Below are positions 1-64,000 of a stretch of DNA of 64,000 nt, in pieces (positions within the stretch are counted from its first letter, which is position 1; the number at the start of each line of letters is the position of its first letter). Both the position numbers and the translations under genes were made by a program. The notes beneath the pieces are model-generated. The model made no database searches. It saw only the letters and a program-made list of their open reading frames with translations, and had not been told where the DNA came from. Origin of the DNA: Actinomycetospora termitidis (GTDB lineage: Bacteria; Actinomycetota; Actinomycetes; Mycobacteriales; Pseudonocardiaceae); contig NZ_JASVWF010000001.1 in the NCBI RefSeq assembly GCF_030286555.1, forward strand, positions 1,240,001 to 1,304,000, written 5' to 3'.

Positions 1-787
1 GGACCTCGGCGACGGCGTCGAGCTGGTGGCCGAGGTCGACGTCGCGGTGGCCGTGGGCGAGACGGCGGGTCTCCTGCAGGGCCGTGGCCGCGAGCGCCCG
101 CGCCCGCTCGGCGTGCTCGGTGGCGGCGTCGGGGTCGTCGTGGGCGGTGCGGGCGGCGAGCTCGGCCGCCACGGCGATCACGGTGAGGTGGTGCCCGAGG
201 ACGTCGTGCACCTCGGAGGCGAACCGGAGCCGTTCGTCGGCGGCCGCCAGCGCACCCGCCGCGGCTCGTCCGGCCCGCGCCTGGACCACGAGCGTCCAGA
301 GCCACCACGGCAGGAGGTGGACCAGCAGCAGGCCGGCCGCCGAGCCCGCCGTCAGGACCGCGTAGAGCGCACCGTCGTCGGCGAGCCGCCATCCGACGGC
401 CGCCGACCCGGCGACGAGGACGACCGCCACCGCCGCACCGGCCCGCCACCCGAGCACGACCGGGGAGGAGCCGGCGATCCCGGCCGCCACCCAGGCCCAG
501 GTCTCCCAGCCCTGCGCCACTCCGGACGGGGCGAGCAGCGGGACCGACGCCGCCGTCGCGACCGCCGTGGCGACGACCGGCCACCGTCGGGACCGGTCGT
601 GCAGGCTCGCGAGCAGCGCCCACCCCTGTGCCGCGAGCACCCCCAGGAGCACCGTCCCGGCGACCGTCGCCCGTGTCGTGTCGGCGTCCCGCAGGGGGCC
701 GACGCCGGCGGCGGCCGTGGTCAGCAGGGCCGCCGCGAGCACGGCGAGGACCAGCACGCCGGGCGCGGGCTCGCGCGTGGAGGTCAT
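1..787 (-). CDS. Sensor histidine kinase, NarL/HisKA_3 type (3' end cut by window)
   Basis: About 262 N-terminal residues are visible, read on the minus strand from an ATG at 787. The first ~175 residues hold several hydrophobic membrane segments. A dimerisation/phosphoacceptor segment follows, containing EVHDVLGHHL with the likely phosphorylated His at about residue 194, as in HisKA_3 kinases that pair with NarL-type regulators. The ATPase domain lies beyond base 1 and no partner regulator is in view. The start codon overlaps the stop of the upstream membrane gene as ATGA, so the two are probably translated together. The kinase class is clear from the motif; the signal sensed is unknown. Confidence 0.85.
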   Translation of the reverse strand, partial: MTSTREPAPGVLVLAVLAAALLTTAAAGVGPLRDADTTRATVAGTVLLGVLAAQGWALLASLHDRSRRWPVVATAVATAASVPLLAPSGVAQGWETWAWVAAGIAGSSPVVLGWRAGAAVAVVLVAGSAAVGWRLADDGALYAVLTAGSAAGLLLVHLLPWWLWTLVVQARAGRAAAGALAAADERLRFASEVHDVLGHHLTVIAVAAELAARTAHDDPDAATEHAERARALAATALQETRRLAHGHRDVDLGHQLDAVAEV

Positions 788-1191
788 CGGTGGGTGTACT
801 CCCGCGGTCGGAGCAGCATCGGCACGGCCATGGCGGGCAGCATCAGCACGTGGCTCCACATCATGAGGGACCCGGCGTCGATCGCGCCGGTCCACAGCAG
901 CGGGAACAGCGCCACGAACGGCACGTACATGGCCGCGGACATCTCCGCCACGGCCCGGGGCGCGTGCCCCCGGTGGCGCATCCACAGCGCCATGGCCCCG
1001 GCCATCGCGGTCGTCATGACCAGCGTCTCGACCTCCGGTCCCACGGCGGGCACCGCGCCGCCCAGCGCGGTCACCGTCGCCCCGACCGCGGCCAGGACTC
1101 CCATCCCGACCGCCATGGCCAGGACCATCTCGCCGTAGTGCCGCAGCGCGCACCGCGTCCCGTGCCGCGTGCCGTGCGGTGTCGTCGTCAT
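784..1191 (-). CDS. Small four-helix membrane protein, unknown function
   Basis: The product is 135 aa, starting at MTTTPHGTRH. The frame stays open further upstream, but that extension is Arg/Pro-rich and out of keeping with the hydrophobic body. Four hydrophobic segments are visible (roughly residues 20-40, 50-70, 78-98, 102-122), unusually rich in Met (AMAVGM, MTTAMAGAMALWM, SLMMWSHVLMLPAMAVPM). I do not recognise the family. Its stop overlaps the start of the sensor kinase by 4 bp, which suggests it helps that kinase sense something at the membrane. That role is inference from position only. Confidence 0.7.
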   Translation of the reverse strand: MTTTPHGTRHGTRCALRHYGEMVLAMAVGMGVLAAVGATVTALGGAVPAVGPEVETLVMTTAMAGAMALWMRHRGHAPRAVAEMSAAMYVPFVALFPLLWTGAIDAGSLMMWSHVLMLPAMAVPMLLRPREYTHR

Positions 1192-1360
1192 GTCGTCCGC
1201 CTCCGAGGGGTCGTCGTCGGTGTCCGCCCCAGCGTCGGTCCACGCGGCGCACGGCCGACCCCCGCGGATCGCACGGTCGGCCCGTGCACCGCGACCGGGT
1301 CCGGCGGGCCCGGCGGACCGGCACGGTCGGAGCCGGACGCCCCACGACCCGGAGGCCGCG

Positions 1361-1943
1361 ATGACCACGACCGACCCGTCCCCCCGCACCTCGACCGGGC
1401 CTCGGCTGCGGTGGTGGCCGGCCCTGCTGGGGCTCGCCGTGGCGGCGCTGTCGGGTGCGGACCTGCTGTCGGGCGGGGTCGTCGCGGGGAGTGGGCCGGC
1501 CGTCGTCCTGGCGGTCCCGGTGCTGGTCTATCTCGTCGCCGCGACGTCGGGCCGACGCCGCTGGTCCTGGCCGACGGTCGGGCTCGCGACGGTGGTCGTC
1601 GTCGGCTCCGCGCTCCTCGGCGCGGACCCGGTGGTCGGGATCCTCACGGTGGCCGGCGCCGTCCTCGTTGCGGCTCTGGTCACCGGCCGCCTCGCGCCGA
1701 CCGCGCTGCCGGCGGCGGGCGCGGTCGGCTTCGGTGCCGTGGCCGCGTCCGGCGTCGTGCTCGTTCCGACGGCGGGTGCCCTCGTCGTCGGGGTCGGGCT
1801 GCTCGGCCATGCCGCGTGGGACGTCGTGCACCACCGACGGGGCACGGTGGTCACCCACTCCCTCGCGGAGTTCTGCGCCGTGCTCGACACCCCTGCTCGG
1901 GATCGCCCTGCTCCTCGCGACGGCCGGAACCCTGGTGGGGTGA
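1361..1943 (+). pseudogene. Membrane protein gene with a one-base frameshift near 1890-1893
   Basis: From ATG 1361 the frame encodes a hydrophobic multi-helix protein up to AEFCAVLDT. It then breaks: the same frame continues as a polar Arg/Pro-rich tail to 2026, running into the next gene. If one C is removed from the CCCC run at 1890-1893, the reading continues as LLGIALLLATAGTLVG and stops at 1943. That restores a final membrane helix, a 193-aa protein and a normal gap before the next start at 1996. A conserved-looking HAAWDVVHHRRG segment lies before the break. The family is uncharacterised to me. Either a real inactivating indel or a homopolymer sequencing error would explain it. Confidence 0.65.
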
Positions 1944-1995
1944 AGTCCTTCCGCGCTATCGTCCGGTCCTCAAAGGCAACCGAAGTGGGGGCGGT

Positions 1996-2778
1996 ATGGA
2001 CGACGAGACCGAGATCCGGGAGCTGATCCACCGGTGGGCCACCGCGGTGCACGCGGGCGACCTGGCCGGCGTCACGGCGGACCACACCGAGGACGTCGTG
2101 ATGTTCGACGTCCCGCCGCCCCACCGCGGGGTGCGAGGCGCCGCCGAGTACCGGGAGGTCTGGCCGGGGTTCTTCGAGTGGCAGGCCTCGGGTGCCTGCT
2201 TCGAGATCGACGAGCTCGACGTCACCGCGAGCGGCGACGTGGCCTGGGCGCAGGCGCTGCTCCGGTGCGGCACCCCGGACGAGCTGGCCGCGGCCCCGGA
2301 CGTCCGGCTCCGGCTGTCGCTCGGACTGCGTCGCGAGGGCGGGCGGTGGGCGATCGCGCACGAGCACCACTCGTTCGCCGACCTCACCGAGCCGGCGGCG
2401 ACGGCGGACGCGGTCCGCGACGTGCACCGGGCCTGGACCCGCGCGACGCAGGCGAAGGACCTCGACGCGATCATGGAGCACATCGCGCCCGACGTCGTCT
2501 CCTACGAGCAGGAGGGGGCGCTCGAGGTCCGCGGGGCGCCCGCCGTGCGCGAGGTGTGCGCGCAGGGGCTGGACGCGGTCGAGCACGTCACGATGGAGAC
2601 GCCCGACCTCGAGGTGCGGGTCGACGGCCGGACCGCGGTGTCGTGGGGGCTGGACCGGGTGCGGGGGACGGGACCCGACGGCGAACCCTTCGAGACGTGG
2701 TCGCGGGGCACCCGGGTGTTCGCCTGGCGCGACGGCCGGTGGCTGCTCGTCCACCAGCACGTGTCGGTGCCCGCGTGA
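1996..2778 (+). CDS. Tandem NTF2-like (SnoaL/SgcJ) domain protein
   Basis: The product is 260 aa from ATG 1996. It holds two successive NTF2-like folds, each opening with an acidic/aromatic helix (EIRELIHRWATAVHAGDL and VRDVHRAWTRATQAKDL) and followed by D-x-V-x-F/Y strands and a closing strand with GGRWAIAHEHHS or DGRWLLVHQHVS. Single-domain relatives serve as small-molecule binding or cyclase-like proteins, and duplicated forms are usually uncharacterised. The gene stands alone, facing the M23 peptidase gene, with a palindromic repeat 15 bp after its stop. The fold is well supported; the substrate is unknown. Confidence 0.8.
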   Translation: MDDETEIRELIHRWATAVHAGDLAGVTADHTEDVVMFDVPPPHRGVRGAAEYREVWPGFFEWQASGACFEIDELDVTASGDVAWAQALLRCGTPDELAAAPDVRLRLSLGLRREGGRWAIAHEHHSFADLTEPAATADAVRDVHRAWTRATQAKDLDAIMEHIAPDVVSYEQEGALEVRGAPAVREVCAQGLDAVEHVTMETPDLEVRVDGRTAVSWGLDRVRGTGPDGEPFETWSRGTRVFAWRDGRWLLVHQHVSVPA

Positions 2779-2792
2779 GGCCCCGCCCGCAC

Positions 2793-2845
2793 CGAACGAA
2801 CGGCACCCTCGCTGCCTCTATGTGCGCGAGAGTGCCGTTCGCTCC
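2793..2845. repeat. Palindromic intergenic element, copy A
   Basis: An inverted repeat with arms CGAACGAACGGCACCCTCGC and GCGAGAGTGCCGTTCGCTCG-like, separated by a loop of about 13 nt containing CTCTATG. It lies between the convergent NTF2-like and M23 genes, 15 bp after the first stop. Near-identical copies sit at 30445, 45696 and 54184. In RNA it would form a stem of about 20 bp, so it probably ends transcription from one or both sides. The right arm of this copy has diverged slightly at its outer end. Confidence 0.85.
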
Positions 2846-2857
2846 GGGAAGGGAGTG

Positions 2858-3901
2858 CTAGTCGGCCGACGCGCCGAGGGAGATGCCCCGCTCAGCGAGC
2901 CACGGCAGCGGGTTGATCTTCGAGCCGCCGGAGGTCCAGACCTCGAAGTGCAGGTGCGGCCCGGTCGACTGACCGCGGTTGCCGATCTCCGCGATCTCCT
3001 GCCCGGCCTTCACCTTCTGCCCCTCTTTGACGTAGGAGCGGTTGATGTGGCCGTAGACGTTGATCGTGCCGTCCTCGAGCTGCACCCGGACCCACATCCC
3101 GAACCCGCTCGCCGGGCCGGACTCGAGGACCGTGCCGTCGGCGACCGAGACGATCGGCGTGCCGATCGAGTTGGCGATGTCGACGCCGCGGTGCGAGGTG
3201 CCCCAGCGGGCACCGAAACCGGAGGTGAACCGGCCCTCGGCGGGCTTGACGAACTTCGGGGCACGGGCGGCGGCCTCGCGGGCCGCGGCGGCGTCGGCGA
3301 CCTTGCGGGCCTTCGACAGCGAGGAGACCTGGCCGGTCGAGGACGGGGTCGGCGCGATCGCCATGACGCCGGTGGTGGCGGCGTCGAGGGCGTTCGGCGT
3401 CGACGCCGCGACCGGCGACGGGGCGGCCGCGGTGGAGGTGCCGGCGGAGAGCGCCAGGTCGGCGCGGGTCTCGCCGGTCGGGGCGTCGAGACCGCTGGAG
3501 ACGACGCTGTGCCCGGCGGTCGCCAGCGCGCCGGCGGCGACCGCGGCGACGGCGAGGCGGCCGGTCAGCGGGTTGGACGCGCGCCGCGGCTCGGGACGGG
3601 TGGGACCGGCCGGGCCGGACCCGGCGTCGGGACGCTGCGGGGCCGGGCGCACCGAGGCCGGCGGGTGCGCCGGGAGCGCCGGGGCGCGACCGGAACCGCC
3701 GACGAACGCGGCCGTGCGGCCGTCGTCCACGGGGCGCGGAGCCGGGCGGGAGGGGGCGAAGCGGGGACCGCCGCCGAACAGGCCGGGGCCTCCGGCGCCC
3801 GCGAGTGCGGGCGCGCCGAAGGCAGGCGCACCGAATCCGGCGAATCCGTCGAGCCGGGGAGCGAAGGGGACGGCCGGGCGGGGGGAGCTGTGACGCGCCA
3901 A
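2858..3901 (-). CDS. M23 family (LytM-type) peptidoglycan endopeptidase
   Basis: A Zn-dependent murein hydrolase, 347 aa. I prefer the TTG at 3901 because GGAAGGAAG sits just upstream; the frame is open up to 4000. The N-terminal ~100 residues are Pro/Ala/Gly-rich and low complexity. A hydrophobic segment (LAVAAVAAGALATAGHSVV, about residues 105-125) is a signal or anchor. A helical linker follows, then the LytM domain in the last ~125 residues with the zinc ligands in HRGVDIA and the HLHFE motif, so the site looks intact. It probably cleaves peptide cross-links during growth or division. A leader of about 250 bp upstream may carry regulation. Confidence 0.9.
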   Translation of the reverse strand: MARHSSPRPAVPFAPRLDGFAGFGAPAFGAPALAGAGGPGLFGGGPRFAPSRPAPRPVDDGRTAAFVGGSGRAPALPAHPPASVRPAPQRPDAGSGPAGPTRPEPRRASNPLTGRLAVAAVAAGALATAGHSVVSSGLDAPTGETRADLALSAGTSTAAAPSPVAASTPNALDAATTGVMAIAPTPSSTGQVSSLSKARKVADAAAAREAAARAPKFVKPAEGRFTSGFGARWGTSHRGVDIANSIGTPIVSVADGTVLESGPASGFGMWVRVQLEDGTINVYGHINRSYVKEGQKVKAGQEIAEIGNRGQSTGPHLHFEVWTSGGSKINPLPWLAERGISLGASAD

Positions 3902-4156
3902 GACCTTCCTTCCGCAGGTCGGGGCCGGGCGCGAACGACGATGGCGTGGGGGCGCCGGACGGATCGTCGGGGTCGATCCGTGAGCCGTTCGTGACCGCAC
4001 CGTGATGCTGGACCAGCGGACGGTGTCACGGAACCCCAGGTCCCGGCAAACTCCGACCCACGGTTCACCCGGGCTGCACGCCGTGCGCGCGTCCGTGCGC
4101 GCCGAGCGGTCATCACACGGTCGGGTGAGTGGGACAACCGGTTCGGCCGCAGGACG
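3902..4156 (-). other. Long leader/intergenic region of the M23 gene
   Basis: This is 255 bp between the lipase stop and the M23 start, both on the minus strand. Read on the minus strand it contains GGGTGAACC, then GGGACCTGGGGTTCC, and paired segments around GTGACACCG and CGGTGCGGTCAC. Cell-wall hydrolase genes in actinobacteria often have a c-di-AMP (ydaO) riboswitch here, but I cannot fit the full consensus by eye. It certainly holds the promoter and 5' leader of the peptidase gene; a riboswitch is only a possibility. Confidence 0.3.
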
Positions 4157-5107
4157 TCAGCCCGCGACCGCGGTCACCGCCCGGCCCCGCTCGCGCGGCG
4201 AGCCCGTCCGGCCCAGACGGCAGGCCACGAGGTGGACGACGGCGGGGTCGATCGTCATGGACATGTGCCCGACGTGGTCGAGGCGCACGTTCTCCACCTG
4301 CAGGTCCGGGTGGTCGAGCCGGGCGTTGCGCTGCGGGATGATCAGCTGGTCCATCCGGCTGTACACCGCGAGGAACCGCGTGCGGCAGTCCGGCGCGGGT
4401 TCCTCGAGCTCGCGCAGGAGGTCCGACCCGGGCTGGAGCTGGCGCGGGACGAGGGTCGGTGGCAGCAGGTGGGCGATCGCCGAGCCGCGGTGCGGGGTCC
4501 CCAGGGTCACGAGCGTGTCCACGCGGGCGTCGCCGCCCAGGCGCTGCACGTAGTAGCGGGCGATCAGGCCGCCGAGGGAGTGCCCGACGACGTGGACGCG
4601 GTCGGTTCCAGAGGCCGCGCACAGCCGCTCGACGTGGTCGCCCAGGTCGCGGGCGGCCGTGCGGATGTCGCCCGTGAACGCGGTCATGGGGCTGTAGTTG
4701 ACGGCCTGGACGGTGCCGAGACCGCGGCGGCGCAGGGCCCGGGCGAGGTAGTGGAAGATCGACCGGTTGTCGACGATGCCGTGGACGAGCAGCACGGGAG
4801 TGCTCGACCCGTGCAGGTCGGACACCACGAGCGACCGCTCGCCGGGGGAGAGCGTCTCGGTGCGGTGGTGGGCGTGGACGCCGCCGGGGCGCAGGGCCTC
4901 GTCGATCAGACCCCACGGATAGACCGACAGGTGGACCGCGGTGTAGGCGAGCTCGACCGCGAGGCCGCGGACGCCGGCGGGGACACCGACGGTGCGGGCG
5001 GCGTAGGACAGCGCTCCCCAGGTCTGCGAGGCCACGGAGGTCACTGCCCCGAGGGGGCCGGCTCGGTCCGCCGCCGACGATGGCGACGTAACCGCGGTCA
5101 CGTCCAT
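4157..5107 (-). CDS. Alpha/beta-hydrolase, lipase (PGAP1/LipA-like)
   Basis: The product is 316 aa. The oxyanion-side motif VLLVHGIVDN and the nucleophile elbow GHSLGG mark an esterase/lipase. The likely acid is in YSRMDQLI and the His in DHVGHMSM, which completes the triad. There is no clear signal peptide, but the N-terminal ~75 residues include a semi-hydrophobic stretch. Typical relatives are triacylglycerol or wax-ester lipases with broad substrate ranges. It is transcribed in the same direction as the M23 gene but separated from it by 255 bp, and divergently from the large membrane protein gene at 5238, so the 5108-5237 gap must hold two promoters. Confidence 0.85.
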   Translation of the reverse strand: MDVTAVTSPSSAADRAGPLGAVTSVASQTWGALSYAARTVGVPAGVRGLAVELAYTAVHLSVYPWGLIDEALRPGGVHAHHRTETLSPGERSLVVSDLHGSSTPVLLVHGIVDNRSIFHYLARALRRRGLGTVQAVNYSPMTAFTGDIRTAARDLGDHVERLCAASGTDRVHVVGHSLGGLIARYYVQRLGGDARVDTLVTLGTPHRGSAIAHLLPPTLVPRQLQPGSDLLRELEEPAPDCRTRFLAVYSRMDQLIIPQRNARLDHPDLQVENVRLDHVGHMSMTIDPAVVHLVACRLGRTGSPRERGRAVTAVAG

Positions 5108-5237
5108 GAGGTCGACGTTAGGCGACGTTCACCGGCGTGTCGCCCCGGCGCGTCAGCTGATCGATCCAGAGTCGATCTCGTGCGCTCCGGCGGGTGAGTG
5201 CGGGGAGCGATCGGGTACACGCCTAGCCTTCCGGGGC

Positions 5238-7076
5238 ATGACGGCCTCCCGAGCCGAACCGCGGTCGAGCCCGTCCGGGCCCGTCGACGTGCGGGTGGAC
5301 CGGACCGACCGGGGTCCGGCGGCGCGCACCTGGTGGATCGCCGCGGCCCTCGTCGTCATCGCCGCCGCGCTGCGCATCGCGGTCGCGGTCGTCGCTCCCG
5401 GACCGATCGGAGCGCCGACCCGCGCCGCCGGGGTGCTGGCCCCGGTCCTCGCCGTCGCCGCCGCCCTCGCGCCCGGTCTCGCCACGCGCCGCGCCCGCCG
5501 GGAGGCGGGCGCGGCCTCGCTCGCCGCGCCCGCGGCGCTGGGCGTGCTGGGGATCGGCGGCCTGCTCGTCGACCTCACGCTGCTCGTCGACCCGGTCTCC
5601 GCGGCCCGCCCGGACGTCCTGCCCTCCGGGCTCTCCGTCCTGCCCCCGCCGATCGCGGCGCTCCTCGTGGCGGCCGACCTGGCGCTGGTCCTCGCGGCGG
5701 TGGTGGCCGTGCTCGGACTGGTCCGCATCGCCCGCGCGGGCGGCGCGGCGGTGTTCGGCGGGCACCCGCCCGGCACGCTGGTCCGCCCCGGCGCGGGCGC
5801 CGCCGTCGCCGCGGCCGGACTCGTCGCCGCCCCCTTCACCGTCGAGGGCCCGCTCAGCGGCTTCGCCCCCCACGCCGTGCCGGACACCGCCGCCCCGGCA
5901 GGGATCGGGACGGCGCTGCTCGCGCTGACGCTCCTGGTGGTCGCCCTGCTGCCGGGCGTCCGGCCGCACGAGCCGGGCGCCGATCCCGAGACGGGGATGC
6001 GGGTCCGCCGCGCGGTCCACACCGCGCTGGGGGCGGGCGTCGTCGCGACGGCCGCCCCGCTGGTCGCGGCCTCGGTCGCGCGTTCCGGGCTCGCGCTGTC
6101 GCCCGGGGCCGTGCTCGCCCTCGCCGGCGGGCTGCTGCTGATCGGGATGCCCGCGCGGACCGCGGTGCTGCGCTCGCGGGCCGCGGGGGTCGCGGCGCTG
6201 CTCACGTCCGTGGCGGCCCTGTTCGGCGCGCTGCTGCCGACCACGGTGCTGCCCGGCACCCCCGACCTCCCCACCGCGCCGATCGACACCGGCACCGGGG
6301 TCCTGCTGCTGCCCGCGGCGGCCGTGCTCGCGCTGCCGGCCGTGCTCGTCGTCGTCGGGACCCCGCGGCTGGTGGTGCGGGCCCGGCCGACCCTGTCGGT
6401 CGCGTGGCTGACGGTGCCCTTCGCCGCGGGACCCGCCCTGGACCTGGTGCTGGCCGCGCTGGACAGCTCGGCGCCGGCCGTGGACCCCTTGGGCGTGACC
6501 ACGCTGCCGATGACCGGCGCGGGCGTCGGGGCCGGGGGATGGGCCGTGGTCGGCGCGCTCGTGCTCGCGGTGCTCACCGCGGTGTTCGCCGTCGGGGCCG
6601 GGTTCGCGGAGCGCCGGGACGTCGCGGGGGCGTCGTCGCCGCTCGGTGCGCGCCCCGCCGACGGGACCGACACCGTCGAGCCGGACCCCGCGATGCTGCC
6701 GATGTGCGCGCTCGCGGCGGTGCTCGCGGTGCCCGGCTTCGGCGGGCCCCTGGCGCGCGACGCGCTCGCCGCGAACGCCGCCGGCGGTGTCTGGCAGAAC
6801 CCGGGTGCGGCGGCCTGGGGGTCGCTCGCCGGCGTGGTGGGGGTGGCGATCGCGGTGCTGCTCGCGCCCCGCGCCCGTCCTGCCCGAGCGCTCGCGCTGC
6901 TGGCGGCGGCGGGTGCGCTGCTCGTGGTGCGGCTCTCCGCGCTGGTGCTCACCCCGCCCCGGCCGGGGGAGAACGTCGGGATCGGCACCTGGGCCGCGAT
7001 CGTGTGCCTGCTCGTCACGCTCGGCGCGGCCGTGGTCTCGGTGATGGAGGTGCGTGCGCGCGCCCGGGAGGGGTAG
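5238..7076 (+). CDS. Large polytopic membrane protein, unknown function
   Basis: The product is 612 aa from ATG 5238, preceded by CCGGGG. An N-terminal polar ~30 residues precede about 14 or more hydrophobic segments, very rich in Ala, Val and Leu, joined by short loops. I see no nucleotide-binding, transporter or enzyme motif. The composition suggests an actinobacterial transporter-like or scaffold membrane protein, but I do not recognise a family. It lies alone between the lipase and sucC. A small hairpin (GGACCGCC/GGCGGTCC, 7162-7180) about 85 bp after its stop may end its transcript or belong to the sucC leader. Confidence 0.6.
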   Translation: MTASRAEPRSSPSGPVDVRVDRTDRGPAARTWWIAAALVVIAAALRIAVAVVAPGPIGAPTRAAGVLAPVLAVAAALAPGLATRRARREAGAASLAAPAALGVLGIGGLLVDLTLLVDPVSAARPDVLPSGLSVLPPPIAALLVAADLALVLAAVVAVLGLVRIARAGGAAVFGGHPPGTLVRPGAGAAVAAAGLVAAPFTVEGPLSGFAPHAVPDTAAPAGIGTALLALTLLVVALLPGVRPHEPGADPETGMRVRRAVHTALGAGVVATAAPLVAASVARSGLALSPGAVLALAGGLLLIGMPARTAVLRSRAAGVAALLTSVAALFGALLPTTVLPGTPDLPTAPIDTGTGVLLLPAAAVLALPAVLVVVGTPRLVVRARPTLSVAWLTVPFAAGPALDLVLAALDSSAPAVDPLGVTTLPMTGAGVGAGGWAVVGALVLAVLTAVFAVGAGFAERRDVAGASSPLGARPADGTDTVEPDPAMLPMCALAAVLAVPGFGGPLARDALAANAAGGVWQNPGAAAWGSLAGVVGVAIAVLLAPRARPARALALLAAAGALLVVRLSALVLTPPRPGENVGIGTWAAIVCLLVTLGAAVVSVMEVRARAREG

Positions 7077-7250
7077 CGCGTAGCGCACCTCACCCCGGTC
7101 GCACGGCCGGTCCACCCGACACGCCGCTAGGGTCGCCCTCGGTTCCCGCCCGACGAGGTCCGGACCGCCACGGGCGGTCCGTGTGGCCCGCGGGACCGCC
7201 GCCGGAGTCCACCGACGGATGCTGCCGGTCAGTGATGGAGGAGTTCACGA

Positions 7251-8426
7251 GTGGACCTGTACGAGTACCAGGCGAAGGACCTCTTCGCCGCGCACGGAGT
7301 GCCGGTCCTGCCGGGCCGCACCGTCGACACGGCGTCCGACGCCGAGGCCGCCGCGGGTGAGATCGGCGGCGCCGTCGTCGTCAAGGCCCAGGTCAAGACG
7401 GGTGGCCGCGGCAAGGCGGGCGGCGTCAAGCTGGCGAAGGACCCGGCGGAGGCCAAGGAGAAGGCCCAGGCCATCCTCGGGCTGGACATCAAGGGCCACG
7501 TGGTCCACCGCGTGCTGGTCACCGAGGCGAGCGACATCGCGGAGGAGTACTACTTCTCCTTCCTGCTCGACCGCTCGAACCGCACCTTCCTCGCGATGTG
7601 CTCCGCCGAGGGCGGCATGGAGATCGAGGAGCTCGCGGTCGAGCGCCCCGAGGCCCTCGCCCGGGTGCCGATCGACGCGATCACCGGCGTCGACAAGGCG
7701 AAGGCGCAGGAGATCGTCTCGAAGGGCAACCTGCCGGCCGAGGTCGCCGACGAGGCCGCCGACGTCATCGTCAAGCTGTGGGACACCTTCGTCGCCGAGG
7801 ACGCCACGCTGGTCGAGGTGAACCCGCTGGTGCGCGACCCGCAGGACCGGGTCGTCGCCCTCGACGGCAAGGTCACCCTCGACGAGAACGCGGACTTCCG
7901 CCACGAGGCGCACGGCGCCCTCGTCGACGAGCGCACCGAGAACCCGCTCGAGGCGAAGGCCAAGGCCAAGGGCCTGAACTACGTCAAGCTCGACGACGGC
8001 CAGGTCGGCATCATCGGCAACGGCGCGGGTCTGGTCATGTCGACCCTCGACGTCGTCGCCTACGCCGGCGAGCAGTACGGCGGGATGAAGCCCGCCAACT
8101 TCCTCGACATCGGCGGCGGCGCGTCGGCCGAGGTCATGGCGGCCGGGCTCGACGTCATCCTCGGTGACGACGACGTGCGCAGCGTCTTCGTCAACGTCTT
8201 CGGCGGCATCACCGCGTGCGACGCGGTGGCCAACGGCATCGTCGAGGCGCTGAAGATCCTGGGCGACGACGCGACCAAGCCGCTGGTCGTCCGGCTCGAC
8301 GGCAACAACGTCGACGAGGGCCGGCGGATCCTCTCCGAGGCGAACCACCCGCTCGTCACCGTGGTGGGCACGATGGACGACGCGGCCGCGAAGGCCGCCG
8401 AGCTTGCCGCGAAGGCTGGTGCGTGA
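7251..8426 (+). CDS. sucC: Succinyl-CoA synthetase (ADP-forming) beta subunit
   Basis: A TCA-cycle enzyme subunit, 391 aa, normal for the family. It begins [18 protein letters not shown], the classic SucC N-terminus, at a GTG preceded by GGAGGA. An ATP-grasp domain occupies roughly residues 10-235, with [16 protein letters not shown] in the nucleotide site and EVNPL as a metal-binding segment. The C-terminal CoA-ligase-like domain carries the conserved GG and VNVFGGI segment. With SucD it converts succinyl-CoA, ADP and phosphate to succinate, CoA and ATP. sucD starts 2 bp after its stop, so the two form one operon. Confidence 0.97.
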
Positions 8427-8427
8427 G

Positions 8428-10795
<2,368 letters not shown>

Positions 10796-10818
10796 TCCGC
10801 CGTCGGGGCCACGGGCAG

Positions 10819-10909
10819 CTTGTCGCGGGGAGCTGACGGGCCGGGTGCGGCTTGTCGTTGGGATTCCCAGCGACAAGGTGCGGCCAGGCCGTCGGGAACC
10901 CGCGACAAG
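10819..10909. repeat. Nested inverted repeat between the DUF5336 and DUF6350 genes
   Basis: The outer arms are CTTGTCGCGGG (10819-10829) and CCCGCGACAAG (10899-10909). Inside lies a second, tighter palindrome, CTTGTCGTTGGGA (10851-10863) pairing with TCCCAGCGACAAG (10865-10877). The CTTGTCG/CGACAAG core is therefore present four times with alternating orientation in 91 bp. It may act as a terminator for the upstream gene or be a small mobile palindrome. Confidence 0.7.
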
Positions 10910-10991
10910 ATGGTCGGGTGGGCAGTGCCGCCGCGGCTGTGACGGCGTGGCACCCCCGCTCGCGCGCCGACGCCTGGAATTGTCGGCTCGC

Positions 10992-12296
10992 GTGAGCGCA
11001 CCGGCCCGGGAAGACACGGAGGAGACCGGCGACGAGCCGACCCCCGCCCGCCCCGCGATCCCGCCGCGGCTGGCGGTGCTGGCCGAGGTCGCGTTCGTGC
11101 CGGTCGTCGTCTCCTACCTCGCCGTCGTGGTGCTCGCGGCGCTGATCACCGCGGCGGCGTCCGGCACCTCCCCGGGCGGCACCCCGGGGCTCGCGCAGGC
11201 CCTCGGGACCGGGATCCCGCTGTGGCTGGCGGTGCACCTCGTCCCGCTGACGATCTCCGGGGCGCCGCTGGGTGCGCTGCCGCTCGCACCCGCGATCGGG
11301 GTCGGCGTGCTCGTCGCGACGCTCGCCCGACGCGGCGTGGCGCGGCTCCGGACCCCCGCGACCGAGCAGCACCCCTGGACCTCGTGCGCCGTCCCCGTCG
11401 TCGCGGCCGCCGCGGCCGTGCACGCCGCCGCCGGGGTCCTCGCCGCCGCGCTGCTCACCCCGGACGCGGCCACCGTCCCCGCCGACGCCTCCCCGGCGAC
11501 GGCGGGTGTGGTCGCCGGCCTGCTGGCGGCGGTCGCGGCGGGCGCCGGGGTCGCCGGGCCGTGCGGGCTCGCCGGGCTGGTCGCGGGCGTGCCGGTCTGG
11601 GTGCGTCGCGGGGTGCGCGCCGGCCTGGGCGCGACGGTCGCCCTGCTCGCGAACGGAACCGTCCTGCTGCTGGTCGTGCTCCTCGCCCACGCGGACGCGG
11701 TGGCGGCGGTCTTCACGACGATCGCGCCGGAGGCGGGCAGCGGGGCCGGGCTGTGGCTGCTCGACGTCGCGTACCTGCCCAACGCCGTCGTCGCCGCGAC
11801 CTCCTGGCTGCTCGGCCCCGGGTTCGCCGTGGGCGCGGTCAGCGCCGCCCCGACCGGCGCCGTCCCCGGGCTCGTGCCGCCCCTCCCGCTCGCGGCGTTG
11901 CTCCCGTCCGGGCCGCCGCCGACCTGGACCGGCCTGGTGTTCGCCCTGCCGCTCGCCGTCGGGAGCCTGGTCGGCTGGACCCTGGCCCCGTCGTCACCCG
12001 ACACCGCCACCCGGCTGCGTTCGGTCGGCGTCGCCGCCGGGGTCACCGGGGTGGCGCTCGCCGTCGCCGCCCTGCTCGCGGGGGGCCGGCTGGGCTCGGG
12101 GCCGTTCGACCCGGTCGTCGTGCCGGTCGGGTGGGCGCTGCTCGCGGGGATCGCGTGGACCGGCGTGCCGGGGGCGGTCGTCGCGGCCCTCGCCGCGCCC
12201 GCCCCGGCCCGACCCGTCGTCGTGGAGGAGCCCGAAGAGGACACGACCGGGGAGCGTGTCGAGCCCGACACGCCGGAGGTCACCGAGCAGGGTTAG
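10992..12296 (+). CDS. DUF6350 membrane protein (PerM-like, division-associated)
   Basis: The product is 434 aa from GTG 10992 (VSAPARED). The frame is open further upstream but runs through the inverted repeat. After ~35 polar residues come about ten Ala/Leu/Val-rich transmembrane segments and a short acidic C-terminus. Position directly before purN and after the 34 kDa antigen homologue matches M. tuberculosis Rv0955 (PerM), which has been reported to stabilise the divisome protein FtsB. Synteny is the main support; the sequence alone only shows a polytopic membrane protein. It is followed by purN after 64 bp. Confidence 0.75.
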   Translation: MSAPAREDTEETGDEPTPARPAIPPRLAVLAEVAFVPVVVSYLAVVVLAALITAAASGTSPGGTPGLAQALGTGIPLWLAVHLVPLTISGAPLGALPLAPAIGVGVLVATLARRGVARLRTPATEQHPWTSCAVPVVAAAAAVHAAAGVLAAALLTPDAATVPADASPATAGVVAGLLAAVAAGAGVAGPCGLAGLVAGVPVWVRRGVRAGLGATVALLANGTVLLLVVLLAHADAVAAVFTTIAPEAGSGAGLWLLDVAYLPNAVVAATSWLLGPGFAVGAVSAAPTGAVPGLVPPLPLAALLPSGPPPTWTGLVFALPLAVGSLVGWTLAPSSPDTATRLRSVGVAAGVTGVALAVAALLAGGRLGSGPFDPVVVPVGWALLAGIAWTGVPGAVVAALAAPAPARPVVVEEPEEDTTGERVEPDTPEVTEQG

Positions 12297-12360
12297 GGTG
12301 ATCGGCGAGGATCGTCGAGACGCCGGAGCCCAGGTCTGTGCACGGCGGCAAGGAGTCCCG

Positions 12361-12987
12361 CTGAGCACGCACCGCTGGGAACTGCCCACACCCGCCCGCG
12401 TCGTGGTCCTCGCCTCCGGCTCCGGCAGCCTCCTGCAGGCCCTGCTCGACGAGGCCGCGGGCTGCGGGATCGCCGTCGTCGCCGTGATCTCCGACCGGGA
12501 CGGCGTCGCCGCCCTGGACCGGGCCCGCGCCGCGGGGACCGAACCCGTCGTCGTGAAGGTGTCCGACCATCCCGACCGTGCGGCGTGGGACGTCGCCCTC
12601 GCCGACGCGGTCGACGGGTTCGCGCCGGACCTCGTGGTCTCCGCGGGATTCATGAAGGTCCTCGGGTCCGCCTTCCTCGCCCGCTTCGGCGGGCGCACGA
12701 TCAACACCCACCCCGCGCTGCTGCCCGCCTTCCCCGGCGCGCACGGCGTCCGCGACGCGCTCGCGTACGGGGTGAAGGTCACCGGGGCCACCGTCCACCT
12801 CGTCGACGACGGCGTGGACACCGGCCCGGTGCTGGCCCAGGAGGCCGTCGTCGTCGACCCGGACGACACCGAGCCGACGCTGCACGAGCGGATCAAGGTC
12901 GTGGAGCGCCGCATGCTCGTCGAGACCGTCGCGGCGCTGGTGCGCCACGGCGCCACCACCACCGGACGGACAGTGAGGTTCCCGTGA
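12361..12987 (+). CDS. purN: Phosphoribosylglycinamide formyltransferase 1
   Basis: Transfers a formyl group from 10-formyl-THF to GAR, the third step of purine synthesis. The product is 208 aa. The fold is marked by [17 protein letters not shown], then [10 protein letters not shown], and the catalytic region [17 protein letters not shown] (Asn and His) with [16 protein letters not shown] (Asp). The only sensible start is a CTG at 12361 with AGGAG 5 bp upstream; no ATG, GTG or TTG lies in frame nearby, so a rare CTG start is likely. Its stop overlaps the purH start (GTGA). Confidence 0.93.
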
Positions 12988-14585
12988 GCGACACCGTGAC
13001 GGACGACGGAGGCCGCCGGCCCATCCGCCGCGCCCTGGTCAGCGTGTTCGACAAGGCCGGCCTGCTCGACCTCGCGACCGGCCTGCACGCCGCGGGCGTC
13101 GAGATCGTGTCGACCGGGTCCACCGCGTCGCGGATCGCGGACGCCGGCGTCCCGGTCACCCGCGTCGAGGAGCTGACCGGCTTCCCGGAGTGCCTCGACG
13201 GCCGCGTCAAGACCCTCCACCCGCGCGTGCACGCGGGTCTGCTCGCCGACTCGCGGCTGCCCGAGCACGTCCAGCAGCTCTCCGACCTCGGCATCGCGCC
13301 GTTCGACCTGCTCGTGGTGAACCTCTACCCCTTCACCCAGACGGTGGCCTCCGGCGCCTCGCCCGACGACTGCGTCGAGCAGATCGACATCGGCGGCCCG
13401 GCGATGATCCGGGCGTCGGCGAAGAACCACGAGACGATGACGGTGCTCACCGACCCGACGCGCTACGCGTGGCTGCTCGAGCAGGCCAAGAACGGCGGTG
13501 TCACCCTCGCCGACCGGCGCGCGCTCGCGGCCGAGGCGTTCCGGCACACCGCGTCCTACGACGTCGCGGTCGCCTCCTGGATGGGCAACGTGCTCGCGCC
13601 CGATCCGGCGACCTCCTCCGAGGGTGCGACGGTGCCGTTCCCGGGCTGGGTCGGGACGACCGCGCGGCGGCGGGCCGTCCTGCGCTACGGCGAGAACCCG
13701 CACCAGGCCGCGGCCCTCTACGGCGACCCGGAGTCGACCGTCGGGATCGCCGGCGCGGTCCAGCTGCACGGCAAGGAGATGTCCTACAACAACTACGTGG
13801 ACGCCGACGCCGCCTGGCGTGCCGCGCACGACCACTCGTCCGAGCAGGTGTGCGTCGCGATCATCAAGCACGCGAACCCCTGCGGCATCGCGGTCGGTAC
13901 CGACGTCGCGGACACGCACGCCCGGGCCCACGCGTGCGACCCGACCTCGGCGTTCGGCGGGGTGATCGCGGTGAACACCGAGGTCACGGTGGCCGCGGCG
14001 GAGCAGATCGCGGAGATCTTCACCGAGGTCGTCGTCGCGCCGTCCTACGCCGAGGGCGCGGTCGACGTGCTCGCGCGGAAGAAGAACATCCGGGTCCTGA
14101 CGGCGCAGTGGTCGCCCGCGGCGGTCGAGCAGCGGCCGATCTCCGGCGGAATCCTCGTGCAGCAGCGCGACGCGGTGGACGCCCCCGGGGACGACCCGTC
14201 GTCGTGGACCCTGGCGACCGGGACCGCGGTGTCGGACTCCGTGCTCGCGGACCTCGCGTTCGCGTGGCGGGCGTGCCGGGCGGTGAAGTCGAACGCGATC
14301 CTGCTCGCGCACGACGGGGCGACGGTGGGCGTCGGGATGGGACAGGTGAACCGGGTCGACTCGGCCCGGCTGGCGGTCACCCGGGCCGGCGACCGCGTCC
14401 GCGGGTCGGTGGCGGCCTCGGACGCGTTCTTCCCGTTCCCGGATGGCTTCGAGGTGCTCGCCGAGGCGGGCGTCGCCGCGGTGGTGCAGCCGGGCGGGTC
14501 GGTGCGCGACGCGGCGACGATCGAGGCGGCCGAGAAGGCCGGGGTCGCGATGTACATGACGGGGACGCGGCACTTCGCGCACTAG
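12984..14585 (+). CDS. purH: Bifunctional AICAR transformylase/IMP cyclohydrolase
   Basis: Catalyses the last two steps of IMP synthesis. The product is 533 aa, full length. The N-terminal cyclohydrolase domain ([20 protein letters not shown], then [11 protein letters not shown]) covers ~residues 10-155. The C-terminal AICAR transformylase domain has [14 protein letters not shown], the KHANPCG motif with catalytic Lys-His, and the closing segment [20 protein letters not shown]. It overlaps purN by 4 bp (GTGA), so the two are coupled. A strong hairpin lies 10 bp after its stop. Confidence 0.97.
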
Positions 14586-14595
14586 GTGGCTTCGC

Positions 14596-14651
14596 CGAGA
14601 GCTGCACCAGGCATCCTCCGGGGAGTCCGGACGTGCCTGGTGTAGCTCTCG
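14596..14651. terminator. Large hairpin after purH
   Basis: The arms CGAGAGCTGCACCAGGCA (14596-14613) and TGCCTGGTGTAGCTCTCG (14634-14651) pair over 18 bp with one G-T. The loop itself contains TCCGGGGAGTCCGGA, which can fold again. It lies 10 bp after the purH stop and is the probable end of the purNH transcript. Confidence 0.75.
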
Positions 14652-14747
14652 TGGACGTCATGGGGATTCGTGGGAACCGATGCGGCGGGTGACCACTCCA
14701 AGAGGTGAGGGCGCCCGGCCGGGTGCTCCCGTTCTCGAGGAGGTCCC

Positions 14748-15329
14748 GTGACTCTGCGCCGCATCCCGTCTGAACCCGGTCCGCTGACGATCCGACGTCC
14801 GACGCCGCTGTCCGACGTGGTCGCCGCCGCCCGCGTGAAGCACGCGGAGACGATCGACGCGTTCGTCGCCTGGAGCGCGGTGATGGGACGGGACGTGGAT
14901 CCCGATGTCGCTGCACTGGTGCACGCGGTCGAGGACGACGACCGTTCGCGGACGTCCCATCGAGGGTGGGACCGGGCGTCGTTCTACTCGTTCTACCGGA
15001 ACCGCCTCTGGAACTGGTGCAGCCTCGCGGACTGCGACTACCCGGACGACCTGCCCGAGTTCCTCTGGCTCTGGCTCCACCACCGTCGACTCAGCGGACG
15101 ATGGGGCGCCGACGACGAGCCTCTGCACGAGTTGCTCAAGGTGCTTCTCTGCTATGGCGACATCGGGTTCGATGGCTGGCCGATGCCGGAGGGGGAGACC
15201 CGGCGGCTCGTCCCCTGCGAATGCATGGTGTCGAGGGACTACCCGCCTCCTCCGGGGCCTGCCCCGACGATCGCCGATCTCGAGGACGAGGCCGAGGACG
15301 ACCTCGGCCCGATCGAACGGCATCGGTGA
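14748..15329 (+). CDS. Hypothetical protein, 193 aa
   Basis: It starts at GTG 14748 behind GAGGAGG, a strong ribosome site, so it is likely a real gene. It is predicted soluble. The middle (residues ~70-120) is rich in Trp and Tyr (SFYSFYRNRLWNWCSLADCDYPDD, LPEFLWLWLHHRR), and the acidic C-terminus ends EAEDDLGPIERHR. It has five Cys but no metal-binding spacing I recognise. It is flanked on both sides by strong inverted repeats, so it forms its own transcription unit. No family or function recognised. Confidence 0.65.
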   Translation: MTLRRIPSEPGPLTIRRPTPLSDVVAAARVKHAETIDAFVAWSAVMGRDVDPDVAALVHAVEDDDRSRTSHRGWDRASFYSFYRNRLWNWCSLADCDYPDDLPEFLWLWLHHRRLSGRWGADDEPLHELLKVLLCYGDIGFDGWPMPEGETRRLVPCECMVSRDYPPPPGPAPTIADLEDEAEDDLGPIERHR

Positions 15330-15335
15330 GGTCGG

Positions 15336-15401
15336 CTTGATCAACGAGTACTCCCGGTGGCTGGTGGTCGCGGTGACCGCCCGGGGTGCTCGTTGATCAA
15401 G
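15336..15401. repeat. Inverted repeat after the 193-aa gene
   Basis: The arms CTTGATCAACGAG (15336-15348) and CTCGTTGATCAAG (15389-15401) pair perfectly over 13 bp, each containing the palindrome TGATCA. The 40-nt interior has further pairing (CCCGG/CCGGGG). It starts 7 bp after the stop and is a probable terminator, unlike the other hairpins here in sequence. Confidence 0.7.
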
Positions 15402-15518
15402 GGCGACCGCTCGGTGCGTGCGTCCCCGAGATCTCGGGGTGAGCCGCCGACCGGCCCGAGTGACGTCGTCGTCGCGTCGTGGCGCGTTGTCGGTGGGGTG
15501 GGCTACCGTTCTTCTCGT

Positions 15519-15534
15519 TCGAACTCATGTTCGA
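15519..15534. promoter_or_regulatory. LexA (SOS) box before imuA'
   Basis: TCGAACTCATGTTCGA is a perfect match to the actinobacterial LexA operator TCGAAC-N4-GTTCGA. It lies 18 bp before the imuA' start, so LexA would block transcription until DNA damage. Confidence 0.93.
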
Positions 15535-15551
15535 TGATCGAGGAGGGCGCG

Positions 15552-16346
15552 ATGTCGGTGGCGCACGATCTGCTGGCCGGTCGGGTCGCGGAGCTCGGGC
15601 TCGTCCGGGCCTCGGAGCTGCCCGCGCGGGGTGCCCGGGCGGCAGCCTCGCACACCCGGCCGACACCGGTGCCGGCGTCGCGTCCGGCGTCACCCGAACC
15701 GGAACCGGAGCCCCCGCACGATCCGGAGCAGGCCCTGCTGCCGGTGTCCGGCGCGCTCGCCGGCCTGCTCCCGTGGGGCGGGCTGCGGCGGGGGTCGACG
15801 GTGTCGGTGCACGGGTCGACCGCCCTGCTGCTCGCGCTCGTGGCGCAGGCCTCGCGGGCGGGGTCGTGGTGCGCGCTGGTCGGGCTGCCGGGGGTCGGGA
15901 TGGCCGCGGCGCACGAGGCGGGGCTGGATCTCGCGTGCACGGCCCTGGTCCCGCGGCCCGGCCCGCGTCCGGCCACGGTGGTCGCGGCGCTGGTCGACGG
16001 GGTGGACGTCGTCGTGCTCGGGGGTGCGTCGGCGTGGCGGGCGGGCGACCGGCAGCGGCTCGCCGCGCGGGTCCGGCAGAAGGGCGCGGTGCTCGTCCCG
16101 GTCGGGGCGTGGCCGGGCGCGGACGTCGAGCTGCACGCCACCGGCGGCACCTGGTCGGGGCTGCTGGGCGACGGCGCGGGCCGGCTGCGGTCCCGGCGGG
16201 TGCACCTGCGCTGCGCCGCGCGCGGGCGGGCGCGGGACCTGGGTTCCGACGTCCTCCTGCCGGGTCCCGGCGGCGGGTGCGCTCCCGTGCGCGACGACGA
16301 GGCGGGTCCGCTCGGGGCGGACCTCGCACCCGTGAGGGCGGGGTGA
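15552..16346 (+). CDS. imuA': ImuA' mutasome accessory protein
   Basis: The product is 264 aa. It is a RecA/SulA-like protein needed with ImuB and DnaE2 for damage-induced mutagenesis in mycobacteria. The core (LLPWGGLRRGSTVSVHGST, then WCALVGLPGVGMAAAHEAGLDL and VVLGGASAWRAGDRQRLAARVRQKGAVLVPVG) resembles the RecA fold, but the Walker A glycine/lysine loop is degenerate (VHGSTALLL), as expected for ImuA'. It lies directly behind a LexA box and its stop overlaps the imuB start (GTGA). Identification rests on operon context plus these core segments. Confidence 0.85.
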   Translation: MSVAHDLLAGRVAELGLVRASELPARGARAAASHTRPTPVPASRPASPEPEPEPPHDPEQALLPVSGALAGLLPWGGLRRGSTVSVHGSTALLLALVAQASRAGSWCALVGLPGVGMAAAHEAGLDLACTALVPRPGPRPATVVAALVDGVDVVVLGGASAWRAGDRQRLAARVRQKGAVLVPVGAWPGADVELHATGGTWSGLLGDGAGRLRSRRVHLRCAARGRARDLGSDVLLPGPGGGCAPVRDDEAGPLGADLAPVRAG

Positions 16347-18073
16347 CGGAGAGCCCGACCCGGGTGGCGGGAGACGGAGCGGAGCGGAGCTCGACCCGGG
16401 CAGGGACGGACGGGCCACTGCGGGTGGTCGCGCTGTGGTGCCCGGACTGGCCGGTGGTCGCGGCCTGTGCGGAGTCCGGCATCCCGGCGGACCGGCCTGC
16501 CGCGGTGCTCGTCGGGCACCGGGTCGTGGCCTGCTCGGCGACCGCGCGGGCCCAGGGGATCCGGCGGGGCCTGCGGCGGCGCGAGGCCCAGGCGCGGTGC
16601 CCCGACCTGGCGGTGCTCGGCCGGGACGCCGAACGGGACGCCCGCGCGTTCGAGACGGTCGCGGCGGCGGTCGAGGAGCTCACGCCCGGGGTCGAGGTGA
16701 TCCGGCCGGGGCTCGTCGTGCTCGCCGCCCGCGGGCCGGCGCGCTACTTCGGCGGCGAGGAGGTGGTGGCGGAGCGGCTGGTCGACCACGTCGCGGCGCG
16801 GGCCCGGGTGGAGTGCCAGGTCGGGGTGGCCGACGGGGTGTTCGCCGCCTCCCTCGCCGCGCGCCGCAGCACGATCGTGCCGCCCGGGGGGTCGCGGGCG
16901 TTCCTCGCGCCGCGCCCGGTCGTCGAGCTGGAGCTGGAACCGGGGGTGGAGCCGGACACCGCGGGGGCCGACGGCCCGGGGACGACGGCGCGGGCGGACC
17001 TGATCGGCCTGCTGCGACGCCTCGGGTTGACCACGCTCGGGGACTTCGCCGCACTCCCGGCCGTGGACGTCGCCTCCCGGTTCGACGCCGCCGCCGTGCG
17101 GGCGCACCGGCTCGCCCGCGGTCTCGACGAGCGGCCGCCGTCGCGGCGACAGGTGCCCGACGAGCTGACCGTGGAGGTCCCGCTCGACCCGCCGGTCGAC
17201 CGGGTGGACGCCGCCGCCTTCGCCTCCCGGGCGCTCGCCGAACGGCTGCACCACGTCCTGGGGGAGGCGGGGCTGGCCTGTACCCGGCTCGGGGTGCAGG
17301 CGCGCACCGTCGGTGGGGACGACCTCGCCCGGACCTGGCGCTGCGCCGAGCCGCTCACGCCGTCGGCCACCGCCGACCGGGTGCGCTGGCAGCTCGAGGG
17401 GTGGCTGTCGCGGCGGAGCACGGGGCGCAGTGGGGACGGGCTGGCGGTGCTGCGGCTGGTGCCCGAGGAGGTCGTCGACGCCGGGCGGCTGCAGCTCGGG
17501 CTCTGGGGCGAGACCGGGGCGGCCGACGAGCGTGCCGGGCGGGCCCTGGTGCGGGTGCAGGGACTGCTCGGACCGGAGGAGGTGGTCACCGGGGTCCCGG
17601 GCGGGGGGCGCGGGCCCGCCGAGCGCATCCGCGCGGTGCCGTGGGGCGACGAGCGCGCGCCCGCGCTCGATCCCGGGGCGCCCTGGCCCGGGATGCTACC
17701 GGCGCCGTCACCGTCCACGGTCCCGCCCGAGCCGGCGCCGGCACGGGTCCTCGACGTGGCCGGTCGACCGGTCCGGGCCGCACCCCGCGGTCGGCTCACC
17801 GCGCCCCCGGCCTTCGTCGGGATCGGCGACGGCGAGTGCGCGCCGGTGCGGGCCTGGGGCGGCCCGTGGCCCGAGGAGGGTCGCTGGTGGGACCCGGCGG
17901 CGCCCGTCGGCTGCCTGCGGGTCCAGGTGGTGTGCGTGCAGGACGACTCGGATCCCGACCCGGCCGCCGACCTCGCTCCCGATCCGGTCGCCTCCTCGGC
18001 CGACGCCGCCGGGCTGGCGCTCCTGCTGGTCCTGCGTGACGACCGGTGGGCCGTCGAGGGGATCTACGACTGA
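16343..18073 (+). CDS. imuB: ImuB, catalytically inactive Y-family polymerase-like protein
   Basis: The product is 576 aa. It is a DinB-fold adaptor that docks DnaE2 on the beta clamp. The first strand reads VVALWCPDWPVVAA, where active polymerases have Asp-x-Asp for metal, so catalysis is lost, as known for ImuB. Little-finger-like regions follow (VEVPLDPPVDRVDAAAFASRALAERL). The N-terminal ~20 residues include part of a 32-bp sequence (16367-16398) also found inside cofG. It overlaps imuA' by 4 bp, and its 3' end overlaps the convergent VOC gene by 10 bp. SOS-induced with imuA'. Confidence 0.9.
   Translation: MTESPTRVAGDGAERSSTRAGTDGPLRVVALWCPDWPVVAACAESGIPADRPAAVLVGHRVVACSATARAQGIRRGLRRREAQARCPDLAVLGRDAERDARAFETVAAAVEELTPGVEVIRPGLVVLAARGPARYFGGEEVVAERLVDHVAARARVECQVGVADGVFAASLAARRSTIVPPGGSRAFLAPRPVVELELEPGVEPDTAGADGPGTTARADLIGLLRRLGLTTLGDFAALPAVDVASRFDAAAVRAHRLARGLDERPPSRRQVPDELTVEVPLDPPVDRVDAAAFASRALAERLHHVLGEAGLACTRLGVQARTVGGDDLARTWRCAEPLTPSATADRVRWQLEGWLSRRSTGRSGDGLAVLRLVPEEVVDAGRLQLGLWGETGAADERAGRALVRVQGLLGPEEVVTGVPGGGRGPAERIRAVPWGDERAPALDPGAPWPGMLPAPSPSTVPPEPAPARVLDVAGRPVRAAPRGRLTAPPAFVGIGDGECAPVRAWGGPWPEEGRWWDPAAPVGCLRVQVVCVQDDSDPDPAADLAPDPVASSADAAGLALLLVLRDDRWAVEGIYD
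16367..16398 (+). repeat. 32-bp dispersed repeat, copy 1 (in imuB)
   Basis: GGAGACGGAGCG then GAGCGGAGCTCGACCCG; it matches 50511-50542 at 31 of 32 positions by my count. It falls in the extreme 5' part of imuB, encoding a poorly conserved N-terminal extension. Confidence 0.6.
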
Positions 18074-18468
18074 CCGGGCGGGGTGGCGACCTGCCAGAGG
18101 TGCCCGTCCGGGTCGGCGAACGTCGCGGAGTAGCCGCCCCACGGAGGTGCGGTCGGTCGTTCGACCACGGCCGCGCCCGCCGCCTCCGCCCGGGCGAACA
18201 CCGTGTCCACCTCCGTCGCGGTGTCCGCGACCAGTCCGAGCAGGCACTCGGACACCCCCGGCGCGGCCACGTCGTGCTCCCCGGTGACCCATCCGAAGCC
18301 GCCGCGCGGGATGAACATCAGCCACAGTCCGTCGTTCACCACGATCTGCAGCGGCTCCGGGACACCGTCCTCGGCGGGCTCGCCCACCGCGTCGAACCCC
18401 AGGTCGCGGTAGAAGGCGTGCGCGCGGACGCGGTCGTCGGTGGGCAGGGCCAGGAGTACCGGAGCCAT
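18064..18468 (-). CDS. VOC (glyoxalase/bleomycin resistance) family protein
   Basis: The product is 134 aa. The VOC fold is shown by LLALPTDDRVRAHAFYRDLGF at the start and ATFADPDGHLWQVATPP at the end, with the usual Asp-Pro-Asp-Gly-His turn. A likely metal Glu/His set is incomplete by eye, so it may be a binding protein rather than an enzyme. It is transcribed opposite to imuB and overlaps its 3' end by 10 bp. Nothing links it to the SOS genes except position. Confidence 0.85.
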   Translation of the reverse strand: MAPVLLALPTDDRVRAHAFYRDLGFDAVGEPAEDGVPEPLQIVVNDGLWLMFIPRGGFGWVTGEHDVAAPGVSECLLGLVADTATEVDTVFARAEAAGAAVVERPTAPPWGGYSATFADPDGHLWQVATPPGQS

Positions 18469-18509
18469 GTCAGTACGGTATCAGGACTCGACGGTACGGA
18501 AAGAGCGAT

Positions 18510-20375
18510 GTGCGCGCCGTGGGGTCCGGCTGCTACCCAGGACCGGTGGGGATCGGGGACGTGCAGCTGAGTTTCCTGGTGGAGCGCGAGGTGTTCGCGT
18601 GGTGGGGCGGGGACGATCCGCTCGGAGCCGCCCGGGCGGTGGGTCTCGACGCGGACGCCGACTCCGTCGCCCTCGTCCGGCCGGAGGACGGGGTCATGAC
18701 GGTGGGCCCGGTGTCGGTCGCGGTGAGCCCGGCCGAACCGACGATCGCCGCGTTGGCGGCCGCGGTGCCACCCGACGGATGGGGGCGGTCGGTCCGGGCC
18801 TGGCGCGACGTCGCCGTCGCCCTGGACGCGGGGCCCGTCCTCGCCGACGACGACCGGGCCAGGCTGGCCGCGGGCCTGCCCGTCGCGGCCCACGCCGGGG
18901 TCGGCGCGGACGGGGCGACCGTCTGGACCGCACGCGTCGCGGTCGACACGGCCGCCCGCCTGGTGGACGCCGCCTCCGACGCGCCGTCGGTGTGGCCGCG
19001 GCTGCGCCCGTACCAGCGGGCCGGGGCGCAGTGGCTGCACTCCCGTCTCGACGAGGCCGGCGGGGCGCTGCTCGCCGACGAGATGGGACTGGGCAAGACC
19101 GTCCAGGCGATCGCGGTCCTCGCCTCGAGGTCGGGGCCGCACCTCGTGGTGTGCCCGGCCTCGGTGGCCGGGACCTGGCATCGGGAGATCCTCCGCTTCG
19201 CACCGGAACTGGGCGTCGTGGAGCACGGGTCGCGCGCCGGCCGGCCCAGGCCGGGCGCGGTCGTCGTCGCCACCTACGGGCAGCTACGGGCAGCCGCGGT
19301 CCTGGCCGACACGAGCTGGGACGTCGTCGTCCTGGACGAGGCCCAACAGATCAAGAATCCGGACACCGCCACCTCGCGTCGCGCGCGTTCCCTCGTCGCG
19401 CGGGGGCGCATCGCGCTGAGCGGGACGCCCGTGGAGAACCGGCTGGACGACCTCTGGGCCCTGCTCGCGTTCACCACCCCCGAGGTCCTCGGGACGCGGT
19501 CGTCGTTCCGGCGCCGGTTCGCGGGCGCGCGGGCCGGTGGTGGGGCCGCCGCCGGCCGGGTGGCGGCGCTCGTCGGACCGCACCTCCTGCGGCGCCGCAA
19601 GGCCGAGGTGGCCACCGAGCTGCCCGCCCGACTCGACCTGGCGCACGGTCTCGACCCGACCGACGAGCAGCGGCGGCTGCACCGCGCGGCGCTGGACGAC
19701 GCGCTGGGGCACGGGCTCGGGGCGGGCCGCGACCGCCGGGGTCGCGTGCTCGCCCTGCTCACCCGCCTCAAGCAGATCTGCGTGCAGCCCGCGCTCGTCG
19801 CGGAGACGGTCGACGGCGGACTCGACGGGCGCTCCGCGTCGTGGGACCGGCTGACCGAACTGCTCGGCGAGATCGTCGACAACGGCGACGCGGCGCTCGT
19901 CTTCACCCAGTACCGCCGCGCCGGCGAGCTCCTGGCCGCCCACCTGGCGGGCCGGGTGACCGACGCCCCGGCCCCGTTCCTGCACGGCGGGCTCTCCCGG
20001 GCCCGGCGGGAGCGGCTGGTCGAGGAGTTCTCCCACGACGACGGGCCTCCCGTGCTCGTCCTCAGCCTCCGGGCCGCGGGGACCGGGCTGACCCTGACCC
20101 GCGCCACCCACGTCCTGCACCTGGACCGCTGGTGGAATCCCGCCGTCGAGGCGCAGGCGTCCGACCGGGCACACCGCATCGGCCAGACGCGCACCGTCAC
20201 GGTGCACACCTTCGCCACCCGCGGGACGGTCGAGGTGCTGATCGCGGATCTGCACCGGGACAAGCGCGGGATCGCGTCGGCCGCCCTGGGTGAGGCGGGC
20301 GGGGACGCGGTCGGTGCTCTCACCCGGCTCGGGGACGAGGAGCTGCGTGCGGTCCTGGAGGCGGCGCCGTGCTGA
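18510..20375 (+). CDS. SNF2/HelZ-type DEAD/DEAH ATPase
   Basis: The product is 621 aa from GTG 18510 (GGAAAG upstream); GTG 18561 is an alternative start. After a ~160-residue N-terminal region, the SNF2 motor follows: LADEMGLGKT (motif I), VLDEAQQIKNP (II), LSGTPVENRLDDLWALL (III), FTQYRRAGELLAAHL (IV), LSLRAAGTGLTLTRA and WWNPAVEAQASDRAHRIGQ (V-VI). All ATPase motifs are intact. Such proteins move along double-stranded DNA or remodel protein-DNA complexes. It overlaps the SWIM-domain gene by 7 bp, and the two probably form a complex. It sits between the two SOS operons, but no LexA box is seen in front of it. Confidence 0.92.
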   Translation: MRAVGSGCYPGPVGIGDVQLSFLVEREVFAWWGGDDPLGAARAVGLDADADSVALVRPEDGVMTVGPVSVAVSPAEPTIAALAAAVPPDGWGRSVRAWRDVAVALDAGPVLADDDRARLAAGLPVAAHAGVGADGATVWTARVAVDTAARLVDAASDAPSVWPRLRPYQRAGAQWLHSRLDEAGGALLADEMGLGKTVQAIAVLASRSGPHLVVCPASVAGTWHREILRFAPELGVVEHGSRAGRPRPGAVVVATYGQLRAAAVLADTSWDVVVLDEAQQIKNPDTATSRRARSLVARGRIALSGTPVENRLDDLWALLAFTTPEVLGTRSSFRRRFAGARAGGGAAAGRVAALVGPHLLRRRKAEVATELPARLDLAHGLDPTDEQRRLHRAALDDALGHGLGAGRDRRGRVLALLTRLKQICVQPALVAETVDGGLDGRSASWDRLTELLGEIVDNGDAALVFTQYRRAGELLAAHLAGRVTDAPAPFLHGGLSRARRERLVEEFSHDDGPPVLVLSLRAAGTGLTLTRATHVLHLDRWWNPAVEAQASDRAHRIGQTRTVTVHTFATRGTVEVLIADLHRDKRGIASAALGEAGGDAVGALTRLGDEELRAVLEAAPC

Positions 20376-20848
20376 ACGAGTTCGGGACCACGGAACGTGG
20401 CCGGGCGTGGCTGCGGCTGGCCGAGCCGCTGCGCGTCGTCCGGCCCAACCCGCACCTGGTGAGCGCCCGGTCGCTCGCCCGGTCGGACCGGGTGGAGCTG
20501 CGCCGGACCGTTCCCGGCCGGATCGAGGCGACGGTGGCCGACCGGCGGACGGTGGAGGTCGAGCTGACCTTTCCTCTCTGGGACGACGCCGAGCTCGCCG
20601 CTGCCCGGGGCGGGGAGTTCCCGGGCCTCGTTCCCGACGACGGGTCGGTGCGGGCCCGGTGCGGCTGCGGCCGGTCCGGCGACGCGCGCTGCCGGCACGT
20701 GCTCGCGACCCTGATCGAGCTCGCCCGCCGCGTCGACGAGTCGCCCGAGCTGGCGCCGGCCCTGCGCGGGCTCGAGGTGTCCGGGGCGGCGGCGGACCCC
20801 ACACGCATCCGGATCGCCGACCTCGACCCGTCGGCGTTCTGGACCTGA
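20369..20848 (+). CDS. SWIM zinc-finger protein, partner of the SNF2 ATPase
   Basis: The product is 159 aa from GTG 20369, overlapping the SNF2 stop by 7 bp. Residues ~105-125 hold the SWIM signature CGCGRSGDARCRH, i.e. C-x-C-x7-C-x-H, which binds zinc and mediates DNA or protein contact. Standard prokaryotic SNF2-SWIM pairs place SWIM proteins next to such helicases. The stop lies 92 bp before the dnaE2 start, with the LexA box in between. Confidence 0.85.
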   Translation: MLNEFGTTERGRAWLRLAEPLRVVRPNPHLVSARSLARSDRVELRRTVPGRIEATVADRRTVEVELTFPLWDDAELAAARGGEFPGLVPDDGSVRARCGCGRSGDARCRHVLATLIELARRVDESPELAPALRGLEVSGAAADPTRIRIADLDPSAFWT

Positions 20849-20898
20849 TCGGGGAATCCGCGCCACGCTGTCGGACCCTCCCGCTACAGTCGATCCCA

Positions 20899-20914
20899 TC
20901 GAACAGATGTTCGA
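20899..20914. promoter_or_regulatory. LexA (SOS) box before dnaE2
   Basis: TCGAACAGATGTTCGA matches TCGAAC-N4-GTTCGA perfectly. It lies 27 bp before the dnaE2 ATG and 51 bp after the SWIM gene stop, so dnaE2 has its own SOS promoter. Confidence 0.93.
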
Positions 20915-20940
20915 GCAGAGGCGATCGGGGAGGCCGAGGG

Positions 20941-23900
20941 ATGGGCTGGGGCAATCCGGCGGTCAGCTGGTCGGAGATGGAACGGATCCTCGCGGGGAAG
21001 CCGGTCCGGCCGGGGGACGCCCGGGCGCGGCGGCGTCCCGAGGTCGACGGGCCGGGCGCCGTGCACCCCGCCGACGTCGCGGCGGTCCCGGTGCGTCCCA
21101 GCCGATCGCGGGACGTGGTGCACCCCGGTGACGGGGGCGACTCGCCGGCCTGGAGCCGCACCCGGGCGCCGTACTCGCCGCCGCGGACGCCCCGGGCGGA
21201 CAGCACGGCCACGGTCCCCTACGCCGAGCTGCACGCCCACTCCACGTACAGCTTCCTCGACGGCGCGAGCCAGCCCGAGGAGCTCGTCGAGGAGGCCCAC
21301 CGGCTGGGGCTGGAGGCGATCGCGCTCACCGACCACGACGGGATGTACGGCGTGGTCCGGTTCGCCGAGGCCGCGCACGAGCTGGACGTCAGGACGGTCT
21401 TCGGGTCCGAGCTCTCGCTGGGGCTGTCCGCGCCGCAGAACGGGGTGGCCGACCCGGAGGGCGAGCACCTCCTGGTGCTGGCCCGCGACCCCGACGGCTA
21501 CCGCGCGATCTCCCGGGCGGTCACGGAGGCGGCGATGGACCCGCGGGCCGAGAAGGGCCACCCGGTGTACGACCTGGAGCGCACCGCGGCGACGCTGCGC
21601 GACCGGGTGGTCGTGCTCACCGGCTGCCGCAAGGGCCACGTCCGGCGGGCACTGGCGAGCGGGGGGCCGGAGGCCGCGGCCGCGGCGCTGGACCGGCTGG
21701 TGGGGCTGTTCGGGGCCGAGTCGGTGGCGGTGGAGCTCACCGACCACGGGCTGCCGGTCGACGTCGAGCGCAACGACCTGCTGGCCGACCTGGCGGCCCG
21801 GGCCGGCCTGCCCACGGTCGCGAGCACCGCGGCGCACTACGCGACGCCCGACCGGGCCCGGATCGCCGCGGCCCTGGGAGCGGTGCGGGCCCGGCGCAGC
21901 CTCGACGAGGCCGAGGGCTGGCTGCCGCCGGGCACGGCGCACCTGCGCTCCGGGGCGGAGATGGCCACCCGGTTCGCCCGCCACCCCGAGGCGGTGACCC
22001 ATGCCGCGGTGCTCGGCCGGGAGTGCGCGTTCGAGCTGGCGCTGCTCGCGCCCGAGCTCCCGCCGTTCACGGTCCCGGAGGGGGAGACCGAGGCGAGCTG
22101 GCTGCGTCACCTGGTCGACCACGGCGGCCGCGGGCGCTACGGCAGCCGCACCGACAGTCCGCGCGCGTGGGAGGTGATCGACCACGAGATGGCGATCATC
22201 GAGGGGCAGGGTTTCCCGGGGTACTTCCTCATCGTCGCCGACATCGTGCGGTTCTGCCGCGAGGCCGACATCTACTGCCAGGGCCGTGGATCGGCGGCCA
22301 ACTCGGCGGTCTGCTTCGCCCTCGGCATCACCCACGTCGACGCGGTGCAGATGGACCTGCTCTTCGAGCGGTTCCTCTCCCCGGAGCGCGACGGCTACCC
22401 CGACATCGACCTCGACATCGAGTCCGACCGGCGCGAGGAGGTCATCCAGTACGTCTACCGCCGCTACGGGCGGGACCGGGCCGCGCAGGTCGCCAACGTC
22501 ATCACCTACCGGCCCCGTTCGGCGGTCCGCGACGCGGCCCGGGCGCTCGGGCACTCCCAGGGCCAGCAGGACGCCTGGAGCAAGCACCTCGACCGGTGGG
22601 GCCCGGGGGCCGACCTGGGCGACCAGGTGCCGGGGATGCCGCGTGCGGTGGCCACCCTCGCCGAACAGATCGCGGGCTTCCCGCGCCACCTCGGCATCCA
22701 CTCCGGCGGCATGGTGATCTGCGACCGGCCGGTCGACCAGGTGGTGCCGGTGGAGTGGGCGCGGATGGAGGACCGCAGCGTCATCCAGTGGGACAAGGAC
22801 GACGCCGCCGCGGTCGGCCTGGTCAAGTTCGACCTGCTCGGGCTGGGCATGCTCTCGGTGCTGCACTACGCCAGCGACTACGTCGCCGCCCACCACGGGC
22901 GGCGCATCGAGCTCCACGAGCTGCAGCCCACCGATCCCGAGGTCTTCGCGATGCTCGCGCGGGGCGACTCGGTGGGGGTGTTCCAGGTGGAGTCGCGCGC
23001 CCAGATGGCCACCCTGCCGCGGTTGAAGCCCCGGAAGTTCTACGACCTGGTGGTGGAGGTCGCGCTCATCCGCCCCGGTCCGATCCAGGGCGGGTCGGTG
23101 CACCCCTACATCCGGCGGCGCAACGGCGACGAGCGCGTGGTCTACGACCACCCGCTGTGCGAGCCCGCCCTCCACAAGACCCTGGGGGTGCCCCTGTTCC
23201 AGGAGCAGCTGATGCAGCTGGCCACCGACGTCGCCGGGTTCTCCGCCGCCGAGGCCGACGAGCTGCGGCGGGCGCTCTCGGCGAAGCGCTCCGAGGAACG
23301 CCTCGAGCGCCTGCGGGACCGCTTCTACGCCGGCATGGCCCGCAACCAGATCACCGGTGACCTCGCCGACCGGATCTTCGCCAAGACCAAGGCGTTCGCG
23401 AACTTCGGCTTCCCGGAGAGCCACTCGATCAGCTTCGCGTCCCTGGTCTACGTGTCGGCCTGGTACAAGCACTACTTCCCGGCGGCGTTCTGCGCGGCCC
23501 TGTTGCGCGCGCAGCCGATGGGCTTCTACTCCCCGCAGAGCCTGGTGGCCGACGCCCGTCGGCACGGGGTCGTCGTGCTCGGCCCCGACGTCACCCGCAG
23601 CCGCGCCGAGCCCGAGCTCGAGGCGCACCCCGACAGCGAGGGCGACGTCGCCGTGCGCCTGGGGCTCGCGTCCGTGCGGGGGCTCGGCGACGAGGTCGCG
23701 GAGCGGATCGTCGCGGCGCGGGAGAGGGCCCCGTTCGACGGCCCCGCCGATCTCGCCCGCCGTGCCGACCTCACCACCGCCCACCTGGAGGCGCTGGCCA
23801 CCGGCGGGGCCCTGGCGTGCTTCGGGCTGGAGCGGCGGGAGGCCCTGTGGGCCGCGGGAGCGGCGGCCGCGGGCACCGCGGTGGTGCGCGGCGGCGCCCG

Positions 23901-24378
23901 GCAGGACCGCTTGCCCGACTCCGCGGTCGGGCTCGACGCGCCCGCCCTGCCGGGGATGTCCGCGGTGGAGCTGACGATCGCCGACGTCTGGGCCACGGGC
24001 CTCACCCCCGACGGGCACCCGGTGACCCACCTGCGCGCCGAACTGGACCGGCGCGGTGCCTACAGCGTCGCGGGGGTGGCGACGGTGCCGGAGGGGGAGC
24101 GGATCGAGGTCGGTGGCGTCGTCACCCACCGGCAGCGCCCGGCGACGGCGGGCGGGACGACGTTCCTCAACCTCGAGGACGAGACCGGGATGCTCAACGT
24201 GGTCTGCTCGGAGGGGCTGTGGGCGCGCCACCGGGTCGTGGCGCGGACGAGCGCGGCGCTGGTGATCCGCGGTCGGGTGGAGCGCGCGCACGACGCCCCG
24301 AGCGTGGTCAACCTCGTGGCCGATCGGGTGGAACGTCTGGATCTGGTGGTTCCGTCACGGTCGCGTGATTTCCAGTGA
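20941..24378 (+). CDS. dnaE2: Error-prone DNA polymerase III alpha-like DnaE2
   Basis: Damage-induced translesion polymerase, 1145 aa, the normal scale. After an ~90-residue N-terminal region the PHP domain opens with YAELHAHSTYSFLDGAS. The polymerase catalytic Asp residues lie in YPDIDLDIESDRREEVI. The region AVGLVKFDLLGLGMLSVLHY and the thumb/fingers are intact. A C-terminal OB-fold region (VGGVVTHRQRPATAGGTTF onward) is present, as in DnaE2. It works with ImuA' and ImuB; both operons are LexA-controlled here. A strong hairpin follows its stop. Confidence 0.97.
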   Translation: MGWGNPAVSWSEMERILAGKPVRPGDARARRRPEVDGPGAVHPADVAAVPVRPSRSRDVVHPGDGGDSPAWSRTRAPYSPPRTPRADSTATVPYAELHAHSTYSFLDGASQPEELVEEAHRLGLEAIALTDHDGMYGVVRFAEAAHELDVRTVFGSELSLGLSAPQNGVADPEGEHLLVLARDPDGYRAISRAVTEAAMDPRAEKGHPVYDLERTAATLRDRVVVLTGCRKGHVRRALASGGPEAAAAALDRLVGLFGAESVAVELTDHGLPVDVERNDLLADLAARAGLPTVASTAAHYATPDRARIAAALGAVRARRSLDEAEGWLPPGTAHLRSGAEMATRFARHPEAVTHAAVLGRECAFELALLAPELPPFTVPEGETEASWLRHLVDHGGRGRYGSRTDSPRAWEVIDHEMAIIEGQGFPGYFLIVADIVRFCREADIYCQGRGSAANSAVCFALGITHVDAVQMDLLFERFLSPERDGYPDIDLDIESDRREEVIQYVYRRYGRDRAAQVANVITYRPRSAVRDAARALGHSQGQQDAWSKHLDRWGPGADLGDQVPGMPRAVATLAEQIAGFPRHLGIHSGGMVICDRPVDQVVPVEWARMEDRSVIQWDKDDAAAVGLVKFDLLGLGMLSVLHYASDYVAAHHGRRIELHELQPTDPEVFAMLARGDSVGVFQVESRAQMATLPRLKPRKFYDLVVEVALIRPGPIQGGSVHPYIRRRNGDERVVYDHPLCEPALHKTLGVPLFQEQLMQLATDVAGFSAAEADELRRALSAKRSEERLERLRDRFYAGMARNQITGDLADRIFAKTKAFANFGFPESHSISFASLVYVSAWYKHYFPAAFCAALLRAQPMGFYSPQSLVADARRHGVVVLGPDVTRSRAEPELEAHPDSEGDVAVRLGLASVRGLGDEVAERIVAARERAPFDGPADLARRADLTTAHLEALATGGALACFGLERREALWAAGAAAAGTAVVRGGARQDRLPDSAVGLDAPALPGMSAVELTIADVWATGLTPDGHPVTHLRAELDRRGAYSVAGVATVPEGERIEVGGVVTHRQRPATAGGTTFLNLEDETGMLNVVCSEGLWARHRVVARTSAALVIRGRVERAHDAPSVVNLVADRVERLDLVVPSRSRDFQ

Positions 24379-24399
24379 CCGGGGCCCGGCACACTGCCT

Positions 24400-24438
24400 G
24401 GGGTGTCCCCGGCCGGTGCGAACGGCCGGGGACACCCC
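24400..24438. terminator. Bidirectional hairpin between dnaE2 and acetate-transporter-like gene
   Basis: A perfect 16-bp stem, GGGGTGTCCCCGGCCG with CGGCCGGGGACACCCC, and a 7-nt loop, placed between convergent stops at 24378 and 24458. It can act on either strand. Confidence 0.85.
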
Positions 24439-24457
24439 CGTCAGCGGTGGTGGGGGC

Positions 24458-25132
24458 TCAGCCGCCGACGAGCGGCTTGCCCATGGGGAGGGCGCCGCCA
24501 CCGGTCGCCTGGCCCAGCGCGTCGAAGAACAGGTAGACGCCGACCAGGGTGAACGCGAACACCGCGATGCCACCCCCGAACAGCAGACCCGTCGACCCGC
24601 CGGCGGTGCCCAGCAGCACGAGCAGCAGCGCGATGTCGACCAGCACGAACAGCAGGGTGAACACCGCCGGCAGCCGCAGCGACGCGAGCGTGAGGACGAC
24701 GACGCCGATCAGCCAGGTGAGCAGGAACGTCTCCTGGGCCGCCACCGCCGCGCCCTCCGCGGTCGCGTCGCCGAACCAGTTGTGCCCGAGCCCGACCACC
24801 AGCAACGCGAAGCTCAACCAGAAGCCCGCGAAGATCCCGAAGATGGCCGCCACCGCTCCGGCCCCCGTGCGGATGGCCCAGAGGCAGGCCACGACCTGGC
24901 CGATGCCGGTGCACATGAACAGGATCGGGACCATGCCGATCGCCGCGTTGTCGGACGAGCCGGTGAAGCCGATCAGGTAGAGACCCAGCGCGATCGACCC
25001 GATCACGAACGTCGGGACACCCACCAGGGCCGGGTTGGCGGCCGCCGCGGCCGCCTCGTCGGCAGCTGCGTCAGCCGCCCGGGTGTCGGCGGCGTGCGCC
25101 CCCGTACTCTCGTCGACCGTGGTCATCGCCAC
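24458..25132 (-). CDS. GPR1/FUN34/YaaH (acetate uptake) family transporter
   Basis: The product is 224 aa. Six hydrophobic helices follow an Ala/Asp-rich N-terminus of ~35 residues. The family motif NPAxxG appears as NPALVGVPTFVIGSIALGL. Relatives such as E. coli SatP carry acetate or succinate with protons. The gene is transcribed alone, toward the shared hairpin after dnaE2. Two in-frame Met codons lie at the start (25132 and 25126); either could serve. Confidence 0.8.
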   Translation of the reverse strand: MAMTTVDESTGAHAADTRAADAAADEAAAAAANPALVGVPTFVIGSIALGLYLIGFTGSSDNAAIGMVPILFMCTGIGQVVACLWAIRTGAGAVAAIFGIFAGFWLSFALLVVGLGHNWFGDATAEGAAVAAQETFLLTWLIGVVVLTLASLRLPAVFTLLFVLVDIALLLVLLGTAGGSTGLLFGGGIAVFAFTLVGVYLFFDALGQATGGGALPMGKPLVGG

Positions 25133-25295
25133 TCCTTCGTGCTGCAGATGACGGGGCGTGGCGACGCCGGTGCTGCTCCGGGCGTCGCACGGTGACCCGC
25201 TGACTGATCGAGTGTGATCTCACGCACCGCACACGCGGAACCGACCGTCCGTAGGGGTAAGCGCCTGCCATGACGGCTCGTGTACCGGTTCAGGC

Positions 25296-25850
25296 ATGCT
25301 CGCGCCCATGAGGCGCCTGCCCCGTTCCAGCCGGTCGGACAGTGTCACCGGAGGGGGAGTGCCTCTCCGTCTCCTCTCCGGCGTCCTCGCCGGGGCCGCC
25401 GGGACGGCCGCGATGACGATCACCGGGCGGCTCCATCGGGAGCTGTACGCCCGGCGCCGGGGCGTGGCGCCGTCGGAGATCACCGAGATCCTCGACTACG
25501 ACGACAGCGACCACGTGGTCGTCGCGGCGTCCAGGCTGTTGCAGGCGGTGTCCGGGCGGGCACCGGAGTCCTCCGGCGCCCGGCGAGCCCTGTTCTGGCT
25601 CGTGCACTGGGGATACGGGTCCGCGGTGGGTGTGGCCCACGCCGAGCTGCGGCACCGCCTCGGGGAGCCCACGGCAGGCATCGCCTTCTTCCTCGGCTGC
25701 CAGACGATGGCGCTCTCGCTGTTCCCGGTCCTCGGCGGCACCCCGGCCCCGTGGCGCTGGACGCCCCGACTGATGACGACGAGCCTCGCCCAGCACGTGG
25801 TCTACGCCGGGGCGGTCGCGGGCGCCGACGCCGCGCTCGCCCGGGGATGA
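25296..25850 (+). CDS. Hypothetical membrane-associated protein
   Basis: The product is 184 aa. Four moderately hydrophobic segments are visible (LLSGVLAGAAGTAAM, FWLVHWGYGSAVGVAHA, GIAFFLGCQTMALSLFPVL, QHVVYAGAVAGADAA). The layout, with a G-T-A-A-M helix and an H-W-G-Y-G helix, recalls YagU/DUF1440-like inner-membrane proteins, but I am not sure. Its stop overlaps the K+ channel start as ATGA, so the two are co-translated. Confidence 0.6.
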   Translation: MLAPMRRLPRSSRSDSVTGGGVPLRLLSGVLAGAAGTAAMTITGRLHRELYARRRGVAPSEITEILDYDDSDHVVVAASRLLQAVSGRAPESSGARRALFWLVHWGYGSAVGVAHAELRHRLGEPTAGIAFFLGCQTMALSLFPVLGGTPAPWRWTPRLMTTSLAQHVVYAGAVAGADAALARG

Positions 25851-27718
25851 GCGCCGACCACGACCTCGCCCCGCCCCCGCGGGACCACGTCGTCGTGTGC
25901 GGCCTCGGCGGCCTGGGCTGGCGGATCGTCGAGCAGCTCCACCACCGGGGTGAGCCGGTCGTCGTGGTCGACCGCGCCCCAGACCCGGCCCGGGTCCGGG
26001 TCCTCGCCGACCGCGGGGTCGCCGTCGTCGAGGCGGACGCGACCCTGCCCGGCAGCCTGGAGGTGGCCGGCCTCGCCGGGGCGCGTGCCGTGGTGTGCGT
26101 CGAGGACGGCGACGCCGGGGAACTGCGCAACCTCCACGTCGCCCTCCAGGTCCGGGAGCACCGCCCCGGCCTCCGGGTCGTCACCGCCATCGGCAACGCC
26201 GCGATCGGGCGGGCCGTGGCCGACGACCCGGGACCCGGATCGGTGCTCGACGTCGCCGACCTCGTCACGCCGGCCCTCGTCGAAGCGTGCCTGCGCAGCC
26301 CGGTGCACGCCCTCGACGTCGCCGGGAGCCGGTTCGTCGCCGTCGCGACGACCGCGCCCGCCCCGGGCACCCTGCGGTCGCTCTACGGCGACCTGGCGCC
26401 GCTCGCGGTCACCGACTCCTCCGGCGCCGTGCACGTCTGCCCGAGCCGCGACCACCCCGTGGGGGCGGGCGAGGCGGTGACGTTGCTCGGCACCGGCGAG
26501 GAGATCGCCGCCGCCGCCGTCGACACCGGGCCTCCGTCCGCCCCGCGCCGTCGCGCGCCGACCACCCGGCGCGGCGGCGGGTACGACCCGGACGCGGCCC
26601 GGGGTCGTGCCGGTCCCACGACCCGGACGCTGGCCGTCCTGACGGCGCTCGGCCGGGAGTCCGACCGCGGCCTGCGGTGGGCCCTCGTGGCGCTCCTCGG
26701 GCTGCTCGTGGTGTCGACGGCGGTGATCTCGCTCGGCTACCGCTACCCCGACGGCACCCACATGGCCGTCGTCGACGCGCTGTACTTCACGGTGGAGTCC
26801 GTCGCCACGGTCGGCTTCGGCGACTTCAGCTTCGCCGACCAGCACGTCTGGCTGCGGCTGTGGGCGGTCTTCCTCATGCTCGCCGGGATCGTCACCACCG
26901 CGATCCCGATCGCCTTCTTCACCGACATGCTGATCAGCCGACGGCTCTCCGCGACCGCGGGACGACGGGCCGCGTCGGCGGCGGTGGGCCACGTGGTCAT
27001 CGTCGGCCTGGGGGCGGTCGGTGTGTCGGTGCTGGAGGCGCTGGCCGCCCGCGGCCGCGACGTCGTGGTCGTGGAGGCCGACCCGCGCAACCGGCACCTG
27101 CCGCGCGCCCGCACGCTGGGCGTGCCGGTGGTGTTCGGGGACGCGACCACCCCGGCGGTCCTGCGCGACGCCCGCGTGCCGCAGGCCGCGGCGGTGGCCG
27201 TGCTCACCAGCGACGACATGGCCAACATCGAGACCGGGCTCGCCGTGCGCGACGTGCTCGCCGCCCGGTGGGACGACGTGCCCGTGGTGCTGCGGCTCTT
27301 CGACCGCGAGCTGGGCCGCACGGTCGCCGCCCGGTTCGGGTTCGGGGCGGTCCGGTCGATCGACGAGCTCGCCGCGCCGTGGTTCGTCGGTGCCGCGCTC
27401 GGGCTGGACGTGCTCGGCACCTTCCCGGTGCACGGGCACGCCTTCCTGCTGGGGCGGCTGCGGGTGGAGCCGGGCAGCGGCCTCGACGGGCTCGCGATGC
27501 GCGACCTCTCCCTCCGGACGCGGGTGATCGCCCTGCGCCGGGCCGCCGCCGACGACCCGGCGCGCCACGACGCCCCGCTCGAGCACCCGCCCCGGCGGGA
27601 CACCCGCTTCGCCGCCGGTGACCAGGTGTTCCTGGTCGGGCCGGACTCCGAGCTGCTCGAGGTCCTCACCCGGTCCCGGACCGAGGCCCCTGACGTGCGG
27701 AGTCCGGGCGGGACATGA
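25847..27718 (+). CDS. Potassium channel with RCK domains on both sides of the pore
   Basis: The product is 623 aa. The order is unusual: a TrkA-N/RCK domain first ([18 protein letters not shown], residues ~14-225), then a two-helix pore (residues ~265-360), then a second TrkA-N domain ([18 protein letters not shown], from ~383) and a TrkA-C region. The pore carries the K+ selectivity filter TVGFGD. Both nucleotide-binding motifs (GxGxxG) look intact, so NAD or nucleotide gating is likely. The N-terminal RCK before the pore distinguishes it from MthK-type channels. It overlaps the upstream membrane gene by 4 bp. Confidence 0.88.
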
Positions 27719-27726
27719 TGGGTGGC

Positions 27727-28575
27727 GTGACCGCGACGATCCTGGACGGCAAGGCCACCCTCGCGACGATCAGCGCCGAGCTCGCGGAGCGCGTCGCGAA
27801 GCTCACCGCGGACGGACGGACACCCGGCCTCGGCACGGTGCTGGTCGGCGACGACCCCGGGTCGCAGTCCTACGTCCGCGCGAAGCACCGGGACTGCGCC
27901 AAGGTCGGGATCGAGTCGATCCGCCGCGACCTGCCCGCGGACGCCACCCAGGCCGACGTCGAGCGGGCCGTCGACGAGCTGAACGCCGACCCGGCGTGCA
28001 CCGGCTACATCGTGCAGCTGCCCCTGCCGAAGGGCGTCGACGCGAACGCGGTGCTCGAGCGGATCGACCCGGACAAGGACGCCGACGGGCTGCACCCGAC
28101 CAACCTCGGCCGCCTCGTGCTGAACGAGCCGGCGCCGCTGCCGTGCACGCCGCGCGGCATCGTCGAGCTGCTCCGCCGCTACGAGGTGCCGCTGGACGGG
28201 GCGAAGGTCACGGTGCTCGGCCGCGGCCTGACCGTGGGCCGGCCCCTGGGCCTGCTGCTCACGCGTCGGTCGGAGAACGCGACGGTCACCCTGTGCCACA
28301 CCGGCACCCGCGACCTGGCGGCCGAGACCCGGGCCGCCGACGTGATCGTCGCGGCCGCCGGAGTCCCCGGCATCATCACCGCGGACATGGTCAAGCCGGG
28401 CGCGGCCGTCCTCGACGTCGGCGTCTCGCGCGGCCCGGACGGGATCCTGGGCGACGTGGCGGAGGACGTCCGGGAGGTCGCGGGCTTCGTCGCCCCGAAC
28501 CCGGGCGGGGTCGGCCCGATGACGCGCGCGATGCTGCTCACCAACGTGGTCGAGCGTGCGGAGGCGGGAGGCTGA
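27727..28575 (+). CDS. folD: Methylene-THF dehydrogenase/cyclohydrolase
   Basis: The product is 282 aa from GTG 27727 ([11 protein letters not shown], matching the usual FolD start); ATG 27715 is an alternative that overlaps the channel gene. It interconverts 5,10-methylene-THF and 10-formyl-THF, feeding purine synthesis, which PurN and PurH upstream also need. Key segments: [14 protein letters not shown] (catalytic Tyr and Lys), [25 protein letters not shown], the NADP site [11 protein letters not shown] and the signature [14 protein letters not shown]. All are intact. Confidence 0.96.
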
Positions 28576-28580
28576 CGGCG

Positions 28581-29027
28581 ATGACGGAGCCGGAGCGCCC
28601 GGACGGGCCCGACCCGGCGTCGGGAACGACGACGGACGTCGAGGATGCGGATTCCCTGCCACTGGATGACAGCAACGACGCGCTGCCACACGAGGGTCCC
28701 CGGCACGCCCGCCCGCCCCGCACCGTCGGCGACTACGCCCGCGCGCTGCTGCACCGGCTGCGCGCGCAGGCGGCGCTCGCGTCGGTGCTGGCGGTGCTGG
28801 TCGTCGGGTTCGTCCGGATCGCGCTGCAGCACTGGCGGGACGGCACGACGATCGTCGGGATCGCCCTGCTCCTCGCGGCCGTGCTGCGGGTGGCCCTGCC
28901 CGACCGCACCGTCGGCCTGCTCGCCGTCCGGCCGCGCCGCACGGACGTGCTCACCTACGCACTGTTCGGGGCCGTGGTGATCCTGCTCTCGCTCACGATC
29001 ACCGGCGGACCCCTGACCGTCCGCTGA
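28581..29027 (+). CDS. DUF3017 membrane protein
   Basis: The product is 148 aa, starting 5 bp after the folD stop. A polar N-terminus of ~50 residues is followed by three hydrophobic helices (LASVLAVLVVGFVRIALQHW, TTIVGIALLLAAVLRVALP, VLTYALFGAVVILLSLTIT). DUF3017 genes regularly follow folD in actinobacteria, and function is unknown. It probably shares the folD transcript. Confidence 0.8.
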   Translation: MTEPERPDGPDPASGTTTDVEDADSLPLDDSNDALPHEGPRHARPPRTVGDYARALLHRLRAQAALASVLAVLVVGFVRIALQHWRDGTTIVGIALLLAAVLRVALPDRTVGLLAVRPRRTDVLTYALFGAVVILLSLTITGGPLTVR

Positions 29028-29207
29028 CGGCCCCCCGACGGGGTGACCCGTGCGACCCGCCACGGCCGGTCGCGCGGAGTGTCACGTTGATAGCGTGCGG
29101 GAAGTGGGAGCGCACGGGGCCGTGCCGGACCGGACGGCCGTCGGAAGCGCGATCCCGAGTGAGTCCGTGCGGCGCCGTCACCCGGCGCGAGAGGAGAGCC
29201 CGCAGAC

Positions 29208-30422
29208 GTGGCGAAGATCAAGGTGGAGGGCACCGTCGTCGAGCTGGACGGCGACGAGATGACCCGGATCATCTGGCAGTTCATCAAGGACAAGCTGATC
29301 CACCCGTACCTCGAGATCGACCTCGAGTACTACGACCTCGGGATCGAGTATCGCGACCAGACCGACGACCAGGTCACGGTGGACGCGGCGAACGCGATCA
29401 AGAAGCACGGCGTCGGCGTGAAGTGCGCGACGATCACGCCGGACGAGGCGCGGGTCGAGGAGTTCGGCCTCAAGCGGATGTACCGCTCGCCCAACGGCAC
29501 CATCCGCAACATCCTCGGCGGCACGATCTTCCGCGAGCCGATCGTCTGTTCCAACATCCCGCGCTACGTCCCGCACTGGACGAAGCCGATCGTCGTCGGC
29601 CGCCACGCCCACGGCGACCAGTACCTGGCCCAGGACTTCAAGGTCCCCGGCCCGGGCACCGTCACCATCACCTACACCCCCGACGGTGGCGGCGAGCCGA
29701 TGGAGTTCCAGGTCGCGAAGTTCCCCGAGGACGGGGGCGTCGCGCTGGGCATGTACAACTTCAAGAACTCGATCGTCGACTTCGCCCGCGCCTCGCTGCG
29801 CTACGGCCTGGACCGCGGCTTCCCGGTCTACATGTCGACGAAGAACACCATCCTCAAGGCGTACGACGGCATGTTCCGCGACACCTTCGAGGAGATCTTC
29901 GAGTCGGAGTTCAAGGCCGACTTCGAGAAGGCCGGGCTCACCTACGAGCACCGCCTGATCGACGACATGGTCGCCGCCGCCATCAAGTGGGAGGGCGGCT
30001 ACGTCTGGGCCTGCAAGAACTACGACGGCGACGTCGAGTCCGACATCGTCGCGCAGGGCTTCGGCTCGCTCGGCCTCATGACCTCGGTCCTCATGACGCC
30101 CGACGGCACCGTCGAGGCCGAGGCCGCCCACGGCACGGTGACCCGGCACTTCCGCCAGCACCAGCAGGGCAAGGAGACCTCGACCAACCCGATCGCGTCG
30201 ATCTTCGCGTGGTCGCGGGGTCTGGCCCAGCGCGGCCGGCTCGACTCCAACGACGAGCTGGTCGACTTCGCCGAGAAGCTCGAGCAGGTCTGCATCTCGA
30301 CCGTCGAGGACGGCAAGATGACCAAGGACCTGGCGCTGCTGATCGGCAAGGACGCGCCGTACCTCAACACCCAGGACTTCCTCGACGCGATCGACGAGGG
30401 CCTGCAGAAGGCGATGGCCTGA
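29208..30422 (+). CDS. icd: NADP-dependent isocitrate dehydrogenase (eukaryotic-like type)
   Basis: A TCA-cycle enzyme making 2-oxoglutarate, CO2 and NADPH; 404 aa, matching the IDH1-like subfamily. The N-terminus reads [18 protein letters not shown]. The substrate loop [20 protein letters not shown] holds the Ser/Asn/Arg ligands, and metal Asp residues lie in [10 protein letters not shown] and [23 protein letters not shown]-binding residues lie in [26 protein letters not shown]. It starts at GTG 29208 with GAGGAGA about 13 bp upstream. It is transcribed alone, with palindromic element B 23 bp after its stop. Confidence 0.97.
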
Positions 30423-30444
30423 GCCGTTCGGCCCAGCCCCCCTC

Positions 30445-30500
30445 TGAACGAACGGCACTCTCGCGCTCATAGAAGCTGCGAGGGTGCCGTTCGTTCGTTC
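30445..30500. repeat. Palindromic intergenic element, copy B
   Basis: The arms GAACGAACGGCACTCTCGC and GCGAGGGTGCCGTTCGTTC flank a 13-nt loop GCTCATAGAAGCT. It is the reverse orientation of copies A and C. It lies 23 bp after icd and 30 bp before the first AI-2E transporter gene, so it probably ends the icd transcript. Confidence 0.88.
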
Positions 30501-30529
30501 CGGGGCACCCGGCCTGCGACACTCCGCGC

Positions 30530-31705
30530 GTGATCGATCCGGACGCCCCGACCCGGGGCCGCGTCATCGGCGACGGACTGTCCTGGACCGCCCGGTGGAG
30601 CTGGCGGTTCCTCGCCGTGGCCGCCGCGCTGGTCGTCGTCGGGCTGGTGATCGGCCAGCTGTGGTCGATCGTGTTCCCGGTCCTGCTCGGGCTCATCATC
30701 GCGACGGTCATCGAGCCGCCGGTGGCCTGGCTGCGGGCCCGCGGCACCCCCTCGACGCTCGCGGCGCTGCTCGTCGTCCTCGCCGGTCTCGGGGTGCTCG
30801 GCGGGGTCGTGGCGCTGCTCGCGCCCTCCGTCGCCGGGCAGGCCCCGCAGATCGCGCAGGGCGCCGCCGGCGGGCTCCAGCAGATCCAGCAGTGGGTGCA
30901 GGGGCCGCCGCTGAACCTCGGCGCGAGCCAGATCGGGAACTACCTCGACCTCGCCGTCCAGCGGCTCCAGCAGAGCGCCGCGCAGATCGCGGGCGGCGTG
31001 GTCACCGGCATCACCGCGGTCGCGAACGGCGTCATCAACGGTGTCCTCGCGATCATCCTCGCGTTCCTCTTCGTCAAGGACGGCCCGAAGTTCCTGCCCT
31101 GGCTCCGCCGGCGGACCGGGCCGACGGCCGGCGAGCACCTCGAGCAGGTCGGCCGCCGCGCGTGGGCGCGGCTCGGCGGGTTCATCCGCTCGCAGGCCGT
31201 GATCGGGCTCGTCGACGCCGTCTTCATCGGGGTCGGCCTGGTGATCTTCGGCGTCCCACTGGCGCTCCCGCTCGCCGTCCTGACCTTCTTCGGCGCCTTC
31301 ATCCCGATCATCGGCGCGTTCGTGGCCGGTGCCCTCGCGGTCCTGATCGCCCTCGTGGTGCAGGGACCGACCGTCGCGATCGGGGTGCTGATCCTCATCC
31401 TCGCGGTGCAGCAGATCGAGGGGAACCTGCTCCAACCCCTGGTCCAGGGCAAGGGCCTGGGACTGAACTCGGCGGTCGTCATCCTCGCGGTGACCGGCGG
31501 CAGCAGCCTGTTCGGGATCGCCGGCGCCTTCTTCGCCGTGCCGGTCGCCGCGGTCGGTGCGGAGATCTTCCGTTACCTCGACCAGCAGGTCGCCCGCCGC
31601 ACCGGTGAGCCCGACCCGGAGCCCGACGACGGCGCGGCACGGCCGGGTCCGGACGGTCCCGATCGGGAGGACACCGTCGCGGAGGGGGACGCGCCGGACG
31701 CGTGA
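30530..31705 (+). CDS. AI-2E (TqsA/PerM-type) family transporter, first copy
   Basis: The product is 391 aa from GTG 30530. The family signature is clear: an N-terminal helix pair (LVVVGLVIGQLWSIVFPVLLG), a periplasmic/amphipathic middle (~residues 100-150), a run of helices including LAIILAFLFVKDGPKFLPWL, and the conserved GAFIPIIGAFVAGALAVL with QQIEGNLLQPLVQGKGLGL. Members export or sense small molecules, and the true substrate is rarely known. The next gene is a close paralogue, so this is a tandem duplication. Confidence 0.88.
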   Translation: MIDPDAPTRGRVIGDGLSWTARWSWRFLAVAAALVVVGLVIGQLWSIVFPVLLGLIIATVIEPPVAWLRARGTPSTLAALLVVLAGLGVLGGVVALLAPSVAGQAPQIAQGAAGGLQQIQQWVQGPPLNLGASQIGNYLDLAVQRLQQSAAQIAGGVVTGITAVANGVINGVLAIILAFLFVKDGPKFLPWLRRRTGPTAGEHLEQVGRRAWARLGGFIRSQAVIGLVDAVFIGVGLVIFGVPLALPLAVLTFFGAFIPIIGAFVAGALAVLIALVVQGPTVAIGVLILILAVQQIEGNLLQPLVQGKGLGLNSAVVILAVTGGSSLFGIAGAFFAVPVAAVGAEIFRYLDQQVARRTGEPDPEPDDGAARPGPDGPDREDTVAEGDAPDA

Positions 31706-31713
31706 TCCCCGCC

Positions 31714-31739
31714 GGGGCATCCCGATCGGGGGATGCCCC
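31714..31739 (+). terminator. Hairpin between the two AI-2E genes
   Basis: GGGGCATCCC and GGGATGCCCC pair over 10 bp with a 6-nt loop, 9 bp after the first transporter stop. The two paralogues are therefore probably not one simple transcript. Confidence 0.7.
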
Positions 31740-31807
31740 CTGCTCGTTTCGGGTACGCGACGCCCGCCCGCGGACCCCCGGACGCGCGGGTGGGAGAGGA
31801 CGCGACC

Positions 31808-33139
31808 GTGACGCAGGAGATCCCGGTCCCGCCCGGGCCGGCGAGGCCGGCGGGCCGGAGCAGCCGTGGGCGGCTCATCGGCGACGGGCTCGCGTGGACC
31901 GCGCAGTGGAGCGGCCGGCTGGTGCTCACCGCCCTCGGCGTCGTCCTGGTGGGCCTGGTCATCGGGGAGCTGTGGTCGGTGGTCCTGCCGGTGCTGCTCG
32001 GGCTGATCATCGCGACGGTGCTCGAGCCGCCCGCGACCTGGCTGCGCCAGCACCGGGTCCCGCCTCTGCTCGCCGCGATCATCGTCGTCGTGGGAGCCCT
32101 CGCGATCGTCGGCGGCATCATCACCGCGATCGCGCCGCAGGTGGCGAGCCAGATCCCGGAGCTGGTCCAGAGCGCGACCGGTGGGGTGGAGGACGTCCAG
32201 ACCTGGCTGTCCGAGACGTTCGGGCTCGGACAGTCCCAGATCGGCCAGGCGGTCCAGGCCGGGGTCGACCAGCTGCAGAACTCGGCGACCGCGATCGCCG
32301 GGACCCTGGTCACCGGCCTGACCACCGTCGCGAACGGCCTGATCGACCTGGTCCTCGCGCTCGTCCTGGCGTTCCTGTTCGTCAAGGACGGCTACCGCTT
32401 CCTGCCGTGGCTGCGCGGCCAGGTCGGGACGGGGGCCGGCGGGCACTTCGCCGCGGTCGGCGGCCGCGCGTGGGACCGCCTCGGCGGCTTCATCCGCTCC
32501 CAGGCGATCATCGGGTTCGTCGACGCCGCCTGCATCGGCATCGGCCTGGTGATCCTCGGGGTGCCGCTCGCCCTGCCGCTCGCCGTGCTGACGTTCTTCG
32601 GCGCGTTCATCCCGATCGTCGGCGCGCTCACGGCGGGAGCGCTGTCCGTGCTGATCGCCCTGGTCAGCAACGGCGTGACCAACGCGCTGATCGTGCTGCT
32701 GCTCATCCTCGCGGTGCAGCAGATCGAGGGGAACCTGCTGCAGCCGCTGGTGCAGGGCAAGGGCCTGGGGCTGCACGCCGCCGTCGTCATCCTCGCCGTG
32801 ACCGGGGGCAGCAGCCTGGCCGGCGTCGTCGGGGCGTTCCTCGCGGTCCCGGTCGTGGCCGTGACCGCGGAGATCTTCCGCTACCTCAACGAGCAGATCG
32901 ACGCCCGCGCCCGCAGCGACGACGAGCACCCCACGCAGGCCCCACGGCCGACGGACGCCGAGCTGCTGGCCTCGTCACGGCCGCGCCCGGCCGGGAACGG
33001 CCGGTTCGCCCGGTGGCGTCGCCGCCGGCAGGAGGCCGCCGGCGCGGCGCCCGACGAGACGGTGGCCGCCGAGGACGCGACGAACCCGGTCCGCGGCGAC
33101 GGCCGGTCCGGCGAGGGAGCCGCTGCGACGAACGGGTGA
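31808..33139 (+). CDS. AI-2E family transporter, second copy
   Basis: The product is 443 aa from GTG 31808, behind GGGAGAGGA. It aligns with the preceding protein almost throughout: RGRLIGDGLAWTAQWS against RGRVIGDGLSWTARWS, LAFLFVKDGYRFLPWLR, GAFIPIVGALTAGALSVLIAL and the identical block QQIEGNLLQPLVQGKGLGL. It differs by a longer Arg/Ala-rich cytoplasmic C-terminus of ~60 residues. It probably arose by local duplication, with the tail giving separate regulation or partners. Confidence 0.88.
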   Translation: MTQEIPVPPGPARPAGRSSRGRLIGDGLAWTAQWSGRLVLTALGVVLVGLVIGELWSVVLPVLLGLIIATVLEPPATWLRQHRVPPLLAAIIVVVGALAIVGGIITAIAPQVASQIPELVQSATGGVEDVQTWLSETFGLGQSQIGQAVQAGVDQLQNSATAIAGTLVTGLTTVANGLIDLVLALVLAFLFVKDGYRFLPWLRGQVGTGAGGHFAAVGGRAWDRLGGFIRSQAIIGFVDAACIGIGLVILGVPLALPLAVLTFFGAFIPIVGALTAGALSVLIALVSNGVTNALIVLLLILAVQQIEGNLLQPLVQGKGLGLHAAVVILAVTGGSSLAGVVGAFLAVPVVAVTAEIFRYLNEQIDARARSDDEHPTQAPRPTDAELLASSRPRPAGNGRFARWRRRRQEAAGAAPDETVAAEDATNPVRGDGRSGEGAAATNG

Positions 33140-33253
33140 CCGACCGCGGTCGTCACCCCCCGGCAACATCCGTCGCCTTCACTGGCGCCCCACGACCGCC
33201 GCCGTCGCCGCCGGCTCTCCTCCCGCCCGACCTACCCGGGGAGCTGATCGGCA

Positions 33254-34150
33254 GTGGGCATCGTCCTGGGCACGAACCAGTACGGCAAGGCGGAGGTCCG
33301 CCTGGTCCACGTGGACCGCTCGACCCCGCAGCACGTCATCACCGACGTCAACGTCACCAGCCAGCTGTTCGGCGACTTCACCGAGACCCATCTGACGGGG
33401 GCGAACGGGGCGGTCATCGCGACCGACACGCAGAAGAACACCGTCTACGCCCTCGCCCGGACCGGCGGGATCCCCTCGATCGAGGAGTTCGCGCTGCGCA
33501 TGGCGCGCAACTTCGTCGACAAGTACGACCAGGTGACCGGCTCCCGCCAGGAGATCGAGCAGTACTCGTGGGGGCGGATCGAGACGAGCGCCGACGGCCC
33601 GCACGACCACGCGTTCGTGCGGTCGGGCACCGAGACGCGCACCGTCGTCGTCACCAAGCGCGGAGCCGCCGAGACCGTCATCTCCGGGCTCGAGGACCTC
33701 GTCGTGCTCAAGAGCACCGGCAGCGAGTTCTGGGGCTTCCCGGACGTCGAGTACACCTCGCTGCGCGAGACCACCGACCGCATCCTCGCCACCCAGGTCG
33801 CGGCCCGGTGGCGCTACGGCGGGGTCGACGTCGACTGGGACAAGTCGTTCACCGCGGTTCGCCAGACGATGCTTGACCTCTTCGCCGGCACGCACAGCTA
33901 CTCGATGCAGCAGACCCTCTACACGATGGGGCAGGGCGTCCTCGAGGCCCACCCGGAGATCGCCGAAATCCGCTTCTCGATGCCGAACAAGCACCACTTC
34001 CTGGTCGACCTGTCGATGTGGGGCCTCGACAACCCCAACGAGGTCTGGTTCGCCGCCGACCGCCCCTACGGGCTGATCGAGGCGGCCGTGACCCGGGACG
34101 ACGTCCCCGCCGACGAGGCCGCCTGGGCGGGGATCGCGGGGTTCTGCTGA
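33254..34150 (+). CDS. pucL: Urate oxidase (factor-independent uricase)
   Basis: Oxidises urate to 5-hydroxyisourate in purine breakdown. The product is 298 aa. Two tunnelling-fold halves are visible. Recognisable segments include YGKAEVRLVHVDR, GDFTETHLTGANGAVIATDTQKNTVYALAR (the Thr-Asp-Thr-Gln-Lys-Asn active-site stretch) and, near the end, IRFSMPNKHHFLVDLSMWGL (the uricase SMPNKHH signature). It starts at GTG 33254. The stop shares one base with the start of the permease gene (TGATG). No HIU hydrolase or OHCU decarboxylase gene is in this window. Confidence 0.95.
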   Translation: MGIVLGTNQYGKAEVRLVHVDRSTPQHVITDVNVTSQLFGDFTETHLTGANGAVIATDTQKNTVYALARTGGIPSIEEFALRMARNFVDKYDQVTGSRQEIEQYSWGRIETSADGPHDHAFVRSGTETRTVVVTKRGAAETVISGLEDLVVLKSTGSEFWGFPDVEYTSLRETTDRILATQVAARWRYGGVDVDWDKSFTAVRQTMLDLFAGTHSYSMQQTLYTMGQGVLEAHPEIAEIRFSMPNKHHFLVDLSMWGLDNPNEVWFAADRPYGLIEAAVTRDDVPADEAAWAGIAGFC

Positions 34151-35592
34151 TGAGCACCGAGAGCCCCAGCGAGCCGACCACCGGAACCGACGTCGACGTC
34201 CCCGGGCCGCGGCACGCGGCCGACGACACCGTCCGGCCCGAGGACGAGCGCGCGAGCGTCGGGAAGGCGGGCCTCTACGGCCTGCAGCACATCCTCGCGA
34301 TGTACGCCGGGGTCGTCTCGCCGCCGATCATCATCGGCGGTGCGCTCGGGCTCGGCACCGCGGAGCAGGCCGTGCTCGTCACCGCCGCGCTGTTCGTTTC
34401 CGGGCTCGGCACCCTCCTCCAGTCGCTCGGCATCGGGCCGGCCGGGCGCAGCTGGATCGGCGCGCAGCTGCCGCTGGTGCAGGGGGTGTCGTTCGCCGCG
34501 GTCGGCACCATGACCGCCGTCGCCGCCGACGCCTCGATCGGCAGCCCGGAGGCGCGGCTCGCCACGATCTTCGGTGCGGTGATCGTGGCCGGCGTCGTCG
34601 GCTTCGTCATCGCCCCGCTGTTCGCCTCCCTGGTGCGCTACTTCCCGCCGGTGGTCACCGGCACCGTCATCACCGTCATCGGCCTGTCGCTGTTCCCGGT
34701 GGCCCTGCGCTGGATCCGGGGCAACGAGACGATCACGGTGAACGGGGCGCGGGTGCCGAACCCGGCCTACGGCTCGGCCACCAGCCTCGCCCTCGGCGCG
34801 CTGACCCTGCTGGTGACGTTGCTGGCGGCCCGGTTCGCGCCCGGCTTCTGGTCCCGCATGGCGGTGCTGCTGGGGCTGGTGTTCGGGACCCTGCTGGCCA
34901 CCGTGCTCGGCCTGGTGAACTGGGGCCGGGTCGCCCAGGGCCCGATCGTCGGCTTCCCCACCCCGTTCGCGTTCGGGGCGCCGCTGTTCTCGATCGGCGT
35001 GATCGTCTCCATGACGATCGTGATCCTGGTGATCATGGCCGAGACGACGGCGGACATCCTCGCCGTGGGCGAGATCCTCGGCACGAGGACCGACCGGAAG
35101 CGGATCGCGGCCGGCCTGCGCGCCGACATGGGGGCGACGGCGATCTCCCCGGTGTTCAACGGGTTCCCGATCTCCGCCTTCGCCCAGAACGTCGGCATGG
35201 TCGCGATCACCGGCATCCGGTCCCGGTACGTGGTCGCGGCCGGCGGCGGGATCCTCGTCCTGCTCGGCCTGCTGCCGGTGCTCGGGCGGGTGATGAACGC
35301 GATCCCGCTGCCCGTCCTCGGCGGCGCCGGGATCGTGCTGTTCGGCAGCGTCGCGGCGGCGGGCATCCGCACGTTGTCCCGCGTCGAGTTCACGAACTCG
35401 AACATCCTGATCGTGGCCGCGTCCATCGGCCTCGGCATCGTGCCGATCACGGTGCCGGAGGTCTACGACCACATCCCCGAGTGGCTCGGCCACATCGTCG
35501 AGTCGGGCATCAGCGCCGCCGCGATCACCGCGGTCGTCCTGAACCTGGTGTTCAACGGACGGGGGTCGCCGGAGGAGGCGCCCGCCCACTGA
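34150..35592 (+). CDS. Xanthine/uracil permease (NCS2 family)
   Basis: The product is 480 aa with about 14 hydrophobic segments. The NCS2 features are present: YGLQHILAMYAGVVSPPIIIGGALGL at the first helix, QGVSFAAVGTMTAVA, and the substrate helix VFNGFPISAFAQNVGMVAITGIRSRYVVAAGG, where the Q-N-x-G motif marks the family. Clustered with uricase and xanthine dehydrogenase, it most likely imports xanthine or urate with protons. Its start overlaps the uricase stop by one base, so they are co-expressed. Confidence 0.92.
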   Translation: MSTESPSEPTTGTDVDVPGPRHAADDTVRPEDERASVGKAGLYGLQHILAMYAGVVSPPIIIGGALGLGTAEQAVLVTAALFVSGLGTLLQSLGIGPAGRSWIGAQLPLVQGVSFAAVGTMTAVAADASIGSPEARLATIFGAVIVAGVVGFVIAPLFASLVRYFPPVVTGTVITVIGLSLFPVALRWIRGNETITVNGARVPNPAYGSATSLALGALTLLVTLLAARFAPGFWSRMAVLLGLVFGTLLATVLGLVNWGRVAQGPIVGFPTPFAFGAPLFSIGVIVSMTIVILVIMAETTADILAVGEILGTRTDRKRIAAGLRADMGATAISPVFNGFPISAFAQNVGMVAITGIRSRYVVAAGGGILVLLGLLPVLGRVMNAIPLPVLGGAGIVLFGSVAAAGIRTLSRVEFTNSNILIVAASIGLGIVPITVPEVYDHIPEWLGHIVESGISAAAITAVVLNLVFNGRGSPEEAPAH

Positions 35593-35612
35593 CGCTCTAG
35601 GGTCGGGCGCCG

Positions 35613-36908
35613 ATGCCCCCCGACCTCACCGTGCGCGCCCGCCGGGTCGTGCTGCCCGACGGGACCGCACCCGCCGTCGTGACGATCACGGACGGCCGGA
35701 TCGCCGCGGTGGACGCCTACGGGGCCTCCGTCGACGGGCCGGTCGTCGACCTCGGTGCCGACGAGGTGCTCCTGCCCGGCCTCGTCGACACGCACGTGCA
35801 CGGGAGCTGCGCGGGCCCGACGACGAGCGCGGTGGCCGCCGCGGGCGGCGTCACCACCCTCGTCGAGATGCCCCTGCACGCGGACCCGCCGACCGTGGAC
35901 CCGGACGCGCTGGCGGCGAGGCGGGCGGCGGCGCGTGGCGAGGTCGCCGTGGACGTCGGGTTCTGGGGCGCGGCGGTCCCGGTGCGGGGCGGGCTCCCCG
36001 ACCCCGCGGGCCGCGTCGACGCCGGTCGTCTGACGGCGCTGGCGCAGGCCGGCGTGCGCGGCTTCGCCTGCGTGCTCACCGACACCGGCGTGCCGGGGTT
36101 CCCGCCGGTGGGCCACGAGGACCTGGAGACCGCCGCCGCCACCTGTGCCTCCCTCGGCCTCCCGCTGCTCGTGCACGCCGAGGACGACGGCGTCCTCTCC
36201 GACGCCCCGCCCGCGGGGCCGGACCTCCGCTCGTTCCTCGCCTCCCGACCGCCCGGTGCGGAGACGACCGCCGTGCTGCGCCTCGCCACCCTCGCGTCCC
36301 GGACCGGCGCCCACGTCCACGTCCTGCACGTCTCGGCGTTCGAGGCCGCCGAGGAGATCGGGGCGGCCCGGCACGCGGGCGTGCCGCTGACGGCGGAGAC
36401 CTGCCCGCACCACCTCGCGCTCGCCTCCGAGACGCTGCCCGGCACCGTCGGGAAGTCCCTGCCCCCGGTGCGCTCGGAGTCCAACCGCGAGCTGCTGTGG
36501 GGCGCGCTCGGCGCGGGACGCCTCGACGCGGTCGTGTCCGACCACTCGGTCCGCCCGCCGGAGCCCGCCGACCGCGGGTTCGACGCCGCGTACGCCGGGA
36601 TGCCCTCGCTCGGGATCACGCTGCCCCTGGTCTGGTCGGGTGCCGCCGCGCGTGGGCACACCCTCGACGACGTCGTCGGCTGGATGGCGGCCGCACCCGC
36701 CCGGCTCGCGGGCCTGCCGGCCAAGGGGGCGATCGAGGTCGGACGCGACGCCGACCTCGTGGTCCTCGCGCCGGACGAGGTCGCCGAGGTCGACCCCGGG
36801 GTCCCCGGCGGCTCGCCCTACGCCGGGCTGGCGCTGCGCGGCGTGGTGCGCCGGGTGTGGCTGCGGGGGACCGAGGCCCCGGCCGCGGGCGGGGGCGCGC
36901 TGCTCTGA
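35613..36908 (+). CDS. Allantoinase-like amidohydrolase lacking the carboxylated lysine
   Basis: The product is 431 aa, a cyclic amidohydrolase fold. The metal motif HVH (residues 61-63, in LVDTHVHGSC) and the later LLVHAED and LHVSAFEAAEEI His residues are present, as is VVSDHSV with the catalytic Asp. However, the segment that in allantoinases reads GFK(A/C)F, holding the carboxylated Lys that bridges both metals, is here GFACVL, with Ala at about residue 152. It lies 20 bp after the permease gene. It may use one metal, be inactive, or act on another ring of the pathway. The fold is certain; the reaction is not. Confidence 0.8.
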   Translation: MPPDLTVRARRVVLPDGTAPAVVTITDGRIAAVDAYGASVDGPVVDLGADEVLLPGLVDTHVHGSCAGPTTSAVAAAGGVTTLVEMPLHADPPTVDPDALAARRAAARGEVAVDVGFWGAAVPVRGGLPDPAGRVDAGRLTALAQAGVRGFACVLTDTGVPGFPPVGHEDLETAAATCASLGLPLLVHAEDDGVLSDAPPAGPDLRSFLASRPPGAETTAVLRLATLASRTGAHVHVLHVSAFEAAEEIGAARHAGVPLTAETCPHHLALASETLPGTVGKSLPPVRSESNRELLWGALGAGRLDAVVSDHSVRPPEPADRGFDAAYAGMPSLGITLPLVWSGAAARGHTLDDVVGWMAAAPARLAGLPAKGAIEVGRDADLVVLAPDEVAEVDPGVPGGSPYAGLALRGVVRRVWLRGTEAPAAGGGALL

Positions 36909-37002
36909 CGCGGTCGACCCGCGGTCGTCACACGGCGGCCCTACAGTGTCGGTCCGGGCAGCGCCGCTCGCCACGATGTCCAGCGAGCACCGGAGGCGGA
37001 GC

Positions 37003-37995
37003 ATGTTCGTCGTCCCCACGGTCGACCTGTCCCCGTACCTCGACGGCGACCCGGGCGGCCGGCCCCGCACCGCGGTCGCCCTCGACGCCGCCTGCCGCGC
37101 GCTCGGCTTCATGCAGGTGGTCGGGCACGGCATCCGGAACCGGGCGGTCACCGCGCTGACCGAGGCGGTGGACGCGTTCTTCGCGCTGCCCGACGACGAC
37201 AAGCGGGCGCTGGTCGTCACCGACGGCACCAACCGCGGCTACAGCCCGCCACGCAGCGAGTCGCTGAGCCGCAGCCTCGGCGTCGAGCAGGGCACGCGGA
37301 TGAACGACTTCTTCGAGGCGTTCAACGTCGGGACCGCCGCCGACGGGCCGTCGTCGGGCGGCGACGGCAACGTCTGGCCCGACCTGCCCGGCTTCCGCGA
37401 GGGCGTCGAGACCTGGGTCGGGGAGGCGCGCCGGGTCGCCCGGGCGCTCACCACCGCGATGGGCGACGCCCTGGGGGACCGCGACGTGTTCCGGCGGCTC
37501 GCGACCGACCCGGTCGAGGTGCTGCGCATGAACCACTACGCCCTCGAGGAGCAGGACCTGCCCGTGGACGCCGACCTCACGGGCATGGGGGAGCACACCG
37601 ACTACGGCATCGTCACCGTGCTCTGGGCGGACGCCGTCGCGGGCCTGCAGGTCCTCGACGGCGGCGAGTGGCACGACGTGGTCCCCGACGACGGGGCCCT
37701 GCTGGTGAACCTCGGCGACCTCACCGCGCGCGTCACCGGGGACCACTGGCGCTCGACGCTGCACCGGGTCCGGCCACCGGTCGAGGACGGCCGCGTGCGA
37801 CGGCGCCGCTCGGCGGCCTTCTTCCACGACGGCGACCCGGACGCCGTCGTCGAGACCCTCCCCCTCCCCGGTGCCGTGCCCTACGCGGCGACCACCGTCC
37901 GCGACCACCTCGCGGCGAAGCTCGCCGGCAGCCGGGACGGGAAGCTCAACCTCGACGCGGGCCGCGAGGAGTCGCGCGTCCGGGCCGTCCGATGA
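37003..37995 (+). CDS. Fe(II)/2-oxoglutarate oxygenase, isopenicillin N synthase family
   Basis: The product is 330 aa from ATG 37003 with a GGAGGCGGA ribosome site. N-terminal DIOX_N domain (VPTVDLSPYLDG, then FMQVVGHGI), then the double-stranded beta helix. The iron ligands are HTD in MGEHTDYGIVTVL and His in STLHRVRPP; the co-substrate Arg lies in RRRRSAAFFHDGD. All are intact. Within a purine cluster a hydroxylase for a purine, pyrimidine or ureide is plausible (fungal XanA is a 2-oxoglutarate xanthine hydroxylase, but of another subfamily). Its stop overlaps the deaminase start (ATGA). Confidence 0.88.
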   Translation: MFVVPTVDLSPYLDGDPGGRPRTAVALDAACRALGFMQVVGHGIRNRAVTALTEAVDAFFALPDDDKRALVVTDGTNRGYSPPRSESLSRSLGVEQGTRMNDFFEAFNVGTAADGPSSGGDGNVWPDLPGFREGVETWVGEARRVARALTTAMGDALGDRDVFRRLATDPVEVLRMNHYALEEQDLPVDADLTGMGEHTDYGIVTVLWADAVAGLQVLDGGEWHDVVPDDGALLVNLGDLTARVTGDHWRSTLHRVRPPVEDGRVRRRRSAAFFHDGDPDAVVETLPLPGAVPYAATTVRDHLAAKLAGSRDGKLNLDAGREESRVRAVR

Positions 37996-38471
37996 GCGCC
38001 GACGAGACGTGGCTCCGCGAGGCGGTCGCGCTCGCGGAGCGGAACGTCGCCGACGGCGGAGGACCGTTCGGGGCGGTGATCGTGGCCGACGGTCGCGTCA
38101 TCGCGCGGGGCCAGAACCGTGTCACCCGCGACATGGACCCCACCGCGCACGCCGAGGTGACCGCGATCCGCGCCGCGTGCCGCGAGCGCGGCGACTTCGC
38201 GCTGCCCGGGGCGACCCTCTACACCAGCTGCGAGCCCTGCCCGTTGTGCGTCTCGGCCGCCCTGTGGGCACGGCTGGACCGCGTCGTGTACGCCGCGGAC
38301 CGGCACGACGCCGCCCGCGGGGGCTTCGACGACCGGGAGTTCTACGAGCTCTTCGCCCGGGACCCCGGCACCTGGCCGACGCGCGTGGAGGCGCTGGGTG
38401 CGACGGTGGAGCTCGACCCGCGGGCGCCGTTCGACGCGTGGCTCGCGAAGACCGACCGGGTGCACTACTAG
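37992..38471 (+). CDS. Nucleoside/guanine deaminase (CDA fold)
   Basis: The product is 159 aa. The zinc site is HAEVTAI (His and the catalytic Glu) plus PCPLC (two Cys). GGGPFGAVIV is the conserved substrate-side strand. Size, the segment AARGGFDDREFYELF and the C-terminal KTDRVHY agree best with GuaD-type guanine deaminase, giving xanthine for the dehydrogenase encoded next. ATGA overlap upstream and TAGTG overlap downstream show tight coupling with its neighbours. Confidence 0.88.
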   Translation: MSADETWLREAVALAERNVADGGGPFGAVIVADGRVIARGQNRVTRDMDPTAHAEVTAIRAACRERGDFALPGATLYTSCEPCPLCVSAALWARLDRVVYAADRHDAARGGFDDREFYELFARDPGTWPTRVEALGATVELDPRAPFDAWLAKTDRVHY

Positions 38472-39337
38472 TGGATCTGCTCACGGTCGGCACGTTCGCA
38501 CGACCCCCCGACGATCTCGCCCTGCGCGCGCTCCAGCCGACCCTCGGACCCGACCGCGCCCTGCTCGGCGGGGGCACCTGGCTGTTCTCGGTGCCGCAGC
38601 CGCACCTCGCCGGGATCGTCGACCTGACCGCCCTCGGCTGGGAGCCGCTGCGCGCGGACGACGAGGGCCTGACGATCGCCGCGACGACGACGCTCGCGAC
38701 CCTCGCCGACGTCGACCCGGCGGCCCACCCGGCCTGGCCTGCGGTCGCGCTGTTCGCCGGGTGCTGCGAGGCGCTGGTCGGTTCCCGCAAGGTCCAGCAC
38801 GTCGCGACGGTCGGCGGGAACGTCTGCCTCGGCCTGCCGGCCGGCCCGATGATCACGCTCGCGGCCGCGCTCGACGGCGTCGCGACGGTCTGGGGCCCCG
38901 ACGACGGCAGGTGGACGGCCCCCGTCGTCGACCTCGTCGTCGGGCCGCAGCGGACGTCGCTCGTCCCGGGCGAGGTGCTGCGCTCGATCCACCTCCCGGC
39001 CCGGGCCCTGCGGGGGCGCACCGCGCTGCGCAAGGCGTCCCTGTCCCCGCTCGGGCGCAGCGCGGCGCTGCTGGCGGGCCGCCTCGACGATCCCGCCGAC
39101 GGGTCCGGGTTCACGCTGGCCGTCACCGCGTCCCTGCCGCGCCCGGCGGTCCTGCGCTACGCCGGCCTGCCCGACGCCACGACCCTCGCCGCCGACGTCG
39201 CGGCCCTCGGTGACGGCGAGGACGGTGTCGGGGGTGGCTGGTACGACGATCCGCACGGCTCGCCGGACTGGCGGCGGGCGATGACGCTGCTGCTCGCGGA
39301 GGAGATCCGCGCGGCGCTGGGGGAGGTGGCCCGGTGA
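38471..39337 (+). CDS. Xanthine dehydrogenase FAD-binding subunit
   Basis: The product is 288 aa. This is the medium, FAD-carrying subunit of a molybdenum hydroxylase. The FAD motif LLGGGTWLFSVPQPHLAGIVDLTAL is near residue 35, and the second FAD segment (VQHVATVGGNVCLGLPAG) corresponds to the usual TIGGN loop. A C-terminal CO-dehydrogenase flavoprotein domain completes it. It overlaps the fused FeS-Mo subunit gene by 4 bp (GTGA) and the deaminase by 1 bp. It passes electrons from the FeS clusters to NAD or another acceptor. Confidence 0.92.
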   Translation: MDLLTVGTFARPPDDLALRALQPTLGPDRALLGGGTWLFSVPQPHLAGIVDLTALGWEPLRADDEGLTIAATTTLATLADVDPAAHPAWPAVALFAGCCEALVGSRKVQHVATVGGNVCLGLPAGPMITLAAALDGVATVWGPDDGRWTAPVVDLVVGPQRTSLVPGEVLRSIHLPARALRGRTALRKASLSPLGRSAALLAGRLDDPADGSGFTLAVTASLPRPAVLRYAGLPDATTLAADVAALGDGEDGVGGGWYDDPHGSPDWRRAMTLLLAEEIRAALGEVAR

Positions 39338-42078
39338 CGACCGTCGACGGCGCCGCGCTGGACGCCGAGCCCCGCCCCGGCCAGTGCCTGCGCACGTTCC
39401 TGCGCGAGCACGGCCACCACGCGGTGAAGAAGGGCTGCGACGCCGGCGACTGCGGGGCCTGCACGGTGCTGGTCGACGGCACCCCCGTGCACTCCTGCCT
39501 GTACCCCGCGATCCGCGCGGCAGGGGCGACCGTGACGACGGCGGCCGGGCTCGACGAGGGTCCCGACGATCCCCGGCCCCGCTTCGCGGCGGCGGCGGGC
39601 TTCCAGTGCGGGTTCTGCACGCCCGGGATGGTCACGACGGCCGCCGCGTTCGCCGACCGGCTCGCGGAGCCCGGGCAGCGCGCCCGCACCCTGCAGGGCA
39701 ACCTCTGCCGCTGCACCGGCTACCGCGCGATCGCCGACGCGCTGGACGGGACACGGGCGGTCGAGGAGGGCGGCGTCGGTGCGTCCGTGCCCGCGCCCGC
39801 CACGGACCGCGTCGTCCGGGGCGCCGAGCCGTACACCCTCGACGGGGACCCGCCGTCGGGCACGGCCCACCTCGTCGTCGTGCGCAGCCCGCACGCCCAC
39901 GCCCGGATCACCGCGATCGACACCGCCGCCGCGCTCGCGGTGCCCGGCGTGCTCGCGGTGCTCACGCACGAGAACACGCCGGCCACGCTCCACTCCACCG
40001 CCCGCCACGAGAGCCGGCTGGACGATCCCGACGATACGCGGGTCCTCGACGACGTCGTGCGGTTCCACGGGCAGCGGGTGGCCGCCGTGGTCGGCGACGA
40101 CCTCGCGGCCGCGGAGGCCGGGGCGCGGGCCGTCGTGGTCACCTACGAGCCGCGGCCGCCGGTGCTCGACGTGGAGACGGCACGCGCGGGGCCGCCGATC
40201 CACGGGGAGAAGCTCGCGAGCCGCATCGCCGACCCCGCGCGCAACGTCGTCGCGGCGCTGCACCAGGGCGTCGGGGACGTCGCGGCCGGGGTCGAGGAGG
40301 CGCGGCGCTCCGGAGGTGCGGTGGTGACGGGCACGTGGCGCACCGGGCGGGTGTCGCCCGCGTCGCTGGAGACCCACGGCAGCCGCGCGTGGGTCGAGGA
40401 GGACGGCAGGCTCGTCGTCCGGACCTCGTCGCAGGTGCCGTTCCTGGTCCGGGACGAGCTCGCACGGCTGCTCGACCGGCCGCCCGGGTCGGTCCGGGTG
40501 CACACCGCGCGGGTCGGCGGCGGCTTCGGGTCGAAGCAGGAGCTGCTCACCGAGGACCTCACGGCCCTCGCCGCCCTCGTCACCGGCCGCCCGGTGCAGT
40601 GGGAGCTCACGCGCACCGAGTCGCTCACCGCCACGCCCACCCGGCACCCGATGCGCGTGACGGTGACCGCCGCGGCGCGGCCGGACGGCTCGCTGACCGC
40701 CCTCGGCATCGACGTGCTCTCCGACGCGGGCGCGTACGGCAACCACTCGCCCGGCGTGATGTTCCACGGCTGCCACGAGTCGATGGCGCTCTACCGGTGC
40801 GCGAACAAGCGGGTCGACGCGGAGGCGGTCTACACCACCACCCCGCCCTCCGGGGCGTTCCGCGGCTACGGCCTGGGCCAGGTGCAGTTCGCGATCGAGG
40901 GCGCGCTCGACGACCTCGCCCGCGAGCTCGGCCTCGATCCCTTCGAGCTGCGTCGACGTATCGTCGTGCGGCCCGGGGACGACTTCGTCGCGAGCGCCGA
41001 CCCGGCCGAGCACCCCGACGACCTCGCCTTCGGCTCCGACGGGCTGCCGCAGTGCCTCGACCTCGCCCGCGAGGCCCTCGCCCGCGGTGGCGATCCCGCC
41101 CCGGACGGGCCGACGTGGCGGGTCGGGGAGGGGATGGCATCGACCATGATCGCGACGATCCCGCCGCGCGGGCACCGCGCGGAGGCGGGCGTCGTCCTCG
41201 ACGGCGGGCGCTACCGGGTCCGTGTGGGGACGGCGGAGTTCGGCAACGGCACGGCGACGGTGCACGCCCAGATCGCCGCGACCGCGCTCGGCGCCCGCAC
41301 CGACCAGGTGGACCTGCACGGCGGCGACACCGACGCCGTCGCCGTGGACACCGGCGCCTTCGGCTCCACCGGCACCGTGGTCGCCGGGACGGCCGTCGCC
41401 CGTGCGGCCGAGGCGCTCGCCGCCGAACTGCGTGGCAAGGCGGCGGCGCGGCTCGGGGTCGGCGCGGCGGAGTGCGTGCTGGGCCCGGACGGGGTGAGCA
41501 CCGCGGACGGTCGGACGGTCGCGTTGGGGGAGCTGTCCGGGGCGCGCGGCGAGGGCGCGCACGGCGGGTCACCGCGATCGGTGGCCTTCAACGTGCACGC
41601 GGTGCGCGTCGCCGTGGACACCGCGACCGGGGAGGTCCGGATCCTGCGCTCGGTGCACGCGGCCGACGCCGGCGTCGTCGTGAACCCGCAGCAGTGCCGG
41701 GGGCAGGTCGAGGGCGGGGTCGCGCAGGGGATCGGCACGGCGCTGTACGAGGAGATCCGGCTCGACGACGCGGGCCGGGTGACCACCCGCGTCCTGCGGG
41801 ACTACCACCTGCCCCAGTTCGCCGACGTGCCCCGCACCGAGGTGCTCTTCGCCGACACCGTCGACGCCCTCGGCCCGTTCGGGGCGAAGTCGATGAGCGA
41901 GTCGCCCTACAACCCCGTGGCCCCCGCGATCGCGAACGCGATCCGGGACGCGACCGGGGTCCGGCCGCGCCGGCTCCCGATGACCCGCGACCGGGTCTGG
42001 GCCCTGTGCCGGGAGGCGGGCGACGATGTCACGTCCGTGCACGGCGGCCGAAACACGGGCGTCACGGAGGCTTCCTAG
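39334..42078 (+). CDS. Xanthine dehydrogenase, fused [2Fe-2S] and molybdopterin subunits
   Basis: The product is 914 aa. Residues ~1-150 are the small subunit: KKGCDAGDCGACTVLVDG holds the first 2Fe-2S cluster, and CGFCTPGMV with GNLCRCTGYRAI the second. Residues ~155-905 are the molybdopterin subunit: VGGGFGSKQEL, the active-site Arg in SGAFRGYGLGQVQF, and the catalytic Glu in GAKSMSESPYNPVAP. In most bacteria the small and large subunits are separate; here they are one chain while FAD remains separate. The ferredoxin N-terminus is shortened. It oxidises hypoxanthine and xanthine to urate for the uricase upstream. Confidence 0.92.
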   Translation: MTTVDGAALDAEPRPGQCLRTFLREHGHHAVKKGCDAGDCGACTVLVDGTPVHSCLYPAIRAAGATVTTAAGLDEGPDDPRPRFAAAAGFQCGFCTPGMVTTAAAFADRLAEPGQRARTLQGNLCRCTGYRAIADALDGTRAVEEGGVGASVPAPATDRVVRGAEPYTLDGDPPSGTAHLVVVRSPHAHARITAIDTAAALAVPGVLAVLTHENTPATLHSTARHESRLDDPDDTRVLDDVVRFHGQRVAAVVGDDLAAAEAGARAVVVTYEPRPPVLDVETARAGPPIHGEKLASRIADPARNVVAALHQGVGDVAAGVEEARRSGGAVVTGTWRTGRVSPASLETHGSRAWVEEDGRLVVRTSSQVPFLVRDELARLLDRPPGSVRVHTARVGGGFGSKQELLTEDLTALAALVTGRPVQWELTRTESLTATPTRHPMRVTVTAAARPDGSLTALGIDVLSDAGAYGNHSPGVMFHGCHESMALYRCANKRVDAEAVYTTTPPSGAFRGYGLGQVQFAIEGALDDLARELGLDPFELRRRIVVRPGDDFVASADPAEHPDDLAFGSDGLPQCLDLAREALARGGDPAPDGPTWRVGEGMASTMIATIPPRGHRAEAGVVLDGGRYRVRVGTAEFGNGTATVHAQIAATALGARTDQVDLHGGDTDAVAVDTGAFGSTGTVVAGTAVARAAEALAAELRGKAAARLGVGAAECVLGPDGVSTADGRTVALGELSGARGEGAHGGSPRSVAFNVHAVRVAVDTATGEVRILRSVHAADAGVVVNPQQCRGQVEGGVAQGIGTALYEEIRLDDAGRVTTRVLRDYHLPQFADVPRTEVLFADTVDALGPFGAKSMSESPYNPVAPAIANAIRDATGVRPRRLPMTRDRVWALCREAGDDVTSVHGGRNTGVTEAS

Positions 42079-42135
42079 GTTCCGTGCCGCGCCGTCCGGT
42101 TCCGGGCGGGCGATCCCCTTCGTCGAGGAGGCCCC

Positions 42136-43230
42136 GTGCCGAGCACCCCGGCCGCGTCCGTCATCGGACGCCGTTCCTTCCTGCGCTGGTCCGGTCTGGC
42201 CGCAGGAGCCGTCGGGGGCGCCACCCTGCTCGCCGCGTGCGGCGGCGGCTCGGACGCGGGCTCGGCGCCGGCGGCGCCGGGCTCGAACGCCTACGGCCGG
42301 GAGGCGATCCAGCTCTCGTGGATCAAGAACACCGAGTTCGCCGGGGAGTACATGGCCGACTCGCGGGGCTACTACCGCGAGGCCGGGTTCGAGGGGATCG
42401 ACCTGCTCGCCGGGGGGTCCGCCTCGACCGGGGTCGAGGCGAACCTCGTCTCCGGCAACTGCTGGGCCGGTCTGTCCGCGCCGGCGCTGACGGCTCCGGC
42501 GGTCCTCCAGGGCGCCCCGCTGAAGATCGTCGGCGCCACGTACCAGAAGAACCCCTTCTGCATCGTCTCCGGCGCGGGGAACCCGATCCCGGAGCCGCGC
42601 GCGATGATCGGGAAGCGCATCGGGGTGCAGGACTCGAACGACCAGGTGTGGAACGGGCTGCTGCGGGCCAACGGGATCGACCCCGCGCAGATCACCCGGG
42701 TCCCCGTCCAGTTCGACGCCGCCCCGCTGACGACCGGGGAGATCGACGGCTATCTCGCCTACATCACCAACGAGCCCAACTCGCTGACCCGCCGCGGCTT
42801 CCCCAACACCACGTTCCTGTTCGCGGACCACGGACTCCCGCTGGTCGCCGAGACCGTGACCGTGCTGCAGGAGACGATCGACAACGAGCGGGCGAAACTC
42901 AAGGCGTTCCTGCGCGCCGAGGTGCGCGGGTGGAACGACGCCGTCCGCGACATCCCGGGCGTGGCCCGGCTGACCGTCGAGACCTACGGCCGCGACCTCG
43001 GACTCGACATCCCCGGTCAGGTGAAGGAGGCGACCGACCAGAACGCGCTCGTCGTCACGGACGACACCCGGGCCAACGGACTGTTCACGATGACCGACGT
43101 CCTGGTGGAGGAGAACCTGCGGGCCCTCTCGCTCGCCGGCTCGACGATCGCGCGCGAGCAGCTGTTCGACCTCTCGCTGCTCACCGAGGTCTACGCCGAG
43201 GACCCGTCCCTGCGCGTGGCCCTGCCGTAG
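42136..43230 (+). CDS. ABC transporter substrate-binding lipoprotein (NMT1/THI5-like)
   Basis: The product is 364 aa. A twin-Arg motif (RRSFLRW) and lipobox LLAACG (Cys ~32) show Tat export and lipid anchoring. The mature part has the two-lobed SsuA/THI5 fold: [19 protein letters not shown] is the typical first segment. Family ligands are pyrimidines, sulfonates or nitrate. Placed after purine catabolic enzymes, its ligand is probably a purine, ureide or related base, by inference. It starts at GTG 42136 behind GAGGAGG; the ATPase gene starts 7 bp after its stop. Confidence 0.88.
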
Positions 43231-43237
43231 CGCCGCC

Positions 43238-44044
43238 GTGAGTGCCGAGGCCACCGTGCCGCAGACCCCGACCGGGATCGACATCGCCGGGCTCACCAAG
43301 GAGTTCGGGCGCGGGCGCAAGGTCACCCGCGCCCTCGAGGAGGTCGACCTCCGCACCACCGACGGCTCGTTCCTGTCGCTGATCGGGCCGTCGGGCTGCG
43401 GGAAGTCGACCGTCCTGCGGGTCCTCGCCGGCCTGGAGGACCCCACGTCGGGCTCGGTGTCGGTCACCGGGCGCACCCCGGCCCAGCTGCGGACCTCGGG
43501 CGAGCTGGGCGTCGCCTTCCAGGACGCCGCGCTGCTGCCGTGGCGATCGGTGGAGTCGAACATCCGGCTGCCCCTGCAGGTCTCCGGGCGGGAGGCCAAC
43601 GACGGGCTGGTGCGCGAGCTCGTCGAGCTGGTCGGCCTCGGAGGGTTCGAGAAGGCGAAGCCCGCGCAGCTCTCCGGCGGGATGCGCCAGCGGGTGTCGA
43701 TCGCCCGCGCGCTGGTCCTGGAACCGACCGTGCTGCTGCTCGACGAGCCCTTCGGCGCCCTCGACGACATGACCCGCCAGCGGTTGAACCTCGAGCTGCA
43801 GCGCATCTGGACCGCCCGCCGTGCCACCACCCTCATGGTCACGCACGGCATCGCCGAGGCGGTGTTCCTCTCCGACGAGGTCGCGGTCATGAGTCCCCGG
43901 CCCGGACGCATCGTCGAGGTCGTGCCGATCGACCTCCCGCGGCCCCGGCAGCCGGAGATGATGCGTTCCCCGGAGTTCCACGCCCTCCACGACCGGCTCT
44001 CCGAGCTCATCTTCGGTCGGGTCCAGGCCGAGGTGGCCCGATGA
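43238..44044 (+). CDS. ABC transporter ATP-binding protein (SsuB/TauB type)
   Basis: The product is 268 aa. Walker [11 protein letters not shown]-loop [11 protein letters not shown], signature [15 protein letters not shown], Walker [12 protein letters not shown] and switch [10 protein letters not shown] are all intact. This is the subfamily that powers nitrate/sulfonate/pyrimidine importers, matching the binding protein upstream and the two permeases downstream. It ends with an ATGA overlap into the first permease gene. Confidence 0.94.
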
Positions 44045-44835
44045 CGGGTCACCGGCCGGCGTGGGTCGGCGGACTGGCCGGCGGGCTCGTGGTGATCGCC
44101 CTCTGGTGGGTCGCCGCGCTGGTGTTCTTCCCGCCACCGCCCGGGGCGCCCCCGGGCGCGGCCGGCGCGGTGCCCACCCCGCCGGAGATGCTCGCGGCGA
44201 TGGCCTCCGACGGCGCGGGGTTCTACGCCCCGAACGTCGCCGCCACCGCGTCGACGGCCCTCTCCGGGTTCCTCTGGGGCAATGGTCTGGCGATCCTGCT
44301 GGCGCTCCTCGTGGTCGCCCTGCCGTGGCTCGAGACACTGGTCCTGAACATCGCCGTGATCAGCTACTGCCTCCCGGTGGTGGCGGTCGGCCCGATCCTC
44401 GCCGTGGTCTTCGGCGGGCGGACCCCCTCGATCGCCCTCGCCGCGATCTTCTGTTTCTTCACCACCACCGTCGGCACCCTGCTCGGTCTGCGGTCCGCGG
44501 ACCGGGCGGCCATGGACGTGGTGACGGTCTTCGGTGGGGGGCGTCTGGACCGGATACGCCGGGTCCAGATCGTGTCGGCCGCACCCGCGGTGCTCGCGGC
44601 GCTGAAGATCGCCGCGCCCTCGGCGGTGCTGGGCGCGATCATCGGGGAGTACCTCGGTGGTCTCGACACCGGGCTGGGCGTGGCGATGACCCTCGCGCAG
44701 CAACAGCTCGACGCGCCGCGCACCTGGGGCATCGCCGTGGTGTGCGGGCTGGTCGCCGGCGCGGGCTACCTCGTGCTCGGGCTCGTCGAGCGGTTCGCGA
44801 CGCCCTGGTCGACCGGTCGGGAGGCCGTGTCGTGA
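44041..44835 (+). CDS. ABC transporter permease, first
   Basis: The product is 264 aa with about six membrane helices. The BPD-type coupling helix contains [30 protein letters not shown], the segment that contacts the ATPase (EAA-like loop). An N-terminal loop rich in Pro follows helix 1. It overlaps the ATPase gene (ATGA) and the second permease gene (GTGA), so four genes form one importer operon with heteromeric permeases. Confidence 0.92.
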
Positions 44836-45695
44836 GCGCGCCGACCGACGACCGCCCGTCGGGCGGGCTCGCCCCCGGCGTCGCACCGGGTCGCTCCGGC
44901 GGCGGGTTCGCCCGCGAGGCGCTGGCCGCGGTCGCCCGCCGGCTCGCCCCGGTCGCGGTGTCCCTGGCCGTGATCCTCGTGCTCTGGACGGTCTTCCTCC
45001 AGGTGTTCGGGGTCCGGGCGCTCATCGGGAAGAACCCGTGGGACGTCCTCGAGTGGTTGTTCCTGCTCCCCGCCTCGGCGGCGAACCGCGCGCAGGTCCT
45101 CGGCGACCTCGGGGTGACGTTCGTCGACGCGGGCATCGGATACGTCGCCGGGCTGGTCGCCGCGGCGCTCGCGGCCTCGGTGTTCGTCCTCTCCCGCCCG
45201 CTGGAGCAGGCCCTCATGCCGATCGCGACGCTGCTGCGCTCGGTGCCGCTGGTCGCGATGACGCCGCTGATCGTGCTCGCCTTCGGGCGCGGCCTGACCG
45301 CGACCGGCGTGATCGGCGCGATCGTCGTGTTCTTCCCGGCGCTGGTGACGATGGTCTTCGGGCTGCGCTCGTCCTCGCCGTGGGCGATGGAGCTGGTGAC
45401 GGTGTACGGCGGCGGCCGGCTCTCCCGGCTGCGGCGCGTGATGCTGCCGTCGGCCGTCCCCGCCTTCTTCGCCGCCGCTCGCGTCGGGGTGCCGGCGGCG
45501 ATGGTGGGTGCCCTCATGGCCGAGTGGCTGGCCACCGGCCGCGGCAGCGGCACGCGGATGATCACGGCCGTGGCGGGCTTCCGCTACATCGAGATGTGGG
45601 CCGCCGTCACCGTCGTGACCGCGGCCTGCGTCGCGGTCTACGCCCTGGTCGGCATCATCGAGTCGCTGGTCGTGGCGCGGATGGGCCTCGACTGA
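44832..45695 (+). CDS. ABC transporter permease, second
   Basis: The product is 287 aa and shares the BPD permease fold. Its coupling loop is ELVTVYGGGRLSRLRRVMLPSAVPAFFAAA, very like the first permease. It has a polar N-terminus of ~30 residues and six helices, with the substrate-path segment LLRSVPLVAMTPLIVLAFGRG. The palindromic element C begins directly after its stop codon, probably ending the importer transcript. Confidence 0.92.
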   Translation: MSAPTDDRPSGGLAPGVAPGRSGGGFAREALAAVARRLAPVAVSLAVILVLWTVFLQVFGVRALIGKNPWDVLEWLFLLPASAANRAQVLGDLGVTFVDAGIGYVAGLVAAALAASVFVLSRPLEQALMPIATLLRSVPLVAMTPLIVLAFGRGLTATGVIGAIVVFFPALVTMVFGLRSSSPWAMELVTVYGGGRLSRLRRVMLPSAVPAFFAAARVGVPAAMVGALMAEWLATGRGSGTRMITAVAGFRYIEMWAAVTVVTAACVAVYALVGIIESLVVARMGLD

Positions 45696-45748
45696 CGAAC
45701 GAACGGCACCCTCGCAGCTTCTATGCGCGCGAGAGTGCCGTTCGTTCG
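45696..45748. repeat. Palindromic intergenic element, copy C
   Basis: The most regular copy: CGAACGAACGGCAC then CCTCGC pairs with GCGAGA and GTGCCGTTCGTTCG, i.e. 19 of 20 pairs, with loop AGCTTCTATGCGC. It begins at the base after the permease stop and ends 11 bp before the stop of the convergent oxidoreductase gene. Confidence 0.9.
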
Positions 45749-45759
45749 GATCACGAGGC

Positions 45760-46755
45760 TCAGGACGCCTCGACCTTCGGCATGATGTCGTTCTTGATCC
45801 GCTTCAGGTCGTCCAGCGTCTTCGAGACCGGGACGTCGACGAACGGCGGCCAGATGAGCGGCATCGTCAGGCCCGCCTCCTTGTAGGCCTTGAGCCGGTC
45901 GGTGAGCTGCTTCTCGGTGCCCACCAGCAGGTTCGACGCCACCCCGCCCGCGGTGCTCTGGTCGGTCTCCTCCTCGGTGATGACCGTCCAGATCATGCTG
46001 CAGATCTCGAGGTCCTTCGACCGCTTCGGGCTGCCGATCTCCTCGAACTGCTCGTCGATCGCGGTGAGCCACTTCGCGAGGCCCTCCGGCGAGTCCTGGA
46101 TGCCGATCCAGCCGTCCAGGTCGTACTTCGTGATGCGCCGGGCGGAGCGCAGCGGGTCCTTGAGGCCGCTCATGAAGATCGGCGGGCGCGGCTGCTGCAG
46201 CGGCTTCGCGCCGAACCCGCAACGGTCGAAGTCGGCGAACTCGCCGTGGTACTCGAACAGGTCGTTGCCCCAGACGCCCTGGAGGACCTCGATCGTCTCG
46301 CGGACGTGCTTGTGCCGCTTCGGGAAGATGTCCGTCGCGCTCGCGGCGGCGAACTCCTCGGGCATCCAGCCGGCGCCGAGGCCCACGTTGAGGCGCCCGC
46401 CGGAGAGGTGGTCGATGGTGGCCAGCTCCGCGGCGAGGACGCCCGGCGCGCGGAAGGGGGTGTCGATGATGCTCTGCCCGATGCGGACCTTCGACGTGCG
46501 GGCCGCCAGCCACGGGAGCAGCGGGTAGCCCTGGAACCACTGGCCGCGGGACTGCACCGGCAGGGCGTGCGGCAGGTTGTCCATCATCCCGAACGTGTGC
46601 TGGAGCTCCTCGCGGTCCGAGGCCTCCGGGACCACGATGCGGTCCAGCGTCCACACCGAGTCGAAGTCGAGCTCCTCGGCGAGGTCCGTGAGGTCCTCGA
46701 GCTCCTTGATCGTGACCTCGGTGCGGAAGTTCGGCAGGTACAGCGCGAGCTTCAT
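45760..46755 (-). CDS. LLM-class F420-dependent-type oxidoreductase
   Basis: The product is 331 aa from ATG 46755 (MKLALYLPNF), with AGGAGG upstream; the frame is open further, but this start fits the family. The luciferase-like TIM barrel is shown by LALYLPNFRTEVTIKELEDL, the segment HLSGGRLNVGLGAGWMPEEF and PRPPIFMSGLKDP. Members of this subfamily mostly use reduced F420 or FMN. It is convergent with the ABC operon and divergent from the regulator operon at 46951, which encodes CofG- and CofH-like proteins, so a deazaflavin link is suggestive. A palindrome lies in the divergent gap. Confidence 0.88.
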   Translation of the reverse strand: MKLALYLPNFRTEVTIKELEDLTDLAEELDFDSVWTLDRIVVPEASDREELQHTFGMMDNLPHALPVQSRGQWFQGYPLLPWLAARTSKVRIGQSIIDTPFRAPGVLAAELATIDHLSGGRLNVGLGAGWMPEEFAAASATDIFPKRHKHVRETIEVLQGVWGNDLFEYHGEFADFDRCGFGAKPLQQPRPPIFMSGLKDPLRSARRITKYDLDGWIGIQDSPEGLAKWLTAIDEQFEEIGSPKRSKDLEICSMIWTVITEEETDQSTAGGVASNLLVGTEKQLTDRLKAYKEAGLTMPLIWPPFVDVPVSKTLDDLKRIKNDIMPKVEAS

Positions 46756-46827
46756 GACGATGTTCCTCCTGCACGCCTCGACGGCGAGGGTCCGGGGCAG
46801 GTCCGCGTGACCGCCACCACTCGGAGT

Positions 46828-46842
46828 ATCACCCTGGGTGAT
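46828..46842. promoter_or_regulatory. Palindromic operator-like site
   Basis: ATCACCCTGGGTGAT is a perfect 7-bp inverted repeat about one central base, 73 bp upstream of the oxidoreductase start and 109 bp upstream of the response-regulator start. The shape suits a dimeric regulator such as TetR, MarR or MerR type. The protein that binds is unknown. Confidence 0.5.
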
Positions 46843-46868
46843 GCGCCTCACACGAGGGACAACGCTTT

Positions 46869-46886
46869 CTCAACGGTTCCTCAACG
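46869..46886 (+). promoter_or_regulatory. Direct repeat CTCAACG, possible response-regulator site
   Basis: CTCAACG occurs at 46869-46875 and again at 46880-46886, an 11-bp period typical of OmpR-family direct repeats. It lies 65-80 bp before the response regulator gene, so self-regulation is possible. Confidence 0.4.
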
Positions 46887-46950
46887 CGATCGGAGCCCTT
46901 GTCGCCCCGTGCCGCCCCCGGCACGATCACGAGCACGAGAGGGGGTCGCC

Positions 46951-47640
46951 GTGGACCCGAGCACCGGCCCGCGCGTGCTCGTCGTGGACGACGACGAGGC
47001 CGCCCGCACGGTCGCGTCGTGGCGGCTGGAGTCCGACGGGTTCGCCGTCGACCAGGCCGCCGACGGGGCCGCCGCGCTCGCGGCGATCGACGGCTCGTGC
47101 CCGGACCTCGTGGTCCTCGACCTCTCCATGCCCGGCATCGGGGGCCTCGACGTCCTGCGCCGCGTCCGCGCCACCCCGACCACCGAGAGCCTGCCCGTGA
47201 TCGTCCTGTCCGGGCGCAGCGGCGAGACCGACCGCATCGTCGGGCTCGACCTCGGCGCGGACGACTACCTGGTCAAGCCGTTCTCCCCGGGCGAGCTCGC
47301 CGCCCGCGTGCGCTCGGTGCTGCGCCGGGCCCGCCCCGCCGCACCCGTCGTCACCGGCGGGATCGAGCTCGACGTCCCGGCCCGCGAGGTCACCCTGGAC
47401 GGCGCCTCCGTCGAGCTCACGGCCCGCGAGTTCGACCTGCTGGCGTTCCTCGTCGGCCACCCCCGCCAGGTGTTCAGCCGGGCGCAGCTGCTCGCTCAGG
47501 TGTGGCGCAGCGAGGGCTGGCAAGGCGAGGCGACCGTCACCGAGCACGTCCACCGGCTGCGACACAAGCTGCGCCTCGACCCGGCCGACCGCCCGCGCAT
47601 CCGCACGGTGCGCGGCGTCGGCTACCAGCTCGACCCGTGA
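46951..47640 (+). CDS. OmpR-family response regulator
   Basis: The product is 229 aa. The receiver domain has acidic pocket DDDEAAR, phosphorylated Asp in LVVLDLSMPG and Lys in DYLVKPFSPGEL. A winged-helix DNA-binding domain follows (LTAREFDLLAFLVGHPRQVFSR to VTEHVHRLRHKL). It starts at GTG 46951 behind GAGGGGG. It is the first gene of a tightly overlapping run (regulator, kinase, cofG, cofH-like, monooxygenase). It overlaps the kinase gene by 4 bp. Confidence 0.93.
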   Translation: MDPSTGPRVLVVDDDEAARTVASWRLESDGFAVDQAADGAAALAAIDGSCPDLVVLDLSMPGIGGLDVLRRVRATPTTESLPVIVLSGRSGETDRIVGLDLGADDYLVKPFSPGELAARVRSVLRRARPAAPVVTGGIELDVPAREVTLDGASVELTAREFDLLAFLVGHPRQVFSRAQLLAQVWRSEGWQGEATVTEHVHRLRHKLRLDPADRPRIRTVRGVGYQLDP

Positions 47641-49343
47641 CCGCCGTGAGTTCCGCGAGCGACACCGACGTCCTGCTCGGCCACCAGCACCGCGTGCTCG
47701 AGCTGCTCGCCGGCGGCGCGGCCCGCCGCGAGGTGCTCGAGGCGGTGACCACCTCGCTCGAGGAGCTGATCCCGGGCAGCCGCTGCTCGATCCTGGTGCT
47801 CGACCCGGTGGCGGGCACCCTGCACCACGGCGCCGCCCCCTCGCTGCCCGCCGAGTACTCCGCGGCGATCGACGGGATGGCGATCGGGGACGACGCCGGG
47901 TCGTGCGGCACCGCGGCCCACACCGGACGCGCCGTGGTGGCCGAGGACGTCGCCGTCGACGAGCGCTGGGCGCGCTACCGGTACCTGGCGCTCCCGCACG
48001 GGCTCGGGTCGTGCTGGTCGAGCCCGATCCGGCTCGGCCGGGGCGGGGTCCCGCACGACGAGGTGCTGGGCACCTTCGCGGTCTACCACGAGGCCGGGCA
48101 CCGTCCGGACGAGCGCGAACGCCGGCTGGTCGCCCGATTCACCGACCTCGCCGCGGTCGCCCTCGAGCACGACCGGCTCTACGGCGCCCTCGCCCAGAGC
48201 GAGGAGCGGTTCCGCCGCGCGTTCGAGGACAACGCGGTGGGTATGGCGCTGACCGACCTCGACGGCCGGTTCCTCAAGGTGAACCCGGCCCTCGCCCGCA
48301 TGGTCGGGCGCGAGCCGGCCGACCTGCTCGCGGCCGACCTCACCGCCCTCGTGCGCCGCGAGGACCGCGCGGGCGCCCGGCTGCTGCTGCGTGGCCTCGC
48401 GGACGGGTCCGCCGACGCGGGGCCCGGTCCGCTCGAGGTCGTGCTCACCCGACGCGACGGGAGCACGCTGACCGCCTCGCTGTCGGCGTCGGTCGTCGGC
48501 GCGGGGGCGGCGCGCCACGTCAGCCTCAACGTCGTCGACGTCACCGCCCGTCGGGCGGCGCAGCGCGACCGGATCGCCCGCCGCGAGGCGGAGCTCGCCG
48601 CCCGGGTCGCCGAGGACGCGAGCCGGGCCAAGTCCGAGATGCTGTCGACGCTCTCCCACGAGCTGCGCACCCCGCTGCAGGCGGTCATCGGGTTCGCGGA
48701 GCTGCTCGGCACCCTGGACCTGCCCCCGGAGCGCCGCGCGGCGGCCCTCGGGCACATCGACACCGCCGCCCGGCACGTGCTCGACCTCGTCAACGACGTC
48801 CTCGACCTCGCCCGGCTGGAGGCCCGCGCCCTGCCGCTGTCCCCGGCGCCCGTGGTGCCGGGGGAGGTCGTCGGCGAGGTCGTGGAGCTGCTCGAGCCGC
48901 TCATGGCCGAGCGGGGCATCTCGGTCGGACTCCCCGACGGCGGGTGCGGTCCGGTCTTCTGCGACCGGCGGCGGCTGCGCCAGGTGCTGATCAACCTCGT
49001 GACGAACGGGGTGCGCCACAACCACCCCGACGGCTGGGTGCAGGTGGACGCCCACGACGACGGCGGGGAGGTCGTCGTCGCGGTCCGCGACGGCGGACCG
49101 GGGATCGCCCCGACGCTGATCGACCGGTTGTTCGTGCCCTTCGACCAGCTCGACACCGACCGGGGCGGCTCCGGCCTCGGTCTCGCGCTGGTCCGTGGGC
49201 TGGTGGAGGCGATGTCGGGCACCGTGGCCGTCGCGAGCGCGCCGGGGGAGGGAACGACGGTGACGGTCCGGCTGCCGGCCGCGGGGGCGTCCGCCGTCGG
49301 TGCGCCGGCGGCCGGGGCGGGCGTACGTTCGGGTCGTGGGTGA
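47637..49343 (+). CDS. Hybrid-free GAF-PAS sensor histidine kinase
   Basis: The product is 568 aa. There is no signal peptide or membrane helix, so it is cytosolic. Order: GAF domain (~residues 15-185), PAS (SEERFRRAFEDNAVGMALTDLDG, ~189-310), a coiled linker, HisKA with phosphorylated His ~341 in LSHELRTPLQ, then the ATPase domain with N-box NLVTNGVRHN, G1 box VRDGGPGI and G2 GGSGLGLALV. The GAF and PAS pair suggests sensing of a small ligand, redox or a flavin-like cofactor. It is co-translated with the regulator and with cofG, whose start lies 8 bp inside this gene. Confidence 0.93.
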   Translation: MTAVSSASDTDVLLGHQHRVLELLAGGAARREVLEAVTTSLEELIPGSRCSILVLDPVAGTLHHGAAPSLPAEYSAAIDGMAIGDDAGSCGTAAHTGRAVVAEDVAVDERWARYRYLALPHGLGSCWSSPIRLGRGGVPHDEVLGTFAVYHEAGHRPDERERRLVARFTDLAAVALEHDRLYGALAQSEERFRRAFEDNAVGMALTDLDGRFLKVNPALARMVGREPADLLAADLTALVRREDRAGARLLLRGLADGSADAGPGPLEVVLTRRDGSTLTASLSASVVGAGAARHVSLNVVDVTARRAAQRDRIARREAELAARVAEDASRAKSEMLSTLSHELRTPLQAVIGFAELLGTLDLPPERRAAALGHIDTAARHVLDLVNDVLDLARLEARALPLSPAPVVPGEVVGEVVELLEPLMAERGISVGLPDGGCGPVFCDRRRLRQVLINLVTNGVRHNHPDGWVQVDAHDDGGEVVVAVRDGGPGIAPTLIDRLFVPFDQLDTDRGGSGLGLALVRGLVEAMSGTVAVASAPGEGTTVTVRLPAAGASAVGAPAAGAGVRSGRG

Positions 49344-50562
49344 TCAGAGGGAGCCGGCCGGTCCCGGGTCGGTCGACGAGGTCGTCACGCTGCTGCGCGC
49401 CCGGGGCGACGCCCTGGAGGCGTTGCTGGAGCGCGCGGGCCGCCGTCGGGAGGAGCATCTCGCGCACGAGGGCCGCCCCGGCACGGTGACCTACAGCCCC
49501 AAGGTCTTCGTCCCGCTCACCCGCCTGTGCCGCGACCGGTGCCACTACTGCACCTTCGCCACCGTCCCCGGGCGGGTGCCCGCGGCCTACCTCGAGCTCG
49601 ACGAGGTCCTCGGGATCGCCCGCGCCGGCGCCGACCAGGGCTGCACCGAGGTGCTGTTCACCCTCGGCGACCGGCCCGAGGCCCGGTGGAGCGCGGCCGA
49701 CGCGTGGCTGACCGCCCGCGGGTACGCCTCGACCATCGACTACGTCCGCACCGCCGCGCAGGCCGTGCTCGACGGGACCGGCCTGCTGCCGCACCTCAAC
49801 CCCGGCGTCATGACCCCCGACGAGCTGGCCGCGCTGCGGCCGGTCGCGCCGTCGATGGGGATGATGCTCGAGTCGACGTCGACGCTGCTCGTCGAGCCCG
49901 GCGGCGCGCACTTCGGGTCGCCGGACAAGGAGCCCGCGGTGCGCCTGGCGGCCATCGAGGACGCGGGCCGGGCGCGGGTGCCGTTCACCACCGGCATCCT
50001 CGTCGGGATCGGGGAGTCGCTGCGCGACCGCGCGGAGTCCCTGCTCGCGCTGGCCCGGCTCGCCGACGAGTACGGGCACGTCCAGGAGGTCATCGTCCAG
50101 AACTTCCGGGCGAAGCCGGACACCGCGATGCGCGGCGAGCCGGACGCGGAGTTCGACGAGTTCGTCGCCGCGGTCGCGGTGGCCCGCCTGCTGATGCCGC
50201 TCGGGGTGACGGTGCAGGCGCCACCGAACCTCGCCGGCGAGCTGGGCGACGCCGGGGACGCGGCCTCCGACCAGGCGCTGCTGCTGCGCGCCGGGATCGA
50301 CGACTGGGGCGGCGTGTCGCCGGTGACCCCCGACCACGTGAACCCCGAGCGTCCCTGGCCGGGCCTGGACGATCTCGCCGCCGTCACCGGGGCCGCCGGC
50401 TTCGCCCTGCGTCCGCGGCTCACCGTCTACCCGCGCTACCAGCGCGAACCCGGCTGGATCGACCCGGCCGTGGCACCCGCCGTCGGGAAGCTGGCCGATG
50501 CCGACGGGCTGCGGGAGACGGAGCGCAGCGGAGCTCGACCCGTCGAGATGGCCCCGCGGTGA
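49336..50562 (+). CDS. cofG: CofG, FO (deazaflavin) synthase radical-SAM subunit 1
   Basis: The product is 408 aa. The radical-SAM cluster motif is CRDRCHYC (Cys 65, 69 and 72, CX3CX2C) in the order typical of CofG. LPHLNPGVMTPDELAALRPV and SMGMMLESTS are CofG features. It should form the deazaflavin ring system with CofH. The C-terminal ~15 residues include a 32-bp sequence shared with imuB (50511-50542). In most actinobacteria these activities are fused as FbiC, so a separate cofG is unusual and may be a second, specialised copy. GTGA overlap with the next gene. Confidence 0.9.
   Translation: MGDQREPAGPGSVDEVVTLLRARGDALEALLERAGRRREEHLAHEGRPGTVTYSPKVFVPLTRLCRDRCHYCTFATVPGRVPAAYLELDEVLGIARAGADQGCTEVLFTLGDRPEARWSAADAWLTARGYASTIDYVRTAAQAVLDGTGLLPHLNPGVMTPDELAALRPVAPSMGMMLESTSTLLVEPGGAHFGSPDKEPAVRLAAIEDAGRARVPFTTGILVGIGESLRDRAESLLALARLADEYGHVQEVIVQNFRAKPDTAMRGEPDAEFDEFVAAVAVARLLMPLGVTVQAPPNLAGELGDAGDAASDQALLLRAGIDDWGGVSPVTPDHVNPERPWPGLDDLAAVTGAAGFALRPRLTVYPRYQREPGWIDPAVAPAVGKLADADGLRETERSGARPVEMAPR
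50511..50542 (+). repeat. 32-bp dispersed repeat, copy 2 (in cofG)
   Basis: It matches imuB 16367-16398 at 31 of 32 positions by my count. It encodes part of the extreme C-terminus (LRETERSGARPVEM) of CofG, beyond the conserved domain. Confidence 0.6.
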
Positions 50563-51587
50563 CCTCGTGGCTCGCGGTTGCGCGGGAGGACCCCGCGGGC
50601 CTGCCCGACGAGGGGTACGTGGCGCTGCTCGGCGCCGACGGCGACGAGCTCGAGGAGCTGGCGGACCTCGCCGACTCCGTCCGGCGTCGGACGGTCGGTG
50701 ACGACCTGACGGTCGTCGTGAACCGCAACCTCGACCCGGCCCTCGTCGTGAAGCCGGAGCACCTCGACGCGCTCGTCGAGGAGGCCTGGACCCTGGGCGC
50801 GACGGAGGTCTGCCTGCAGGGCCCGCTGCCGCCCGAGGCCGGGCCGGACGCGGCGGTCGACCTGGTCGCGCGGGTCGCCGGACGGCACCCGCTGCACGTC
50901 CACGCCTTCCGGCCCGCCGAGGTCGAGGCCGCGGCCGCCCGGCGGGGGACGTCGGTCGAGGACTTCCTGACGGCGGCCCGCGCGGCCGGGCTGGGCTCGG
51001 TGCCCGGGACGGCGGCGCGCATCCTCGACGACGGCGTCCGCGCGGCCCTGACCGGCGGGACGGACATCCCGGCGGCCCGGTGGGTCGAGCTGATCCGCAC
51101 CGCGCACCGCGTCGGGCTCCGGTCCACCGCGACGATCGTGTACGGGCACGTCGAGACCGCCGCCCAGCAGGTCGCGCACCTGAGGGCGCTGGCCGGGATC
51201 CAGGATCTCACCGGGGGCTTCACGGAACTGATCGCCATGCCGCTGGTGGACGTCCCGCCCGGCGTCGCCGCCCGCGGCGCGTCCGGGCGCGAGACCCGCG
51301 CCCTGCACGCCGTCGCGCGTCTCCTGCTGCACGGGCGCATCGACCACCTGCAGGCCGCGTGGCCGAAGCTCGACCGGGACACCGTGCTCGCGGTGCTGCG
51401 CGGCGGGGCGGACGACCTGGGCGGGCTGCTGCTCGACGGCGTCCTCGACCCGGGTGCGGGTCCGGAGGCCGGTCGCGTGCTGACGGTCGACGACGTCCGC
51501 GCGATCGCGGAGGAGCTGGGCCGACCGGTGCGGCAGCGGACGACGCTCTACGGCGAGGTGGACCCGGAGCGGGTGATGCTGCGGTGA
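50559..51587 (+). CDS. CofH-like protein without the radical-SAM cysteine motif
   Basis: The product is 342 aa. It aligns by eye with the CofH half of FbiC through most of its length: HPLHVHAFRPAEVEAAAARRG, LGSVPGTAARILDDGVR, GLRSTATIVYGHVE, IQDLTGGFTELIAMPLV, GRIDHLQAAW and GRPVRQRTTLYGE. However, the stretch after NRN (residues 55-57) goes straight to LDPALVVKPEHLDALVEE, omitting the ~18 residues that hold CX3CX2C. Only one Cys remains in the whole protein (about residue 85). No frame change can restore it. It therefore cannot bind the [4Fe-4S]-SAM cluster in the known way. Overlaps cofG and the monooxygenase by 4 bp. Confidence 0.9.
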   Translation: MTSWLAVAREDPAGLPDEGYVALLGADGDELEELADLADSVRRRTVGDDLTVVVNRNLDPALVVKPEHLDALVEEAWTLGATEVCLQGPLPPEAGPDAAVDLVARVAGRHPLHVHAFRPAEVEAAAARRGTSVEDFLTAARAAGLGSVPGTAARILDDGVRAALTGGTDIPAARWVELIRTAHRVGLRSTATIVYGHVETAAQQVAHLRALAGIQDLTGGFTELIAMPLVDVPPGVAARGASGRETRALHAVARLLLHGRIDHLQAAWPKLDRDTVLAVLRGGADDLGGLLLDGVLDPGAGPEAGRVLTVDDVRAIAEELGRPVRQRTTLYGEVDPERVMLR

Positions 51588-53053
51588 ACGGCGTCGGTGT
51601 CGTCGACGTCGCGATCGTCGGCGCCGGGTTCGCCGGGCTCGGCCTGGCCATCCGGCTGCGCCGCCAGGGCCACGGCGACTTCGTGCTGCTCGAACGGGCC
51701 GGCGACGTCGGCGGGACGTGGCGGGACAACCGCTACCCGGGGGTCGCCTGCGACGTGCCGTCGCACCTCTACTCGTTCTCGTTCCGTCCGGCCCCGGACT
51801 GGTCGCGGGTCTTCGCGCCGGGCGCGGAGATCCAGCACTACCTGCGGACGGCGGCGGTCGACGAGGGGGTGGCCCCGCACGTCCGGCTCGGGGCCGAGAT
51901 GCGGGACGCCCGGTGGACCGGGGAGGACTGGGAGATCGACACGGCGGCGGGGTCCTGGCGAGCCCGGGTCCTCGTGCTCGCCGCCGGTCGCCTGACCGAG
52001 CCCCGGATTCCGGACCTCCCGGGCCTCGAGGACTTCGGCGGACCGGTGCTGCACACCGCCCGCTGGGACCCGTCGTTCGACCCGGAGGGCCTGCGCGTCG
52101 GCGTCGTCGGGACGGGCGCGTCCGCCGCGCAGGTCATCCCGCGCCTGGCCGGGCGGGCCCGCGAGCTCGTCGTCTTCCAACGCACGCCGGCGTGGGTGGT
52201 GCCGCGGGGGGACCGGCCGTACACCCGCGCCGAGCGCACGCGGTTCACCCGCGACCCGGCCGCCGCCCGCGCGCACCGTCAGGACATCTTCGACGACGCC
52301 GAGCGCGCGATCGCGGCCCGTCGCCGGGTCCGGCCCGCGATCGACGAGCTGCGCACCCGGGCCCGGACCCACCTGCACACCCAGGTCACCGACCCCGGCC
52401 TGCGGGCCCGCCTGGAACCCGGCTACGAGATCGGGTGCAAGCGGATCGTGCTCTCCGACGAGCTCTACCCGGCTCTGGACCGCGACGACGTCACGCTCGA
52501 GGACTCGGCGCTGACCGCGGTCGGACCGGGCGCGGCGCGTGCCGCGTCCGGACGACGGCACGAGCTGGACGCCCTGGTCCTCGCGACCGGGTTCCACACC
52601 ACCCGACAGCCCTACGCGGAGCGGGTGCGTGGACGGGAGGGCACGCTCGCCGAGCACTGGGCCGGGGGCATGAGCGCCTACGCCTCGACCGCCGTGCACG
52701 GGTTCCCCAACATGTTCGTCCTCGACGGGCCGAACGCGAGCCTCGGTCACAACTCCGCCGTCTACATGATCGAGACGCAGATCGACTACGTGCTGGGCGC
52801 GCTGGCGCACCTGCGGCGCGCGGGAGGCCCGCTGGAGGTGTCCGCCGCCGCCGAGCGGGCCTACGTGCGCGACGTCGACGACGCCGCCCGGGACACCGTG
52901 TGGCTGCGCGGCGGCTGCCGGAGCTGGTACGTCGACGAGGCCAGCGGACGCCTGACGCTGCTGTGGCCGGGCTCGGCGCGCTCGTTCCGGGAGCGGAACG
53001 CGCGGTTCGACCCGACGCCCTATCTCGGTACCGCCGGGGCCGCGTCGGCGTGA
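51584..53053 (+). CDS. Flavin monooxygenase, Baeyer-Villiger type
   Basis: The product is 489 aa. FAD motif AIVGAGFAGLGLA near residue 10, the BVMO fingerprint FGGPVLHTARW (F-x-G-x3-H-x3-W) about residue 150, and an NADPH motif VGVVGTGASAAQ follow in order. LYSFSF and GTWRDNRYPG are further family features. Members insert oxygen into ketones or hydroxylate soft nucleophiles. It is the last gene of the overlapping kinase-cofG-cofH-like run (GTGA overlap), so its product may use or modify a flavin-type small molecule. Confidence 0.92.
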   Translation: MNGVGVVDVAIVGAGFAGLGLAIRLRRQGHGDFVLLERAGDVGGTWRDNRYPGVACDVPSHLYSFSFRPAPDWSRVFAPGAEIQHYLRTAAVDEGVAPHVRLGAEMRDARWTGEDWEIDTAAGSWRARVLVLAAGRLTEPRIPDLPGLEDFGGPVLHTARWDPSFDPEGLRVGVVGTGASAAQVIPRLAGRARELVVFQRTPAWVVPRGDRPYTRAERTRFTRDPAAARAHRQDIFDDAERAIAARRRVRPAIDELRTRARTHLHTQVTDPGLRARLEPGYEIGCKRIVLSDELYPALDRDDVTLEDSALTAVGPGAARAASGRRHELDALVLATGFHTTRQPYAERVRGREGTLAEHWAGGMSAYASTAVHGFPNMFVLDGPNASLGHNSAVYMIETQIDYVLGALAHLRRAGGPLEVSAAAERAYVRDVDDAARDTVWLRGGCRSWYVDEASGRLTLLWPGSARSFRERNARFDPTPYLGTAGAASA

Positions 53054-53115
53054 CCGGGGCGCTCGCCGGGTAGGTCAGTTCCCGGACTGCGGTCGGGGAG
53101 ACGAGGGCGGGCGGG

Positions 53116-54168
53116 ATGAGCGCGACGATCTACGGCACGGCGGAGCCGGCGGAGAAGACGAAGTTCGAACAGATCCGCGAGAAGTACCCGTGGCTCGACC
53201 ACGTGGTGCGGGCCGGCGCGCGGTACACCGAGAAGCACGGGGACCACTACGCCGCGGCGATCACCTACTTCTCGATCCTGGCGCTCGTGCCGCTGCTGAT
53301 GATCGCGTTCGCGGCCGCGGCGTTCGTGCTGGCGAACAACCAGCAGCTGCTCGACCAGATCTCGGTGAGCATCACGCAGGCGGCGCCACCCGGGCTCGGG
53401 GACCTGCTGAACCAGGTCATCCAGCAGGCGATCCAGCAGCGCAACGCGGTCGGCATCGTCGGTCTGCTCGGTGCGCTCTACTCCGGGCTCGGCTGGATGG
53501 GGAACCTGCGTGAGGCCCTCTCCGAGCAGTGGGACCAGCGCGGCGACCCGCCGACCGTCGTCAAGCGCTACGCCGGCGACCTGCTCGCCATGATCGGGCT
53601 CGGGGTGGCGCTGGCGCTGTCGTTCGCGATCACCGCCGTGGCCAACGGCGCGGGCCGGATCGTCGCGGAGTTCCTCGGGCTGGCCGGGCAGGCGTGGGTC
53701 CAGGTGGTGCTGAGCCTCATCGGCATCGTCATCACCCTGGCCGCCAACTGGCTGGTCTTCCTCTGGGTGATCGCCCGCCTGCCGCGCGAGCCCGTGACGC
53801 TGCGCTCCGCGGGCCGGGCGGCGATCCTCGCCTCGATCGGCTTCGTGATCCTCCAGCAGATCATGACCTTCTACATCGCGAGCGTCACCAACTCGCCGGC
53901 CGGTGCGGCGTTCGGCCCGATCATCGGTCTGCTGGTGTTCGCGAACTTCGTCTCGCGCTTCATCCTGTTCGTCACCGCCTGGGCGGCGACGCTCAAGGAG
54001 AACGAGCGCGAGGAGGTCCCGGAGCCCGCACCGGTGATCGTCCGGCCCGCCGTCAGCGTCGGGCGCGCCCCGGGGGCCCGGACGACGGCGGGGCTGCTCG
54101 GCGCGGGCGCGGTGCTCGGCGCCGTCGGGGGCCTGCTCGGGATCAACGGGATGCGGCGGCGGCGCTGA
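53116..54168 (+). CDS. YihY/virulence factor BrkB family membrane protein
   Basis: The product is 350 aa. The family is shown by YTEKHGDHYAAAITYFSILALVPLLM and the six-helix core (LSLIGIVITLAANWLVFLWVIARLP, GLLVFANFVSRFILFVTAWAATLKEN). The C-terminus adds Arg/Ala-rich residues and a short hydrophobic helix (TAGLLGAGAVLGAVGGLLGINGM). Function in bacteria is poorly known, often tied to the envelope. It stands alone, with palindromic element D 15 bp after the stop. Confidence 0.88.
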   Translation: MSATIYGTAEPAEKTKFEQIREKYPWLDHVVRAGARYTEKHGDHYAAAITYFSILALVPLLMIAFAAAAFVLANNQQLLDQISVSITQAAPPGLGDLLNQVIQQAIQQRNAVGIVGLLGALYSGLGWMGNLREALSEQWDQRGDPPTVVKRYAGDLLAMIGLGVALALSFAITAVANGAGRIVAEFLGLAGQAWVQVVLSLIGIVITLAANWLVFLWVIARLPREPVTLRSAGRAAILASIGFVILQQIMTFYIASVTNSPAGAAFGPIIGLLVFANFVSRFILFVTAWAATLKENEREEVPEPAPVIVRPAVSVGRAPGARTTAGLLGAGAVLGAVGGLLGINGMRRRR

Positions 54169-54183
54169 CCCCTCCCCCTTCCT

Positions 54184-54235
54184 GAACGAACAGCACTCTC
54201 GCGCGCATAGAAGCTGCGAGGGTGCCGTTCGTTCG
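54184..54235. repeat. Palindromic intergenic element, copy D
   Basis: The arms GAACGAACAGCACTCTCGC and GCGAGGGTGCCGTTCGTTC, loop GCGCATAGAAGCT, in the same orientation as copy B; one arm base differs (CAGCAC for CGGCAC). It lies 15 bp after the yihY-type gene, between it and the convergent carboxypeptidase gene. Confidence 0.88.
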
Positions 54236-54265
54236 TGAGGGGGCGGGCGCGGACGGCCGCACCGA

Positions 54266-55450
54266 CTACGACCGACGGCGCAGCCGGGCGCCGAGCACGA
54301 CGAGCCCCAGCACGACGACGAGGCCGATCGCGAGCCAGGCGCCCCAGCCGGTGTCGCCGGTGGCGGGGGAGTCCGGCGCGTCGGACGCGGACACCGGGGA
54401 CGCGGTCGTCTCCACCGCCGACCCGGCGTCGGGGGCCTGCTCGGTCAGCCGGCCCACCGAGGCGTCCCGGGGGAGCGCGTAGCCGTAGTCCAGGAGCGCG
54501 AGCCCCTGCTCGACCATCGGCACCGGATGCTGCTCGCCGTGCATCAGGACCACCACGAGCCGGCGGCCGCCCCGGTCCTGCGCGCCGATGTAGGTGTGGC
54601 GGGCATCGTCGGTGAACCCGGTCTTGCCGCCGAGCGCGCCCGGATAGCGAAAGATCTTGTTGTCGTTGTCGACGACGATCGGCGGCTTCCCGGCGAATCC
54701 CGGGAACTGGATCTGCCGCGTGCCGACCGCCTGCGCGAACGGTGCCTCGCGCATGCCGAGCCGGAAGATGCTCGCCAGGTCGTAGGCGCTCGAGCTCTGC
54801 CCCGGCCCGTCGAGTCCCGACGGGGTCGCTGCCCGGGTGTCGTGCGCGCCGATCTCCGCCGCGGTGCGGTTCATCAGATCCACCGTCGCGGGCACCGAGC
54901 CGGTGAGGCGCACCGCGAGGGCGTGCGCGGTGTCGTTGCCCGAGGCCATCAGCATCGCGTCGAGGAGCTGGCGCACCGTGTACTGGCCGCCCGGCCCCAT
55001 CCCGACCCGGGTGCCCTCCTGGTTCGCGTCGTCCTGGGTGCCGGTGAGCACCTGGTCCAGGGGCAGCTGCCGCGCGACCAGCAGTCCGGTCAAGGTCTTG
55101 AGCAGCGACGCCGGGCGCAACCTCGCGTGCGGGACCCGGGCGGCGAGCACCGCCCCCGTGTCCAGGTCGGCGACGACGTAGGACTGCACCCCGACCTCCG
55201 GCGGCGCGGGAGCTCCGCGCGGCACGACGGTGCCGCAGGTCCCCATCTGCGCGCCCCCGACCGGCGTCGACGGGACCGGCAGGGCGGCCGGCGCGGCGGC
55301 GCCGGGGCGAGGGGCCTCCGAGTCGTCCACCGGGGGCGCGGGGCGGTCGACCTGGCACCCGGTCTGGGAGGGGGCCGCCGACGCCGTCGGTGCGGCGCCG
55401 AGCAGGAGGAGCAGGGCGACCAGCAACGAGGCCGCGACACGGTGGGACAT
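54266..55450 (-). CDS. D-alanyl-D-alanine carboxypeptidase (PBP5-like)
   Basis: The product is 394 aa. Signal peptide (ASLLVALLLLLGAAPTASAA), a Pro/Ala-rich linker, then the penicillin-binding fold: SxxK is SLLK (Ser ~115, Lys ~118), SGN in MASGNDTA (~170), and KTG in GGKTGFTDD. All are intact. A C-terminal membrane helix and Arg-rich tail (~residues 365-394) anchor it. It trims the terminal D-Ala of peptidoglycan stems, limiting cross-links. It faces the YihY gene and is followed by palindromic element D. Confidence 0.93.
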   Translation of the reverse strand: MSHRVAASLLVALLLLLGAAPTASAAPSQTGCQVDRPAPPVDDSEAPRPGAAAPAALPVPSTPVGGAQMGTCGTVVPRGAPAPPEVGVQSYVVADLDTGAVLAARVPHARLRPASLLKTLTGLLVARQLPLDQVLTGTQDDANQEGTRVGMGPGGQYTVRQLLDAMLMASGNDTAHALAVRLTGSVPATVDLMNRTAAEIGAHDTRAATPSGLDGPGQSSSAYDLASIFRLGMREAPFAQAVGTRQIQFPGFAGKPPIVVDNDNKIFRYPGALGGKTGFTDDARHTYIGAQDRGGRRLVVVLMHGEQHPVPMVEQGLALLDYGYALPRDASVGRLTEQAPDAGSAVETTASPVSASDAPDSPATGDTGWGAWLAIGLVVVLGLVVLGARLRRRS

Positions 55451-55518
55451 CGTGCTCCGACCCTAGACGGGTGACGTCCCGACGGCGGGTCGGGTCCGTC
55501 CCGGTGCCGCCCCGGACA

Positions 55519-55562
55519 CGACGACGGCCCGCCCCCCGCAGCTGGGGGACGGGCCGTCGTCG
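55519..55562 (-). terminator. Hairpin after the coiled-coil gene
   Basis: CGACGACGGCCCG and CGGGCCGTCGTCG pair over 13 bp, with a further C-run/G-run pair inside. It lies just beyond the stop of the minus-strand coiled-coil gene at 55571. Confidence 0.8.
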
Positions 55563-55570
55563 GGAAAGGA

Positions 55571-56848
55571 TCAGTCCTCGTCGTCCTCCGGGGCGTGCTC
55601 GCCGTTGAGCGAGATGTCGCGGCCGGAGGTCAGCGCCGGCTTGCGGTTGCTGCGGCGGGTGGCCGGACGCGGCGCCGGGCCCTGCTGCTGCCCGCCGGAA
55701 CCGAGGATGATCTCGGCGAACGTCGAGAGCGCCTCGTCGAGCTGGCCGGCCTGCCGGCGCTCGGACTCCTCGTTGGAGCGGTTGACCAGCGCGACGACGG
55801 CCTCGTGGTCGGGGCGGTTGACCAGCGTGCCGTCGAGCTTGTCCAGCGACGCCTCGAGCGAGGAGGCGAGCGAGGAGACCCGGTCGCGCAGGTTCGTCTC
55901 GACGCCGTCGACGCGGGCGGTCAGCCCGGTCAGGGACTTCCCGAGGTCGTCGGCGGTGCCCGCGAGCTTGGCGTCGACGCCGTCGATGCGGGTCCCGACG
56001 GTCGACTCGACCGTCTCGACCCGGCCGCCCAGCGAGCTCTCGACGCCCTCGACACGGTTGCCGAGGCCGTCCAGCCGCCCCGCGAGCTCCTCGAGCCGCG
56101 TCGTGAGCTCGCTCGCCGTCGTGCCGGCCGCGGTACGGGCCTCCTCGGCGTCGCCGTGCGCGGCCTGGCGGGAGGAGGCGATCTCCTCGGAGAGCGCGCG
56201 GGAGGTCTCGGAGAGCGCGCGCGAGGTCTCCTCGACCTGGCCGCGCAGCGTGGACTCGACGGCCTCCAGACGCTCCCGGACCGGGCCGGTGACCGCGGCG
56301 GGCATCCCGTCGAGGCGCATCTCGTGCCGGTCGAGGCGGTTGTCGAGGTCGTCGAGGCGCTTGTGCAGCCCGCCGATGCGGTCCTCGAGGCCGTCCATGC
56401 GGCCGGCCACGCCCTCGAAGCGGCCCGTGACGCCGTCGAGACGGCCGTCGAGCTGGGCGAACGGCGTCGCGAGCTTGTCGGCGACGCGGTCGACGATCCC
56501 CTCGACGAGCCGGGCGAGCGACGAGATCGCCGACTCCTGCGCGTCGAGCTTCGCGACCGTCTCGTCCAGCCGCTCGGCCAGCACGCTCATCTCGGTGCGG
56601 TCGGGCACCTCGGCGAGCCGCTTGCGGATCGCACCGAGGGCGTCGAGCGCGGCGAGCCGACCGTGGATCTCGTCGAGCGAGTCGAAGATCTGCTGCTGCT
56701 CGGAGTCCCTGACCTCGGCGGCCCGGACGAGCATGCTGCGCATCCGATCGAAGGACATGGTCTGGTTGGTGTCGATCACAGGAGCCACTCTCCGAGGGGA
56801 CACGGCCAGGTCGGACGACGACACAGGGTCGAGCTCGACGTCGGTCAT
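55571..56848 (-). CDS. Long coiled-coil protein, unknown function
   Basis: The product is 425 aa from ATG 56848. After ~45 residues nearly everything is predicted coiled coil with heptad-like repeats, e.g. LDGRLDGVTGRFEGVAGRMDGLEDRI and repeated (E/R)L-D-G-(L/V) units, interrupted by polar linkers. There is no membrane helix and no enzyme motif. The C-terminus is basic, then acidic (RPATRRSNRKPA, HAPEDDED). It looks like a scaffold or filament-forming protein, such as a polar-growth or division scaffold, but I do not recognise a family. It is transcribed with the same direction as the next gene upstream, 99 bp apart. Confidence 0.7.
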   Translation of the reverse strand: MTDVELDPVSSSDLAVSPRRVAPVIDTNQTMSFDRMRSMLVRAAEVRDSEQQQIFDSLDEIHGRLAALDALGAIRKRLAEVPDRTEMSVLAERLDETVAKLDAQESAISSLARLVEGIVDRVADKLATPFAQLDGRLDGVTGRFEGVAGRMDGLEDRIGGLHKRLDDLDNRLDRHEMRLDGMPAAVTGPVRERLEAVESTLRGQVEETSRALSETSRALSEEIASSRQAAHGDAEEARTAAGTTASELTTRLEELAGRLDGLGNRVEGVESSLGGRVETVESTVGTRIDGVDAKLAGTADDLGKSLTGLTARVDGVETNLRDRVSSLASSLEASLDKLDGTLVNRPDHEAVVALVNRSNEESERRQAGQLDEALSTFAEIILGSGGQQQGPAPRPATRRSNRKPALTSGRDISLNGEHAPEDDED

Positions 56849-56947
56849 CGAGGACGCAGGCTAGCCAGGGCGGATGACCCGATCGGACGCGCCCCCGTCA
56901 GCGCAGCGTCCGCGACACCGATGACGACGCCTCGTGCGCCACACGGG

Positions 56948-58312
56948 TCACGGGTGACGCAGCCGTCCCAGGAGTCGGTCCTCCAAGTCACGCCATCGGG
57001 CGGATTCACGCGTGAACGGCGGGCTCGGGGTGAGCCGGTTCGGGTCCGGGCGCAGGACGAAGGAGACCAACCACCCCAGCGACTCCGACGGCGCGAGCGC
57101 CTCCCGGGTCTCGGTGTCGCCCGCCCAGTCGGCGGCGTCGAGGACCAGTTCGACGGCGAGCTCGAGCTGCGACGGGTCGACCGCCTGCGGGCCCTCGAGC
57201 AGGTCCTCGCCGAGGCCGAGCAGGACGTAGCGGTTCTCCGGGGCGATCTCGACCTCCAGGTCCCCGCCCACGGCCGCCGTCAGGACGTCGGCCCAGGTGG
57301 AGACCTCCGCGAGGTCGTGACCGTCGGCGCCCTCGTCGGCGAGCCAGGTCCGCAGGGCCCGCGCGTTCGCGAACACCTCGATCCGGCCGTCGCGGCCGAG
57401 GAAGACCGGCTCGTCGTCGAGGAAGCACCGCAGGGTGATCACCTCGCCCTCGGGCGACAGGATCGAGATCGGGTCGATGCCGACCTCCTCCCAGAACCCG
57501 GGCTCGGGCTCCTCGGCCTCGTCGACGAGGTCGGTGCGCACCGACTCGCCCGCGGTGTCGGCGCGGACGTCGCCCGGGGCGTCGGCGAGCGGCCCGTCGA
57601 CGGCGGAGTCCTGCGGGTCGCTCACCACCGCCTCGGGATCGGCGGGGTGGTTCTCGGCGTCCTCCGCGCTGCCGGACTCCGCGTCCTCCGGATCGTCGAT
57701 CGGGGCGGGGGTCGCCGTCGCCCGCAGCTTCGCGGCGAGCTCGGTGTCCACCTCCGGGACGGTCACGAGGGAATCGAGGGCGTCGACGACCTCGTCCCAG
57801 CGTTCGGCCACGACGTCGGCGAGCTCGGCCCACCGGGCCTCGCCGTCGCGGCCGCCGAACACGGCCACGCCCTGCTGCAGCGCGGCGAAGGACTGCGTCG
57901 AGCCGAGGATCTCGAGGACGACGGTCAGGTCGCACACCTCGGCCAGCGACCGGGTCATCTCGGTGATCTCGGCGAGGTCGTCGACCGACCAGGTGTCGGG
58001 CTCCTCGGCGACGAGCTCGGGCACGCCGACGACGTCGTAGCGCTGGATGTCCTCGGGGGTCAGCTCGTCGACCGTGAGCCCGCCGACGACGGACCAGGCG
58101 GGATGGTCGACCAGGTCGTGCTCGAGCCCGTCGGCGTCACTGGTCCGGATCCACGCGGCGAGGTCGGCGGCGTCGGCGAAGGCGAACACGTGGTCGTCGT
58201 CGCCGAGGAACGCCTCCCACTCCTCGCCGTCCTCCCGCCAGCGCGGCGCCCAGAGGGTGACCAGGTCCCCACCCGTCAGTGCGAGGGTGATCGGGACGAT
58301 GTCCTGGGCCAC
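56948..58312 (-). CDS. Actinobacterial 'primosomal protein'-annotated family, function unknown
   Basis: The product is 454 aa, strongly acidic. The N-terminus (MAQDIVPITLALTGGDLVTL, then WAPRWREDGEEWEAFLGDDD) matches the actinobacterial family that databases often call 'primosomal protein', though I know no evidence for a primosome role. Two similar lobes are seen: N-terminal WEAFLGDDDHVFAFADAADLAAWIR and C-terminal EPVFLGRDGRIEVFANARALRTWLA, so it is an internal duplication with an acidic linker (residues ~200-270). No catalytic motif is visible. Divergent from the dehalogenase. Confidence 0.75.
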   Translation of the reverse strand: MAQDIVPITLALTGGDLVTLWAPRWREDGEEWEAFLGDDDHVFAFADAADLAAWIRTSDADGLEHDLVDHPAWSVVGGLTVDELTPEDIQRYDVVGVPELVAEEPDTWSVDDLAEITEMTRSLAEVCDLTVVLEILGSTQSFAALQQGVAVFGGRDGEARWAELADVVAERWDEVVDALDSLVTVPEVDTELAAKLRATATPAPIDDPEDAESGSAEDAENHPADPEAVVSDPQDSAVDGPLADAPGDVRADTAGESVRTDLVDEAEEPEPGFWEEVGIDPISILSPEGEVITLRCFLDDEPVFLGRDGRIEVFANARALRTWLADEGADGHDLAEVSTWADVLTAAVGGDLEVEIAPENRYVLLGLGEDLLEGPQAVDPSQLELAVELVLDAADWAGDTETREALAPSESLGWLVSFVLRPDPNRLTPSPPFTRESARWRDLEDRLLGRLRHP

Positions 58313-58457
58313 GGTCGGCCTCCGGTGCTCCTACGGGGTGATCACGTGCGGCGGCCACCCTAGGGGCCCGCGCGTGACCAGGCCGTTCGGGGATGCACCC
58401 GTCGGGGTCACGCGACGAGGCTCGCCCTGGGCCGCGGTGCCTGGCACCCTGCGCGGA

Positions 58458-59378
58458 GTGCGGCTGCTGCGGACCCCGGACGAGCGATTCGCCGGCCTCG
58501 CCGGCTTCGGCCACGAGCCCGTGTACGTGGAGGTCTCCGATCCCGACGGCGGGTCCCCGGTCCGGGTCGCGACCTACCGGGTCGGTCCCGACGGCGCCGG
58601 CCCGACGGTGCTGGTGCTGCACGGCGAGCCGACGTGGTCCTACCTGTACCGCTCCGTCCTCGACACGCTGGCGGGCGCCGGGGTGCGCGCCGTCGCCGTC
58701 GACCTGGTCGGGTTCGGCCGGTCGGACAAGCCGGCGGAGGTGGCCGACCACAGCTACGCCCGGCACGTCGCATGGGTGCGGGAGGCGGTCGTCGACGCCC
58801 TCGGCCTGGACGACCTCGTGCTGCTCGGGCAGGACTGGGGCGGGCTGATCGGCCTGCGTCTCGTGGCCGAGGCCCCGGAACGGTTCCGCGCCGTCGTCGC
58901 CGCCAACACCGGTCTGCCCACCGGCGACCACGACATGCCGGAGCCGTGGTGGCGGTTCCGGCGCGCGGTGGAGCGGGCGGAGTCGCTCGACGTCGGACGC
59001 CTGGTCGCCTCCGGGTGCGCCCGCGGGCTCGATCCGGCGGCGCGGGCGGCCTACGACGCGCCGTTCCCGGACGAGTCGTACAAGGCGGGTCCGCGGGCGA
59101 TGCCGCTGCTGGTGCCGACCCGGCCGGACGACCCCGAGACGGAGGCCAACCGCGCGGCCTGGGAGGCCCTCGGCCGCTACGCGCGACCGTTCCTCCTGGC
59201 GTTCTCCGACTCCGACCCGATAACCGGGCCGATGGCCCCCGTGCTGCGCGAGCACGTCCCGGGCGCCGTGGGCCTCGAGCACGCGGTGCTGCACGGGGCG
59301 GGGCACTTCCTCCAGGAGGACGCGGGCAGCGAACTGGCCTCGATCGTGGTCGGACTGGTCCGTGAGGTCGCTCGTTAG
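58458..59378 (+). CDS. Haloalkane dehalogenase (alpha/beta hydrolase)
   Basis: The product is 306 aa from GTG 58458 (MRLLRTPDERF, as in DhlA-like enzymes). HGEPTWSYLYR is the dehalogenase signature, with the first halide/oxyanion region. The nucleophile Asp lies in LGQDWGG, where the following Trp also binds halide. The acid is in SDSDPITG and the His in GAGHFLQED. All triad parts are present. It hydrolyses haloalkanes to alcohols; the substrate is unknown. It stands alone before the small secreted protein array, with no link apparent. Confidence 0.9.
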   Translation: MRLLRTPDERFAGLAGFGHEPVYVEVSDPDGGSPVRVATYRVGPDGAGPTVLVLHGEPTWSYLYRSVLDTLAGAGVRAVAVDLVGFGRSDKPAEVADHSYARHVAWVREAVVDALGLDDLVLLGQDWGGLIGLRLVAEAPERFRAVVAANTGLPTGDHDMPEPWWRFRRAVERAESLDVGRLVASGCARGLDPAARAAYDAPFPDESYKAGPRAMPLLVPTRPDDPETEANRAAWEALGRYARPFLLAFSDSDPITGPMAPVLREHVPGAVGLEHAVLHGAGHFLQEDAGSELASIVVGLVREVAR

Positions 59379-59446
59379 TGCTTTCGGGCTAGAGCTTAAG
59401 ACCGTTGCGCGGATGACGCTCGAACGAATGAAGTAACCGCGCGGGC

Positions 59447-59474
59447 CGTGACCCCCGATCGTCGCCCCCGTTGA
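59447..59474 (+). promoter_or_regulatory. BldN-like promoter motif, array gene 1
   Basis: CGTGAC (59447-59452), 16 bp, CGTTGA (59469-59474), 70 bp before the start codon. The streptomycete sigma-BldN consensus, as I recall it, is CGTAAC-N16-CGTTGA. Confidence 0.6.
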
Positions 59475-59544
59475 GGCCGTCGTGATGGCGCGGACCCGCG
59501 ACCAGCGGGCCGTTGGACACCTCAGATTCCATGGGGGAATGAAC

Positions 59545-59952
59545 GTGTCGATGTTCCGCAAGACCGTGCTGGCGACGGCGATCATCGGGGCCGGCCTCGG
59601 CTCGATGTCCGGTGCGGCCTTCGCCGGGGACGACCCGGGCGACGGCGGCCACCACGGCAGCCACGGCAAGCACTGGGACGACTCGTCGAAGGACGGCGGC
59701 TGCAGCAACAAGGTCTCCGCCGAGTCGAAGAACGGCGCCGGGGACACGCTGGGCGACACCACCGGTGGCGACCAGGACCTCTCGGCCTCGAACCTCTGCC
59801 ACATCCTCACCGGCAACGAGATCCTGTCGAACAACAACATCGCCCTGCCGGGCGGGTCGATCGTCAACGGCGACACGCTGACCAAGACCCTGACCCGCAC
59901 GTCGACCTCGGACGAGTCGACCACGACGACGACGGGCGTTCCGGCGACCTGA
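59545..59952 (+). CDS. Small secreted two-cysteine Asn-rich protein, array gene 1
   Basis: A 135-aa precursor. I take GTG 59545 rather than ATG 59539, because it gives proper spacing from GGGGGA and aligns with the paralogues. Signal peptide MSMFRKTVLATAIIGAGLG... ends in GAAFA. The mature part has a His/Gly/Asp-rich segment, then CSN, GDTLGDTTGGDQD, the second Cys in SNLCHIL exactly 31 residues after the first, GNEILSNNN and IVNGD, ending in a Thr/Ser tail. It belongs to a seven-member family in this window. It should be exported; function is unknown. It has its own BldN-like promoter and hairpin. Confidence 0.88.
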   Translation: MSMFRKTVLATAIIGAGLGSMSGAAFAGDDPGDGGHHGSHGKHWDDSSKDGGCSNKVSAESKNGAGDTLGDTTGGDQDLSASNLCHILTGNEILSNNNIALPGGSIVNGDTLTKTLTRTSTSDESTTTTTGVPAT

Positions 59953-59998
59953 TCCGCACCGACTGCGGGCAGGCAGTCAGCTCGACCCGCACGACCTT

Positions 59999-60044
59999 CG
60001 GGCCGGCACCCCCGGGAACACGTTCCCGCTCGGGTGCCGGCCCG
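59999..60044 (+). terminator. Hairpin after array gene 1
   Basis: CGGGCCGGCACCC and GGGTGCCGGCCCG, a 13-bp perfect stem, followed by TTGTCGTTT, 47 bp after the stop. Confidence 0.85.
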
Positions 60045-60140
60045 TTGTCGTTTCCTGCTCCGTTCGGGTGAAGTGATTCGTCGGATCCCCTGCTCAACAC
60101 TCGATCGTGAAGATCGTCGTCGCCCGGATCGTCACCTGGC

Positions 60141-60168
60141 CGTGACCTTCACTCGATCGAGGCGTTGA
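60141..60168 (+). promoter_or_regulatory. BldN-like promoter motif, array gene 2
   Basis: CGTGAC (60141-60146), exactly 16 bp, CGTTGA (60163-60168), 88 bp before GTG 60257. Confidence 0.6.
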
Positions 60169-60256
60169 AGTCACCGGGTCGTGATGCGTAGCCGTGTCGC
60201 GACGCACGGTGCGCGATCCGCGCGATCGTGCTCGACCACGAACCAGGGGAGAAAGA

Positions 60257-60622
60257 GTGTCTGCCTTCCGTAAGACCGTCCTGACGACCGCCATCATCGG
60301 CGCCGGCCTCGCGTCCACCTCGGGTGCCGCGTTCGCGTCCGAGCACCACGACGGCGGCCACGAGAAGGCCTCGTCCGGCTGCTCCAACCTCGTCAAGGCC
60401 GACAACTCGAACGGCACCGGCAAGGTGACCCTCGGCGGCGTCCTCGGCGGCAGCCAGAACGTGTCCCCGAGCAACGTCTGCGACAACTTCTCGGGCAACT
60501 CGTTCCTCAACGGCAACAACCTGGCCGGTGGGGACATCACCAACGGCGACACCGAGTCGGTGAGCATCAACAAGGCGGAGTCCACGAGCATCGTCAAGAC
60601 GATCACCGCGAGCATCCTCTAG
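60257..60622 (+). CDS. Small secreted two-cysteine Asn-rich protein, array gene 2
   Basis: A 121-aa precursor from GTG 60257 (GGGGAGAAAGA upstream). Signal peptide MSAFRKTVLTTAIIGAGLAS... cleaved after AFA. The mature part begins SEHHDGGHEK, then CSN, LGGVLGGSQNVSPSNVC (second Cys 32 residues after the first), GNSFLNGNN and ITNGD, ending in a Ser/Ile tail without the Thr run. Together with gene 3 it forms the GGSQNVSPSNVC subgroup; that segment recalls the chaplin segment ending NVCGN, but the overall match is weak. Confidence 0.88.
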   Translation: MSAFRKTVLTTAIIGAGLASTSGAAFASEHHDGGHEKASSGCSNLVKADNSNGTGKVTLGGVLGGSQNVSPSNVCDNFSGNSFLNGNNLAGGDITNGDTESVSINKAESTSIVKTITASIL

Positions 60623-60834
60623 AGCTCCCGCCGCGGCGACGTCGGCCGCCGGCCCGCTCCGACTCCCCCCGAGCGCCGGAGCGTCGATGGCCCCACGTCT
60701 CCGGCCCGGCCGGGCTCAGCCCCGGTCGGGCTGTCGCACGTTCCCGATCCGATGCCCGTCGGCAGCCGACTCCCATACGGCGCCCGGACACCCGTGATCG
60801 ACCCACTTCACTTCGCTCACCAGGAAGAGTGACC

Positions 60835-61233
60835 ATGTCGATGCTCCGCAAGACCGTCCTGACGACCGCCATCATCGGTGCGGGCCTCGCCTCCACCACG
60901 GGCGCCGCCTTCGCCGGCGACTGCCCGACCGACAGCGGCAAGAGCCACTCGTCGCACGACTCGCACGGCAAGTCCCACGAGGGCTCGAAGGGCGGCTGCT
61001 CCAACGCCGTCGACGCCCACAACTCGAACGGCTCCGGCGACATCCTCGGCGGCATCGTCACCGGCGGCTCGCAGAACGTCTCGCCGAGCAACGTGTGCGG
61101 GAACTTCAGCAACAACCAGTTCCTCAGCAACAACAACGTGTCCCTCTTCGGGAACGTGCACAACGGCGACACCAAGGAAGTCTCGAAGACCGACTCGAAG
61201 GTCAAGATCATCGACATCGCGAAGTCGTTCTAG
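60835..61233 (+). CDS. Small secreted two-cysteine Asn-rich protein, array gene 3
   Basis: A 132-aa precursor from ATG 60835; GTG 60829 is too close to AGGAAG to be the start. Signal peptide MSMLRKTVLTTAIIGAGLAS... ending GAAFA. The mature part has an extra Cys at its start (GDCPTDSG), a Ser/His/Lys-rich stretch, then CSN, TGGSQNVSPSNVCGN (Cys-Cys 32 apart), QFLSNNN and VHNGD, and a Lys-rich tail. It is closest to gene 2. It lacks the BldN-like motif seen before five of its paralogues, so its control differs. A strong hairpin follows. Confidence 0.88.
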   Translation: MSMLRKTVLTTAIIGAGLASTTGAAFAGDCPTDSGKSHSSHDSHGKSHEGSKGGCSNAVDAHNSNGSGDILGGIVTGGSQNVSPSNVCGNFSNNQFLSNNNVSLFGNVHNGDTKEVSKTDSKVKIIDIAKSF

Positions 61234-61257
61234 GCTGACGCCTGCACGACACCCTCG

Positions 61258-61294
61258 ACGGCCGGTCCGGAGTCACGCGCTCCGGGCCGGCCGT
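61258..61294 (+). terminator. Hairpin after array gene 3
   Basis: ACGGCCGGTCCGGAG and CTCCGGGCCGGCCGT, 15 bp with one G-T pair and a 7-nt loop, starting 25 bp after the stop. Confidence 0.85.
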
Positions 61295-61528
61295 TCGTCG
61301 TCTCAGGCGAAGATCCTGTTCCGCCGAGCGAGGTGGGGCGGGGACCGATCGGTCCGCTCCCCCTCGTCGGGATCTTGGGCCGCGGGGACACCTCGAGCGG
61401 GCCCTGGGGGCTGCCGCAGGGCCCGCCGAATAGCTCTGGGTGCCCGTTCGCCCGTGGGACCTCCCGTTGTCAGTGGCATCGCGCGCTCTCGTGGCTGCGC
61501 GATGCCACTGACGTCAGCGCCCGCCGGT

Positions 61529-61742
61529 GAGCCGCCGGCCGATCGACGGTGGCGTTCCACTCCCACCGCATGCGTGCAGGGCGCCATCGTCACCTCGCGA
61601 GCGGCGAGTGACCGGACGCTTCATTAGGACGCCCCGTCAGCAAGCCGCCGGGCCGGATCGACGATGGCGTTCCACTCCCACCGCATGCGTGCAGGGCGCC
61701 ATCGTGATCTCGCGAGCGGCGAGTGAGGGACCGGACGCTTCA
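61529..61742. repeat. Two-copy tandem repeat of about 95-100 bp, each holding a hairpin
   Basis: Copy 1 (61529-61623) and copy 2 (61642-61742) match closely over TCCACTCCCACCGCATGC and the stretch around CTCGCGAGCGGCGAGTGA; the offset is 115 bp. Each carries a hairpin, GACGGTGGCG/CGCCATCGTC in copy 1 and ACGATGGCG/CGCCATCGT in copy 2. It lies in the noncoding gap before array gene 4. It may be a duplicated terminator or protein-binding region. Confidence 0.75.
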
Positions 61743-61876
61743 CCTGAAGATCCCGGACGAGTGACGCAGTGTCATCGCCGCCACGATCGCCCCGCCGGGC
61801 CACCAGGGCAGACGAGGAACATCGTCGCAGGTCAGCGATTCGTTGCTCCACGAACGGGCGAAGGTCGTGACGGAGC

Positions 61877-61905
61877 CGTGACCTCGCTTCGTCCCCCCGC
61901 GTTGA
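61877..61905 (+). promoter_or_regulatory. BldN-like promoter motif, array gene 4
   Basis: CGTGAC (61877-61882), 17 bp, CGTTGA (61900-61905), 76 bp before ATG 61982. It is preceded by CGAACGGGCGAAGG, also seen before genes 6 and 7. Confidence 0.55.
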
Positions 61906-61981
61906 GCGGACTGTGACCGACCGGCGCACAGCGTCTCGCTGCGGCCGGACCGAGAGCTCCACGATTCGGGGGAATCCTGAG

Positions 61982-62341
61982 ATGCAGATGTTCCGCAAGG
62001 CCGCCGTCGCCACCGTCATCCTGGGCGCCGGGCTCGCCTCCACCGCGGGTGTCGCGATGGCCCACGAGCACCACGGCGACGCCGGCAAGAGCTGCTCCAA
62101 CGCCGCCGCGGCCAAGAGCAGCAACGGTGCCGACAAGACGCTGGGCGACACCACCGGTGGGGACCAGGACTTCGCCCTGGACAACACCTGCGACATCCTC
62201 AACGGCAACGAGATCCTGAGCGACAACAACGCCGCCACCGCTGGCACGATCACCAACGGCGACACCACGACGGTGGACGAGACCTCGACCGACACCTCCT
62301 CCTCCAGCATCGTCACGACCCTCACGGGCCTGCTGGGCTGA
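61982..62341 (+). CDS. Small secreted two-cysteine Asn-rich protein, array gene 4
   Basis: A 119-aa precursor from ATG 61982 (GGGGGAA 7 bp upstream). Signal peptide MQMFRKAAVATVILGAGLAS..., ending GVAMA. Mature start HEHHGDAGKSCSN, then LGDTTGGDQDF, second Cys 32 positions along (DNTCDILNGNEILSDNN), TITNGD and a Thr/Ser-rich tail. Very close to gene 6, so a recent duplication. The family is predicted to lie outside the cell. BldN-like promoter and own hairpin. Confidence 0.88.
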   Translation: MQMFRKAAVATVILGAGLASTAGVAMAHEHHGDAGKSCSNAAAAKSSNGADKTLGDTTGGDQDFALDNTCDILNGNEILSDNNAATAGTITNGDTTTVDETSTDTSSSSIVTTLTGLLG

Positions 62342-62358
62342 GCGAGCCTCCTCTCGTC

Positions 62359-62429
62359 GGGCCGGACCACCACGCACTGCCCCGGGTGCCCCCGGGGCTC
62401 AGCTCCCCAGCTGCGTGAGGGTCCGGCCC
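62359..62429 (+). terminator. Hairpin after array gene 4
   Basis: GGGCCGGACC (62359-62368) and GGTCCGGCCC (62420-62429) with an inner CCCCGGG/CCCGGGG stem; starts 17 bp after the stop and is followed by TTCGTCC. Confidence 0.7.
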
Positions 62430-62563
62430 TTCGTCCGTCCGTCACTCTTTCGGCGGGCCTTGCAAAAATCGCGTACAACGCCGCCGTGATGCGGCGATAC
62501 CCCTCACGAGACCGGAACGCGATCTGCTTTCCGGGCAGAGCCGGAACTCGTGGGGGAACAGTC

Positions 62564-62914
62564 ATGCAGAACATCCTCGGTCGTGCCGCCGTCGCCGCCG
62601 CCGTGGTCGGTGTGGGAATCGCCTCGACCGCCGGAATCGCGAGCGCGGCGCCGTCGGGATCGTGCTCGAACTCGGTCAAGGCCGTCTCGAAGACGTCGGT
62701 CGGTCGCACGCTGGGCAACGTCACCGGCGGGTCGCAGACCATCAACGTCTCGAACTCGTGCCACAACGGGAACGGCAACGTCTACGGCAGCGGGAACAAC
62801 ACCGCGTCCGGGGGCGGGACGATCCGCAACGGCGACCAGACCACGATCAACCGCACCATCACCCGGACCACGTCCATCGACGCGTTCTTCGGGCCGGGCT
62901 TCCCGTTCAACTGA
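62564..62914 (+). CDS. Small secreted two-cysteine Asn-rich protein, array gene 5 (divergent)
   Basis: A 116-aa precursor from ATG 62564 (GGGGGAA upstream). Signal peptide MQNILGRAAVAAAVVGVGIAS..., ending IASAA; it is less like the others. The mature part lacks the His-rich start, going directly to SCSN, then LGNVTGGSQTINVSNSC (Cys-Cys 31 apart), GNGNVYGSGNN and TIRNGD, and ends aromatic (FFGPGFPFN). It is the most divergent member and lacks the BldN-like motif. A canonical hairpin with a T-tract follows. Confidence 0.87.
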   Translation: MQNILGRAAVAAAVVGVGIASTAGIASAAPSGSCSNSVKAVSKTSVGRTLGNVTGGSQTINVSNSCHNGNGNVYGSGNNTASGGGTIRNGDQTTINRTITRTTSIDAFFGPGFPFN

Positions 62915-62928
62915 CCCACTGCACGACG

Positions 62929-62962
62929 ATGGCCGGTACCCGCACTCGCGGGTGCCGGCCAT
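62929..62962 (+). terminator. Rho-independent-type terminator after array gene 5
   Basis: ATGGCCGGTACCCGC and GCGGGTGCCGGCCAT, 15 bp with one G-T and a 4-nt loop, followed by TTCTCGTT. It is the clearest intrinsic terminator in the window. Confidence 0.9.
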
Positions 62963-62992
62963 TTCTCGTTCGGGCGAAACGCGCTCGGACTT

Positions 62993-63021
62993 CGTGACGG
63001 CGGGCGGCGCGGTCCCGTTGG
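62993..63021 (+). promoter_or_regulatory. BldN-like promoter motif, array gene 6 (one mismatch)
   Basis: CGTGAC (62993-62998), 17 bp, CGTTGG (63016-63021), 86 bp before ATG 63108, with CGGGCGAA upstream as before genes 4 and 7. Confidence 0.45.
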
Positions 63022-63107
63022 GCCGGACGATCCCGCCGTCCGCCCGGTGCCCCCGAGCGCCGCGGAGGCGGGGACGTCCGTACCGACGACCCGGGGGTTC
63101 CACCATC

Positions 63108-63449
63108 ATGTCCGTCTTCCGCAAGACCGTCCTGGCCAGCGCGATCCTGGGTGCCGGCCTCGCGTCGACCGCGGGCGTCGCGACCGCGCACGAGCACCAC
63201 GACGCGGGCAAGAGCTGCTCCAACGCCGCCGAGGCCGCCTCGAAGAACTCCTCGGGCAAGTCGCTCGGCGACACCACGGGTGGCGACCAGGACCTCGCGG
63301 CCTCGAACACCTGCGACATCCTCAACGGCAACCAGATCCTGAGCGACAACAACGCCGCGACCGCCGGCACGATCGTCAACGGCGACACGACCGACATCAC
63401 GCGCACCCGCACCAGCTCCGACACGAGCACCACGACGACGGCGAGCTGA
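63108..63449 (+). CDS. Small secreted two-cysteine Asn-rich protein, array gene 6
   Basis: A 113-aa precursor from ATG 63108. Signal peptide MSVFRKTVLASAILGAGLAS..., ending GVATA. Mature HEHHDAGKSCSN, LGDTTGGDQDL, SNTCDILNGNQILSDNN, TIVNGD and a Thr/Ser tail (SDTSTTTTAS). Closest to gene 4. The two Cys are 31 residues apart. BldN-like motif with one change in the -10 element, and a 14-bp hairpin after the stop. Confidence 0.88.
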   Translation: MSVFRKTVLASAILGAGLASTAGVATAHEHHDAGKSCSNAAEAASKNSSGKSLGDTTGGDQDLAASNTCDILNGNQILSDNNAATAGTIVNGDTTDITRTRTSSDTSTTTTAS

Positions 63450-63474
63450 CGCAGGTCCCCACCGCGCCACCCAC

Positions 63475-63517
63475 CGGGCCGGTGTCCGATCCCCACCGGG
63501 GGGCGGGCACCGGCCCG
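63475..63517 (+). terminator. Hairpin after array gene 6
   Basis: CGGGCCGGTGTCCG and CGGGCACCGGCCCG, 14 bp with one T-G, 26 bp after the stop. Confidence 0.85.
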
Positions 63518-63622
63518 TCGTCGTCGCACGGGAAGGGTGTCCGAGAAAAGCGTGGAGAAATAGGCCGAAAGCGCAGAGGTCTCGACGTGGAATTCACGAA
63601 CGGGCGAACGTCGTGATTGTCC

Positions 63623-63650
63623 CGTGACCCGGCAATGGGCCATCCGTTGA
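63623..63650 (+). promoter_or_regulatory. BldN-like promoter motif, array gene 7
   Basis: CGTGAC (63623-63628), exactly 16 bp, CGTTGA (63645-63650), 73 bp before ATG 63724, with CGAACGGGCGAACG upstream. Confidence 0.6.
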
Positions 63651-63723
63651 CTGCGACGTGGCCGATCATGCGTCGCATGGAACGGCGCACGACGACCGAC
63701 GACGACCTTCGGGGGAATACCAC

Positions 63724-64000
63724 ATGTCGATGCTGCGCAAGACCGTTCTCACCACCGCGATCATCGGGGCCGGCCTCGGTTCCATGTCCGGTGCCGCCTT
63801 CGCGTGGGACAACCACGGGCACGGCGACGCCAAGGGCTGCTCGAACGAGATCGCCGCGGCGGCCGAGAACGGCTCGGGCGACTCGCTGGGCGACACGACC
63901 GGCGGCGACCAGGCCCTCGACGCCAGCAACGTCTGCGACATCCTGAACGACAACTCGATCGGCAGCGAGAACAACGTCGCGACCGCCGGTGGCGCCATCC
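63724..64000 (+). CDS. Small secreted two-cysteine Asn-rich protein, array gene 7 (3' end cut by window)
   Basis: The first 92 residues are visible. Signal peptide MSMLRKTVLTTAIIGAGLGS..., ending GAAFA. The mature part starts WDNHGHGDAKGCSN, then LGDTTGGDQAL, SNVCDILNDNSIGSENN and the start of the Gly-rich turn. Cys-Cys distance 31. The upstream CGTGAC-N16-CGTTGA motif and GGGGGAA ribosome site match the other members. The array may continue beyond the window. Confidence 0.88.
   Translation, partial: MSMLRKTVLTTAIIGAGLGSMSGAAFAWDNHGHGDAKGCSNEIAAAAENGSGDSLGDTTGGDQALDASNVCDILNDNSIGSENNVATAGGAI

Follow-up and report, generated by a model that had tools for sequence, protein, structure and literature searches.

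The aerial hyphae of Streptomyces are coated by chaplins and rodlins; Actinomycetospora, the host considered here, is a soil bacterium. According to two publications, sigma-BldN directs the chaplin and rodlin genes in Streptomyces (PMC4125116, PMC4255298). The latter, a review, places chaplin-like proteins, beyond the streptomycetes and their closest relatives, in a few genera, obvious rodlins in streptomycetes only, and convincing BldN orthologues in morphologically complex genera only (PMC4255298); on the ranges given there, what BldN targets outside Streptomyces is a fair question.

An array of nine related genes

The 64-kb stretch of DNA that was analysed (the window) ends within an array of nine related genes, six of which are whole in the window, a seventh being cut by its end and two lying beyond it:

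58491..59378, plus strand, haloalkane dehalogenase-like alpha/beta hydrolase, upstream neighbour in the conserved flank, not thought to be part of the array
59539..59952, plus strand, g1, precursor of 137 aa with a His/Asp/Gly-rich spacer, Cys55 and Cys87; orthologues in loci L054-L059
60257..60622, plus strand, g2, 121 aa, Cys42 and Cys75
60835..61233, plus strand, g3, 132 aa, with three Cys; lies after g2 and has no promoter match to itself
61982..62341, plus strand, g4, 119 aa, Cys38 and Cys70
62564..62914, plus strand, g5, 116 aa, with a divergent signal peptide and a basic mature part of pI 9.8
63108..63449, plus strand, g6, 113 aa, Cys37 and Cys69
63724..64000 in the window, plus strand, g7, 139 aa; complete at L009:225-644 (G000:C1:1303724-1304143)
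L009:688-1047, g8, outside the window after g7
L009:1208-1567, g9, outside the window after g8

The original prediction of seven genes placed all seven correctly, but the real total is nine, and the last gene, described as incomplete, is cut in the window and complete beyond its end; the precursor range of 113-135 aa is corrected to 113-139 aa. All nine genes match one profile at E values of 6.6e-40 to 4.4e-52 in their own genome, values that come from the same nine genes from which the profile was built. The genes, their signal peptides and conservation, and the promoter matches described below can be read from the sequence itself.

Each gene encodes a signal peptide, two core Cys and an Asn/Gly/Thr-rich mature part, and we infer that the products are secreted. 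Six near-identical signal peptides had been described; GAGL is indeed present in six of the seven, but [FL]RKTVL in only five (g1, g2, g3, g6 and g7), the same position reading FRKAAV in g4 and LGRAAV in g5. The predicted Cys spacing of 31-32 holds as the number of residues between the two Cys, whose positions are 32 (g1, g4-g9) or 33 (g2, g3) apart; a third Cys is present in g3. The CSN, GG-x-Q, NN-segment and NGD features ascribed to the family are common to all nine genes, and Ser/Thr-rich tails are present. Most of the nine proteins have an HEHH or HHGSHGKHWDD-type segment ahead of their first core Cys, and the His-rich spacer is absent from g5 and its orthologues. The mean GRAVY is -0.56 for the array mature parts, +0.36 for chaplins and -0.17 for rodlins; the array mature parts are thus hydrophilic, which makes a hydrophobic surfactant role unlikely. 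AlphaFold2 gave no confident fold for mature g6 (mean pLDDT 57.8, low confidence) or for the related Cys-less domain described below (46.9, with two low-confidence strands), values too low for a fold search. The beta-rich or amyloid-like nature first suggested for the family is hypothetical, both models being of low confidence and the proteins, unlike chaplins, being hydrophilic.

Comparison with described families

The proposal of a secreted two-Cys, Asn-rich family lacking a described relative was borne out in Pfam, NCBIfam, PDB and chaplin/rodlin profile searches. For g1-g7 no Pfam family was found up to E 10; no Pfam or NCBIfam model exceeded its own cut-off with the array proteins, NCBIfam matches to CpxP, His-Xaa-Ser and MAP_0585 being discarded as far below the cut-offs; and no PDB entry was related to the array mature profile. 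Pfam includes a curlin model, and neither a curlin model nor PF03777 (ChpA-C) was among the five Pfam families matched by 29 array members up to E 1. PF03777 had no match in the array's own genome (G000) at E<=1e-3; as a control the model works, matching 14 of 148 genomes of the class at E<=1e-8, and it was over its cut-off in 5 of 17 other genomes of the genus. Among the array-bearing genomes, G013 has a true chaplin (L072) and G009 a partial one (L076), so the array does not simply stand in for chaplins.

Comparison by hhalign with reversed controls agreed with the earlier statement that the proteins are no clear match to chaplins or rodlins. The array core profile gave 0.4% against chaplins (reversed control, 0.4%) and 1.8% against seven rodlins (reversed control, 0.1%), two of nine rodlins having been removed beforehand as fragments of <60 aa; all array members gave 1.1% against rodlins. 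The pattern search of the loci had missed ten array members, of which g3 was put back by hand; the others (one each in L055 and L058, two each in L056 and L059, and three in L057) stand outside this comparison. A likeness by eye between LGDTTGGDQ and the rodlin stretch FGNSATxGDMSPQ received no support from hhalign and was rejected.

It is very unlikely that the array proteins are chaplins or rodlins that have diverged too far for profile methods to link them. The promoter type is the same, and L058 and L059 hold intermediate-looking members, e.g. GGDNVAVPVNVCHVLNDN, this subset reaching 10.7% against chaplins with a reversed control of 0.9%; however, the core profile stays close to the reversed controls where chaplin-like paralogues reach 78-88% against chaplins, and Cys spacing and hydropathy differ. 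Chaplins (PF03777, Streptomyces) resemble the array proteins in being small and secreted, with two Cys and several paralogues, and some chaplin genes bear the array promoter motif at -85 to -90. Homology to them is undetectable; the array core Cys are 32-33 apart, unlike the VNVCGN...GLLNPAFGNxC spacing, and the array proteins are hydrophilic whereas chaplins are hydrophobic, and have Ser/Thr-rich tails and, in most cases, a His-rich spacer. Rodlins (RdlA/RdlB, Streptomyces) are likewise secreted, have two Cys, are moderately hydrophilic and, in the reports cited, are under sigma-BldN control (PMC4125116, PMC4255298); they too show no detectable homology, and the NGD-plus-Thr-tail design is absent from the rodlins seen.

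The same genome also encodes chaplin-like proteins:

C1:322081, C11:711134, C26:353142 and C29:277165, short chaplin-like proteins of the VNVCxNDVPVNVLGVQVPVQD family

These are similar to the array proteins in signal peptide, small size, two Cys and occurrence in the same genomes, but their profile is similar to that of chaplins (78-88%) and not to that of the array family (4.3%); unlike the array they have relatives in other Pseudonocardiaceae and no clear sigma-BldN-type promoter. Homology was found instead to larger secreted Actinomycetospora proteins (e.g. L060:6006-7496; ORFs 459-680 aa in length, with extended repeats rich in Gly, Asp, Thr and Ser), whose LGDTTGG ... NGN..LSGNN ... NG(D/N) domain lacks Cys (hhalign, 99.3%); four of five tested had no promoter match, and L069 was borderline.

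The HEHH and HHGSHGKHWDD-type segments of most of the nine proteins might suggest metal-binding or stress-responsive envelope proteins, with a metal-binding His/Asp/Gly-rich segment and a redox-active Cys pair. We consider this quite unlikely, given that g5 and its orthologues lack the His-rich spacer, that the Cys-less paralogues retain the rest of the domain, and that the immediate neighbours examined (the hydrolase, SatS-like, MDMPI-like, upp, metG and tatD) include no metal transporter or regulator. Small secreted paralogues in tandem could also be antagonistic (bacteriocin-like) peptides or phage-derived products; against this most improbable reading, the flanks are syntenic housekeeping genes, a search for a plasmid match to g6 found none, and PHROGs matched only 1 of 29 array members, at E 0.005.

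Sigma-BldN-type promoter matches upstream of several array genes

A finding that goes beyond the original prediction is the presence of sigma-BldN-type promoters before array genes. CGTGACC-N15/16-CGTTGA precedes g1, g2, g4 and g7, about 90-125 bp before the start; the matches and the intervening hairpins (energies without a shuffle control) are as follows:

59447..59474, plus strand, promoter match of g1, CGTGACC-N15-CGTTGA
59999..60044, plus strand, hairpin after g1, -40.2 kcal/mol, probable terminator
60141..60168, plus strand, promoter match of g2, CGTGACC-N15-CGTTGA; identical 28 bp in L054, L055, L058 and L059
61246..61301, plus strand, hairpin after g3, -38.9 kcal/mol, possible terminator
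61877..61905, plus strand, promoter match of g4, CGTGACC-N16-CGTTGA
62993..63021, plus strand, weak match at g6, CGTGACG-N16-CGTTGG, with a score of 15.3 that 0.9% of background windows reach
63475..63517, plus strand, hairpin after g6, -41.3 kcal/mol, possible terminator
63623..63650, plus strand, promoter match of g7, CGTGACC-N15-CGTTGA

Part of the hairpin after g1 was the only plus-strand terminator-like site of a simple scan, which found no sigma-70-type promoter. None of three g6 orthologues tested has the weak g6 match, which is separated from g6 by a strong hairpin (63024-63080). No match to the array-derived matrix was found at g3, g5, g8 or g9, and we infer co-transcription within the array.

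The array sites, read as CGTGAC-N16/17-CGTTGA, are one base off the sigma-BldN motif CGTAAC-N16-CGTTGA given in PMC2375139. The array form or the shorter GTGACC-N15/16-CGTTG is found before 23 of the 24 genes that correspond to these four in the six other loci. Counted over all seven loci, the shorter form is found at g1 in six (not L057), at g2 and g4 in seven, and before g7 or the gene in its place in seven, with one extra gene in L059, always 91-123 bp before the start. All 28 such sites in the 175,007 bp of these loci precede array genes on the coding strand, and none occurs in 126,589 bp of other loci of the genus. In 301,596 bp from the genus, the exact CGTGACC-N15/16-CGTTGA occurs 17 times, each time at one of the 28, and it occurs in none of 20 dinucleotide shuffles. 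A looser search of the own genome, with the last base left open, returned 53 scattered sites, many of them chance matches (a backward-read control gave 2 sites and is not a fair background). They include the four array promoters, one site before an RsbN-like gene, and one before a LuxR-type response regulator that resembles BldM.

The own genome carries a BldN orthologue (G000:C1:1018312-1018848; 56% identity), and a single one was found at E<=1e-20 in each of the 13 Actinomycetospora genomes searched. The RsbN-like gene adjoins bldN downstream (26% identity, E 2e-24; no PDB match for the protein); GTAACC-N15-CGTTC is present in 7 of 13 bldN loci and directly precedes the RsbN-like gene in all three loci looked at. 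Thus both sequence features of a sigma-BldN regulon, the promoter motif (at g1, g2, g4 and g7) and the bldN/RsbN-like pair, are found, and on sequence grounds the assignment of the array promoters to sigma-BldN is strongly indicated.

An alternative that we regard as unlikely is that the array proteins are secreted by the vegetative mycelium as matrix or adhesion proteins, for biofilms or for attachment to soil or plants, with paralogue diversification driven by the environment, and that the promoters are read by a different ECF sigma factor whose motif is similar. Against a different sigma factor, the array motif agrees with the BldN consensus, the candidate rsbN promoter in the genus shares its spacing and differs by one base in GTRACC, and the same motif precedes some chaplin genes. 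With the array-derived matrix, whose background windows are Actinomycetospora DNA even for presumed Streptomyces genes, 6 of 37 presumed Streptomyces chaplin genes exceeded the 99% background level, at -85 to -90, and 31 fell below it; none of seven rodlin genes reached 99% and three reached 95%. None of the four own-genome chaplin-like paralogues was at the 99% level (C26, 14.0, 1.3% of windows; C29, 7.3; C1, -1.4; C11, 2.9% of windows on a second matrix).

Distribution and selection

The mature-domain profile matched 8 of 18 Actinomycetospora genomes and none of 372 other Pseudonocardiaceae genomes. A whole-precursor profile matched 17 of 18 at E<=1e-3, nine of them by the signal peptide region alone, and for this reason stricter or mature-only counts are used. 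A contig scan with two short peptide patterns, weak against distant relatives, returned only Actinomycetospora. The family is absent from 10 of the 18 genomes, two of which are only 83-84% complete, and so is not essential to the genus. Homologues outside the source strain, on which the prediction depended, were found: the locus is syntenic in six further Actinomycetospora species. G013:C210, where two genes hold stops, is not among the loci analysed as regions.

For g1 and g4-g9, dN/dS was 0.20-0.82, indicating protein-level constraint; among the genes compared, purifying selection was strongest on g5 (0.20-0.27), and g2 evolved fastest (0.8-1.5). These ratios, the syntenic orthologues in six genomes and the match of nine genes to one profile argue that the array is more than chance. 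Genes at the places of g2 and g3 diverge rapidly, which is in keeping with matrix or adhesion proteins, as are the patchy occurrence within the genus, the hydrophilic Asn/Thr/Ser-rich sequences and the bigger proteins, encoded elsewhere in the genomes, that carry the domain without Cys.

Discussion

We favour the view that the array encodes small secreted surface proteins, so far confined to Actinomycetospora, that are probably made when aerial hyphae or spores form. The promoters of several of its genes closely match the switch for aerial-hyphae coat proteins in Streptomyces, and the array proteins may therefore be another kind of coat protein for aerial filaments or spores. Counting against this view are the hydrophilic mature parts, the family's absence from 10 of 18 genomes of the genus, the four genes with no promoter match and the weak match at g6, the low-confidence models, the looser sites scattered over the own genome, the scores below the 99% level of all rodlin genes, most chaplin genes and the chaplin-like paralogues, and the chaplin in at least one array-bearing species. 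The originally suggested role comparable to that of chaplins and rodlins gains independent support from these promoters, its surface location and assembly being presumed.

At the onset of aerial growth, the sigma-BldN orthologue would be freed by the RsbN-like anti-sigma factor and would read CGTGACC-N15/16-CGTTGA before g1, g2(-g3), g4(-g5) and g7(-g8). The precursors would be exported by Sec and cleaved after the Ala-x-Ala region; outside the cell the two Cys would pair, and the Asn/Gly-rich domains and Ser/Thr-rich tails would build an exoskeletal layer on the wall of the hypha or spore, alongside chaplin-like proteins. Our more specific proposal is tentative: part of Actinomycetospora may have evolved its own exoskeletal family, neither chaplin nor rodlin, in which several sigma-BldN-switched, disulfide-bonded paralogues coat aerial hyphae or spores with a hydrophilic layer rich in Asn and Thr. 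If so, the switch would have been kept while a new coat material joined, or partly replaced, the old. In Actinomycetospora, BldN seems to have another target, a secreted family restricted to the genus, and the promoter motif offers a handle for finding exoskeletal genes by their regulation where sequence homology fails.

Array genes and their conservation

The seven genes for small secreted two-cysteine proteins are present as the original prediction had them, in a window that covers C1:1240001-1304000 of the A. termitidis genome (6.56 Mb, 30 contigs). The array extends beyond the window, where g7 is completed and is followed by g8 and g9. All nine precursors, which are 113-139 aa long, have a signal peptide and share CSN, LG, GG-x-Q, a second core Cys, NN and NGD; the two core Cys residues have a spacing of 32 or 33 positions, and g3 contains an additional Cys. 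We infer that the proteins are secreted and that the core Cys pair forms a disulfide.

The array occupies the same position in six other genus genomes (loci L054-L059), with a haloalkane dehalogenase-like hydrolase gene on one side and an MDMPI-like gene, then upp, metG and tatD, on the other. L054 and L055 have nine genes each, with the order of g1 and g4-g9 unchanged, L056 and L057 have eight, L058 has five and L059 has six; the members in the last two loci are more diverged than those of the other loci. The g2 and g3 positions in other species hold a strongly diverged form (e.g. GSQGAIG..NVCDVLNNN), which still joins the core in profile comparison (97.6%). The dN/dS values against orthologues, computed for g1, g2 and g4-g9, were 0.20-0.27 for g5, 0.34-0.82 for g1, g4 and g6-g9, and 0.80-1.54 for g2, and the value for the neighbouring hydrolase was 0.17. 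From these values, we conclude that the array proteins evolve under a moderate degree of constraint and that one position changes fast.

The gene adjoining the upstream hydrolase, at window 56951-58312 (-), resembles SatS, a mycobacterial protein export chaperone, with a score of 396 bits against NCBIfam NF050072 (cut-off 700). Synteny of this gene extends to each of the six other array loci. It may possibly be linked to the export of the array proteins. The long gap between g3 and g4 contains two repeats, perhaps the remnant of a small mobile element or a palindromic repeat:

Window 61469-61512: perfect 16-nt inverted repeat (hairpin)
Window 61541-61611 and 61656-61726: 71-nt direct repeat, copies 96% identical and 115 bp apart

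Distribution of the family

A contig scan with a six-gene alignment found three loci, all from Actinomycetospora: A. sp. NBRC 106378, A. soli SF1 and A. chiangmaiensis DSM 45062, whose array is in L056/L081. The whole-precursor profile matched 17 of 18 genus genomes at E<=1e-3, nine of these via the signal peptide region only, and none of 43 genomes of other genera; at E<=1e-9, eight of the 18 genus genomes were matched. The same eight Actinomycetospora genomes were recovered when the mature-only profile was run on 390 genomes of the family, and the 372 genomes of other genera gave no match. A plasmid search with g6 gave no match either. The array at G013:C210 lies in a 59% complete genome, and two of the four members found there have one stop codon each.

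Promoter motif and sigma factor

The sequence CGTGACC-N15/16-CGTTGA is located upstream of g1, g2, g4 and g7. Published work gives the BldN motif as CGTAAC-N16-CGTTGA (PMC2375139) and describes the chaplin and rodlin genes as directed by sigma-BldN (PMC4125116, PMC4255298). The exact array motif occurred 17 times in the genus DNA analysed (301,596 bp) and was absent from all 20 shuffles. Of its shorter form, GTGACC-N15/16-CGTTG, the array loci (175,007 bp) contain 28 sites and the other genus loci (126,589 bp) none. A site-by-site check showed that each of the 28 lies 91-123 bp ahead of the start of an array gene. This form precedes g1 in six of seven loci (not L057), g2 and g4 in all seven, g7 or the gene in its place in all seven, and one further gene in L059.

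With a weight matrix whose 99% level was 15.2 (from 540 background windows), the scores were 25.7 for g1, 26.4 for g2, 25.7 for g4, 24.6 for g7 and 15.3 for g6, and no promoter match was detected at g3, g5, g8 or g9. The most stable hairpins, calculated with no shuffle control, were strong after g1, g3, g6, g8 and g9 (-38.9 to -49.2 kcal/mol) and weaker after g2 (-27.5), g4 (-15.8) and g7 (-7.6 kcal/mol); a hairpin of -41.2 kcal/mol lies between the weak g6 promoter match and g6 itself. The pattern is compatible with the units g1, g2-g3, g4-g5 and g7-g8, a scheme in which no clear promoter can be assigned to g6 or g9. When the array-derived matrix was applied to presumed Streptomyces genes, the 99% level was reached at 6 of 37 chaplin genes, with sites at -85 to -90, and at none of seven rodlin genes, three of which reached the 95% level.

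A BldN query, confirmed against PDB 6dxo_A, gave at E<=1e-20 one match per genome in all 13 Actinomycetospora searched and in three of three other Pseudonocardiaceae, and two matches, the best at 98-99% identity, in each of two presumed Streptomyces. One genome of another family gave no match. The BldN orthologue gene of A. termitidis is directly followed by an RsbN-like gene, a candidate anti-sigma factor gene with 26% identity to the Streptomyces bldN neighbour (E 2e-24). GTAACC-N15-CGTTC is present in 7 of 13 Actinomycetospora bldN loci, and immediately before the RsbN-like gene in all three loci read; both Streptomyces bldN loci carry GTAACC-N16-CGTTG. According to PMC4255298, S. venezuelae transcribes rsbN from a BldN-dependent promoter. 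The sequence before the RsbN-like gene is an internal clue to what the genus sigma factor reads. We infer both that the sigma-BldN orthologue reads the array promoters and that the genes are expressed when aerial hyphae and spores form.

GTGACC-N15-CGTTG also occurs at G000:C1:1191999-1192024, before a gene for a LuxR-type response regulator (L226:837-1430(+)) that resembles BldM, the classical BldN target.

Relation to chaplins and rodlins

No Pfam family was found for g1-g7 at values up to E 10, and 29 array-family members gave just five Pfam matches, each from a single member (best E 0.019); a PDB search with the mature profile found no matching chain. A homologous Cys-less domain is present in seven larger secreted Actinomycetospora proteins, encoded by ORFs of 459-680 aa, and since it occurs without cysteines, the domain is independent of the disulfide. 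In L060 (6006-7496(+)), L061, L069, L070 and L071, repeats rich in Gly, Thr and Asp come after this domain, some of them containing VDADVPVLSDSDSGDS units, and downstream of the gene in all five loci is a gene for an Ala-rich small secreted protein.

The core profile scored 0.4% against 36 chaplin domains and 1.8% against seven rodlins, all taken from presumed Streptomyces genomes; these values are near those of the reversed controls (0.4% and 0.1%). Chaplins showed likeness to another set of small secreted proteins (profile comparison, 78-88% over 18-23 columns), which have two Cys residues, the sequence VNVCxNDVPVNVLGVQVPVQD and signal peptides that resemble those of the array. Four of these chaplin-like paralogues are encoded in the A. 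termitidis genome, and none reached the 99% promoter level:

G000:C1:322081-322383 (-): chaplin-like paralogue
G000:C11:711134-711433 (+): chaplin-like paralogue
G000:C26:353142-353501 (-): chaplin-like paralogue
G000:C29:277165-277482 (-): chaplin-like paralogue

The Pfam chaplin family PF03777 was not found in the proteins of this set that were scanned. Their genes form adjacent pairs in three array-free species (L066, L067, L068), and relatives are also present in other Pseudonocardiaceae. PF03777 itself was not detected in the A. termitidis genome at E<=1e-3, and exceeded the cut-off in 5 of 17 other genus genomes, two of which, both array-bearing, were read for chaplin genes. One, G013, encodes a clear chaplin of 73 residues, APTNTCGNTVNVIAQLNPAFGNSCTNG (L072:1109-1330(+), G013:C376), with an upstream GTCACC-N15-CGTTC that by eye is one base from GTAACC-N15-CGTTC; the other, G009, encodes a partial chaplin-like protein (L076:820-1659(+), G009:C45). 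Given that no profile relation was found and that array genes coexist with a clear chaplin in G013 and a partial one in G009, we conclude that the array is neither a chaplin nor a plain chaplin substitute.

Discussion

Actinomycetospora produces short spore chains. In a largely open-access literature collection, no title or abstract opening among the papers listed on Actinomycetospora, on chaplins and rodlins in Pseudonocardiaceae and on BldN/RsbN described the array family. The sequence data show the genes and their conservation, the signal peptides, the promoter matches, and the presence of the sigma factor and a candidate anti-sigma factor. Counting against a role in the surface layer of aerial hyphae or spores are the hydrophilic composition of the proteins, the lack of the family in 10 of 18 genus genomes, promoter matches at part of the genes only, the four chaplin-like paralogues without a 99%-level match, the coexistence of a chaplin with the array, and a structure prediction with no confident fold. 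Amyloid formation by the array proteins is neither supported nor excluded by the evidence. The array proteins most likely serve, under sigma-BldN control, as a component of a surface layer on aerial hyphae or spores, into which they would assemble.
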